From Caldithrix abyssi (GTDB lineage Bacteria > Calditrichota > Calditrichia > Calditrichales > Calditrichaceae), in NCBI GenBank assembly GCA_011369465.1, contig DRQG01000149.1, forward strand, positions 1 to 43,930: a stretch of DNA of 43,930 bases. The letters are read 5' to 3'. A program made the position numbers and the translations under genes. Below are positions 1-43,930 of this stretch, one piece after another (within the stretch, counting starts at the first letter, position 1; every line of letters begins with the position of its first letter). The notes beneath the pieces are model-generated. The model was not told where the DNA came from. It saw only the letters and a program-made list of their open reading frames with translations, and searched no databases.

Positions 1-684
1 AATATTGTCATCATCAATGGTTACTTTAACTTGCAGTTCTTTATCGGACGGATCAATCTGTGATGAAATTCGGAAATTGGCCGCATCCGATGCCAAAAGC
101 GAACCTTCGGCTTCCACAATGATATTACTGAAATTCCGGGTGTCCAACCATCCGCTTAACTTATGGGCTAACTGAATCGGCTTACCGTCTTTCTTAACCC
201 AATACATCTCACCATCGCTTATGGCAATTCTCCGAATACTACGGATTTGGTTTAAAGCTTCGAACAAATTATGCAGTTGTGTCTTCTGTGTATCCGGCAA
301 TGAAGAGGAAAGCCGAAGATTTCCCCTATAACGGTCAATCCGTACCTTCGGCTCGATGATACGAATGGCTGTTACGGTGGTTTGCGGTTGACCCGGATTT
401 TGCAGCAGACGCATTAAATTAAAATTGATTTCAATGGCTGCAATATGCAGTTGAAGACTCTTATCTTCCGCCCGAATTGAGATATTGTTCAGATAAATGG
501 TACTCAGCCCCAAACGAAAATCTTCAAAGTCCAGATTTTCGCTGGATGACCTGAACAGTTTAGGCAGGAGATACTGCTTTAGCGGTTGATCCAGGCCGGT
601 AAGCTTAAGCAGATAAGGAGAACTGGTAAACAGAACACCTACAAAGGTAATTACTAATGAAACAATTAATAAAGTTTTTTTCAT
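1..684 (-). CDS. AsmA/TamB-like envelope protein, N-terminal part (truncated by window edge)
   Basis: An open frame of 228 codons starts with ATG at 684 and runs without a stop off the left edge of the window, so only the N-terminus is present. Residues 1-20 form a single hydrophobic signal anchor (MKKTLLIVSLVITFVGVLF). The segment after it (LDQPLKQYLLPKLF, then LDFEDFRLGLSTIYLNNISI) has the amphipathic beta-strand texture usual at the start of AsmA, TamB and DUF748 proteins, which sit in the inner membrane and extend into the periplasm as lipid-transfer or assembly proteins. The family call rests on this texture only and could be wrong; the large C-terminal part that would settle it is outside the window. 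No neighbour gene shares its transcript: about 540 bp without a convincing gene lies upstream. Confidence 0.6.
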   Translation of the reverse strand, partial: MKKTLLIVSLVITFVGVLFTSSPYLLKLTGLDQPLKQYLLPKLFRSSSENLDFEDFRLGLSTIYLNNISIRAEDKSLQLHIAAIEINFNLMRLLQNPGQPQTTVTAIRIIEPKVRIDRYRGNLRLSSSLPDTQKTQLHNLFEALNQIRSIRRIAISDGEMYWVKKDGKPIQLAHKLSGWLDTRNFSNIIVEAEGSLLASDAANFRISSQIDPSDKELQVKVTIDDDNI

Positions 685-1224
685 TTATCTTAATAGACGA
701 TTAAAAACTCAACCTTTAAATAAAAACGAGGCTGACCTGAATTGACTGATGCAATCCGTTTGAAATCTGATTTCCTGAATATGTGATTTTCACAAATTGT
801 TAAGCACCGGATTTAATGCCGTATTGTTTGCCTGTTTCCAAACAACTGTTAAATAGTGATACGAAATGACAAATCCGGTGTTCCGTTATATATTTTTCGA
901 GCTTATAAATTTAGGAAAATTAGTGAATAATGTCAAAATTATGCGGCAGAACTCATAACGCGATAAATTGTTCATCGGAAGGATTAAAATTATGGAACGA
1001 GATTCTGCAAACCCGTGTCAGGGTGAGCGTTTTTCAGGCCCGAAAAGTCTTCCTCACTTGTCCGAAAATATTTACTTACCACAAAACCGATACCGTCGCA
1101 TCGAGAAACGGTATCGGTTTTTCATATCCTTACATAAGGCAAACCTATTCTGCACGTGTTGCATGGAATCTCGGCTTGTCTCCGGAAGATATAATCAAAG
1201 AGAATCTTATACCGCTTGCAGAAC
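685..1224. other. Intergenic region without a convincing gene
   Basis: About 540 bp between the divergently placed start of the AsmA-like gene and the 3' end of the Fe-S oxidoreductase gene. It must hold the promoter of the AsmA-like gene. The only strong structure I see is the hairpin at 1083-1121. Two plus-strand frames here (930-1247 and 968-1228) overlap each other in different frames and look non-coding. The stretch 930-1080 is not homopolymer-rich and could hide an RNA, but I recognise none. Confidence 0.5.
1083..1122 (-). terminator. Rho-independent terminator, probably bidirectional
   Basis: A perfect 14-bp stem (AAAACCGATACCGT at 1083-1096 paired with 1108-1121) with an 11-nt loop. 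On the plus strand it ends in TTTTT; on the minus strand the 3' side reads CGGTTTTGT. It lies about 100 nt downstream of the stop of the minus-strand Fe-S oxidoreductase gene, so it most likely ends that transcript. Confidence 0.75.
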
Positions 1225-3237
1225 CTAATCCAGCTTTTCGGCAATGATCTCCGCCAGGTCCTGCACCTTTACATCGGCCTCCAGCTCATTGGAGGCGTCC
1301 CGCAGCATGGTCAAACAAAAGGGGCAGGCCGTGCAGACTACATCGGCCTGTGTTTCCCGGGCTTCTTTCAGGCGGTTTTGACGAATTCGTTCTGTTCCGG
1401 GTTCTTCTTCTTTCCACATCTGGGCGCCGCCGGCGCTACAGCAAAAGCTGTTATTGCGGTTGCGTTCCATTTCAATCAAATCGAAACCGGCTTTATGTAA
1501 ATCCGTGCGCGGTGCGTCATATTCTTTGTTATGACGCCCCAGATAGCAGGGATCGTGAAATGTTACTTTCTGTACGGAATCGTTTTTGAAAGACAATTTC
1601 CCGGCATCCAGCAAATCCCGTATAAACTGCGTATGGTGAACAACCTCATATTCTCCGCCAAACTGAGGATATTCATTTTTAAGGGTGTGCAGGCAATGCG
1701 GACATGTGGTTACAATTTTTTTCACCTTGGCCTGGTTAAGGGTTTCCACATTGGCCTCGGCCATCATGGAAAAAAGGTATTCATTGCCGGCGCGTCGTGC
1801 GCTGTCGCCGGTACAGCTTTCCTTGTTACCTAAAACGGCAAAATTAACGTTGGCTTTGTTCATAATTTTGGCAAACGATTGCGCTATTTTCTGACCTTTC
1901 TGATCAAACGCTCCCGCACACCCAACCCAGTACAGAATATCAAAATCAGGATTTTCGTCCACCGTTTTTACATCCAGTCCCTCTCCTTCCCTGGCCCAAT
2001 CCAGTCGATCTTTATTCATATTCCAGGGATTTTGGTTGCGTTCCATACCCGTAAAAGCACCCTGCAATTCCTTTGGAAACTGGGATTCCATCAAAACGCG
2101 ATCACGGCGTATGTTTAAAATATCGTACATGGGTTCGTTGCCAACCGGGCACACTTCAACACAGGCCGCACAGCTGGTGCAGGCCCACAAAGCCGATTCC
2201 GACAAGGCAAATTCAACCAGGTTCGAACCGCTTTCTTCGCCGGCGGCCAACGCGGCCCCGTTGTTATTAACAAAATAACGCTTGTTAATCTCCAACGCCG
2301 AGGGACTCAGTTCTTTGCCGGTAACATAGGCCGGACAAACATCCTGACAGCGGTTACACATAATACAGGCGTAAGCGTCCAATATCTGCGTTTTAGGCAG
2401 ATGTTCCAGTTTTGCGACGCCAAACTGTTCTATATCGTCATTCTCAAAATCAAGCGGTTCCAGAGTTCCGTAAGCGCTGCGTCTGGGTCGGGTTAAGAAA
2501 TTGATCGGCCCCATAAATAGATGGGCGTGTTTGCTGTAAGGAAAATAAGGGATAAAGGCCAAAATCAACCCAAGCGCCAACCACCATGATAAATGCCTTA
2601 AAAACACCAGAGTTGCGGGATCAGCAATCCCGGACCATAGCCCGGCTGTTAAAACGGCAAAGGGTTGATACGGGTCTGCGCCTTCCAGCCGGATGGCAAA
2701 GCTTTCTCCCAAAAAACGAAAGCCCACATGAAAAAGAATAAACAATCCCACAATCAGAGAATCGCGCTGAATACCGTTTTTAGCCTGAGCGGAGAGGAGC
2801 ACATTATCGCGGATTTTCAGCCGTTTCGAGCCAAACACAAAACGACGCAGAAGAAAAAATACCACACCAACCATAGCCAATACGCTGAAAATATCAACAA
2901 AAAGTCGATAAAAATTACCTAAAGCGCCCCGCCCCATAAAATGAAAATCCGGAATGTAGGCACTGAGCACATCTCCCAAATTAACCAGAAAATACAGTAT
3001 AAAGGCCCAGGCGATCCAGGCGTGTAAAAAACTGGTAAGCGGTCTGTTTTTCAAAACGGTTTTTTGAGTTATGAACACTGATAACGCTTCGGTAATACGA
3101 GCCGGCAAATGATCAAAATGAAAAGATCCTTCCCCCCGCCCGATCACTTTAAACATCGTGCGAAATGAACGCCAGCTCAGATAAACAGAGACAATAACTA
3201 CAGCCACAAACAAAATTTGTTCGGTCGTCGAGAGCAT
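1225..3237 (-). CDS. Membrane Fe-S oxidoreductase with CCG domains (HdrD/EtfD-like)
   Basis: A 670-residue fusion. Residues about 7-235 hold roughly five or six membrane segments with spaced histidines (H72, H170, H216, H237) resembling the NarI-type cytochrome b subunit. Two 4Fe-4S motifs follow (C291/C294/C297/C301 and C353/C356/C359/C363). The C-terminal third holds two cysteine-rich CCG regions (GCAGAFDQKG with CPHC; HDPCYLG with CCSAGGAQMW and CPFC) of the heterodisulfide-reductase HdrD type. Known relatives (EtfD/FadF-type proteins) pass electrons between an electron transfer flavoprotein or other soluble donor and membrane quinone. No etfAB genes are nearby, so the partner is unknown. 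ATG start with AAAGGAA seven nt upstream. It appears monocistronic, with a terminator about 100 nt downstream. Confidence 0.85.
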   Translation of the reverse strand: MLSTTEQILFVAVVIVSVYLSWRSFRTMFKVIGRGEGSFHFDHLPARITEALSVFITQKTVLKNRPLTSFLHAWIAWAFILYFLVNLGDVLSAYIPDFHFMGRGALGNFYRLFVDIFSVLAMVGVVFFLLRRFVFGSKRLKIRDNVLLSAQAKNGIQRDSLIVGLFILFHVGFRFLGESFAIRLEGADPYQPFAVLTAGLWSGIADPATLVFLRHLSWWLALGLILAFIPYFPYSKHAHLFMGPINFLTRPRRSAYGTLEPLDFENDDIEQFGVAKLEHLPKTQILDAYACIMCNRCQDVCPAYVTGKELSPSALEINKRYFVNNNGAALAAGEESGSNLVEFALSESALWACTSCAACVEVCPVGNEPMYDILNIRRDRVLMESQFPKELQGAFTGMERNQNPWNMNKDRLDWAREGEGLDVKTVDENPDFDILYWVGCAGAFDQKGQKIAQSFAKIMNKANVNFAVLGNKESCTGDSARRAGNEYLFSMMAEANVETLNQAKVKKIVTTCPHCLHTLKNEYPQFGGEYEVVHHTQFIRDLLDAGKLSFKNDSVQKVTFHDPCYLGRHNKEYDAPRTDLHKAGFDLIEMERNRNNSFCCSAGGAQMWKEEEPGTERIRQNRLKEARETQADVVCTACPFCLTMLRDASNELEADVKVQDLAEIIAEKLD

Positions 3238-3341
3238 AGTTTTTCCTTTGTTCTATGTTTTTTTTGAAGTAAAATCAACAAAAATTCAGGGTAGGATAAA
3301 AATATTGTTTTATTAGATTAAAATCAACCGCAGGATTGTAT

Positions 3342-4847
3342 TTAGAGAATCTTTTCCAGCCGTTTAAAGGCATAAGCGATGAGCCGAACGCCGAAGCCCG
3401 TAGCTCCGTTAGGCCAGTAATCCACATCGCTTACATTGTAGGCCGTTCCGGCTATGTCAATATGAACCCAGGGAATATTGGAAGTAAATTCTTCCAGGAA
3501 TTTAGCCGCCGTAATTGAACCGCCCCAGCGGCTGCCGATATTTTTCACATCGGCCACCTTGCTCTCAATTTCTTTACTGTAAAAATCATGAACAGGCATA
3601 CGCCACAGATATTCGTCGGTATTATTTGCGGCTTCCGTAAGTATTTTAGCGGCCTTATCCGATTTGGTGAACAATCCGGCAATACGATTACCCAACGCAA
3701 CAACAACCGAACCGGTTAGCGTGGCAAAATCAATCATCAATCCCGGTTTGTATGTTTCCGCAGCATAAGCCAGCGCATCGGCTAAAATAAGGCGCCCTTC
3801 GGCATCTGTGTTTAAGATTTCGATTGTTTTCCCGTTATACGCTGTAACGATATCACCGGGTTTAACCGCATTACCGCCCGGCATATTTTCCACCACAGGA
3901 ATAAAACCGGCAATTTCATAGTCGGGTTTGAGCAAAGCGGCGGCCTGCATACAACCGATAACCGCCGCAGCACCGGACATGTCAAATTTCATCTCATCCA
4001 TTTTGGCAGAGGGTTTAATGCTGATGCCTCCGCTGTCAAAGGTAACCCCTTTTCCCACCAGGGCAAGTTTCTTATTGCTTTTTTTGCGGGGAGTATATTT
4101 TATTTGAATAAACCGCGGTTCTTCCCTGCTCCCTTTAGCTACAGAAAGCAAGGCATTGAATTTATGCTCTTCCAGTTTTTTCCGATCCCAGATTTCTGTT
4201 TCGATCGAAGCAAAATTACTAAAATGTTGCTTAGTAAAGTCCGCAAGCAGCCGTGGTGTTAAATGATTGGATGGTTTATTGGCCAGATTCCTGGCTGTTT
4301 CCACTCCTTGTACAGTATTTACCGTATCCAATAATACCTTGCGAAATCTGGGAGTATATCCGGTTTTATTACATGTAAAAATGTACTTACCTTTCCATTC
4401 CTTCTCATCTTTTTTCGATTTATACTCATCAAATCGATAATTACCATACAGGATTCCTTCCGTCAGCGATCGAATCACATAATCGTCGCAAACATGCAAA
4501 TTACAAAGAACTACATGAACCCGGCGCATGGAGAGTTTTTTTTGCTGCCCGGCAATCAAATAGCCCAGCTCCCGTATGGTATGCGATGAGAGAGTATCCA
4601 GATCGCCGAATCCGATAAACAGAATGCGTTTAACCGTTTTCAGCTTCTGAGGATAATAGACGGTAATTTCTTTGTAGTCCCCTTTAAAATCTTTAAAAGC
4701 AAAAAAACGATCCAACTCTTCCCACAAATAAGGGGGTAAGTCTGCATAAGTTTTCTGTCGTTTTTTTACAAACCGACGGCTAAAAAAGATGATCATGCCA
4801 TCTGTTTTAAGTTCTCTGTCATGGGGCAATGTAGCGATCTGGAACAT
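3342..4847 (-). CDS. pepA: Leucyl aminopeptidase (M17 family)
   Basis: Cytosolic metallo-aminopeptidase of 501 residues, the usual length. The M17 signature NTDAEGRL is at 347-353, and the other dinuclear-metal and catalytic residues are visible: K266 and D271 in VGKGVTFDSGG, D289 in KFDMSG, D348, E350 and R352. The N-terminal part (1-170) is poorly conserved, as is normal for the family. It lies 8 nt downstream of def in the same direction (AGGACAAGAT before ATG), so the two are probably cotranscribed. The pairing suits N-terminal processing followed by peptide turnover. Confidence 0.95.
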   Translation of the reverse strand: MFQIATLPHDRELKTDGMIIFFSRRFVKKRQKTYADLPPYLWEELDRFFAFKDFKGDYKEITVYYPQKLKTVKRILFIGFGDLDTLSSHTIRELGYLIAGQQKKLSMRRVHVVLCNLHVCDDYVIRSLTEGILYGNYRFDEYKSKKDEKEWKGKYIFTCNKTGYTPRFRKVLLDTVNTVQGVETARNLANKPSNHLTPRLLADFTKQHFSNFASIETEIWDRKKLEEHKFNALLSVAKGSREEPRFIQIKYTPRKKSNKKLALVGKGVTFDSGGISIKPSAKMDEMKFDMSGAAAVIGCMQAAALLKPDYEIAGFIPVVENMPGGNAVKPGDIVTAYNGKTIEILNTDAEGRLILADALAYAAETYKPGLMIDFATLTGSVVVALGNRIAGLFTKSDKAAKILTEAANNTDEYLWRMPVHDFYSKEIESKVADVKNIGSRWGGSITAAKFLEEFTSNIPWVHIDIAGTAYNVSDVDYWPNGATGFGVRLIAYAFKRLEKIL

Positions 4848-4855
4848 ATCTTGTC

Positions 4856-5356
4856 CTAATATTTTTCTGGTATAAGTCCCTGATTAATCAGAAGTTGACG
4901 TTTAACCGGGCTGATCAGATCAACAAATAGAATTCCGTTTAAATGATCCAGCTCGTGTTGAAGCACACGGGCCAGCCAGCCGTCGTAATCCTCTTCGATC
5001 CGGCGGCCGTCCAAATCCTGATAGGCCAGTCGAATGCGCTCGGGCCGGGTAACATCTTCGCGTACACCCGGGATGGATAAGCAGCCTTCTTCCACTACCG
5101 ACTCGCCCTCGGCAGAGATAATTTTTGGGTTAATAAAAGCCCGTGGTTTTTCTTCTTCTTCGATAGGTGAGATATCCACTACCAAAATACTGTTCCGTAA
5201 CCCGACCTGAGGAGCAGCCAGGCCGATACCGTCTTCCTGGTGCATAAAGTCAATCATTTGAGCAACTGTTTTTTGCAGCTGCCCGTCAAAATTAGTAACC
5301 TGTTTGGTCTTTTCCCTGAGAACCGGGTCACCTATTAATCGTATTTTATACATCAT
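4856..5356 (-). CDS. def: Peptide deformylase
   Basis: Removes the formyl group from the initiator methionine of nascent proteins. The three family motifs are present: GIGLAAPQVG (43-52), EEGCLSIPG with the metal ligand C92, and QHELDHLNG with H134, the catalytic E135 and H138. Its 166 residues are typical. Two adjacent ATGs begin the frame (MMYKI); no strong ribosome site is visible, only GCGGAA about 8 nt before. Leads the def-pepA pair, and may be read from further upstream through the small FlgM-like ORF, 119 nt away. Confidence 0.95.
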   Translation of the reverse strand: MMYKIRLIGDPVLREKTKQVTNFDGQLQKTVAQMIDFMHQEDGIGLAAPQVGLRNSILVVDISPIEEEEKPRAFINPKIISAEGESVVEEGCLSIPGVREDVTRPERIRLAYQDLDGRRIEEDYDGWLARVLQHELDHLNGILFVDLISPVKRQLLINQGLIPEKY

Positions 5357-5475
5357 TCAATTCCGCTTTGCAAATATTATTATTTTTGAATTCAGGAATA
5401 TATAAAAAACTAAAATATAAAAAAAGAAATTCCGGTATGAAGCTGAATGAGGGCATAAATGGAAGGAAAATCTAT

Positions 5476-5649
5476 TCAGGACTTAAATTTTCTGATATTT
5501 TTTTCGTAGATCTCCTGTACAACTTTCTGAAGAATTTCATCACGATCATAGAATTTATTTTTAATGCGTAACCGAATAAGCTCGAGTTTCTGTTCTTCAA
5601 AATTTATTCGATTGATATTTTTTTTCATCGCTTCTGCCTTTTTATCCAT
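5476..5649 (-). CDS. Small protein, candidate FlgM-type anti-sigma factor
   Basis: A 57-codon ORF. Start ATG at 5649 with AAAAAGGA about 11 nt upstream; a second ATG at 5628 also has AAGG upstream. The protein is charged and helical: KLELIRLRIKNKFYDRDEIL then QKVVQEIYEKN. FlgM C-terminal regions bind sigma-28 with two helices in the pattern 'I..I...I..G.Y..D...VA..I'; the spacing of I/I/Y/D/V/I here fits that. It sits on the same strand, one gene downstream of a FliA-type sigma gene and a REC-kinase gene. This is inference from pattern and position. It is shorter than enterobacterial FlgM (97 residues) and lacks the disordered N-terminal part. It could instead be an unrelated small helical protein. 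Confidence 0.5.
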   Translation of the reverse strand: MDKKAEAMKKNINRINFEEQKLELIRLRIKNKFYDRDEILQKVVQEIYEKNIRKFKS

Positions 5650-5776
5650 TTCCGGTAACGTCCTTTTTCTTTTCCGGTACGCTAATGATGTTCGGAATGG
5701 AGATTTGAAACTTTAACCAAAGATTATTGGTGTCTGAATAAAATACATGAGGAATGAGGAGGAGTCTTGCAGATAA

Positions 5777-6922
5777 TTACTTATTTTTTACAGGAAGGGT
5801 AAAAACAAACCGATTACCGGTTTTGTTTTCGGTATCTACCCACAGTTTGCCGCCATGGGCTTCGACAGCCAATTTACAAAAAGTTAACCCCAGGCCACGC
5901 CCTATACGATACCCTTCATTTTTTATTTCAATCTGACGGAACTTATCAAACATATTTTCCCCATATTTAATGGGAATCTGAATACCAAAATCGTGTATGG
6001 CAAAATAGACCTGTCCGTCCTTAATACCGGTTTCAATCTCTACATGTCCGTCAGTTGGAACATTGGCTACGCCAAAACTGATCAGATTATCAAAAACCCG
6101 TTCCATCACGGAAGTATCCAATTTCACTAACGGTAAATTGGGGTCTAACTTCATTTCTACGGTCTTTGAGCTGTTTTCCGGATAATCCCATATTTTTTTC
6201 TGGCATTTTTCTACCAGTTCATTAAAACTGCCCAATTCCAGACTCAGCTCCATACTGCCATCTTCTATTTTGGAAATATCGATCAGGTTCATTACCATAC
6301 GCAAAAGATTTTGGGAGCTGCGTTCAATGCGATCCACATATTTTTTCAGGACCGTTGATGTGGATTCATCCATACCCATGGACATCATTTGCAGGTTGCC
6401 CTGTATTACGAACAAGGGATTCTTCATATCGTGTACGATTAAATGGCTCAAATCTTCTTTGAACTGATCCATCCGTACCAACTGTTTATTTTTCTCTTCC
6501 AATTCCTTGTTTTTTCGTACCAGTTCGTCATGATAAAACTTTAACCGAAGCAGTGATTTGACCCTTGCCAACAGTTCCACATTCTCGAACGGTTTGGAAA
6601 TAAAATCATCCGCGCCTACTTCGAGGCTGTGTATTTTATCTTTCAGCTCTTTCAAAGCGGTAATCATAATAATGGGAATAAACTGGGTGGAAGGATTTTT
6701 TTTGATGCGTTCGCAAACCTGAAAGCCATCCATTTTTGGCAACATGATGTCCAGTAAAATCATATCCGGCTTTTCTTGTTCCACTTTTTGCAGCGCTTCC
6801 ACGCCATCCATTGCGGTAATAAGGTCATAATCCTGCGGTTTGAGAAAATAGGCCACCAGATCCAGGTTTTCCTTATTATCATCAACAATTAGAATTTTTG
6901 CTTTACGCGGCTCCGAAAGCAT
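5777..6922 (-). CDS. Response regulator-histidine kinase hybrid (REC-HisKA-HATPase)
   Basis: 381 residues, no membrane segment. An N-terminal receiver domain (1-125) has the acidic pair DD14-15, phospho-acceptor D58 in LLDIMLPK and K110. A coiled coil (about 133-155) joins it to HisKA with H164 in VHDMKNPL. The ATPase domain (about 230-378) keeps DFGIQIP and GRGLGL, but the N box reads DNLISFG, with F283 where the Mg-binding Asn of 'NLLSNA' normally stands. Autokinase activity is therefore doubtful. Receiver-first kinases often work in phosphorelays or as phospho-dependent scaffolds. It lies 113 nt downstream of the FliA-type sigma gene and may share its transcript, so regulation of that sigma factor or its inhibitor is a possible role. 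Confidence 0.88.
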   Translation of the reverse strand: MLSEPRKAKILIVDDNKENLDLVAYFLKPQDYDLITAMDGVEALQKVEQEKPDMILLDIMLPKMDGFQVCERIKKNPSTQFIPIIMITALKELKDKIHSLEVGADDFISKPFENVELLARVKSLLRLKFYHDELVRKNKELEEKNKQLVRMDQFKEDLSHLIVHDMKNPLFVIQGNLQMMSMGMDESTSTVLKKYVDRIERSSQNLLRMVMNLIDISKIEDGSMELSLELGSFNELVEKCQKKIWDYPENSSKTVEMKLDPNLPLVKLDTSVMERVFDNLISFGVANVPTDGHVEIETGIKDGQVYFAIHDFGIQIPIKYGENMFDKFRQIEIKNEGYRIGRGLGLTFCKLAVEAHGGKLWVDTENKTGNRFVFTLPVKNK

Positions 6923-7012
6923 AAAAAATCTTTCTAAAAAATTGGTATCTTACCTTATATCAGGAATGAAATATACAACTATTCAACAAAGACAAGCAAC
7001 TTAAAATAATTG

Positions 7013-7035
7013 CGGGATGTACCGAATTTATCCCG
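7013..7035 (-). terminator. Weak hairpin just after the sigma factor stop
   Basis: CGGGAT (7013-7018) pairs with ATCCCG (7030-7035), directly next to the stop codon at 7036. On the minus strand it is followed by CAATTATTTT. The stem is only 6 bp, so it may act as an attenuator rather than a full stop. Confidence 0.3.
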
Positions 7036-7800
7036 TTACGCATACGTAAGTTTGTTGATTTCCTTTTTCAGCTTGATCATTGTTTCGGAATGAATTTGAG
7101 ATATGCGTGATTCGGAAACATTAAGAATTTTTCCGATTTCCTTGAAGGTAAGTTTTTCATAATAATACAACGTAATTGCCAGACGGGTTTTTTCCGGCAG
7201 TTTTTTAATGGCTTTGAGTAATACACGCTTCATTTCTTCATCTTCTATTTTGTTATCGGGTTTAATATAATCTTTATCTTCAACCACATCGTACAAATTT
7301 TGTTTATTGGTATCATCCAGTGGTTTGTCTAACGAAAAAATATTGATGGAGTTAGCGTCTTTTTGCCAATTATGCAAATCATTCACTTCAATTCCCAATC
7401 CGTTGGCCATTTCGTCCTCCGTATAGTTACCGGCAAATTTTTGTTCCAATTCCACTGTTTTTTCGCGGATATTATTCAATTTTGCACGTAACGAGCGCGG
7501 TATCCAGTCCAGTTTCCTCAATTCGTCTATAATAGAGCCCTTTATCCGGGGTATGGCGTATGTTTCGAATTTAATACCATAGGCGGGATCGAAACGGTCT
7601 ATGGCTTCTGAAAGGCCAAGAATACCGATCTGGTACAGGTCATTCTCTTCCAGAGCCTGCGGATAATTCTTTATCATTTTGCGGACAACATATTTTACAA
7701 GACCCAGGTATCTCACTACCAATTCCTGACGGCAGCGTATATCGTTATTGGTTTTATATTCCAACCAGGTAGGATCATAAGCTGTAGAAGTTGATTGCAT
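7036..7800 (-). CDS. fliA: FliA/WhiG-family RNA polymerase sigma factor (sigma-28)
   Basis: A 254-residue group 3 sigma factor. Region 2 is clear (YLGLVKYVVRKM, then DLYQIGILGLSEAIDRFD and FETYAIPRIKGSIIDELR), followed by WIPRSLR, which is characteristic of FliA/WhiG. Region 4 is at the end (LPEKTRLAITLYYYEKLTFK with the helix-turn-helix SESRISQIHSETM). Such factors direct flagellar, chemotaxis or other motility genes, or developmental genes in non-motile bacteria. No flagellar structural gene is in the window, so the regulon is unknown. The start is well placed: GAGGG four nt before ATG. A near-consensus sigma-54 promoter lies at 7850-7865. Downstream are a REC-kinase and a FlgM-like small ORF. 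Confidence 0.92.
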   Translation of the reverse strand: MQSTSTAYDPTWLEYKTNNDIRCRQELVVRYLGLVKYVVRKMIKNYPQALEENDLYQIGILGLSEAIDRFDPAYGIKFETYAIPRIKGSIIDELRKLDWIPRSLRAKLNNIREKTVELEQKFAGNYTEDEMANGLGIEVNDLHNWQKDANSINIFSLDKPLDDTNKQNLYDVVEDKDYIKPDNKIEDEEMKRVLLKAIKKLPEKTRLAITLYYYEKLTFKEIGKILNVSESRISQIHSETMIKLKKEINKLTYA

Positions 7801-7849
7801 AGTTCCCTCTCTTCCTTAAGGTTTTGGTGGTGATTTTTGTTCCGATATT

Positions 7850-7865
7850 TGCATTTTTCGTGCCA
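7850..7865 (-). promoter_or_regulatory. Sigma-54 (-24/-12) promoter of fliA
   Basis: On the minus strand the sequence is TGGCACGAAAAATGCA. Compared with the sigma-54 consensus TGGCACG-N4-TTGCA it differs at one base, with GG and GC at the exact required spacing. Transcription would start near 7839, giving a leader of about 39 nt that contains the ribosome site. A sigma-54 activator is encoded at 16851-18203, but nothing here shows it acts on this promoter. Confidence 0.75.
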
Positions 7866-8098
7866 GTATAAAACAGTATAGAGATGAAACTTTTCCTATC
7901 CTATTGTAATTTCATAAGTTAAATACATAAACAATTGCGACCCTATGGAAAATAACTGTTCACACAGTGTAAATTTTGTCCTCATTTTCACCACTTTTTT
8001 GTTTAAGATGCAGACAGTTTTATGATATTTTCCCTAAACATTTTGTTATTGATGACGATTAGGATTGGATATGATCCTCTCATATTTTATAAATACCC

Positions 8099-8127
8099 TT
8101 GAATTATTTTACTGTTTTTATTTATCT
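8099..8127 (+). promoter_or_regulatory. Possible sigma-70-type promoter
   Basis: TTGAAT (8099-8104), 17-bp spacer, TTATCT (8122-8127), about 45 nt before the ATG at 8173. Each hexamer has two or more mismatches, in AT-rich DNA, so this is tentative. Confidence 0.28.
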
Positions 8128-8172
8128 TCCCAATATCTGCACAGCAAACAATCAAATTCATAGGAGCTGTTT

Positions 8173-9480
8173 ATGAAACATTTTTATTTTATTGTCTTAT
8201 CGATCATTCTTTTTTCAGGCAGCGGCTTGTTTGGTCAGGATATATCTACTTTTTTTGATGAAGAAAGGAACTCTGTTAACGGTGGTCTCGGTATTACCTG
8301 GATTGACGGCAATCCTTATACAACGTTCACATTAGCTCCGGAGTTTTCTTTCGGGAAATTCGGCATCGGTTTATTCATCCAGTTGTTATATGACAATTTC
8401 AACGGTTTTAAATTTCGTACAGCCGGATGGGAAGGCAAAGGAGGCTACTGGAGAATGATTAACTATATCCGCTATGGATTTAAAGGCGACTCATTTTACA
8501 CACGTATTGGTACTTTGCAGGGAACCTGGCTGGGAAACGGGTTTATAATGGGTTACTATAGCAACGGGGTGGATTACGACAATCGCTATATCGGTTTAAT
8601 ATTGGATGCCGATCTTGGTTGGATGGGTTTTGAAACGATGACTAATCGTCTCAGGGTTCTGGATATCGTCGGTGCAAGGCTGTATTTCCGGCCTTTGCGA
8701 GGATCGGGAATTCCTATTCTTAGAAGCCTTGAAATCGGCGGCACCTATGTTACCGACGTAGATCCGGACGATAACAATGCAACGGATGACCGTCTGCAGG
8801 AATGGGGAACGGATTTGACCTTGCCCATTGTTCAGAGAGATTATTTTAATCTTGGTCTTTATGCCGATTACGCCCAAATCGTAAATTACGGACATGGTAC
8901 GGCTGTAGGTATTCGTGCTGGTATTCCAAATTTTATCGGCGTACTGGGGCTTATGGCCAAATTGGAAAAGCGATGGACAGGAGATCAGTTTATCGCAAAT
9001 TATTTTAACGCCTTATACGAATTGGAACGCCGTCCGCTTAGTTCGACCCATTATTATCCCGATATGGTTCCTGCAGAAACGTGGACCAAACAGGATTTTC
9101 TTAAAACCGTACGTGGTAATTCAGGTATTTACGGCGAGCTGGCCGGGCACATATTGGGCCAAATACGTTTACTGGGTAGTTTCCAATATACCGACGGTAT
9201 CAAATACAGCGGCATTCTTCACCTCGAAGCGCTTACTAAAGATATTATCCCATCCTTTCGGTTTCGTTATACTTACGACAAGGTGGGCATAGAATCTTTT
9301 TCCGATGTATTCACGCTTGACTACCGCTCTGTGGCTGTGGGTGAAATTATGTATCGTACCTATCAATTCGTTTATGTTACCCTGCGCTACCGCTGGAATT
9401 TTGTATTTGACCCGGTTAGTGGAGAGTATAAACCGCAGGAACGATTTGAGCCAAGCGTAAGTTTTATAATGGACTTTTAA
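8173..9480 (+). CDS. Outer membrane beta-barrel protein
   Basis: 435 residues. A Sec signal peptide (about 1-21, ending LFGQ) is followed by alternating aromatic/polar strands throughout (for example RYGFKGDSFYTRIGTLQG and FVYVTLRYRWNFVF). It ends in phenylalanine (SFIMDF), the usual C-terminal signal for BAM-dependent insertion. No enzymatic motif is visible, so transport or a structural role in the outer membrane cannot be told apart. ATG at 8173 has AGGAG eight nt upstream. It stands alone between the divergent fliA promoter region and the terminator hairpin at 9500. Confidence 0.8.
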   Translation: MKHFYFIVLSIILFSGSGLFGQDISTFFDEERNSVNGGLGITWIDGNPYTTFTLAPEFSFGKFGIGLFIQLLYDNFNGFKFRTAGWEGKGGYWRMINYIRYGFKGDSFYTRIGTLQGTWLGNGFIMGYYSNGVDYDNRYIGLILDADLGWMGFETMTNRLRVLDIVGARLYFRPLRGSGIPILRSLEIGGTYVTDVDPDDNNATDDRLQEWGTDLTLPIVQRDYFNLGLYADYAQIVNYGHGTAVGIRAGIPNFIGVLGLMAKLEKRWTGDQFIANYFNALYELERRPLSSTHYYPDMVPAETWTKQDFLKTVRGNSGIYGELAGHILGQIRLLGSFQYTDGIKYSGILHLEALTKDIIPSFRFRYTYDKVGIESFSDVFTLDYRSVAVGEIMYRTYQFVYVTLRYRWNFVFDPVSGEYKPQERFEPSVSFIMDF

Positions 9481-9499
9481 GTCGAACCTATTTTCAGGT

Positions 9500-9542
9500 G
9501 AGGAATTGCCGAATATTTGCCAGCGGCAATTCCTCTTTTTTT
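9500..9542 (+). terminator. Strong Rho-independent terminator abutting the comF start
   Basis: A perfect 12-bp stem, GAGGAATTGCCG (9500-9511) with CGGCAATTCCTC (9524-9535), 12-nt loop, then seven T (9536-9542). The next three bases are the likely comF ATG. It ends the outer membrane protein transcript 20 nt after its stop. Confidence 0.85.
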
Positions 9543-10259
9543 ATGTCCGGTATTTTAAGATTATTAGATCCGTTAATTTCAATATTCATCCCGTCCTCAT
9601 GTATATTCTGTGGTCAGGAACTTCCCGCCTCGCGCAGGGTGGTTTGCCGCACCTGCTATAAAGCTCTTCCCCGCCTGTCTTCACAATTATTGAAGATACT
9701 ACAAGATGAAATCGAACCATGCCATTTTTCACGACTGTTTATCCCGTTTGAGTTTTCTGAACGGATTCAAAATCTCATTCACCTGATTAAGTACCGTAAT
9801 TTTCTCACTTTGGGTGAATATTTTGCTTGCTCGATTTCCCAACTTATTCAAAATCCAATTTACAATATTATTACCGGGGTGCCGCTTAATCCGGTTCGTC
9901 GCCGCGAACGGGGATACAATCAAAGTGAAGTGATTGCCAAACATCTGGCTTTCATACTGGATTTGCCGTTTGATCCTCATCTGCTGGAACGAGTTAGAAA
10001 CACCGTTTCACAAACAAATCTGAATCGAGAGGAAAGAAAAGCAAATGTGCGGGACGCCTTTTTTTGTACTCGTGATTTAACAGGACAAACTGTTCTTATT
10101 GTAGATGATGTGATTACAACAGGAAGCACGCTTAATGAATGTGCAAAAATCTGTAAAAATAGCGGAGCTGCTCAGGTAGACCTTGCCGCTATTGCCACGC
10201 CGGCAAACATATTGCAGCATCGTTTGGAGAGAGAAAACCGGTTTTCAGATATTTTGTAA
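9543..10259 (+). CDS. comF: ComF family phosphoribosyltransferase-like protein
   Basis: 238 residues from the ATG at 9543. A four-cysteine zinc finger near the N-terminus (C20, C23, C35, C38) is followed by a PRTase fold with the PRPP loop VLIVDDVITTGST and the segment GVPLNPVRRRERGYNQSE, both typical of ComF/GntX. ComF helps take up single-stranded DNA in naturally competent bacteria; many species keep it without known competence. A longer frame begins with GTG at 9498, but that start lies before a terminator hairpin, has no ribosome site and adds a stretch atypical for the family. The ATG also has no Shine-Dalgarno site because the T-run lies there. The last 15 bp overlap the convergent HPt gene. 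Confidence 0.88.
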   Translation: MSGILRLLDPLISIFIPSSCIFCGQELPASRRVVCRTCYKALPRLSSQLLKILQDEIEPCHFSRLFIPFEFSERIQNLIHLIKYRNFLTLGEYFACSISQLIQNPIYNIITGVPLNPVRRRERGYNQSEVIAKHLAFILDLPFDPHLLERVRNTVSQTNLNREERKANVRDAFFCTRDLTGQTVLIVDDVITTGSTLNECAKICKNSGAAQVDLAAIATPANILQHRLERENRFSDIL

Positions 10260-10580
10260 ATATTCCCGAAGTTTGTTATTGGCAACTTCTACAATCTCGA
10301 TATATTCTTCCGCACCATCAACCGACCCCTCCAGCCCCATATTCTCAAGCTGTTTTAGAGCTGAGGCCATCCGATCGGCGTTCAAATTGGCCGAGGCACC
10401 TTTTAATCCATGGGCCAGACTACGTAACTCAGTAAAACTTTTAGTTTGAACAGCCTGTTTAATATCAGGTAACGACTCATCCACCTGTTGGATGAGTTCT
10501 TCCAACAATTCTACTAAAAACTCTTTGTCGCCTCCCAGGCGTTCCATTGCCATTTCGAAATCAATCAGTTTTTCTTGCAT
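10245..10580 (-). CDS. Histidine phosphotransfer (HPt) protein
   Basis: A single-domain 111-residue HPt protein, which carries phosphate between receiver domains in phosphorelays. H57 in LAHGLKGASANL matches the HPt consensus (H-x-LKG-x-A/S), within a four-helix pattern of acidic amphipathic helices. No kinase or receiver gene adjoins it, so its partners are elsewhere; the REC-kinase at 5777-6922 and the two-component pair at 16.9-19.9 kb are the nearest candidates. It is the last gene of the minus-strand run and its 3' end overlaps the comF 3' end by 15 bp. Confidence 0.88.
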   Translation of the reverse strand: MQEKLIDFEMAMERLGGDKEFLVELLEELIQQVDESLPDIKQAVQTKSFTELRSLAHGLKGASANLNADRMASALKQLENMGLEGSVDGAEEYIEIVEVANNKLREYLQNI

Positions 10581-10654
10581 ATACTCCTCTTAATAGGCTA
10601 CGAATTCTACATTTAATTCGTCAATAATTAAAAAAAGTTTAATTTATGAATATG

Positions 10655-10681
10655 GAGATGCTCCCAAAGCAGGAGCATCTC
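10655..10681 (-). terminator. Hairpin terminator after osmC-like gene
   Basis: GAGATGCTCC (10655-10664) pairs perfectly with GGAGCATCTC (10672-10681), 7-nt loop, 12 nt after the stop of the OsmC gene. The T-run (TTTTTTT) comes about 20 nt later on the minus strand, so termination strength is uncertain. Confidence 0.5.
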
Positions 10682-10692
10682 ACTTAATCGGA

Positions 10693-11121
10693 TTATTCTG
10701 TGGGATTGATTTCGTAGGAATCTGTGATTTCGATCGAATTCTTCAGCATGGCGGTTACACCGCAATAGGTTTCTCTGGAAAGGGCTATTGCCTTTTCTAT
10801 ATTAGCGGCTTTTAATCCTTCACCCCATATTTTAAACGTAATATGCAGCTTCGTATATACTTTGGGATGGGTTTCCGTCATTTCGCCTTCTATGTGTACT
10901 TCAAACTTTGTAAACGGCTCGCGCATTTTATTCAAAATGGAGGCCACGTCGCTTCCGGTACAACCAATGAGTGATAACAACAGTAGTTCTTTAGGACGGA
11001 TTCCAGCGTCCGAACCTCCAAATTGCTCCGGCCCGTCCATAGGCACCCAGTGATTGCTGTCGGTTAACCCCATAAAGGTAACACCTTTGATATGTACCGC
11101 TTTTCCCTTCACTTTAGACAT
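10693..11121 (-). CDS. OsmC/Ohr family protein
   Basis: 142 residues with the OsmC fold pattern. The two redox cysteines are C54 (SLIGCTGSDVASIL, at the start of the central helix) and C120 (YCGVTAML). Family members reduce organic hydroperoxides or handle reactive sulfur species with thiols. It follows a small DUF6132-like membrane gene by 13 nt and has a good ribosome site (AAGGAAA, 5 nt before ATG). Which subfamily (OsmC, Ohr or YhfA-like) cannot be fixed by eye; the PxELLLLSLIGCTG form is closest to the general OsmC/YhfA group. Confidence 0.9.
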   Translation of the reverse strand: MSKVKGKAVHIKGVTFMGLTDSNHWVPMDGPEQFGGSDAGIRPKELLLLSLIGCTGSDVASILNKMREPFTKFEVHIEGEMTETHPKVYTKLHITFKIWGEGLKAANIEKAIALSRETYCGVTAMLKNSIEITDSYEINPTE

Positions 11122-11134
11122 AGTAATTTCCTTT

Positions 11135-11296
11135 CTATTTTCCGACTGCTATAACCAAACCTATTACGGCAAAATAAATAGTACTGATTTTTGGATTACA
11201 GATGAGCGGACACCCAAAACCAAAGCGCGATAAGTACGTTCCTGTAACAAAACCAAACAAAGCCCCAAGCGCTATCCCAATAATTGCATTTATCAC
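11135..11296 (-). CDS. Small membrane protein, DUF6132-like
   Basis: A 53-residue ORF starting with GTG at 11296, supported by AAAGGA seven nt upstream. It has two hydrophobic segments (about 3-20 and 38-51) around the polar loop FGCPLICNPKIST. Small two-helix proteins of the DUF6132 type have the same layout with a 'C-P-x-x-x-NP' loop. They have no established function but often sit by thioredoxin, rhodanese or OsmC genes, which hints at a role in thiol or sulfur chemistry at the membrane. Its stop is 13 nt before the OsmC start, so the two are very likely cotranscribed. Confidence 0.65.
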   Translation of the reverse strand: MINAIIGIALGALFGFVTGTYLSRFGFGCPLICNPKISTIYFAVIGLVIAVGK

Positions 11297-11364
11297 TATA
11301 GTTTCCTTTAATGCTGATGAAACAGATATTGTAATATAGATGAAAAAGCCCGCGTTAAGTTACA

Positions 11365-12447
11365 TCAGAATGTGTATTCTTTTATCTTTTCTTCCCCGCG
11401 TAAAACGCGTAAAGCGCCCAAGGCCAATGCCCTCATTTCCTGCTCACCGGGATAGACATATACCGGTGCAATAAATTCTACTCGCTCTTTTATCAAATCA
11501 ATAAAATCCGGGCTGTGAGCAATACCACCGGTTAAGCCGATACCATCCACCTGTCCTTTTAATACGGTGGCCGCGGAACCGATTTCTTTTGCCACCTGAT
11601 AAGCCATTGCCTTGTAGATGAGTAGCGCATGTTGGTCGCCGGAAGCGATTCGTTCCTCTACATTTTTAAGATCATGGGTACCCAGGTAGGCAACCATTCC
11701 CCCGTGACCTTTTATCAATTTTTTCATATCGGATAAAGTATACTCTCCGGAGAAAGCGGCTTTTACAAGATCGCCCACCGGTACCGAACCGCTGCGCTCC
11801 GGACTAAACGGGCCGTCGCCGTCCAGCCCGTTATTTACATCCACTACCCTGCCCTTGCGATGCGCCCCAACGGTTATACCGCCCCCCAAATGCGCGATGA
11901 TGACATTGATATCGAAATAGGATTTATTTAGACCGGCCGCAATCTCGCGAGCTACAGCCTTTTGATTTAAAGCGTGAAAAATACTTTTACGCTGAATGAG
12001 CGGCATACCGGAAATACGAGCCATATCTTCCAGTTCATCCACCACTACCGGGTCCACAATACAGGCCAAACAACCCAATGCTTTGCTTATTGCATAAGCG
12101 ATTAATCCTCCGCAGTTTGAGGGATGATCGCCCAATACACCTTTTTTCAAATCGGCAACCATCTGCTCGTTTACGGCGTAGGTGCCACCTTCTATAGGAC
12201 GCAAAAGACCGCCTCGCCCGACCACGGCTTTCAATTTTTCCAGTGGGACGCCTTCTTTGCGAAGGACCCGCACGATGATTTCCATCCGGTATAAATCCTG
12301 ATCCGAGGCTTTATTAAAACGCGAGAGTTCTTCTATTTTATGGGCAATATTCCGCGTAAATTCTTCAACGTCGCCTTTAAAAACCGATATTTTTGTGGAT
12401 GTGGAACCGGGATTAACGGCTAAAATTAATGGCTCTGTATCGGGCAT
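11365..12447 (-). CDS. buk: Butyrate kinase (or branched-chain acyl kinase)
   Basis: An ASKHA-fold acyl kinase of 360 residues from the ATG at 12447. It converts butyryl phosphate plus ADP to butyrate plus ATP. The phosphate motif NPGSTSTKI is near the N-terminus; later motifs HLGGGITVGAH and GLTGGIAHS are typical of Buk. A TTG 18 nt further upstream is in frame, but the ATG has GGAGA at correct spacing and fits the family start (PLILAVNPG). It follows ptb by 14 nt, and the pair forms the Ptb-Buk pathway. Whether the substrate is butyrate or isobutyrate/isovalerate from amino-acid breakdown cannot be decided from sequence. Confidence 0.93.
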   Translation of the reverse strand: MPDTEPLILAVNPGSTSTKISVFKGDVEEFTRNIAHKIEELSRFNKASDQDLYRMEIIVRVLRKEGVPLEKLKAVVGRGGLLRPIEGGTYAVNEQMVADLKKGVLGDHPSNCGGLIAYAISKALGCLACIVDPVVVDELEDMARISGMPLIQRKSIFHALNQKAVAREIAAGLNKSYFDINVIIAHLGGGITVGAHRKGRVVDVNNGLDGDGPFSPERSGSVPVGDLVKAAFSGEYTLSDMKKLIKGHGGMVAYLGTHDLKNVEERIASGDQHALLIYKAMAYQVAKEIGSAATVLKGQVDGIGLTGGIAHSPDFIDLIKERVEFIAPVYVYPGEQEMRALALGALRVLRGEEKIKEYTF

Positions 12448-12461
12448 AGTCTTTCTCCGTA

Positions 12462-13361
12462 TCAACTGATAGCCAAAGCGCTGGCGATAGATAAAAATTT
12501 TGCGCTGTCGGAATCGGCACGGGAGGTGAGAACCACCGGCACCGAAGCGCCTAAAATAACACCGGCCACCTGAGCGCCGCCCAAAATGGTAAGTAATTTA
12601 TAAAAAACATTGCCGGTTTCTATATTTGGTACAATACAGATGTCGGCGTCTCCGCCAACCGGAGAGCGCAGGCCTTTTACTTCGTTGGCGTGGTGCGACA
12701 AAGCGTTATCTACGGCCAGGGGGCCATCAATTACGGCGTTTTTAATCTGTCCCCGTTCGCCCATTTTAGCGATAACGGCCGCCTCGGCCGAAGAGGGCAT
12801 TCCGGAGGCGTTTACTTTTTCTACGGCGGAGATAAGCGCCACTTTTGGCGCCTCGTAACCCAGCCGGTTGGCCGCCCGAACGGCATTCTCGGTAATAGCA
12901 ATTTTTTCATTAATATCCGGCGCAATATTCATAGCCGCATCCGACATAAACAACAATTTATGATAGTGCGGACTTTCAAAAATGGCCAGATGAGAAAGCA
13001 GTTTTGCCGAACGTAATCCGTTTTCTTTATTCAAAATTCCTTTAAGAAATACGGCGGTACTGCATAAACCCTTCATCAAAACCTGAGCGTCACCGGCCTT
13101 CACTACCTGCACAGCTCCGGCTACGCAAGCGTGTTCATCCGGTTCGTTTATGATTTCATACTGCGTCAGATCAATATGTATCTGCCCGGCGATATGTTCT
13201 ATTTTATCCTCATCACCAACCAAAACCGATTCGGCGATGCCTGCTGCGCGGGCCGCATCAAGGGCTTGCAGGACTTCGCTGTCCTGAGCCATGGCCACTG
13301 CAATACGTTTTTTTTCTTTTCCGGTAAAACGATCCAAAAGTTCTTTAAAATCCTTAATCAT
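12462..13361 (-). CDS. ptb: Phosphate butyryltransferase
   Basis: About 299 residues of the PTA/PTB family, converting butyryl-CoA and phosphate to butyryl phosphate. Conserved stretches are MKGLCSTAVFLKGILNKE, LFMSDAAMNIAPD, and the C-terminal IVPNIETGNVFYK typical of PTB/PTA enzymes. A GTG at 13367 is in frame but lies inside the ribosome site; AAGGAG at 13367-13372 with 5-nt spacing points to the ATG at 13361. It is followed at once by buk. The preceding gene is a GAF-GGDEF protein, 25 nt upstream, so signalling and fermentation genes share a transcript. Confidence 0.93.
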   Translation of the reverse strand: MIKDFKELLDRFTGKEKKRIAVAMAQDSEVLQALDAARAAGIAESVLVGDEDKIEHIAGQIHIDLTQYEIINEPDEHACVAGAVQVVKAGDAQVLMKGLCSTAVFLKGILNKENGLRSAKLLSHLAIFESPHYHKLLFMSDAAMNIAPDINEKIAITENAVRAANRLGYEAPKVALISAVEKVNASGMPSSAEAAVIAKMGERGQIKNAVIDGPLAVDNALSHHANEVKGLRSPVGGDADICIVPNIETGNVFYKLLTILGGAQVAGVILGASVPVVLTSRADSDSAKFLSIASALAIS

Positions 13362-13366
13362 TGTCA

Positions 13367-13372
13367 CTCCTT
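13367..13372 (-). promoter_or_regulatory. Ribosome binding site fixing the ptb start
   Basis: AAGGAG on the minus strand, 5 nt before ATG 13361. It overlaps the in-frame GTG at 13367, so that GTG cannot be the start. Confidence 0.75.
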
Positions 13373-13386
13373 ATTAATCGGAATCT

Positions 13387-14415
13387 TTAGTCGTAAACAT
13401 GATCTGCTTCTCCTATTCGGTTTCCGTCCTTCGCTCTTTTGGCATTAAAGAGGGCATTCTTGGCGGCAGTTAAAACCCCATCCACAGAAGCGGCGTTATC
13501 GGGATAGGCTGACACTCCGATATACAAAGAGAGATTCAGCTTTTGCTCGGTAAATTTGTTATCCTTAACCGTTGCTATTATTTTTTCCGCAACTTTTCGG
13601 GCCTCTGTTATCGAATTGCCCGGAAGCGAAAGCAATAACTCATCCGCCCCAAATCGACATAAACCGTCATACTGCCTGATGTTATTTTTAATTTCGGCTA
13701 CCAATTCTTTAAGCGCTTCACGCGCAACCTCTATACCGTACATTTTGATAATATCCGAATACTTCTCAATATCCAAAAGCAGAACACCAAAGCTCTCTCC
13801 CAGCCGCTGCGATCGGCTGAATGTTTCACGCAGGGAAACAAAAAACCGATCGAACTGCATAGCCCCGCTTTCTTCGTCAAAACATTCCAGCTGGTCTACT
13901 TTTTTCGTCAGTCTTTCCAGCAATATGGAAGTACTGATAACCTGGGCATAAATCATTCCCAGTAACTGGAGATCCGGTCCGAAATGTGCCGCTTCATCGC
14001 TGTCGCAATACAGCAGTCCCAAAGGCCGATGATTAGCAGTAAGTTGAACAGCATAGGCGGAAATGAAATCGTTCTCCAATTGAAGCTCTTCGGCAAAGGT
14101 TTGGGCAAATTTCCTGTCATTAATAACAATTGGCGTTCCTTTCCACAACAACTCGGAGAGCATAGCACCTTCGATCCGCCTGTGATAGTTTTTTGTAAAA
14201 TTCCAGGATAGATTATGTGAATTGCGTATTTCCAGTAATTCCGATTCGGGATTGATTTCGATGACAGCGCATGTTTTACACTTCATATCCTTTACGATTT
14301 GATCGACAATCCGGTGCAGGATGCGTTCGGTACTTTGCAACGCGTTAATTTCAGTGAGGATGGGTAACATATCATGCATACAATTGGTAAGCGATTTTTT
14401 AATTGTAGCAGCCAT
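13387..14415 (-). CDS. GAF-GGDEF protein (degenerate GADEL motif)
   Basis: 342 residues from the ATG at 14415. Residues about 25-165 look like a GAF domain (CAVIEINPESELLEIR; RPLGLLYCDSDE). Residues about 185-340 form a GGDEF domain: LLLDIEKYSDI keeps the first Mg-binding Asp (D215), RQYD at 247-250 keeps the inhibitory I-site, but the signature reads GADEL (256-260) in place of GGDEF. The second Gly is needed for GTP binding in most cyclases, so this may be a weak or dead cyclase, or a c-di-GMP sensor. The in-frame sequence up to 14607 is excluded: it overlaps maeB and the strong ribosome site is at 14424-14430. Lies between maeB and ptb-buk. Confidence 0.85.
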   Translation of the reverse strand: MAATIKKSLTNCMHDMLPILTEINALQSTERILHRIVDQIVKDMKCKTCAVIEINPESELLEIRNSHNLSWNFTKNYHRRIEGAMLSELLWKGTPIVINDRKFAQTFAEELQLENDFISAYAVQLTANHRPLGLLYCDSDEAAHFGPDLQLLGMIYAQVISTSILLERLTKKVDQLECFDEESGAMQFDRFFVSLRETFSRSQRLGESFGVLLLDIEKYSDIIKMYGIEVAREALKELVAEIKNNIRQYDGLCRFGADELLLSLPGNSITEARKVAEKIIATVKDNKFTEQKLNLSLYIGVSAYPDNAASVDGVLTAAKNALFNAKRAKDGNRIGEADHVYD

Positions 14416-14423
14416 GAGTCGTT

Positions 14424-14430
14424 CCCTCCT
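14424..14430 (-). promoter_or_regulatory. Ribosome binding site fixing the GAF-GGDEF start
   Basis: AGGAGGG on the minus strand, 8 nt before ATG 14415. It decides against the upstream in-frame start at 14607. Confidence 0.8.
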
Positions 14431-14584
14431 GCCAGAATGGTTCTTTCCAAACTTCCGCACAAATTTTTTGCGGGTTGTATTTATAAATATTGCCTTCGGC
14501 ATCTTTGGCCAAAGTTTGAACCAGGATGAAAAGATCAACTTCCCGACAGTACATTGGGTACCGCTGGGAAGCTGAAATGTGCGG

Positions 14585-16834
14585 TTAATCCGCATCAACG
14601 CAAGCAATGGCGCTCATACGTACAATCGTATCTACATCGCTGTGTCTTTGCAAAACATGTACGGATTTTTCCAGTCCAATCAATATGGGGCCGATTGCCT
14701 CTGCACCGCCCAAACGGGCCATTAATTTATAAGCGATATTGCCGGAGTCCAGGTTGGGAAAAATGAGCAGATTGGCGCGTCCTTTTAAATCACTAAAACT
14801 GTAATTTCGTTCGCGTAATTCCACATCAAGGGCAATATCCACCTGCATCTCGCCGTCAATTTCCAAATCCGGGCGTTTTTCCTTTACCAGGCGTGTTGCT
14901 TCGGAAACTTTAATGGAGCTCGGATAACGAGCGCTGCCAAAATTACTGTAGGATAACATGGCTATTTTGGGTTCCACATTGAACAGCCGTTTTATTTCAT
15001 CTGCCGAGAGAATGGCCGTTTGCGCCAGAGTTTCCGCCGAAGGATCTATATTGACTGTAGTATCGGCAAAAAAGATTACCTCGTTCTTCAGTATCATAGC
15101 GTACAGTCCGGCCACAATTTTGTTTTCCTTTTCCACTTCCAAAATTTGCAGTGCAGGACGTATTACTTCCGGATAGTAATGGTTAACACCGGAAAGCATA
15201 GCGTCCGCATCACCCATTTTCACCATCATCACGCCCAGAGTATTGGGATAGTGAATCAACTGTCGGTTACAGGCCGAAAGCGTCATTCCTTTACGCTGGC
15301 GCAATTTGAACATTTCCATGGCATATTCGTCCAAGCGTTCAAACTTATCTACATCCACGATCTGAGCGCCTTTAATGATCAGGTCGTTTTCTTCGGCCAG
15401 AGCACGTATTTTGTTTTCATTACCGATCAATATGGGCTGGGCGATGTCTTCATCCAGCAAAATCTGAGTGGCGCGTAAAATTTGTACTTCCTCGCCTTCC
15501 GGGAATACCAATCGTTTTTTGAGCTTTTTGGCGTGGTTGATTACAGGGCGCATAATTTCATTGGAACGTCCCAAACGGCTTTCCAACTCATACCGATAGT
15601 CATCCCAATTTTTAATTTCACGCCGGGCCACGCCGCTTTCCACAGCGGCTTTAGCTACGGCCAGTGCCTCCCAGGTTAGCACCCGTGGATCGAAGGGTTT
15701 GGGTATGATATAGTCTTTTCCAAAATGAATCGTTTCCCCGCTGTAAGCGCGGATCACCGAATCCGGTACATCTTCTTTGGCTAAATCGGCCAACGCTTTT
15801 ACCGCTGCTTTTTTCATTTCCATATTGATGGCCCGGGCCTGTACATCCAGTGCGCCACGGAAAATGAACGGGAATCCCAGTACGTTATTTACCTGGTTGG
15901 GATAGTCGGACCGACCGGTGGCCATAATGATGTCATCACGCACGCTGATGGCATCCGGATAGCTGATTTCGGGATCCGGATTGGCCATAGCCATAATGAT
16001 AGGTCTATCGGCCATGGTTTTGACCATATCTTTGGTAACCAGATTGGCCACAGACACCCCGGCAAACACATCGGCGCCTTTCATCACGTCTGCAAGCGAA
16101 GCAGGCGCATCACCGTTGGCCAGCCTTTCCTTATATGGATTCATGCCGGCGGTGCGGCCTTTGTACACCAACCCTTTGGAATCCACCAAATAGAGGTTTT
16201 CCTTTTTCACACCCAAACTGATATACAAATTGGCGCAGGCGATCCCGGCCGCTCCGGCCCCGCTGAAAACGACTTTTACTTCGTCGATCTTTTTATTTTG
16301 CAGTTCCAGCGCGTTAAGTAAAGCGGCTCCGGAGATAATGGCCGTTCCGTGTTGATCATCATGGAAAACAGGAATATCCATCATTTCGATCAACTTTTCT
16401 TCGATATAGAAGCATTCGGGCGCCTTGATATCTTCCAGGTTGATGCCGCCGAAGGTAGGTTCGAGCAATTTTACCGTTTGGATGATTTCATCGGGGTCTT
16501 TGGTTGCCAGCTCAATATCGAATACATCGATATCGGCAAAACGTTTGAACAAAACGCCCTTTCCTTCCATTACCGGTTTTCCGGCTTCCGGGCCTATGTC
16601 GCCGAGCCCCAAAACCGCTGTTCCGTTGGATACAACAGCGACCAAATTACCTTTGGCGGTGTACTCGTACACTTTGTCCACATTTTTGTGTATCTCCCGG
16701 CAGGGTTCAGCCACACCGGGTGTGTAGGCCATGCTCAAATCCCTTTGGGTAATACAAGGTTTTGTTGACGCCACTTCGATTTTTCCTTTCCGCCCTTCGC
16801 TGTGGTAACGAAGAGCGTCTTCTTTGCGAATCAT
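14585..16834 (-). CDS. maeB: NADP-dependent malic enzyme with C-terminal phosphotransacetylase-like domain
   Basis: 749 residues, the length of MaeB. Residues 1-425 are malic enzyme ([32 protein letters not shown]; nucleotide site [11 protein letters not shown]), converting malate to pyruvate and CO2 with reduction of NAD(P). Residues about 430-749 are PTA-like ([43 protein letters not shown]). In known MaeB proteins the PTA domain lacks transferase activity and serves as an acetyl-CoA-sensing, oligomerising module. Good ribosome site (AGGAGG, 4-5 nt before ATG). It starts 16 nt after the NtrC-type regulator gene, so the two are cotranscribed. The downstream GGDEF gene is 169 nt away. Confidence 0.95.
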
Positions 16835-16850
16835 GATTCCTCCTAATCAA

Positions 16851-18203
16851 TCAACTGAGTTTGATATTTAGTTCGTCGATTTTCCTGTACAGAGAAGACA
16901 GGCTTATATCCAGAAGCTGTGCCGCTTCTTCTTTATTGTTACCGGTATGTTTTAATATTCTGGCGATGTGATTTCTTTCGAACTGGGCGATGGCATCTTT
17001 AAGCCGGTCGGGAATTTCCGGCGTAAATTCCTCGCTGATCATATTGGGCGGCAGGTCGTTTTTGGTGATGTAATCCCCTTCGCACAGGATCAACGCCCGT
17101 TCAATAACGTTTTCCAGCTCCCGGATGCCGCCTTTCCAGTTATAATTCATCAGGATGCGCATCGTTTCATTATCGGTGCTGCGCACACTGGTATTCAATA
17201 CGCGGTTGTACTTCTCAATGAAATGCTGAACCAGCAGCGGGATGTCTTCTCTGCGCTCGTTTAAAGAAGGCAGTTTAATCTCGACTACGTTCAGGCGATA
17301 ATACAAATCATCCCGAAAACGTCCGGCTTCCACTTCTTCCATCAGGTTACGGTTGGTAGCTGCGATGATACGTACATCGATTTTTACGGGCGCTGTGCCG
17401 CCCACAGGCAGAATTTCGCCCTCTTCGATGGCGCGCAGCAGTTTAACTTGCAGATGCAGAGGAATATCACCGATTTCATCCAAAAAGAGCGTTCCTCCGT
17501 TGGCCATCTTAAAATGCCCGTCCTTATCACGCACGGCGCCGGTAAACGATCCTTTTTTATGGCCGAAAAACTCGCTTTCCATCAGCGTATCCACAATGGC
17601 ACCGCAGTTGATAGGCACAAAGGGTTTGGAGGCCCGTTCGCTGTTGTAATGAATGGCCCGGGCCACCAGTTCCTTTCCTGTTCCGCTTTTACCGGTGATT
17701 AATACGTTTCCTTTGGTTTTGGCCACTTTGCGGATCAATTTGAATACTTGCTGCATCTGCTCGCTTTGCCCTACAATTTTACTGAAATCGTATTTTTCCT
17801 GTACGGCAGTGCGCAGAGCCTGGTTTTCCAGCAGCAGTTCTTTATGCTTCACGATTCGCTTTATTTTGATCAACACATCGTCAAAATCAAAGGGTTTTAA
17901 TATATAATCGTAGGCGCCGGCGCGCAGCGCTTCTATGGCCGATTCCAGACTGCCATGAGCCGTGATGATTATAATCAGCGTTTGCGGACACTGTTTTTGC
18001 AGGTGTTTAACCAGCGCAAGCCCGTCCATCTCCGGCATCTTCAAATCGGTAATCACGATGTCAAAGTCGCGCTCGTTCAACAAATTCACGGCTTCTTTTC
18101 CGTTGGCAGCCACTTCAGTGGCATATCCTTCTTCCTGCAATATCATTTGCAGGGAATCGCGGATGGTGCGTTCGTCATCCACAACCATTATATTGGCTTT
18201 CAT
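16851..18203 (-). CDS. Sigma-54-dependent response regulator (NtrC/AtoC type)
   Basis: 450 residues in three domains. Receiver (1-120) with D53 as phospho-acceptor. AAA+ (about 140-380) with Walker A GKSGTGKE (171-178), the sigma-54 contact loop GSFTGA (218-223; Ser replaces the usual Ala) and Walker B GGTLFLDEIGD (236-246). Fis-type helix-turn-helix at the C-terminus (EEAAQLLDISLSSLYRKI). It activates sigma-54 promoters when phosphorylated. The gene overlaps the sensor kinase by 4 nt (ATGA), so the kinase at 18200-19936 is its partner. It precedes maeB by 16 nt. The only good sigma-54 promoter I see in the window is upstream of fliA. Confidence 0.95.
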   Translation of the reverse strand: MKANIMVVDDERTIRDSLQMILQEEGYATEVAANGKEAVNLLNERDFDIVITDLKMPEMDGLALVKHLQKQCPQTLIIIITAHGSLESAIEALRAGAYDYILKPFDFDDVLIKIKRIVKHKELLLENQALRTAVQEKYDFSKIVGQSEQMQQVFKLIRKVAKTKGNVLITGKSGTGKELVARAIHYNSERASKPFVPINCGAIVDTLMESEFFGHKKGSFTGAVRDKDGHFKMANGGTLFLDEIGDIPLHLQVKLLRAIEEGEILPVGGTAPVKIDVRIIAATNRNLMEEVEAGRFRDDLYYRLNVVEIKLPSLNERREDIPLLVQHFIEKYNRVLNTSVRSTDNETMRILMNYNWKGGIRELENVIERALILCEGDYITKNDLPPNMISEEFTPEIPDRLKDAIAQFERNHIARILKHTGNNKEEAAQLLDISLSSLYRKIDELNIKLS

Positions 18204-19936
18204 ACGTTGTCTCCGTTTGGGTTGAGCGGCAGTTTTATGGTAAAGGTGCTGCCCTCTCCTACTTTACTTTTCACTTCGATGGAACCGTTCAGATTTTTGA
18301 TAATGCCGTAGCTGACCGAAAGACCCAGGCCGGTTCCCTTTCCCACCTTTTTTGTAGTGTAGAACGGTTCAAATATCTTGCCTATGTTTTCTTCGGGAAT
18401 GCCTATGCCGTGATCCCGAAATTCCACAAACAGATATTCATCTCTTTTATAACTATGAATCTCAATCAATGGATTTTTTTCTGTCAGAGCGTCCACAGCA
18501 TTGATAAGAATATTGATAAATACCTGTAATAGCTGATCGGCAACAATGTACAGTTGAGGTAATTGATCTTCAAGCTGTAATTGTAATTCTATTCGTTTGG
18601 CGCGTCGATCGTATTTCACAATATTAACGGCATTCTGGATCAACTGATTCACATCTACAAAGGAGGCTTCATAGCTGGATGGCCGCGCAAAATCAACCAG
18701 TTCGCGTACAATTTTGGAAATACGGTTGATATTCATCAGTATGGTGTCCAGATATTCTATAATCTGGTTGTCTTTGCTCTTGCGCTTAATAATTTGCGCC
18801 ATGGATGATATACTGGTCAGCGGATTGCCGATTTCATGAGCAATGCCTGCCGCCAGCAGACCCAGACTGGCCATTTTTTCCTGATGCGAAATCTGAAACT
18901 GCGCTTCACGCAGAGCATTGGTACGCTCTTCGATCTTGGTTTCCAGATTGGTATATGATTCCTGTAATTTTTGACGCATTTTTTCAAATTCGTTGGCAAG
19001 GGTTTTGATCTCGTGGCGGCTTTCCACCTGAATGGGCTGGCTGAGTTCGCCTTTACCTATTTTTTGTACGGCATTAATCAAGGCATGAATCGGTCCGGTT
19101 ATCTTTCTGGAAAGTAAAATGGCCAAAATGATAATAAGGATGCCTATAAATGCGTTGGCAATAATAATATCAATTAAGAAGGAACGCAGGGCTCCAAACA
19201 TACCCGCCGTACTTTGACGAACGTACAGGTCGATGTTATCATCTACAGGCAGCGATACCGTGATACGTTCCACGTTAAAGATTTTCTGGAAAAAAGAGGC
19301 CGTATCCCCGTCTGGTTCATCATTCAAAACCTGATCGAAACGGATCGGTAACATAGTTCCATTCTCAACCGTATCCGCCGATACAAGGTGAAAGGATAAA
19401 TCCGGATCGGGAGATTGCAAATAGTTTTTTTCATATTTTGGCGATGGTTTTACCAGCCAGACTTGCCGGTCATCCGGCCGGAAGTATAGAAAAATCCCGC
19501 TTTTCATCATAAGCAGTCCGGCTGTTTTTTCCTCCGGAATATCGCTTAGCTTATTTGTATCGATTCCGGAATCGCCTCGGACAGGTTTCAACGTATTGTT
19601 TATATAGAGGTAAACTTCATCAAACCGTTTCTGGTTAAGCAGGTAGGTCTGTACGGCCTTCGATGGGTTTGTCGTGTCACTTTCAGCAACCTGACTTAAT
19701 AACATGCGTTCATTGTACAGTTGATCCTGCAGTCGCCAGATAACGGCTTGCGCGATATGCTCGATGTGATTGGCATGAATATCCCGAATAATCTTTTTAT
19801 TCAGCAAATAGCCGAACACGCTAAAAATGACCAGCGGTAAAAAAGAAAAAAGAAGAAAATGCAGAATAAAATTTAGATTTAAACCGCTTAAAATGCGGCT
19901 TTTATACGGTTTGGAAGAAATGTCTTTTTGACGCAT
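18200..19936 (-). CDS. Membrane sensor histidine kinase
   Basis: 578 residues. TM1 about 22-45, an extracytoplasmic sensing region about 46-252 with no domain that I recognise, TM2 about 253-275, HAMP about 276-328, a coiled coil, HisKA with H367 in AAGIAHEIGNPLTSI, and a HATPase with intact N box (INILINAVDAL), DHGIGIP and GKGTGLGLS. The NtrB-like layout and the 4-nt overlap with the sigma-54 activator make the two a two-component pair. The signal is unknown; the downstream metabolic genes suggest a carbon or energy cue, which is inference. First gene of the minus-strand run, so the promoter should be in 19937-20058; none is evident by eye. Confidence 0.94.
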   Translation of the reverse strand: MRQKDISSKPYKSRILSGLNLNFILHFLLFSFLPLVIFSVFGYLLNKKIIRDIHANHIEHIAQAVIWRLQDQLYNERMLLSQVAESDTTNPSKAVQTYLLNQKRFDEVYLYINNTLKPVRGDSGIDTNKLSDIPEEKTAGLLMMKSGIFLYFRPDDRQVWLVKPSPKYEKNYLQSPDPDLSFHLVSADTVENGTMLPIRFDQVLNDEPDGDTASFFQKIFNVERITVSLPVDDNIDLYVRQSTAGMFGALRSFLIDIIIANAFIGILIIILAILLSRKITGPIHALINAVQKIGKGELSQPIQVESRHEIKTLANEFEKMRQKLQESYTNLETKIEERTNALREAQFQISHQEKMASLGLLAAGIAHEIGNPLTSISSMAQIIKRKSKDNQIIEYLDTILMNINRISKIVRELVDFARPSSYEASFVDVNQLIQNAVNIVKYDRRAKRIELQLQLEDQLPQLYIVADQLLQVFINILINAVDALTEKNPLIEIHSYKRDEYLFVEFRDHGIGIPEENIGKIFEPFYTTKKVGKGTGLGLSVSYGIIKNLNGSIEVKSKVGEGSTFTIKLPLNPNGDNV

Positions 19937-20058
19937 CTATATAAAAACCTGTTTTTCTGAATATTTCCGCCGACACTCGTTCAGAGCTTCGACAAATGAT
20001 TTCTAAATTTACGATATATAGTGATTAATTTCTCAACTTTTTTGTAATATATTTTCGT

Positions 20059-21309
20059 TTATTCGGAGATGCTTTCCAGAAATGGAAGCAGTTCGAACTG
20101 GTAAATATTATCCCAGGCATATCGTCGGATTACATTGCGGTACATCTGATGGGTGGGCAGGCTTTCCAGAAATTGAATCATACGGCGGGCAATGTCCTGC
20201 GGCGCTTCCCGAGGTTCAAAATAAAATACGTTTTGATCGCCAATTCTTTTAAAGGGTGCAATGGTACTGCAGGCTATGGGCAGTTTAATCATCCCGGCCT
20301 CCAGCAAAGGAATTCCAAAACCTTCCTGCAAACTGGGCATAAAAAGGATATCGGAGATCAAATACAAGTCACGGATTATTACCCGGTCGGCGCTTAGTTT
20401 ATCGCCGTTTTTAAATGTGTATTCCGCGGCAATGATCAAATGCGAGTTCACACCCAATCGATTGGCCAGACGTAACAACTTGTGATAATAATTCTTTGTC
20501 TTATCCTCATGCGGATCATAGGCGCCGGTAAGCAGCAATTTGGCGTTGATACCCATTTCCTGCAAGGCATGCAATACACGGATGGATAACTCGATGTTTT
20601 TACGGGGATGCAGCCGCGAAGGCTGCACCAGTATCAAATCGGCTACAAATAAATTTTGTTCCCGGATCAGACGAATGGTATAGCGGTCCAGACGAAAAAA
20701 ACGTATGGGATCGATTCCGTTGTTAATCAACCGGACAACAGTTCCGTTTTCGCCGTATAGCTCGTAGAATTCTTTCACCCTGCTGGCCGATATGGTCACA
20801 TAGTGAATATTTGTATTGTAACGGCGTAAAATAGACCAATGGCCATCCGTGATGTGCTCCGGGGGGGTATCGTAAAAAAAAGGCGAATCGTGATTCCAGG
20901 CAATCACTTTAATCCCGCTCGTATCGGCCAGTTGGTGTAAAGCCTGTGTAAGCGGCAGATTGTAGTGCATGGACAACACATTGTGCGCGATCAAGATATC
21001 ATAATACTTCAGGCTGGATACCAGATAATCGTAAATTTGCCGGCGAAAATCATCAAGTTCGCGGGCATTTGTTGCAGGGTCTTTCTGCAATTTCAGAATG
21101 GCGCTGTTTCGGGAGGACAAAAGCGGGTGAATTTCCACATCAATTTCGTCCGAGAATGGTCCGCCGTTTCCTGCCAGAACTTTTACGTGATGGTGGTATC
21201 GGTAAAAAAGCGAAGCTTGCTGTCGTACGATTTCTTCCACACCGCCAACAACCGGCGGACAGGAGTAATGAAGAATGGCAATACTTTTTGGCATATCTTT
21301 CTCGCCCAT
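20059..21309 (-). CDS. Glycosyltransferase, GT4 family
   Basis: 416 residues, GT-B fold. The N-terminal domain opens with a glycine-rich loop (SCPPVVGGVEEIVRQQ), and the C-terminal domain has LVQPSRLHPRKNIELSIRVL and the nucleotide-sugar motif MPSLQEGFGIPLLEAG (E-x7-E). It transfers a sugar from an NDP-sugar; donor and acceptor are unknown. The ATG overlaps the stop of the upstream glycosyltransferase by one base (TAATG); a second ATG 15 nt in is also possible. The two genes form a tight pair, so they probably act on one product. Confidence 0.88.
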   Translation of the reverse strand: MGEKDMPKSIAILHYSCPPVVGGVEEIVRQQASLFYRYHHHVKVLAGNGGPFSDEIDVEIHPLLSSRNSAILKLQKDPATNARELDDFRRQIYDYLVSSLKYYDILIAHNVLSMHYNLPLTQALHQLADTSGIKVIAWNHDSPFFYDTPPEHITDGHWSILRRYNTNIHYVTISASRVKEFYELYGENGTVVRLINNGIDPIRFFRLDRYTIRLIREQNLFVADLILVQPSRLHPRKNIELSIRVLHALQEMGINAKLLLTGAYDPHEDKTKNYYHKLLRLANRLGVNSHLIIAAEYTFKNGDKLSADRVIIRDLYLISDILFMPSLQEGFGIPLLEAGMIKLPIACSTIAPFKRIGDQNVFYFEPREAPQDIARRMIQFLESLPTHQMYRNVIRRYAWDNIYQFELLPFLESISE

Positions 21310-22562
21310 TAATCCTGAAAAGTACTAATTATGTATAACAGTTTGCGTTCCAGAACTTCGTATGAGAAATAGGTGCGCGCCAGCTCAAAGTTCTTATGCA
21401 CCATTTTAGTTTGCTTTTCTTTGTCGCTTAAAACGGCGTTGATTTTATCGATGACCTTTTGGGTAACAAATCCGTCAATGGTAATCACATCGAATCCTTT
21501 CGGTTCGATATCGGCAATATAAATGGAGTAACGATTTACCACAATGGGACGTTTGAAATAGATACATTCCAGAAATGCATTGCCAAATCCTTCGTACCCG
21601 CTGGGATAGGTTACCAGGTCTGCGCATAAATAAACATCGGCTATGGTGTATCGGTTTTGATTCGTATAGCGATTACCGATTAAGTGGTCTATGGTAATGA
21701 TATTCACGCCCATATTCTGAGCATATTCCATAATACGCTGGTAGTAGTCATCCCCTTCATCACCGGAGGCATGCGAAATAACCAAAGAAGGGTTGCGCAG
21801 CCGTAAATTGCGTACTATTTCGATGGATCGTTCTATCCACTTACGGGGCACCACCCGGGTAGGCTGCAGGATGAACAAATCGTCTTTGGCCAAACCGATT
21901 TTTTCTTTTAATTCGCAGGAATATCCTTCGGCATAGTCCGGTTCGTCTTCAAAATCGAACACGTTCGGGATGATAATATTCGATATGCCCAAACGATGGC
22001 TCAGCTGCCTGGAAGCCAGCGAATTAATAACGACGTGACGCATGGAAGGTAAATCCGGCGGAAATGCTTTATCCAGATAATCCTGACAGGCGTTAATTAT
22101 AAACCGGTCACGTTCCCAGTAAAAATCATGGTGATGGGCAATTGTAGGGATACCGGTTTCAGCAACCAACTCCGTAATGGCGATTCCCAACGGGATATTC
22201 ATGGGAATGGTGAGTGCATTTTCCGGAATAATCAAATCGATTTCGAACTTCTGGATAAAATCGTATAATTCGGTTTTGAGTTTATCTTTTATTTTCTGAA
22301 TCTTGCGCGATATTTCCGGACTACGCGTGCTAACACCCAGTAAATGTTCGTTGAGGGCCTGTATTTCCGGGTGTTCGAAGTGTGCCAACGGAGCGTTAAA
22401 ACATACCGATTTGTCACGATCGGTTTCACCTGCAAAATAAAAACAGTTAAAGCGATTGCGTTCCAGTACTTCGGCCCATTTACCGATCTCCAAAGAGACG
22501 CCGTCCGTACCGGCTATGCGCGTGGATATAAATCCTATGTTTTTAACAGGCTGCTGTATCAT
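21309..22562 (-). CDS. Glycosyltransferase, GT4 family (possibly mannosylglucosylglycerate-synthase-like)
   Basis: 417 residues from the ATG at 22562, which has AGGA about 10 nt upstream; earlier in-frame starts up to 22613 are less likely. It opens with NIGFISTRIAGTDGVSLEI, a loop that I associate with GT4 enzymes making glucosylglycerate-type solutes, though only from memory. The C-terminal half has ILQPTRVVPRKWIERSIEIV and the donor site YPSGYEGFGNAFLECI (E-x7-E). The next gene overlaps it by one base. A GH13_18 phosphorylase at 31-32.9 kb could act on the same sugar. Specificity is not settled by the sequence. Confidence 0.82.
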   Translation of the reverse strand: MIQQPVKNIGFISTRIAGTDGVSLEIGKWAEVLERNRFNCFYFAGETDRDKSVCFNAPLAHFEHPEIQALNEHLLGVSTRSPEISRKIQKIKDKLKTELYDFIQKFEIDLIIPENALTIPMNIPLGIAITELVAETGIPTIAHHHDFYWERDRFIINACQDYLDKAFPPDLPSMRHVVINSLASRQLSHRLGISNIIIPNVFDFEDEPDYAEGYSCELKEKIGLAKDDLFILQPTRVVPRKWIERSIEIVRNLRLRNPSLVISHASGDEGDDYYQRIMEYAQNMGVNIITIDHLIGNRYTNQNRYTIADVYLCADLVTYPSGYEGFGNAFLECIYFKRPIVVNRYSIYIADIEPKGFDVITIDGFVTQKVIDKINAVLSDKEKQTKMVHKNFELARTYFSYEVLERKLLYIISTFQD

Positions 22563-22858
22563 TGTAATCCATTCCTGTTTTTCCCACATATACCTGGTTT
22601 GCATGATTGACAAACAGTGTATAAATTAAAAAAATATTCCGACTAATGAAAGCAATGAGTGCATTGCCGATACTTCCTGCGACATCTGTATCCAGGAGAA
22701 GAATACAGCACAAAATGCACTCTGCACACTTTCTCACTTCGGAGCTTCTTTGCGGTTCCTCAATTAATCGGATTCCCGTTTTTCATCATATTAATTAAGA
22801 CAACAATAAGCCGCAATGTACTTTTGCATTTAATGTTAAATTTTTACAAATTTAATTA

Positions 22859-23596
22859 ATGGAACTTTTCTACACCCTTCCGGAAAACGTTACCGGACAA
22901 TCCATCCAACTGGATACGTTTGAGTCGAAGCATCTGGTAACCACACTGAGGAAAAAAGCAGGCGATACGGTTTATGTGACCGATGGTTGCGGAACCCTAT
23001 TTACTACCATTCTGCAGACGGTGCATCCATCCGCACGATTGGAGATCACTCATAAAAAGCAGCATCCGGCTCCCGATCCGCGTATCGGGCTCGGCATCGG
23101 CTATATTCGTCCCAATCGCCTGGATTTTATACTGGAGAAGGGCACCGAGTTAGGCGTGAACGACTTTTATCTGATCCGCAGCGAAAACGCCAATTACATG
23201 AGCACCAATAAAAACCGTTTCGAAAAAATCGTTCGTCAGGCTTTAAAGCAAAGCCTGAAAATGTATAAACCGAATGTTTACTTTTCCGGATCACTATCGG
23301 AATATATTAAACAGACGGTGGAATATGAACTCCGGTTTGCCGCAACAGGCCCGGAAGCACCTGCCGTTCTGCCTTCGTTTAAATCGGCCTATGCCAACCA
23401 ACAAAGTATTTTAGTGACAATCGGGCCGGAAGGCGGATTTAGCAAAAGAGAAACGGAACTGCTTGAAAATGATGCCTTTTTATGCGTATCTTTAGGAGAT
23501 ACACGCCTAAGAAGCGAAACAGCCGCACTTACGGCTGTTGCCGCTGTACAACTTTTTACGGATTACTTAAAGGAGACATCAATTGGAACGGGATGA
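22859..23596 (+). CDS. rsmE: 16S rRNA (uracil-1498-N3)-methyltransferase
   Basis: 245 residues of the SPOUT family. The knotted SAM-binding region is clear at the end: VTIGPEGGFSKRE, then SLGDTRLRSETAALTAVA. The N-terminal PUA-like domain is at 1-70. The enzyme methylates N3 of U1498 in 16S rRNA using SAM. The ATG at 22859 has no Shine-Dalgarno site; it is preceded by AT-rich sequence (TTTAATTA). A HIT-family gene overlaps its 3' end by 14 nt. Confidence 0.93.
   Translation: MELFYTLPENVTGQSIQLDTFESKHLVTTLRKKAGDTVYVTDGCGTLFTTILQTVHPSARLEITHKKQHPAPDPRIGLGIGYIRPNRLDFILEKGTELGVNDFYLIRSENANYMSTNKNRFEKIVRQALKQSLKMYKPNVYFSGSLSEYIKQTVEYELRFAATGPEAPAVLPSFKSAYANQQSILVTIGPEGGFSKRETELLENDAFLCVSLGDTRLRSETAALTAVAAVQLFTDYLKETSIGTG
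23570..23575 (+). promoter_or_regulatory. Ribosome binding site for the TTG start of the HIT gene
   Basis: AAGGAG within the end of rsmE, with 7-nt spacing to TTG at 23583. It supports use of TTG, since no ATG is available before the CxxC motif in this frame. Confidence 0.7.
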
Positions 23597-23933
23597 TTGT
23601 ATTTTCTGTCAGGTTATCTCGGGGAAACTTCCCAGTAAAATGGAATATGAGGATGAATATCTGGCTATTTTTTGGGACATCAACCCGCAGGCGCCAACAC
23701 ACCTGCTTATTGTTCCCAAAAAGCATGTATCCAGATTTTCCGAGTTTACGGATGATGATTTTGACCTCATGGGTAAAATGATGGATGCCGCACGGAAAAT
23801 TGCTTTAAAACTAAACTTGAACGAAAAAGGTTTTCGTTTGGTAATCAATGAAGGCAGGGACAGCGGTCAGAGTATCTTTCATGTACATTTACACCTGCTG
23901 AGCGGCCGCCGTTTAATGTGGCCTCCGGGTTAA
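23583..23933 (+). CDS. HIT family protein (HinT-like)
   Basis: 116 residues starting with TTG. It begins ERDDCIFCQVISGKLPS with the CxxC pair C6/C9 usual in HinT proteins, and ends with the histidine triad HVHLHLLSGR (H100, H102, H104). These are nucleoside phosphoramidases or nucleotidyl hydrolases acting on AMP-linked substrates. The frame overlaps the end of rsmE by 14 nt, and a strong AAGGAG lies inside rsmE, so the two are translationally linked. It ends 12 bp from the convergent Nudix gene with no visible terminator between. Confidence 0.94.
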   Translation: MERDDCIFCQVISGKLPSKMEYEDEYLAIFWDINPQAPTHLLIVPKKHVSRFSEFTDDDFDLMGKMMDAARKIALKLNLNEKGFRLVINEGRDSGQSIFHVHLHLLSGRRLMWPPG

Positions 23934-23945
23934 TCGGAGCCTTGG

Positions 23946-24380
23946 TTACAACTCAAATTGATATACCCGCTTTAAAAATTCCACCGTTCGCGGATGAATT
24001 TTTCGGATGTCCAAATCATTCTTTCCGATCCATCGGGCTTCCAGCGCGTCGCTTCTTCCTTCGGGTTCACCGTCAATATAGGTGGCATGCAGATCAATAA
24101 TTACATAATGGTAACGGATATGTCCGTTTGCATCTTTATCCATCACCTCAAAAACCCAGGCAATCTCACCGGCTTTTACCCGAACACCCGTTTCTTCCCA
24201 AATTTCTCTTTCGACCCCCTGCTGAAGTGCCTCCCCCCAACGTAAACGTCCTCCCGGTATAGCCCACAGTCCCTCTGCCGGAGGATTTTTACGCCGCACC
24301 AAAAGTACTTTATTTTCCTTAAAAACAGCTGCGCCAACCCCGATTTGCGGATATTGGGGATGTTCAAAACTATTTTTCAT
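23946..24380 (-). CDS. Nudix hydrolase (ADP-ribose pyrophosphatase-like)
   Basis: 144 residues with an intact Nudix box (GX5EX7REUXEEXGU) at 44-66: GRLRWGE, then REIWEETGV. The proteins of this group hydrolyse nucleoside diphosphates linked to another group; the PQIGVGAAVFKENKVLLVRR start and the short length fit the ADP-ribose or MutT-like subgroup, but the substrate is not readable. The start overlaps the 3' end of the GNAT gene by 11 nt, with no clear ribosome site, so translation is probably coupled. Confidence 0.92.
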   Translation of the reverse strand: MKNSFEHPQYPQIGVGAAVFKENKVLLVRRKNPPAEGLWAIPGGRLRWGEALQQGVEREIWEETGVRVKAGEIAWVFEVMDKDANGHIRYHYVIIDLHATYIDGEPEGRSDALEARWIGKNDLDIRKIHPRTVEFLKRVYQFEL

Positions 24381-25149
24381 GTCGCAGAAAAATCCGGTCC
24401 CAGGTCTCTCTGAGCAAACTCATACGCAGCACATCGTGATAAACAGCGCCGATACACACTTCCTGGTACAAAATCCCTTCCAGATCGAAACCGAACTTTG
24501 AATTTAAATTAATGTTTTTGATGTTTGTATCCAGAGAATGGATGTAGATTTTATTAAAAGAGAGTATATGAAAAGTATAGTATAAAAACAAAAATGTGGC
24601 TGCCTTCCCAATCCCCTTGCCTTGCAATGATGGTTCGCCTACAAATTTCTTCATTTCCAGCTTTTTTGCTTCATGATTAATATTTTCGCCGCCAATAACC
24701 CCTGCAAATTGATCACCCTGAAAATAAATCGCGAAATAGGATCGATCATCCCGGTTAAGACAATACTTTTTTAATTCTACCTCTTCTTTAGGGAAAAACC
24801 GTATAAAGGTTTTGTCCACATCCGTATTTTGCAGCCAAAAAGAAAACCTGGAAATATGTTCTTCCGCAAGAGGACGTATGAGTACGTCATTGGAACGCAG
24901 TTCCCGGTTATCCATCCAACGGTTTTCCAAATCGGCCAGTTTATAAACCGTATTGTAGTAACCGTTATTGTTGGTTTTGGCGGCTTTATGTTCCGTAACA
25001 TGATCCAGCAAATTCACAGACACTTTCACGATGTCACCCGCATCAATACCGTAGTTGACCAATTCCCGGTAAAAACTGTTGGTAACCAGTTTAAGCAGGT
25101 GGTTTTGCTTTGCTTTGTTTACTTCTTCGTAAGCGTTGTTTTTTTTCAT
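24370..25149 (-). CDS. GNAT-family acetyltransferase with an extra N-terminal domain
   Basis: 259 residues. Residues about 88-250 are a GNAT domain of the RimJ/RimL-PseH type: LIRPLAEEHIS at its start, and the acetyl-CoA loop GEPSLQGKGIGKAATFLFL. Such enzymes acetylate amines on proteins, sugars or small molecules. The first 85 residues (for example NHLLKLVTNSFYRELVNYGI) form a helical region that I do not recognise and that is not part of a standard GNAT. It is upstream of, and overlaps, the Nudix gene. No promoter can be named, but the AT-rich 25150-25462 region must hold it. Confidence 0.8.
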   Translation of the reverse strand: MKKNNAYEEVNKAKQNHLLKLVTNSFYRELVNYGIDAGDIVKVSVNLLDHVTEHKAAKTNNNGYYNTVYKLADLENRWMDNRELRSNDVLIRPLAEEHISRFSFWLQNTDVDKTFIRFFPKEEVELKKYCLNRDDRSYFAIYFQGDQFAGVIGGENINHEAKKLEMKKFVGEPSLQGKGIGKAATFLFLYYTFHILSFNKIYIHSLDTNIKNINLNSKFGFDLEGILYQEVCIGAVYHDVLRMSLLRETWDRIFLRHEK

Positions 25150-25216
25150 ATCACTTTATCCGTCACTTTTTATACCGGGTTCTCCCCCCACATTTTGTAA
25201 CCCGACGTCCATTTTC

Positions 25217-25230
25217 GGCCGTTAACGGCC
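25217..25230. promoter_or_regulatory. 14-bp perfect palindrome, possible operator
   Basis: GGCCGTTAACGGCC is self-complementary with no loop, so a hairpin is unlikely and a dimeric regulator site is more plausible. It is 68 nt upstream of the GNAT start. Confidence 0.3.
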
Positions 25231-25421
25231 CGTTCTTAAACTTAAAAACTAATCACTTCATTATATATATTAAAATATTTTTTAAGTGAAGTGCTTTAGC
25301 GCAATAATTTTTATCCGAAAATGAAAAATAAACATCGATGAAATTCGGGAATTTTGCACAGAGGTTGTGCGCTGTAACAACAGAGCGGACAATTATTTTT
25401 TTATTTTAGATTAAAATATGG

Positions 25422-25435
25422 ATGATATATATCAA
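25422..25435 (+). promoter_or_regulatory. FNR/CRP-family-like box
   Basis: ATGATATATATCAA matches the FNR consensus TTGAT-N4-ATCAA in nine of ten defined positions. It is 28-41 nt before the ATG at 25463, so it would lie at or downstream of the promoter, which favours repression if it is real. The AT-rich surroundings raise the chance of a random match. Confidence 0.3.
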
Positions 25436-25462
25436 AAATACTCTACATAGCAAGGATGGCAC

Positions 25463-26314
25463 ATGGAAAACAATGAGCGGGAATTGACAGAATCACCCAA
25501 CAACTCAAAAAAACTTCAACCAAAAATAGAAAACGTTTATTCGGCTCATTCATCTAAAAAAGGTCTGGCCGGATTTTTTGAATGGCTTTTACGGCGATTT
25601 CGTGTAGGCGCATTTATTGCGGCACTTATTCCTGTGTATCTGCTCGGCGTATTAGCTATGGGACTTTCCGCCACGCCGGGAATCTATTTTTTCAATTATG
25701 TTTTGGAGGTTAGCAGCGGCTGGCCGGCCATTTTCCGCTTTGCCTCCCTGGGGGTCGGTTTTTTTACGGCTTATATGCTCTACGGTTTTACTCTCATTTT
25801 TGTAATTCCCTTCTTTAATTTTATTATGCCGTTTCGTATCAAACCGTTTCGCGGCAGCTACTTCTCTCTGCAAAGCGTACCCTGGTATGTCCACAACGCT
25901 TTTACATATATTGCCCGCTACACTTTTCTCGAATTCGTTACTCCCACACCCATGAATATTCTGTTTTATCGAATGATGGGAATGAAAATTGGAAAAGGCG
26001 TTCATATCAACACCACCAACATATCCGATCCGGGCCTTATCGAAATCGGAGACAGGGTTACTATCGGCGGTTCGGCTCCCCTGATGGCCCATTACGGTCA
26101 AAAAGGCTATCTTGTTCTCTCGCGGGTTAAAATAGAAAGCGGCGTAACCATTGGTTTAAAAGCAACGATTATGGGTAATGTGGAAATAGGCAAAGGCGCC
26201 GTTATCGGGCCGCACGAAGTGGTTTATCCCAAATCACGGATTCCGGCCGGCCGTAAACCGGATACGAATGGAATAACCAGCCGGGATGAACGTGCTGCCG
26301 GAGCCGGTTACTAA
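25463..26314 (+). CDS. Membrane-anchored hexapeptide-repeat (LbH) transferase-like protein
   Basis: 283 residues. Two or three hydrophobic segments at about 52-73, 78-100 and 105-125 anchor it. The C-terminal part (about 170-265) is a left-handed beta helix: KIGKGVHIN, LIEIGDRVTIGGSAP, KIESGVTIGLKATIMG, NVEIGKGAVIGPHEVV. LbH proteins of this layout are acyl- or acetyltransferases on sugars or lipids, and similar modules end some peptide synthetases. No acceptor is evident. Ribosome site AAGGAT five nt before ATG. A possible FNR-like box overlaps the leader. Convergent with the small membrane gene, 14 bp apart. Confidence 0.8.
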   Translation: MENNERELTESPNNSKKLQPKIENVYSAHSSKKGLAGFFEWLLRRFRVGAFIAALIPVYLLGVLAMGLSATPGIYFFNYVLEVSSGWPAIFRFASLGVGFFTAYMLYGFTLIFVIPFFNFIMPFRIKPFRGSYFSLQSVPWYVHNAFTYIARYTFLEFVTPTPMNILFYRMMGMKIGKGVHINTTNISDPGLIEIGDRVTIGGSAPLMAHYGQKGYLVLSRVKIESGVTIGLKATIMGNVEIGKGAVIGPHEVVYPKSRIPAGRKPDTNGITSRDERAAGAGY

Positions 26315-26328
26315 GATTTACAGAACTT

Positions 26329-26739
26329 TTATTTATTTTTTACGGAGGCTTTGTCCTTAACGGATCGGTAGAATAGATACAGCAGCAAAGCCATCATACC
26401 ATCTCCAACGGCTGATAGAATAATAAGCGGAACAGCTTCAATAAAGATATAAAAAGTAAACAAAAAAAGCGTTGCAGTAGTTTTCACAAAGATTGAAAAC
26501 GTAATCAAAATATTATATTTGTTGCGATCCCGGCCAGCTAAAAAATATGCCGCCGCCATAATAAGATGAAATATCCCGCCCTGAGCCGGAAAGAAAGGTT
26601 GAGTAATTTCCGGGAAACCCAGCAGCCGCATAAGCGATTCGGGTTGCAGGATTAATCCGATACCCACCCCAAAAGAATGAATGGCCATTAAATAGAGAAG
26701 CCATTGCAGGCGTCTTTCTGCCGCCAATTTTTCTTTCAT
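26329..26739 (-). CDS. Four-helix membrane protein of unknown function
   Basis: 136 residues with four hydrophobic segments: LLYLMAIHSFGVGIGLIL (14-31), IFHLIMAAAYFLA (56-68), ILITFSIFVKTTATLFLF (77-94) and LIILSAVGDGMMALLLYLF (105-123). The motif LMRLLGFPEITQPFFPAQGG between TM1 and TM2 looks conserved in kind, but I do not recognise the family. It lies 13 nt downstream of the dihydroorotate-dehydrogenase-like gene on the same strand, so the two are probably cotranscribed. No function can be given. Confidence 0.7.
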   Translation of the reverse strand: MKEKLAAERRLQWLLYLMAIHSFGVGIGLILQPESLMRLLGFPEITQPFFPAQGGIFHLIMAAAYFLAGRDRNKYNILITFSIFVKTTATLFLFTFYIFIEAVPLIILSAVGDGMMALLLYLFYRSVKDKASVKNK

Positions 26740-26752
26740 TACCCCAACACCC

Positions 26753-27733
26753 TCATTCTACCTGACGGGTTTTTTCCAGAAATTGCGTACGGAGATACAG
26801 GTCGGTATTCTCTGTCTTTTTGAAGCTAAGCCTGCCGCGAAAATCATCGATGGAATCGAATTCGTGTATTTCCATCCATTCTTCCAAATCCTGAAGCATC
26901 TCTTTAATTTTCTTAAAGCCCTTCTTGTAAAGTACGGAGGCCAGTTGGACTGTATTGGCTCCGGCAAGCAATAGTTGTATCAGCGCTTCCGATGTGTGTA
27001 TGCCGGTTGTGGCGGAAAGATCGCAGACAATGTTGTCTCTTAGTATGGCAATCCAGCGCAATGTTTCATAGATATCGTCGCTATGTGAAAATGGAAAGGT
27101 TGTTTTGAGCTGCAGGGTTTCGATGTCAATTTCGGTTTCAACAAAGCGGTTGAACAAAACCAGACCTTTCAGACCCAAACCGGTCAATCTTGCCGCAAAG
27201 GCCGGCAGGGCTGTAATATTGTGTCCTATTTTCATAGAGACCGGTATATGCACAGCTTTTTGTACGGTTTCCAGTATTTGGCAATACCAATCTTCCAATG
27301 CGGCGCTATTTTTGCTTATGTCGCCAATAAGGGGAAAGATATTCAGTTCGATGGCATCGGCGCCCGCTTTTTCCACTTTTCGGGCGAAGTCGGGCCACCA
27401 CTTTGGGGTTACGCAATTCAGGCTGGCTATAATGGGGATTTCCGTTGTCTCTTTGGCTTTACTGATTAGTGCCGCATATTCATCCGGTCCATATTGCAGG
27501 GTAGCTTCAGCCCGTAAATAATCGTATGCTTCGGCGTGCACATTGCTCGCATTTCCCCAATTTTCGGCGTCTTTTACCAAAACTTCTTCAAACAGGCTTT
27601 TTACTACCACGGCTCCTGCACCGGCATCCTCGCAAGCCTTTATCTTTCCCAACGATTTTGTAAGGCCGCTGCTGGCTACGATGACAGGATTTTTTAGAGG
27701 CAAGCCGAGATAGCTGACTTGAAGTGATCGCAT
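26753..27733 (-). CDS. Dihydroorotate dehydrogenase-like FMN protein
   Basis: 326 residues, TIM barrel. It begins YLGLPLKNPVIVASSGLTKS and has the phosphate/FMN region SATTGIHTSEALIQLLLAGA, as in PyrD class 1 and the related NAD-dependent dihydropyrimidine dehydrogenase. The segment that in class 1 PyrD reads 'N-x-SCPN', with the catalytic Cys, reads ELNIFPLIGD here, with no Cys or Asn. It is therefore probably not a true PyrD but one of the 'dihydroorotate dehydrogenase-like' flavoproteins with unknown substrate. A small membrane protein gene follows by 13 nt. Confidence 0.85.
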   Translation of the reverse strand: MRSLQVSYLGLPLKNPVIVASSGLTKSLGKIKACEDAGAGAVVVKSLFEEVLVKDAENWGNASNVHAEAYDYLRAEATLQYGPDEYAALISKAKETTEIPIIASLNCVTPKWWPDFARKVEKAGADAIELNIFPLIGDISKNSAALEDWYCQILETVQKAVHIPVSMKIGHNITALPAFAARLTGLGLKGLVLFNRFVETEIDIETLQLKTTFPFSHSDDIYETLRWIAILRDNIVCDLSATTGIHTSEALIQLLLAGANTVQLASVLYKKGFKKIKEMLQDLEEWMEIHEFDSIDDFRGRLSFKKTENTDLYLRTQFLEKTRQVE

Positions 27734-27911
27734 TTAATTTTTCCCTCTGTCTTTGTTTAAATCCATTCATAGATTTAAGTTTGAGAATAAAGTTACAAAA
27801 GAAAATGCTTTTAAGACAACAAACAAAAAAGAAAATTTTTTTCGCTATCCTGTTAGACAATAGAAATGGAAGTACACTAATCAGAGGTCCGTTGAGAGGA
27901 TAATATGATGT

Positions 27912-28796
27912 TTATTTGGGAATCTGTTCATCGGCATGGTACGAACTGCGTACCAGTGGGCCGGATTCCACATGGCTGAATCCTAATTCCAGACCGATGC
28001 GTTTCAGTTCGGCAAATTCCTCCGGTGTATAAAAGCGGTCCATCGGATAGTGCATCTTTGTTGGAGGCAGATATTGTCCGATGGTCAATATATCCGTTTT
28101 GATGGTGCGTAAATCTTCCATCGTCTGCACGATTTCTTCCATTCGTTCCCCTGCCCCGACCATCAAACCGGATTTTGTGACAAAACCGCGTTGTTTGGCA
28201 TGTCGTAACACACCAAGCGAACGATCGTAAGTAGCCTGCACGCGCAATTCTTTTTGCAGACGTTCCACGGTTTCCACATTGTGGTTCAAAATATCCGGCG
28301 CGGCCTCCAAAACCGTATCCAGATCATCGTTGTCGCCTTTAAAGTCCGGAATAAGCACTTCGATACTGCAGGAAGGATGCAGCTTACGGATTTGTCGTAT
28401 GGTTTCGGCAAAGATGTAAGCCCCGCCGTCGCTTAAATCATCCCGGGCAACAGAGGTAATCACCGCATGTCGCAGATTCAGTTTTTTTACTGCCTCGGCC
28501 ACACGCAGCGGTTCTCCCGGATCGTATTCCGCGGGTTTACCGACCTCGATATTACAGAACCGGCAGGAGCGGGTACAGATATTGCCCAGGATCATAAATG
28601 TGGCCGTACGCCGGCTCCAGCATTCACCGATGTTGGGACAGCGGGCGCTCTCACAAACCGTATGCAAATTCTGATCATGCACCAAATTGCGCACATCGCC
28701 GTAATTATTACCTGTTCCCAAACGCACTTTAAGCCATTCCGGACGCCTTAAAGCCGTATTGCGGGTTGTATTTTCAGGATTGGTTTTCTTTGCCAC
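27912..28796 (-). CDS. lipA: Lipoyl synthase
   Basis: 294 residues, radical SAM. The auxiliary 4Fe-4S cluster uses C48, C53 and C59 (VCESARCPNIGEC); the radical SAM cluster uses C74, C78 and C81 (CTRSCRFC). The C-terminal Arg-Ser motif (GPLVRSSYHADE) that holds the auxiliary cluster is present. It inserts sulfur at C6 and C8 of octanoylated E2 or GcvH domains. The start is GTG at 28796, with GGGGG four nt upstream. It follows fabH by 13 nt, which links octanoyl-ACP supply to lipoate formation, although lipB is not in the window. Confidence 0.96.
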   Translation of the reverse strand: MAKKTNPENTTRNTALRRPEWLKVRLGTGNNYGDVRNLVHDQNLHTVCESARCPNIGECWSRRTATFMILGNICTRSCRFCNIEVGKPAEYDPGEPLRVAEAVKKLNLRHAVITSVARDDLSDGGAYIFAETIRQIRKLHPSCSIEVLIPDFKGDNDDLDTVLEAAPDILNHNVETVERLQKELRVQATYDRSLGVLRHAKQRGFVTKSGLMVGAGERMEEIVQTMEDLRTIKTDILTIGQYLPPTKMHYPMDRFYTPEEFAELKRIGLELGFSHVESGPLVRSSYHADEQIPK

Positions 28797-28809
28797 TCTT
28801 CCCCCGTTT

Positions 28810-29808
28810 TTACCACCGTATCAGACTGGAAGCCCAGGTAAAACCGCTGCCGAAAGCCGCCAGACAAACCAGTGAATTATCTTTAATTAACCCTTCCTCC
28901 ATCGCTTCGGTTATGGCAATGGGTATGGACGCGGCTGTGGTATTGCCGTATTTATGAATATTGCTGAACACTTTTTCTTTGGGAATTTGCAGACGCATCT
29001 GAACCGCTTCGGTAATACGCTCATTGGCCTGATGCGGGATTACCAGGTCCAGGTCTTCCGCTTTGTAGTTATTGGCGTTCAGAGCTTCGTAAATAACCTC
29101 CGGAAATTTTGTAACGGCGTGTTTAAAAACAAACCGGCCGTTCATATATGGGTAGATTCGTCCTTCATCCACATGGGTTTTATCCACTACGGGATAAGTA
29201 ATACTGCCCGGTTTTTCCACCCACAGTTCTTTGGCGTAATTTCCGTCCGCATGCAAATGACTGGAAAGAATGCCCTTATTTTTTTCGTCCGTGGCTGTTA
29301 ACACGGCAGCTCCGGCGCCGTCACCGAAAATAACCGCCACATCGCGGCCCTCTGTCGATAAATTTAAACCCGAATTTTGCACTTCCGATCCTACAACCAG
29401 CACATTATTATACATGCCTGTTTTAATAAACTGATCGGCAGCGGCCAGTGCGTAAACAAAACCCGTACACTGATTACGTACATCCATGGCGCCTATACCC
29501 GGAATACCCAAATGCACCTGCATTGGGCATCCTGAACCGGGAAAATAAAATTCCGGACTTAGGGTGGCATACACAATAAAATCGATATCCCGGGGAGTCA
29601 TTCCGGCCATATCCAATGCCGCTTTAGCAGCCTGCGCGCCCATCCAGGAATTTGTTTCTTCACCCTCTTTGGCCCAATGTCGTTCTACAATCCCCGTACG
29701 TTCCCTTATCCAGGCGTCCGACGTATCCATCATTTTTTCCAGTTCGAAATTGGTGACAACACGTTCCGGTATATACTTACCGACACCGACTATTTTCGAA
29801 TTGCGCAT
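28810..29808 (-). CDS. fabH: 3-oxoacyl-ACP synthase III (KAS III)
   Basis: 332 residues, thiolase fold. The catalytic triad is visible: C114 (RNQCTGFVYA), H259 (IPHQANERI) and N289 (YGNTTAASIP). It joins an acyl-CoA to malonyl-ACP to start fatty acid synthesis. Acyl-CoA preference (acetyl or branched) is not readable by eye. ATG with AAAGGA seven nt upstream. First gene of the fabH-lipA pair. About 240 bp without a gene separates it from the alpha/beta hydrolase gene's 3' end. Confidence 0.95.
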   Translation of the reverse strand: MRNSKIVGVGKYIPERVVTNFELEKMMDTSDAWIRERTGIVERHWAKEGEETNSWMGAQAAKAALDMAGMTPRDIDFIVYATLSPEFYFPGSGCPMQVHLGIPGIGAMDVRNQCTGFVYALAAADQFIKTGMYNNVLVVGSEVQNSGLNLSTEGRDVAVIFGDGAGAAVLTATDEKNKGILSSHLHADGNYAKELWVEKPGSITYPVVDKTHVDEGRIYPYMNGRFVFKHAVTKFPEVIYEALNANNYKAEDLDLVIPHQANERITEAVQMRLQIPKEKVFSNIHKYGNTTAASIPIAITEAMEEGLIKDNSLVCLAAFGSGFTWASSLIRW

Positions 29809-30050
29809 ACAAGGTTCCTTTCTTCAAGCTGAATTTTTGGCAATATACAGCAAATCGAAATATAAATCAAAAAGAGTGAATGGGTTACGTATTCTATTTG
29901 GAAGGTGTCAGAAAAAGCGGATTTTAATAAACCATTTAATAGGACTTTAGCGGAAATTTCCATAAAGATTTATGATTATTCTTATGGGCGGTTCAATAAA
30001 TTCCATTCCGTTTTCTTCATAGGCATTATGGGCATATCTACGCATCTGTT

Positions 30051-30920
30051 CTATCCAACAAGGGGCGTCAAAAACTCTTTGATAATTTGAACCGTTTTTT
30101 CATCGGTTAGAAGCGAAGAATGGTCGTGCCCTTGCAATACAATGCGTTTTACATTTTTATCGCGGGCCGCCTGTTCGATCCGTTCGGAACAGTGCACATC
30201 CACAACAGGGTCATTATCGCCATGCAAAATTAAAACCGGTATGTTGATCCTGTTTATGGTTATTTCCGGTGAGAGTTCATTTAAATGTACGCCGAGACGA
30301 AACTCGATATACGAGGTAAGGCTCTGAACAAACCAGGGCGGCACTTTTTTGGCCAGAAATTCTTTGGACATAATATCATTCAAATTGGCGAATGTACTGA
30401 TGGACACGACGCCTTTTACCCGATTGTCTTTGCCCGCCGTATAGATACAGGCCGCCCCGCCCATAGAATGCCCCATAAGAAAAATGGGTTGTGTTCCGTT
30501 CGTTTTTTCCGCAGCATACGTAATCGCGCTTAACAAGTCTTCACTGTAATTTATTAAAGTGGAATATTTTTCATCATCGCTTTTGCCGTGGTTGCGCGTG
30601 TTCACCAAAACAATGCGGAATCTATCGGCCAGATTTTGGGCGATGGGCAACAGCTTTTCTGAGGTGTTAGCCCAGCCGTGTACACCTATGATTACGGGAG
30701 CCGCTTTTGAAGGATTCAAATCCCATATTTCTATTCTTTTGTGACCGCCTGTCTCAATCAATATTTCCCGGCTTTGCTCAAAACCGAAGTCTTTTGGTGT
30801 ATGTTTGGTATAAACATGATGGATATGAAAGGATCTCTGCAAGGCATAATTAAACAGAATAAAAAAAGCCAGAATCCCGAGCGCGCTGACAATGACAATT
30901 GATAAGATCAGATTAACCAT
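30051..30920 (-). CDS. Membrane-anchored alpha/beta hydrolase
   Basis: 289 residues from the ATG at 30920. One N-terminal membrane segment (LILSIVIVSALGILAFFILF) is followed by an alpha/beta hydrolase domain: GVHGWANTSEK (oxyanion region), the nucleophile elbow GHSMGG, LHGDNDPVV (acid) and GHDHSSLL (catalytic His). It resembles the YqkD/BAAT-type serine hydrolases; substrate unknown. The start is fixed by GGAGG five nt before the ATG; 12 codons upstream in frame are therefore unlikely to be translated. It stands alone between fabH and the phosphorylase operon. Confidence 0.88.
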   Translation of the reverse strand: MVNLILSIVIVSALGILAFFILFNYALQRSFHIHHVYTKHTPKDFGFEQSREILIETGGHKRIEIWDLNPSKAAPVIIGVHGWANTSEKLLPIAQNLADRFRIVLVNTRNHGKSDDEKYSTLINYSEDLLSAITYAAEKTNGTQPIFLMGHSMGGAACIYTAGKDNRVKGVVSISTFANLNDIMSKEFLAKKVPPWFVQSLTSYIEFRLGVHLNELSPEITINRINIPVLILHGDNDPVVDVHCSERIEQAARDKNVKRIVLQGHDHSSLLTDEKTVQIIKEFLTPLVG

Positions 30921-30925
30921 TTTTT

Positions 30926-30930
30926 CCTCC
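30926..30930 (-). promoter_or_regulatory. Ribosome binding site fixing the hydrolase start
   Basis: GGAGG on the minus strand, 5 nt before ATG 30920. It rules against an in-frame start at 30956. Confidence 0.7.
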
Positions 30931-30998
30931 GATCTTAAATTTAGGAGATAATACAATGTATTGCAATCGGGATTTGGAAAGATTTACAATACCATTTA

Positions 30999-32861
30999 TC
31001 AGGAGGTTTCGTTTTTAAGCCAGACGATTTGATATGGCTCTAAAGTAAGCGACATGTAGAAATCCGTACAGTGATATTTTTGCTGGCTGAGCAAATCAAG
31101 CCATACTCCGCCTTTCACGGCAAACGTTTTGCAATTAAATGTTACTTTTTGTTTTTGATTCCGTATGCTGATTAGCGCTAAAATCTGTTCTGTACGGTCA
31201 ACAGACGTACGCAAAACCGCAAACACACCGGGTGAAATATGCAATACACGCTGATCAGCATTGGGATGGAAGGCCTTTTCCCTGATCCGTTTGCGTATCA
31301 ACCGGATCAGTCCTCTGGTAACGTGATACGTCGTTGATTCCTCGTTTTCCAGAGATTTCAATAATTCCTCTTTGCGTATATTCTTCCGATTGATGCTTCG
31401 TGTTGAGCGTTCTTCAAGAACCAGTTCGGCATCGTTTTTTGATCCTAACAAGCCGTGCAGATAGATGCCGGGCACGCCCATTAAAACCAACGCGATTGCC
31501 CGCGACGCCAGGTAACGTTTCACTTGTAAATCCATGGGTTCATCAGCGTCGTCATTATTGATGGCGCTCCACCAGGTTATGTTAAGCTCATAAGGGCTGC
31601 TGGTGCCGTCACCATTGGCTTTGTAAGAGATATAACCGCCGTGTTCCAAAACTTTCAGAGCCATCATTTCAATATCTGCCGGAGTCAGGATGTCACGCAC
31701 GGCCATTACACCTATTCCATCGTGCGAATCGAGAAAATTAAAATACGTGGCTTCGTTCGAGACCTTTGTCAAACCGGCTGCCCAGTTGGTAAGCATTTTC
31801 GCATCACCGGTAAGGAATGTGTACAACACCAGCGGCGGCAAGGCAAAATTATAAACCATCTGTGCTTCATTGTAACCGTCACCAAAATACCTCACATTAT
31901 CGGCATGCGGGACGTTGGTTTCGGTGATCAGCGCCACGTGAGGCGCCACGGCGTTTAATATATCGCGAAATAAGCGGATAATGATATGGCTCTGTTCCAG
32001 ATGAACACAGGAAGTACCAAGCTCTTCCCAGAGATAAGTTACGGCATCCAGCCGGATAATATCCGCCCCGCGCCGAACGTAAGTCAGAAGGATTTCAATC
32101 ATTTTCAGCAAAACTTTGGGATTCTTATAGTTCAAATCGATCTGGTCTGAGCTAAAAGTGGTCCATACCAGGCGCGGGCCGTACAAAGTATCAAAGCTGG
32201 TCAAAATATCGCTGGTACGCGGCCGGACGATCAATTTAAGATGATCCGGTGAAATTTCACCTTTGGTACTGAATACGGTAAAAAAGTTAAGATAATCCGG
32301 ATTTTGATTAAGAAATTCCTGAAACCAGCGGCTCTTGGAAGAAACGTGGTTAAATACGCCGTCAAACATCAGCTTAAATTCCGATTTAAGTTCCAGAATA
32401 TCTTCCCAGGTTCCCAGATTGGGATCCACTTCTTCGAAATCCATCACGGCAAACCCGCGGTCTGAGGAGTAAGGGAAAAACGGGAGTATGTGTACATTGT
32501 TGAAGACCCCCGCCAGGTATGCTTTGGATAATTTATGCAGGGTTTGCAGCGGTTTCTCTCCGGGTGAAGTGATTAAATCGCCGTAGGTAATGAGGATAAC
32601 ATCCTTTTCCGTAAAACGGTTTTCGGGATCAAATCCTTTTTCCCAGTTCAGCATTTGAGGCGTTTTATGCGCATAATACACCTGCATAATACGGATTACT
32701 TCGTTCTCACATTTTTCGGAGCACTCTTCGGAATATAAGGATTTAAGTTTCTGTAAAATTTTTTCCCTGAATTTTCCGGGCACCTCAAAAGGTGGACGTG
32801 TATAATCGGGTTGTAAATAGTGGAAACGAGTACGATTTAGCGTGCCATTTTGTTCAGACAT
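30999..32861 (-). CDS. GH13_18 sugar phosphorylase (sucrose / glucosylglycerate phosphorylase type)
   Basis: 620 residues from the ATG at 32861. The GH13 catalytic residues are D272 (IIRLDAVTYLWEELGTSC) and E314 (LITETNVPH), with NFLDSHDG as the third acid. The D-A-V-x-Y and GTSC pattern is that of sucrose-phosphorylase-like enzymes (GH13_18), which cleave a glucosyl bond with phosphate to give glucose 1-phosphate. The acceptor (fructose, glycerate, glucosylglycerol) cannot be read off. The N-terminal 85 residues are longer than in classic sucrose phosphorylases and include a Cys-containing helical region. It follows a STAS gene directly, GAGG 8 nt before the ATG. Confidence 0.88.
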   Translation of the reverse strand: MSEQNGTLNRTRFHYLQPDYTRPPFEVPGKFREKILQKLKSLYSEECSEKCENEVIRIMQVYYAHKTPQMLNWEKGFDPENRFTEKDVILITYGDLITSPGEKPLQTLHKLSKAYLAGVFNNVHILPFFPYSSDRGFAVMDFEEVDPNLGTWEDILELKSEFKLMFDGVFNHVSSKSRWFQEFLNQNPDYLNFFTVFSTKGEISPDHLKLIVRPRTSDILTSFDTLYGPRLVWTTFSSDQIDLNYKNPKVLLKMIEILLTYVRRGADIIRLDAVTYLWEELGTSCVHLEQSHIIIRLFRDILNAVAPHVALITETNVPHADNVRYFGDGYNEAQMVYNFALPPLVLYTFLTGDAKMLTNWAAGLTKVSNEATYFNFLDSHDGIGVMAVRDILTPADIEMMALKVLEHGGYISYKANGDGTSSPYELNITWWSAINNDDADEPMDLQVKRYLASRAIALVLMGVPGIYLHGLLGSKNDAELVLEERSTRSINRKNIRKEELLKSLENEESTTYHVTRGLIRLIRKRIREKAFHPNADQRVLHISPGVFAVLRTSVDRTEQILALISIRNQKQKVTFNCKTFAVKGGVWLDLLSQQKYHCTDFYMSLTLEPYQIVWLKNETS

Positions 32862-32864
32862 CAC

Positions 32865-33209
32865 CTATTCCTCAAAGCTGTTCACGGCCTCTTCTACGGT
32901 AGGATAGGAGTGAATTATCTGATTTAGATGTGTAAGCTCCAGTAATTCCCTGATGGAATCGTGTACTGCCGCCAAACGAATGTCTCCGTTATTGGAGCGC
33001 AGGACGGAAATCTTGGAAACGATAGCTCCCAATCCGCTGGAATCCATATATCTGTTTTTTCCAAGATTTAATACTATTTTATACTTTTGACTATTAACGA
33101 TTTCTTTAAGCAGTTGTTTTAGTTCGTCGGAAGTTTCCGTTGTAAGGCGTTCGGGGATTTCGATTTCCAGCACCGAACCGTTTCTGTGGGATTTTTGTTT
33201 AAATTCCAT
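32865..33209 (-). CDS. STAS-domain anti-sigma factor antagonist
   Basis: 114 residues, the length and fold of SpoIIAA/RsbV. The phosphorylatable serine is in YMDSSGLGAI. In partner switching the unphosphorylated form binds an anti-sigma kinase and is made active by an SpoIIE/RsbU phosphatase. Here that phosphatase is the previous gene, 31 nt upstream. No RsbW-type kinase is nearby. ATG with GAGGG four nt upstream. Its stop abuts the start of the phosphorylase gene, so translation is coupled. Confidence 0.92.
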   Translation of the reverse strand: MEFKQKSHRNGSVLEIEIPERLTTETSDELKQLLKEIVNSQKYKIVLNLGKNRYMDSSGLGAIVSKISVLRSNNGDIRLAAVHDSIRELLELTHLNQIIHSYPTVEEAVNSFEE

Positions 33210-33240
33210 CGTTCCCTCTTTTGATAATGTATAAAATCGA

Positions 33241-34914
33241 TTATTTTCGTTTAACTACCAACAGGGTAAAGTCATCTTCCAAATGGGCGCCGTCAATATG
33301 CGTGTTTACAGCTTTAATGACCTTACGCATCAGGTTTTCGGCAGTTTTATGCGGATTCTCAAGTAAAATTTTTTTGAGACGGTCTTCCCCGAATTCCTCT
33401 TCCTGCTCATTCATTGCCTCAACAAGGCCGTCCGTGTACATAAAGACCAAATCATCCGGTTGCAAATTCAGTTTACCTGTTTCGTACCGCCACGAGGTAA
33501 ATCCCAGGAACAAGCCGCCTTCCTTTAATTCTTTAACCGTACCGTCATGTCCTATAAACAGCGGCGGATTGTGCCCGGCGTTGATGTAAACAAAAGCAGC
33601 GTCTTTAGGATCATATACCGCTAAAAAGGCGGTGATATAGCGGTCTTCCGAAGTATTTTCCCTAATGCGTTCGTTCAGCTTAGAAGCAATGACGGTCAGA
33701 TCATCCACATATTCCAAATAAGCAATTAACGAAGCCTGCATGCTGGATACCAGCAACGCACCGGGCACGCCTTTGCCGGCAACATCGGCTACAATGAACA
33801 TAAATTTTCCATCTTTTAAGGGGATAACATCATAGAAATCACCACCTACTGCCTTACAGGGAATGTATGTGGCGGCCACATCAAGATTTTTAACAGGAGG
33901 AATCGTTTGGGGCAGCAAAAGATGCTGGATTTGCGAAGCAACTTCCAGTTCTTTATCCAACCGTTCTTTTTCCATAGCCGCCTGTAAAAGTTTTGTATTT
34001 TCTATGGCCAAAGCAGCCTGCGAGGCAAATGTAATCAAAATGTTTTTATCGTTTTCGTTAAACGGCTGACCGTCCATGCGGTTTAGAACCGTCATCACAC
34101 CGCTGGCGACTCCTTTGTGAACCAGCGGAACACAAAGATACGAACGCGTACGATAACCGCTGCGTTTATCAAAGGATGGGTCAAACCGTGGGTCGGCATA
34201 GGCATCCGGGATGAGGATGGCTTCGCTATGCTGGGCTACCCAGCCGGCTATCCCCTTGCCCAACGGCAAACGAAAGGGTTTCACCCCGTCGGATTTCGGG
34301 CCGAGAGCCACTTTAAATTCCAATTCTTTTCCGTCATCGACGAGGAGCATCAGCGAACCGGATTCTGCGTTGATGAGGTTCATACTCTTTTTAACAATAT
34401 AGGAGAGTAAACTGTCCAGGCTTTTGGCCGAATCGATTGCCCGGCTTATCTGATGGAGGGCGCCCAGTTCCGTGATCATTTGGTTGCTTTTTTGGGCATA
34501 ACGCTGCAATTCGTTTTCCAAACGAAAACCACGTATTTCGCTTTTGATGTAGTCATATATCAAAGCTATAAAAATATTACCTTCAGACAACAAAGTATCG
34601 CTTTTGAAACGCAATCCGAGATAAAATGCTTCGTTCCTGTATCTAATCGGAGCGGTAAAATAATGCAACCCAAAATCATCGAAGAGGGATTTAAGCGCCG
34701 CTTCGTCTGCCTCATCTTTCGACAGCCAGTTTTTGTTTCCGTCAGCCGGCCATTCGAAACGGCGGGACTTTTTTGCTTCCCCGGATTTATCTACCGGTAA
34801 CACAAGCCTGACCACATTGTCTTTTCCGCAACGGAACAGAAAAACCGTTCCGGCCCGGCTAATACTTTGCAACTGCGATAACTTTTGTTCGAGAAAGGTT
34901 TGTATTTCGCTCAT
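33241..34914 (-). CDS. GAF-containing SpoIIE/RsbU-type serine phosphatase
   Basis: 557 residues, cytosolic. An N-terminal region (1-160) of unknown type, a GAF domain (about 165-315: SYIVKKSMNLINAESGSLML; SYLCVPLVHKGVASGVM), a coiled linker (ELEVASQIQHLLLPQTIPP, typical of RsbU proteins), and a PP2C domain (about 350-555) with FMFIVADVAGKGVPGAL, FVYINAGHNPPL and DLVFMYTDGLVEAMN. It dephosphorylates STAS proteins; the next gene encodes one. First gene of a three-gene operon ending in the sugar phosphorylase. Confidence 0.93.
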   Translation of the reverse strand: MSEIQTFLEQKLSQLQSISRAGTVFLFRCGKDNVVRLVLPVDKSGEAKKSRRFEWPADGNKNWLSKDEADEAALKSLFDDFGLHYFTAPIRYRNEAFYLGLRFKSDTLLSEGNIFIALIYDYIKSEIRGFRLENELQRYAQKSNQMITELGALHQISRAIDSAKSLDSLLSYIVKKSMNLINAESGSLMLLVDDGKELEFKVALGPKSDGVKPFRLPLGKGIAGWVAQHSEAILIPDAYADPRFDPSFDKRSGYRTRSYLCVPLVHKGVASGVMTVLNRMDGQPFNENDKNILITFASQAALAIENTKLLQAAMEKERLDKELEVASQIQHLLLPQTIPPVKNLDVAATYIPCKAVGGDFYDVIPLKDGKFMFIVADVAGKGVPGALLVSSMQASLIAYLEYVDDLTVIASKLNERIRENTSEDRYITAFLAVYDPKDAAFVYINAGHNPPLFIGHDGTVKELKEGGLFLGFTSWRYETGKLNLQPDDLVFMYTDGLVEAMNEQEEEFGEDRLKKILLENPHKTAENLMRKVIKAVNTHIDGAHLEDDFTLLVVKRK

Positions 34915-34959
34915 ACTTTGTCCGTACTCTGTTAATCCGATAGCATCATCTCATGTTTT

Positions 34960-34985
34960 GATAAATTCTTTCAGTTAGATAAACT
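34960..34985 (+). repeat. Direct repeat, left copy
   Basis: Begins GATAAATTCTTTCAGTTAG; 23 of 26 bases match the copy at 35210-35235, the differences being at positions 12, 18 and 21. Confidence 0.7.
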
Positions 34986-35080
34986 CATTGCTGTCCAAAA
35001 TAAATTATTATAACAAATGCAGACATTGTTTTTTAAGGAGTTATAACAATAATTTTCTTCATTGTCTAATCTGCCCATCC

Positions 35081-35147
35081 GCCAACTCTCCCCCTTGGTC
35101 CCCCTCTCTTTTCGAAAGAGAGGGGGAATTAAAGGGGGTGAGTTGGC
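35081..35147. repeat. GC-rich palindromic hairpin repeat
   Basis: Outer arms GCCAACTC (35081-35088) and GAGTTGGC (35140-35147), with CCCCCTT and AAGGGGG inside them, then an inner perfect 12-bp stem CCCCCTCTCTTT (35100-35111) with AAAGAGAGGGGG (35115-35126). Very GC-rich against the AT-rich surroundings. It resembles the widely scattered C-run/G-run palindromes in intergenic regions of several bacterial phyla. Confidence 0.65.
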
Positions 35148-35209
35148 AATTTCTTCAATCAGAATAGTGTTATAATTTCTATTTTGGACAAGTATGACCG
35201 ATAACGGCA

Positions 35210-35235
35210 GATAAATTCTTCCAGTTTGACAAACT
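35210..35235 (+). repeat. Direct repeat, right copy
   Basis: Begins GATAAATTCTTCCAGTTTG; partner of 34960-34985, 250 bp downstream. Confidence 0.7.
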
Positions 35236-35293
35236 AAGTCCTAATCTGAGCGATTGTTTTTTTGGGTTTAATTAGGAAAGTGTCACTACAATC

Positions 35294-35309
35294 CCCCGAG
35301 TTGTCGGGA
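35294..35309. repeat. Short palindromic repeat, copy 1 (REP-like)
   Basis: On the minus strand TCCCGACAACTCGGGG, stem CCCGA/TCGGG with a 4-nt loop. It shares TCCCGACAA-x-TCGGG with 39133-39148. Confidence 0.5.
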
Positions 35310-35464
35310 TAGAACCACTTCCATAAAGATCGCTCGCCCCGAGAATTCGGCGCTGCTTTGACGTTCAAAAGCCGCTCAGTTCAGGTTACTTTATAGTTTT
35401 CCCTGGTATATCTTCGGAAGTTAGTTGAATTTATCCGAATATTCAATTCCATGTTCGATTTTGT

Positions 35465-36427
35465 CTAACCAAAATACACCGGTTTCATCGAAGAAAAGAT
35501 AGTATGCAAATCGGAATATTTTGCCTTCCAACCCAGCAATTTATAGGCAAGCTCGCTGCTGGCAATAAGATTTTCCGGATCGCCTGCCCGTCTGCCTACA
35601 ATTTTATAGGGAATTTTTTTACCGACTTCGGCTTCCGCTGCATGAATCACATCCAGAACCGAATGGCCTGAACCGGTACCGAGATTGACGATTAGGTTAT
35701 TATTTTCTTTCACAATATAGTCCATCGCTTTCAGGTGCGCATCGGCCAAATCATTTACATGAATATAATCGCGGATGCAGGTGCCGTCCGGCGTGTTATA
35801 ATCGTCGCCGTAAACCTGCAGTTCGTTGCGCAAACCGGCGGCAGCTTCCATAACCACCGGAGACAAATTGGCTGCATTTTTTTCCTTTCCCCTGATGCGG
35901 CCTTTCACATCGTAACCGGTAGCATTGAAATAGCGCAGCGCGGCATAATGCAATCCTTTTAAGCGGCTATACCAGGCCAGGTTCTCTTCAATTGCCAGTT
36001 TGGTGTAACCGTAATAATTGGTTGGATTCTTGGGGTGCTGTTCATCAATGGGCAGATACTCGGGGTTGCCGTACACTGCCGCCGAGGAAGAAAACACGAA
36101 TTTATCCACATTGTGATCCAGCATGGCATTTAACAGGTTAATTGTGCCGGCAATATTGTTTTCGGCAAATTTCTGGGGATGGATCATCGATTCGCCCGCC
36201 GCTTTCCAGGCGGCAAAATGAAACACCACATCCACTCCCTGCAAACCTTTATCCAGGTCGCTTCGGTTGCGCACATCGCCCTCGATCACGACAGACCGTT
36301 TATCGACGTTTTCTTGCCGGCCCAGGGAAAAATTATCCAGTATAATCACCTCATGGCCCTGATCGTTCAATTCGTGTACCACATGACTTCCGATGTATCC
36401 CGCGCCGCCGGTTACGAGAATTTTCAT
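35465..36427 (-). CDS. galE: UDP-glucose 4-epimerase
   Basis: 320 residues from the ATG at 36427, typical for GalE. The NAD-binding motif GGAGYIG is at 7-13, the catalytic Ser/Tyr/Lys at S114-S115 (SSSAAVYG), Y139 and K143 (YYGYTK). It interconverts UDP-glucose and UDP-galactose. A 28-codon extension to 36511 would overlap the upstream outer membrane gene, lacks family similarity and is rejected. The ATG has GCGGAAAGA just before it, a modest ribosome site. It follows the outer membrane protein gene by 38 nt, on the same strand. Confidence 0.94.
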   Translation of the reverse strand: MKILVTGGAGYIGSHVVHELNDQGHEVIILDNFSLGRQENVDKRSVVIEGDVRNRSDLDKGLQGVDVVFHFAAWKAAGESMIHPQKFAENNIAGTINLLNAMLDHNVDKFVFSSSAAVYGNPEYLPIDEQHPKNPTNYYGYTKLAIEENLAWYSRLKGLHYAALRYFNATGYDVKGRIRGKEKNAANLSPVVMEAAAGLRNELQVYGDDYNTPDGTCIRDYIHVNDLADAHLKAMDYIVKENNNLIVNLGTGSGHSVLDVIHAAEAEVGKKIPYKIVGRRAGDPENLIASSELAYKLLGWKAKYSDLHTIFSSMKPVYFG

Positions 36428-36465
36428 TCTTTCCGCCCTTCCATTAAGTAGATTTTCACATTTCT

Positions 36466-37692
36466 CTAAAAATACATAAGATACTGGATATTGCCTCCGC
36501 CAAATCCCCAAATACTGAATACATGGCTCAATGAAATTTGTACACGCGTATTGGGGGTTAATCGGATATCCCAGCCCAGTTTCACTTTTTCGATGTTCCC
36601 TTTTTCGGCAAATTTGTAGGTTTCATTACCCGAATTCGACTGCCAGTCGTAAAAGGATTCCATCACAGCCAGCTCAATACTGTTTTTGTCATTGATATGG
36701 TATTCGGCAAAAAGAGACGGCATAAGCTCCCGACGTCCGTAGTCAAACTCGACGGCGCCTTTAGCAATGGAGGCCTGCCAGACATAGCGCGCACCCACTC
36801 TCAGCGAAAAATCATCCGAAAAATAATATTTATATTCCAATCCAACGGTTGTAATACGATTATCGTAACTTTTACTGTCCGGCGCATTGCGGTAGGTTTG
36901 AGACGTAAAAAAACGGTAGTGATAAGCGGTTAAATAAAGCGGCAGCCGCTCTCTATCTCCATAGTATATGCGCACAGTAATTTCTGCGTTTCTGCCCTTT
37001 TCAGCGGAAAGCAGGGGTTCCTTCTCTATGTTATTGAATTGTTTGCCGTATTCACTGCCCCAATAGCCTTCGCTAAAAAACCAGACTTTGCCGATGTTTT
37101 GCCGGAATTGCCAAAACAGCGCCAGAGGCGAGTTGGTGTATTCCCCTTTTTGCGGATTTTTTTCCTGCCATAGAAAGTCGTCCCATTGGGCGGCCAGACG
37201 GATGTATCGCCGGCGATCTTCATCTGCATAAACCACACCGAGACGGGCATCGATATATTCTTTATTAAAATAGGGGTTAAATTGCACAAAAAACCCGAGA
37301 CCGGAAACCACATTCTGTTCCAATCCCAAATACAGGTTTTTTTTCTCCCGATTAACCCAATGACTGCGGTACCAGTCCATATCGGCCTGGAAGTACGTTC
37401 CGTCGGCGATTTTTTCATTCATCATCAGGCGGGCATTAATCAACAGATCGTGAATTTCCACACTGCCAAAACTGAATTTAAGGGCGGACTCCCTCAATAG
37501 ATTTTCGTCCCAAACAAACCACCAATGCGGGTTCAGTTCATAATTAACCAGCGTATGCAGGAAAAGCAGTTTATCCTTTTTGCCCTCGTCATAAAACCAG
37601 TCGTCTTCCCGGCAATAGGCCGACGGAACAAGCAAAACCAGAATAAATAACGCGGCGGCAAATCTGTTGCCTTGTGTAAAAGAATAGGTCAT
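36466..37692 (-). CDS. Outer membrane beta-barrel protein (unknown function)
   Basis: 408 residues. Signal peptide about 1-27 (FAAALFILVLLVPSAYC; the Cys at its end could be a lipobox-like residue but the context is poor). The rest alternates aromatic and polar strands (ITTVGLEYKYYF, SLRVGARYVWQA) and ends in phenylalanine (YLMYF). No catalytic motif stands out. It is 38 nt upstream of galE. The gene could encode a porin-like or structural barrel protein; no family recognised. Confidence 0.72.
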   Translation of the reverse strand: MTYSFTQGNRFAAALFILVLLVPSAYCREDDWFYDEGKKDKLLFLHTLVNYELNPHWWFVWDENLLRESALKFSFGSVEIHDLLINARLMMNEKIADGTYFQADMDWYRSHWVNREKKNLYLGLEQNVVSGLGFFVQFNPYFNKEYIDARLGVVYADEDRRRYIRLAAQWDDFLWQEKNPQKGEYTNSPLALFWQFRQNIGKVWFFSEGYWGSEYGKQFNNIEKEPLLSAEKGRNAEITVRIYYGDRERLPLYLTAYHYRFFTSQTYRNAPDSKSYDNRITTVGLEYKYYFSDDFSLRVGARYVWQASIAKGAVEFDYGRRELMPSLFAEYHINDKNSIELAVMESFYDWQSNSGNETYKFAEKGNIEKVKLGWDIRLTPNTRVQISLSHVFSIWGFGGGNIQYLMYF

Positions 37693-37836
37693 CTCTTTTA
37701 ATCTAAAAAAGTTAGCAGTTTTTTGAAAATTAAAACAAAAGTTCCGTGGAAGATAGTTATTGGACCCAAACGGTTTAGCTTTGATTTATATTTCCGCCGG
37801 TTTTCGTTTTCATCCGGTATTTGAATTTCAAACAAA

Positions 37837-37868
37837 GAGAGCCGCTCATTAATTAGTCATCGGCTCTC
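37837..37868 (-). terminator. Terminator hairpin over the hydrolase stop
   Basis: GAGAGCCG (37837-37844) pairs with CGGCTCTC (37861-37868). On the minus strand the 16-nt loop contains the TGA stop of the hydrolase gene (37857-37859), and TTTGTTTG follows the stem. A terminator of moderate strength. Confidence 0.5.
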
Positions 37869-38828
37869 ATCGTTACCGGATTCGGGCCGTAGAAAATTAC
37901 TCACAATTTCGGCCATTTGTTCTGTTTGAAGATACCCATAGGCTTTATGCGGATTTTTCTGTCCGTTTATTTCATATTCATTTTTAACCGTGACGTCAAC
38001 TATTTTCACGCCTTTGGAATTTGGTGCAAAATCGTCGGCCAATGTATAGTTAATTGTAACATTATCTCGTAAATCGGCTAAATTATACCAACAACAGCCC
38101 ACCGTTTCCGGTACCCGTAGCCTGTGTTTGTCATCCAGATTAAATTTATGTTCTTTTGCAATGCGTTCCATGATCAACGGCAACCCCAAAGGGGAACCGA
38201 TGGTAACAAATGTATGAATGCGCAGCTTGAATTCGCTCGTGGTCAGAACATCATAAGCAATGATGGAACCCATGGAGTGGGCAATTAAAAGGATATCGTC
38301 GTGCCGATGTTTTTTTAACAATTTTAATAAACGATTTTGAATGGCCTTACGGGTGAGGACGATCTCGTATCCTTCTATTACCTGAGCATCTGAAAAATAA
38401 ACATATAAATCATTAAAGCGTTTTTTTACAAAATTGCTCGACCAACTGACTAACCGGCTGGCGAATCTTCGCGAAAAATAAAGATTATCCAATACATATT
38501 CAAACAGATCAAGAAGTTTTTTACGCAAAATACCGGACGAGGTTTTGGCTGCCTGTGTTTTTTCCAACGGTACATAAGGATCGTTCAGGTACAAGGGAGA
38601 ATTTTTATCTTTTGTCTTTCTTCTTAATGGGTGGGGATGAAGTATATCCGCCCAATAGGTCAATTCAAAATGAAAGGATAAATCATTTATTCCCTTTCTG
38701 CGCAATCCGTCTTTAATAGAGCGTATCCACCAGCGACGCAATATCTTTTCAGGCGGTTTATTATCGAGGCCGTGAATGCCAATAATAATTTTTTCTTTTT
38801 TACCTGCGAACCAGTTAAAAATACGCAT
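37857..38828 (-). CDS. Lipase-like alpha/beta hydrolase
   Basis: 323 residues, no signal peptide. The hydrolase core is visible: IIIGIHGLDNKPP (oxyanion region), the nucleophile motif LIAHSMGSIIAYD with S185, and a GxSxG-like form AHSMGS. The sequence between (about 60-170) is a long basic helical insert. It resembles PGAP1-like or triacylglycerol-lipase-type cytosolic hydrolases; substrate unknown. It starts 77 bp from the divergent rpmB gene, and its stop codon lies in a terminator loop. Confidence 0.78.
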   Translation of the reverse strand: MRIFNWFAGKKEKIIIGIHGLDNKPPEKILRRWWIRSIKDGLRRKGINDLSFHFELTYWADILHPHPLRRKTKDKNSPLYLNDPYVPLEKTQAAKTSSGILRKKLLDLFEYVLDNLYFSRRFASRLVSWSSNFVKKRFNDLYVYFSDAQVIEGYEIVLTRKAIQNRLLKLLKKHRHDDILLIAHSMGSIIAYDVLTTSEFKLRIHTFVTIGSPLGLPLIMERIAKEHKFNLDDKHRLRVPETVGCCWYNLADLRDNVTINYTLADDFAPNSKGVKIVDVTVKNEYEINGQKNPHKAYGYLQTEQMAEIVSNFLRPESGNDESR

Positions 38829-38905
38829 GAATATTTGATTTTTCCTTATGATCTGTTTAAATTAAATGTTTTGTAATTATTTAACTGATTTAAGGAGCAG
38901 TAAAA

Positions 38906-39103
38906 ATGGCAATGGTTTGCGAGATTTGCGGAAAAAAACCGATGACCGGCAACAATGTGAGTCATGCTCATAATAAAACAAAGCGGCGCTTTATGCCCAA
39001 TTTACAGAAGATTCGCGTTCAAACAGAACATGGCGTTAAACGTATGCGCGTTTGCACCAGTTGCATTCAGGCTAATAAAATTCAGAAGCCTGCCATCGCT
39101 TAG
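38906..39103 (+). CDS. rpmB: 50S ribosomal protein L28
   Basis: 65 residues. [20 protein letters not shown] is the standard L28 N-terminus; it ends with [20 protein letters not shown]. Four cysteines in two CxxC pairs (CEIC, CTSC) show the zinc-binding form. Ribosome site AAGGAG eight nt before ATG. Monocistronic, between a divergent hydrolase gene and a convergent GWxTD gene, with a clear terminator at 39207-39233. Confidence 0.97.
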
Positions 39104-39132
39104 CAGTCTACTGCATTTTTTGAAGGCTTCGA

Positions 39133-39148
39133 TCCCGACAAGTCGGGA
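39133..39148. repeat. Short palindromic repeat, copy 2 (REP-like)
   Basis: TCCCGACAAGTCGGGA, a perfect 6-bp stem with loop CAAG, 30 nt after rpmB. Shares its core with 35294-35309. Confidence 0.55.
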
Positions 39149-39206
39149 CTCAGTAGTTGTTTTCTCGTTGCCTTCGAAAAGCACATTTTAAATTTTGAAT
39201 CGTTAG

Positions 39207-39233
39207 AAAACCGGTTATATGCCGGTTTTTTTT
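39207..39233 (+). terminator. Rho-independent terminator of rpmB (bidirectional)
   Basis: AAAACCGG (39207-39214) pairs with CCGGTTTT (39222-39229), then more T to 39233. Minus-strand reading ends in CCGGTTTTCT. It may also end the GWxTD gene, whose stop codon (39232) overlaps its edge. Confidence 0.8.
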
Positions 39234-40518
39234 ATCTGTATTCCATATCCAAATAGTCCGGGTGTAGCTGATAATCACCGAAGCCTGTCCGGTCCACAAA
39301 CACAAAGACCTTGCGCAGGCTATAATAACGCCAGACCACATAGGGTTTGGAATTCATATCGAATGGGTGCCGCTCAATATCATCAGGGAACCCGAACTTG
39401 ATCAAGATTCGTCCCCGATCCGTCAACCAGCCTTCCAGCCCCATGGCCGAAAAATTACGATTGGCAAAATTGACCCGCTTATAATATTCGTTTTTCAATT
39501 CATTCACAGCCGTGCTAGGGTCCGGATCACGTGCCGCCCAAAAGCGTTTAAAAAAGGCCTGTTTTTCCGGCAGGCTGGCTTCCAGATATTTTTCCAACGT
39601 GTCTTCTTCCAGAATATATGTCATCTGGCGCAGAGCTTTGTCGATATCTTCATCCGTATACGGTACTTCCGACCAGTAAAAGGAGAAGAATTTGGAAGTT
39701 TCCGTACTGAAGTCATCCATCTGAGCTACCACGATAAGCCGGTATTTATTCCTTTTCAGCTTCGAACGATCAATCCGGAACAGATGCGAACTTACTTTGG
39801 AATCCACCTGCACCACAACCGTAGTGTCCCAGGCAATTTCCTCTTCTTCATCTTCCATTTTATAAGTAATGGAAACTTTTGCCGGAACTTCCTTGCAATA
39901 TAAACTATAATTGATGTAAAAATACCCTTTGCGAAGCGTAAAATTATTACCGAAGGTTGGATCCATTTCGACTATCGTATTGGCAGAATCGACCACCACA
40001 TCCTTTAAAAACATTATGGCGCCCAATTTAAGCCGGCTGTCTTTATATTCCTGCAAATGGAGCTGTATTTTACGTTGAATCGATTTATTGGAATGTAAAT
40101 CCGTGGAACGGGCCAACAGGGTGTACTCACCGGAAGGAACCGATAACTGGGCTTGCATAATAAATTGCTCGTCTCTGCTATTGGTGAGTTTAAAATCTTT
40201 TACATTGATTTTTTTGTCCAGCGTCGTGTTGGATACGGCACGGTTATTTTCATCATAAACGGCCAGGAGTAGCTCTATTTCGCCGTCATACCCCGACGTA
40301 TCGCTTTTTATAAAATCAATATCGTCATACAGGAACTGAGCCAGTATGAGTAACTTGTGGCCGTAATTGGTTTCGTCAAATTGATTTTGGACAATCAGTT
40401 CAAAATAGGGACTGCCAATGCCGCTTTGCGGAGCTTTTTCGTAATACTGGGCAAAAAGGTTCCGGATAATAAAAACCAGCAGGATAAATATTATTTTAAT
40501 GATAATTTTTACCGGCAT
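39232..40518 (-). CDS. GWxTD domain-containing exported protein
   Basis: 428 residues. A signal peptide at 1-24 (KIIIKIIFILLVFIIRNLFA, cleavage before Q). Two beta-rich regions (about 30-130 and 160-270) precede the C-terminal GWxTD domain (about 285-428), with the motif LEGWLTDRGRILIKFGFPDD. This domain is common in Calditrichota, KSB1, Ignavibacteria and relatives, and has no defined function. A periplasmic or outer membrane-side location is inferred from the signal peptide. Ribosome site GGGAG about 10 nt before ATG. Convergent with rpmB. Confidence 0.88.
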   Translation of the reverse strand: MPVKIIIKIIFILLVFIIRNLFAQYYEKAPQSGIGSPYFELIVQNQFDETNYGHKLLILAQFLYDDIDFIKSDTSGYDGEIELLLAVYDENNRAVSNTTLDKKINVKDFKLTNSRDEQFIMQAQLSVPSGEYTLLARSTDLHSNKSIQRKIQLHLQEYKDSRLKLGAIMFLKDVVVDSANTIVEMDPTFGNNFTLRKGYFYINYSLYCKEVPAKVSITYKMEDEEEEIAWDTTVVVQVDSKVSSHLFRIDRSKLKRNKYRLIVVAQMDDFSTETSKFFSFYWSEVPYTDEDIDKALRQMTYILEEDTLEKYLEASLPEKQAFFKRFWAARDPDPSTAVNELKNEYYKRVNFANRNFSAMGLEGWLTDRGRILIKFGFPDDIERHPFDMNSKPYVVWRYYSLRKVFVFVDRTGFGDYQLHPDYLDMEYR

Positions 40519-40616
40519 GGAGCGGCTCTCCCGATTATTTGTTAATAAGTTAGAAACAATTCCTCTCGATGCAAGCGAAATACATTAATTTTATTAACAA
40601 TGCATGTCCGTTTAAT

Positions 40617-41303
40617 CTACTTTTTTGCCCAATCCACGGCAGGCTTTACCCATTGCGGATAGGGGCGGTATAAAAATCCGTGTCCCAGGCCAAGGTTTAA
40701 CTCTATTTCCTTATATTCTTTTAAGCCCTTGCTTCGCAATGTCTTCATATACGGCTGGCAACTGCCGGCGATCCCATCCGAACGATCATGTATATAGAGC
40801 ACTCTTCCCCATATTTGAATATTGTTTGTTTCCCAGTAAGAAGCCATCGAAGGATTGCATATTGCCAGAATAATAAAATGTACCTGTTCATTTTTCAGTA
40901 AACCGGAAACGAAAACAGCAATGGCAGCTCCTTTGGAAGCACCGAGTACGGATATATTGGCCGGATTGATGCCCTTCCGCAACAGCGTGTCTATTTGGGA
41001 AACGACCTTCTTTGCATATTCGAGTGGGTTGGTGTTCTTTTTACGCGCTTCGCTGATCACTGTAAAGCCACTATCGGCAAAGGTTTTCAGTATTTTTCCG
41101 TATTCATATATACCAAAACGCGGATGGGCCGGTCGTGTTCCTTTTTCTTCAATGATTCTTCCATGCAGATAGAACAGATATTTTTTTGTGCTGTCCACCT
41201 TAGACGGTATATTGCTGTATATTTCCTGACCATTCAACAGGCTAACCGGAAACAAAACCATGATGATGACACTTAATATTCGGGAATAAAGACGAAAAGT
41301 CAT
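40617..41303 (-). CDS. Secreted alpha/beta hydrolase
   Basis: 228 residues. Signal peptide about 1-25 (ILSVIIMVLFPVSLLNGQ). The hydrolase features are KYLFYLHGRIIEE (HG oxyanion motif), the nucleophile elbow ISVLGASKGAAIAVF (GASKG in place of GxSxG with Lys next to Ser), YIHDRSDGIAG (acid loop) and LGLGHGFLYRPYP with the likely catalytic His. It is small and resembles dienelactone-hydrolase-like esterases without their known Cys. Substrate unknown. AAGGA seven nt before ATG. 98 bp upstream of the GWxTD start, perhaps on its own transcript. Confidence 0.78.
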   Translation of the reverse strand: MTFRLYSRILSVIIMVLFPVSLLNGQEIYSNIPSKVDSTKKYLFYLHGRIIEEKGTRPAHPRFGIYEYGKILKTFADSGFTVISEARKKNTNPLEYAKKVVSQIDTLLRKGINPANISVLGASKGAAIAVFVSGLLKNEQVHFIILAICNPSMASYWETNNIQIWGRVLYIHDRSDGIAGSCQPYMKTLRSKGLKEYKEIELNLGLGHGFLYRPYPQWVKPAVDWAKK

Positions 41304-41362
41304 AATCTATCCTTTTAATTTTTATGGATATCGTAAAATGTATGTGCGGATCTTTTTTTAAA

Positions 41363-42658
41363 TCATTTGCCAAACAATTCGTATTCCGCGGCGTCATCAA
41401 TATCCACAGTATAAAAACGGCCGGTTTTGTATTCGTTCTTTTCCGTACCGCTGCGGACAATGACCTCATTGTCTATTTCCGGGGCGTCCCGGAAAGTACG
41501 ACCGATATAAACATCCTGCGCCGCATCGTATTCATCCAGTAAAATACGCTGTTTCGTTCCGATAAGGGCACGGTTGTTTTGCAGAGAAATGCTTTGCTGC
41601 AATTCCATGATTTTTTGTTGGCGTTCCAGGGCTGTTTCCCGATCCACTTTTTCCTTGATATCAAATGCCGGTGTGCCTTCTTCATCCGAATAGATAAATG
41701 TGCCCAGGCGATCGAAACGGATTTCCTCAAGAAATTTGTACAGTTCATTAAAATCGTTTTTGGTCTCCCCGGGATGCCCCAGTATTATTGTGGTTCTCAA
41801 GGCCGCGTCCGGAAGCGTTGTACGGATTTTATCAAAAATACGCAGCAGTGATTCTCTGGTATCGCCCCGGCGCATCAAACGCAGCATGCGTTCGCTGATA
41901 TGCTGGATGGGCATATCGATGTAGTGGACTATTTTGTTACTGTGTTTCATTACATCCAGCACATCCAGCGGAAAATTCGTGGGATACCAATACAGTACCC
42001 GAATCCATTCCAAACCGTCTATTGTATCCAGTTCTTCCAGCAGACGCACGATAGATTGTTTTCCGTAGTTATCTTTTCCGTAATAGGAGGTATCCTGAGA
42101 GACCAGAATCAACTCTTTAATACCGCGCTGCGCCAGGATACGCGCTTCGTCCCGCAAACTTTCAATCGTTCGGCTGCGATGGGCGCCGCGGATGCCGGGA
42201 ATGGCGCAAAAGGCGCAGGTATGGTTGCAGCCCTCGGATATTTTGAGATAGGCAAAATGCGGCGGCGTAAGCTGTTGACGCTGACGGTAAAGATGGTCGC
42301 TGGCGGCGTGATTTCGCCCTAAAGATGCCAGGATGGCGCCAAAGTCTTCCGTGCCGAAGTAACCGTCCACTTCCGGTATTTCATTCTGCAATTCGGTTTT
42401 GTATCGCTGCGATAAGCAGCCGGCCACCAGTACTTTTTTAGCCGGTTCATCCTTTTTGTATTCGACCGCTTCCAGAATAGCCCGGATGGATTCATCTTTG
42501 GCGTCCTCGATAAATCCGCAGGTATTTACGATCAGTATGTCCGCGTCATCCGGCTGGCCGACAAGCTGAAACCGGTTGGCCGACAGCTGCCCGCCCAGCA
42601 CTTCGGAATCCACCAGATTTTTAGCGCAGCCCAGGGTGGCAATATATATTTTTTTCAC
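41363..42658 (-). CDS. rimO: Ribosomal protein S12 methylthiotransferase
   Basis: 431 residues, methylthiotransferase family. Auxiliary cluster cysteines are C11 (ATLGCAKN), C47 (NTCGFIED) and C81 (AGCLSQRY); radical SAM cluster C144, C148 and C151 (CNHTCAFC). A TRAM domain is at the end (about 365-430). It adds a methylthio group to Asp88 of S12. The start is GTG at 42658, overlapping the ftsY stop by 4 nt (GTGA), so translation is coupled. RimO rather than MiaB is chosen from LGCAKNLVDSEVLGG. Confidence 0.95.
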   Translation of the reverse strand: MKKIYIATLGCAKNLVDSEVLGGQLSANRFQLVGQPDDADILIVNTCGFIEDAKDESIRAILEAVEYKKDEPAKKVLVAGCLSQRYKTELQNEIPEVDGYFGTEDFGAILASLGRNHAASDHLYRQRQQLTPPHFAYLKISEGCNHTCAFCAIPGIRGAHRSRTIESLRDEARILAQRGIKELILVSQDTSYYGKDNYGKQSIVRLLEELDTIDGLEWIRVLYWYPTNFPLDVLDVMKHSNKIVHYIDMPIQHISERMLRLMRRGDTRESLLRIFDKIRTTLPDAALRTTIILGHPGETKNDFNELYKFLEEIRFDRLGTFIYSDEEGTPAFDIKEKVDRETALERQQKIMELQQSISLQNNRALIGTKQRILLDEYDAAQDVYIGRTFRDAPEIDNEVIVRSGTEKNEYKTGRFYTVDIDDAAEYELFGK

Positions 42659-43566
42659 TCTTTTTCGAATAATCCTTTCACAAATTCATCGGGGTTAAAT
42701 AGCTCCATATCATCCGCTTTTTCGCCGAGGCCGATATAACGCACCGGAATCCCCAGCTCTTTTTTTATGGAAAGGACGATGCCGCCTTTGGCTGTCCCGT
42801 CCAGTTTGGTTAAAAAGATGGAATCGGCCCCGGAAACACGGATAAATTCCCGCGCCTGATTGAGAGCGTTCTGTCCGTTTCCGGCGTCCAGCACCAAAAT
42901 CACTTCGTGCGGCGCATCTTCGATATGCCGTTTGATGGTGCGCCGGATTTTTTCCAGTTCGGACATTAAATTTACCTTAGTATGCAAACGTCCCGCGGTA
43001 TCGATAATCAAAATATCCATATCGCGCGCTTTGGCCGCCGCCACAGCGTCAAAAACGACCGCGGCAGGGTCCGCATTGGCCTGATGTTTGATGATATCGC
43101 ATCCCAGACGTTCCGCCCACAAGCTCAGTTGTTCGATGGCGGCAGCACGAAAGGTGTCGGCCGCGGCCAGCAGCACCTTTTTATGGTTTTGCTGATAGTA
43201 TTTGGCCAGTTTAGCGATGGATGTTGTTTTTCCCGTACCGTTCACGCCTACCACCAGAATGATAAACGGTTTTTTCGAAAGATCGGGCGGAGGCGGCGCT
43301 TCCAGCAGACGGCTTATTTCGTCTTTGATCAGGTAGTCCAGTTCTTCGGCGTCTTCGTAGCGTTCTTTGCGTACGCGTTCCCGAATATGATCCAAAATAG
43401 TCAGGGTTGTATCCACGCCCACATCCCCGCTGATAAGAATTTCTTCAATTTCTTCCAGCAGGTCTTCGTCAATTTTGCGTTTACCCGTAATCAAACGGTT
43501 TATTTTCGAGAACACCCCTTCACGGGTTTTCTTCAGGCCATCCTTAACTTTACTTCTTCCGAACAT
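42655..43566 (-). CDS. ftsY: Signal recognition particle receptor
   Basis: 303 residues from the ATG at 43566, the NG core without a long acidic A domain. GTPase motifs: GVNGTGKTTSIAK (G1), the DTFRAAAIEQL insertion, DTAGRLHTK (G3), TKLDGTAKGG (G4 plus SRP signature). It receives the SRP-ribosome complex at the inner membrane. A TTG six nt upstream is in frame, but AAGGA lies six nt before the ATG. rimO follows with a 4-nt overlap. Confidence 0.96.
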   Translation of the reverse strand: MFGRSKVKDGLKKTREGVFSKINRLITGKRKIDEDLLEEIEEILISGDVGVDTTLTILDHIRERVRKERYEDAEELDYLIKDEISRLLEAPPPPDLSKKPFIILVVGVNGTGKTTSIAKLAKYYQQNHKKVLLAAADTFRAAAIEQLSLWAERLGCDIIKHQANADPAAVVFDAVAAAKARDMDILIIDTAGRLHTKVNLMSELEKIRRTIKRHIEDAPHEVILVLDAGNGQNALNQAREFIRVSGADSIFLTKLDGTAKGGIVLSIKKELGIPVRYIGLGEKADDMELFNPDEFVKGLFEKE

Positions 43567-43654
43567 GTACAATCCTTCTTTATAAATTTAAACGGAATAT
43601 TGAATTAATGAATGATTGGATTGATGAAAAATGGAGTATTGGTCTGTTCATTCT

Positions 43655-43930
43655 TCATCCTTTTCCCTTAAAATTGGGATAATCAAAATCAAACCTTGCT
43701 TTAAAATACCAACGTGTTATAAAAAATAATCCGATCATCAATATAAAATACCAGGGCGCCTGCAAAGCGATAATCAGATTAAAAAATAAAATGGTAAATT
43801 TGGTCGTTTGCACCGCCTTTTCCACACGACGGCTGCCCAATGTTAATAAAAAAAACGGCGCTGACAAAATTAGAATAAAGAGCGCCTGCGTATCCCATTG
43901 CACAAAAGCAATGATAAGCCCCGCGCTAAA
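43655..43930 (-). CDS. C-terminal part of a multi-pass membrane protein (truncated by window edge)
   Basis: The frame is open from 43930 (right window edge) to the stop at 43655, giving 91 residues without an N-terminus. A GTG at 43903 is in frame, but the sequence upstream also encodes a hydrophobic stretch (FSAGLIIAF), so the true start is likely outside the window. Three membrane segments: GLIIAF...ALFILILSAPFFLLTL, FTILFFNLIIALQAPWYF, and ILMIGLFFITRWYF, then a short polar tail (FDFDYPNFKGKG). The tail and helix pattern are weakly reminiscent of UbiA-type prenyltransferase ends; not secure. It lies 88 bp upstream of ftsY on the same strand. Confidence 0.55.
   Translation of the reverse strand, partial: FSAGLIIAFVQWDTQALFILILSAPFFLLTLGSRRVEKAVQTTKFTILFFNLIIALQAPWYFILMIGLFFITRWYFKARFDFDYPNFKGKG

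Follow-up and report, generated by a model that had tools for sequence, protein, structure and literature searches.

A FliA-type sigma factor gene behind a conserved sigma-54 promoter in Calditrichota, with a probable role in surface attachment

FliA is treated as a marker of flagellar gene control, and a sigma-28-type sigma factor gene that lies away from flagellar genes, behind what looks like a sigma-54 promoter, raises the question of what such a factor transcribes. We met this arrangement in a 43,930-nucleotide stretch of DNA (the window) from a Calditrichota MAG of the Caldithrix abyssi family (genome G000; 4.31 Mb, 98.5% complete). A sequence-only reading of the window had proposed that sigma-54 drives the gene and that its output could be something other than flagella. 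If so, a 'fliA' annotation of the window gene would mislead. We compared the gene with orthologues drawn from 60 genomes, grouped into families f1 to f6; among these genomes we take G005, of the same family as G000, to be C. abyssi itself, an assignment with which the position estimated for the published pilus cluster (Cabys_2584-2567) agrees.

The sigma factor gene and its promoter

The gene (7036 to 7800, minus strand) encodes a true sigma factor of the FliA/WhiG type: Pfam finds sigma-70 regions 2, 3 and 4 in its 254 residues, and it scores above the cut-offs of both TIGR02479 (FliA/WhiG; 251.2 bits against 189.6) and the FliA subfamily model PRK06986 (212.6 against 201). The closest solved structures are those of WhiG and FliA (entry 7lq4 is labelled WhiG; 6pfj and 6pfv we take to be WhiG). 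Directly downstream on the same strand, at 5777 to 6922, is the gene of a protein with receiver, HisKA and HATPase domains (Pfam). Because this partner adjoins the sigma factor gene or stays near it in every neighbourhood examined, across families f1 to f6, the two genes form the conserved unit, and they are probably co-transcribed. Divergently, at 8173 to 9480 on the plus strand, the window encodes a 435-residue protein with a signal-like N-terminus and no Pfam match, whose counterparts (48-58% identity) sit beside the sigma factor gene in most f1 and f4 relatives. TonB receptor and cytochrome c maturation genes, which come after the receiver-kinase gene in relatives, were considered as part of a regulon and discarded; they are absent from that place in the window and show no obvious link.

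The putative promoter, TGGCACGAAAAATGCA, lies on the minus strand at 7850 to 7865, 49 nt 5' of the ATG (7800). It had been described as one base off the sigma-54 consensus with exact GG/GC spacing, and this is what we find on comparing it with TGGCACGN4TTGCA. Taken alone, the match is weak evidence that does not go beyond chance: 84 of 100 shuffled windows contained a sequence with no more than one mismatch, chance should give about two such near-matches in each window, and genome-wide the pattern shows no enrichment (32 matches against 29 in the reversed control). What refutes a chance sequence, which we now regard as highly improbable, is the comparison of orthologues. TGGCAY-N6-TGC stands 5' of all 19 orthologues in a clade made up of families f1, f2 and f4, at a near-constant distance of about 55-85 nt ahead of the homologous start, against an expectation of 0.02 from shuffling; because all 19 keep it, the match at 7850 to 7865 goes beyond chance. 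The GG/GC pair, which the sequence-only reading had singled out as the feature to look for upstream of orthologues, is thus present throughout the clade, and the proposal of a sigma-54 promoter driving a sigma-28-type gene is supported. The promoter of this orphan gene is well supported as far as sequence can tell. None of the 10 more distant orthologues examined (54-59% identity; families f3, f5 and f6) has the element, and its placement on this gene appears to be specific to the one clade.

An AT-rich stretch (7866 to 7950, minus strand) lies upstream of the promoter. In the corresponding 80 nt of the orthologues, IHF-like elements have a mean of 1.42 best mismatches against 1.83 ± 0.14 in shuffles, a weak signal that is suggestive only, and a search across the orthologues' upstream regions found no shared activator site. 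Pairwise identity of these regions was rejected as a measure of conservation, since gapped alignment inflates the value.

As for the machinery, the genome holds a single rpoN (one RpoN DNA-binding domain), whose absence would have spoken against the proposal, and about 30 full sigma-54 activator domains. One of these belongs to the NtrC-type protein at 16851 to 18203 (minus strand) that had been pointed out in the earlier reading; it is indeed encoded in the window, but we rejected it as the specific activator of the sigma factor gene and did not assign it to the promoter at 7850 to 7865, as it is one of about 30 and has no conserved linkage to that gene. In G006 and G008 it still lies beside the genes for Pta/malic enzyme and butyrate kinase; the fetched sigma-gene neighbourhoods of C. 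abyssi, G007, G016 and G001 do not contain it. We did not rely on genome-wide counts of sigma-54 matches alone and used their position relative to genes instead: matches in G000 prefer the 20-80 nt ahead of gene starts, where 10 of 30 lie although the background is 1.25%, and the sites so placed include those of dnaK, clpB and the flagellar gene flgF.

Two FliA types, and genomes without flagella

That no flagellar genes are nearby is true of the window but not of the genome, which has a full flagellar cluster on another contig. A second FliA-family protein (C52:14404-15075) lies within its flagellar operon, together with fliM, fliP, fliQ, fliR, flhB, flhA, flhF, flhG, flgF, flgG and others (assigned by order and N-termini, and flhA by profile), and the sigma factor of the window is located outside this cluster. 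In a tree the family separates, with supports of 99-100%, into an A-type (29 sequences), to which the window's protein belongs, and a B-type (12 sequences). The A-type retains the canonical FETYAIPRIKGSIIDELRKLDWIPRSLR, to which FKNYAYRRIHGEVVDALRREGVIGRDKYE is the B-type equivalent; more broadly, the canonical DNA-binding and promoter-contacting segments (FETYAIPRIKG..IIDELR..DWIPRSLR) are kept in the A-type and altered in the B-type, region 2.4 included.

The two types are distributed unevenly. A-type genes are orphans throughout f1, f2 and f4, and genomes of these families that have a flagellar operon carry a B-type gene in it. The A-type gene of f3 sits in the flhA-flhF-flhG operon (L097), and by coordinates it is close to flhA in G021, G033, G037 and G036 (beside flhA in the last of these). 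Family f5 has both arrangements; the swap is patchy, because G027, of that family, too has a B-type gene in the flhA cluster and an orphan A-type gene. Most likely, the orphan A-type is the FliA that the lineage had originally and that was displaced from its flagellar operon, although the direction of the swap hangs on the rooting of the tree and on long branches.

Flagellin promoters also come in two forms. Those of f3 and f5 are of the canonical FliA type, TAAA-N17/18-CGATAA (for example TAAAGAATGTCAACAAAGCTCCGATAATAATGG), and those of f1 and f2 read TTAA-N17-CGACCWA. Exact copies of the second form elsewhere in nine genomes fall almost always inside genes, and intergenic copies occur almost only at flagellin loci. 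Within the Caldithrix order, flagellin loci such as L130, L132, L133 and L137 show this unusual FliA-type promoter, and the flagellar operon there has a divergent FliA.

Several relatives appear to have no flagella. We found no flhA match in G001 (96% complete), G007 (94%), G022 (92%) or the less complete G026 and G010, and flagellin was also not found in G001, G007 and G022; all five nevertheless keep the A-type gene and its sigma-54 site. The occurrence of the gene is hence not confined to genomes with flagella, from which it appears to be uncoupled in this clade. This persistence, together with a flagellar operon that has a divergent FliA of its own, supports the earlier suggestion of an output other than flagella.

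Candidate targets of the orphan sigma factor

Genome-wide searches with the FliA-type pattern TAAA-N15-GCCGATAA, allowing one mismatch, found modestly more matches than in the reversed control for some genomes and no surplus for the rest, and such counts alone were set aside as evidence of a regulon. Conservation of position was more informative. Intergenic TAAAG-N16/17-CGATAA sites recurred in three genomes 5' of one orthologous gene, that of a secreted giant surface protein of about 1,200-1,560 residues with LVIVD propeller repeats and tandem Ig/cadherin-like domains (L337:2543-7192, L338:4736-8569), present as a single copy in 25 of the 27 genomes searched. In C. abyssi the gene lies near 3,986,543 of the contig. 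TAAAG-N16/17-CGA precedes this gene in 20 of 24 testable genomes, where 0.33 were expected; these include the three discovery genomes, and the independent test stands at 17 of 21. The site is there in the flagella-less G007 and G026, both without a B-type match, and was not found before the gene in G001 and G022. Two f3 genomes (G021 and G023) carry the variant TAAA-N17-CGATAA, and two incomplete MAGs (G002 and G004) have the site with no A-type sigma factor gene detected.

The second candidate is a type IV pilus operon. A perfect FliA-type site, TAAAGAATAAAAAATATAATGCGATAAT, lies in G000 about 55 nt 5' of the gene for an MshEN-ATPase-receiver protein that heads an operon with a prepilin peptidase, a PilC-type protein, pilins, a PilM-like protein, a secretin and a PilT-type ATPase. 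At the corresponding pilB start, C. abyssi has TTAATGATTTAAACGCAATAAACGATAAT, matching 11 of 12 positions (p 0.005), and G006 has TTAATGTTTGGTCATTGTACTACGATTAT, a weak match at 10 of 12 (p 0.057). All three testable genomes thus have the site, of which two (C. abyssi and G006) are independent, the G000 site having been found by searching; the flagella-less G001 falls outside this count, as its contig ends inside pilB. The published analysis of the C. abyssi genome describes clustered type IV pilus genes along with a complete set of genes for flagella (PMC5317091), and the word "sigma" is absent from its main text. The first gene of the operon (L298:4083-6468, contig C85 of G000) encodes an extension-type ATPase fused to a C-terminal receiver domain, a fusion that is similar in C. 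abyssi (L381), G006 (L357) and G001 (L364). Beside the operon, a glutamine synthetase-like gene (L298:18136-19458, also on C85) is preceded, at a distance of about 163 nt, by the FliA-type site TAAAGTCCCAAAGCGATGTTTTCGATAA.

Other FliA-type sites were seen in single genomes and are leads only. They precede genes for a receiver-HD-GYP protein (G001), a SpoIIE-type phosphatase (G007) and a receiver-DUF4388 protein (G022), as well as DUF350 and FecR genes in C. abyssi. The C. abyssi pair lies at about 618 kb (L201/L299) around a probable lytic transglycosylase, with about 1.2 kb between the two sites; after each come GTA and then a gene, in one case for a DUF350 protein and in the other for a FecR-domain protein.

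A proposed cascade, its rivals and known systems

We think it probable that a cascade from sigma-54 to sigma-28 has here been re-aimed from flagellin to surface attachment, a reading that joins the conserved promoter, the orphan FliA and the putative attachment regulon. One of the roughly 30 NtrC-type proteins would activate RNA polymerase-sigma-54 at 7850 to 7865, which would then transcribe the orphan FliA gene, probably along with that of the receiver-kinase partner. The orphan FliA would in turn transcribe genes preceded by TAAAG-N16/17-CGATAAT, namely those of the type IV pilus operon and of the giant LVIVD-propeller/Ig-repeat protein and, probably, some that act in signalling, while the flagellar operon of the clade would use the second, divergent FliA with its own type of flagellin promoter. 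From the conserved sites we infer the surface-attachment regulon of the A-type factor, and with it the assignment of sigma factors to promoters and the physiological role; in relatives without flagella the A-type factor probably controls attachment machinery, for instance type IV pili and the giant adhesin. As to origin, we give an even chance to a swap in which a divergent FliA, its -10-reading region rewritten and a matching new flagellin promoter at hand, took over the flagella and freed the original FliA, which was put under sigma-54 and would now run flagella-independent attachment through type IV pili and the giant Ig-repeat surface protein.

An ordinary flagellar hierarchy, in which the sigma-54 promoter supplies FliA for late flagellar genes and the gene merely lies apart from the cluster, is unlikely. 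It has a precedent in Vibrio, where FlrA and sigma-54 transcribe fliA as a class II gene and rod genes are under sigma-54 too (PMC6504787), and it agrees with the presence of a sigma-54 site before the flgF rod operon (TGGCACCACATTTGCA in G000, TGGCATTGCATTTGCA in C. abyssi) and of the A-type gene in the flhA operon of more distant families. Unlike in Vibrio, however, the sigma factor gene lies outside the flagellar cluster, a second FliA lies inside it, and the A-type gene and its promoter survive in genomes without flhA and flagellin. Flagellin promoters of another type in the clade also speak against an ordinary hierarchy. Under the attachment reading, sigma-54 upstream of flgF as well may mean that swimming and attachment are coordinated or timed together. 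Slightly less likely again is a real sigma-54 promoter combined with TAAAG-N-CGATAA sites whose main reader is the B-type FliA or another sigma-70-family factor, which would leave the A-type factor without an assigned regulon. Flagellated genomes do have both FliA types, further sigma-70-family factors exist, and the pairing of factors with sites is ours. Against this, the site before the surface-protein gene is retained in the flagella-less G007 and G026, neither of which gave a B-type match, region 2.4 of the B-type is altered, and the site is of the same type as the flagellin promoters in families whose flhA-linked FliA is A-type.

The attachment reading has partial parallels. WhiG of Streptomyces, a FliA-family sigma factor like the window's, to which it is the closest in solved structure, also works in an organism without flagella, but it controls sporulation, and we know of no sigma-54 promoter on whiG. 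FliA of Bdellovibrio bacteriovorus is a global attack-phase regulator with a broad surface-related regulon, and its consensus, TTAAG-N16-CCGATA, closely resembles the sites that we see before the pilus operon (PMC3627812); there, however, FliA still controls flagella, whereas here a second FliA is present and flagellin promoters are of a type of their own. The Rrp2-RpoN-RpoS cascade of Borrelia burgdorferi likewise places an alternative sigma factor gene under sigma-54 by way of an NtrC-type activator (PMC2940757), although its activator is known and the downstream factor is RpoS, not FliA. A link from sigma-54 to attachment would fit the proposal that sigma-54 is a controller of the bacterial exterior (PMC3162934). 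In the literature searched we found no case in which the flagellar operon has a second FliA, with a flagellin promoter type of its own, and the original FliA is kept under sigma-54 whether or not flagella are present; given partial coverage, this is weak evidence of novelty. If the reading is correct, Calditrichota, a poorly known phylum, would hold a natural rewiring experiment, with two FliA paralogues of separable promoters in lineages with and without flagella, one kept with the flagella and the other re-aimed under sigma-54 at pili and surface adhesion. Cultivated C. abyssi offers a way to test this.

Finally, two of the gene-proximal sigma-54 sites in G000 match the consensus ahead of chaperone genes, one about 53 nt 5' of dnaK (C97:37688-37703; L060) and the other 34 nt 5' of clpB (C117:17216-17231; L069), which suggests that heat-shock genes may be under sigma-54 in this phylum.
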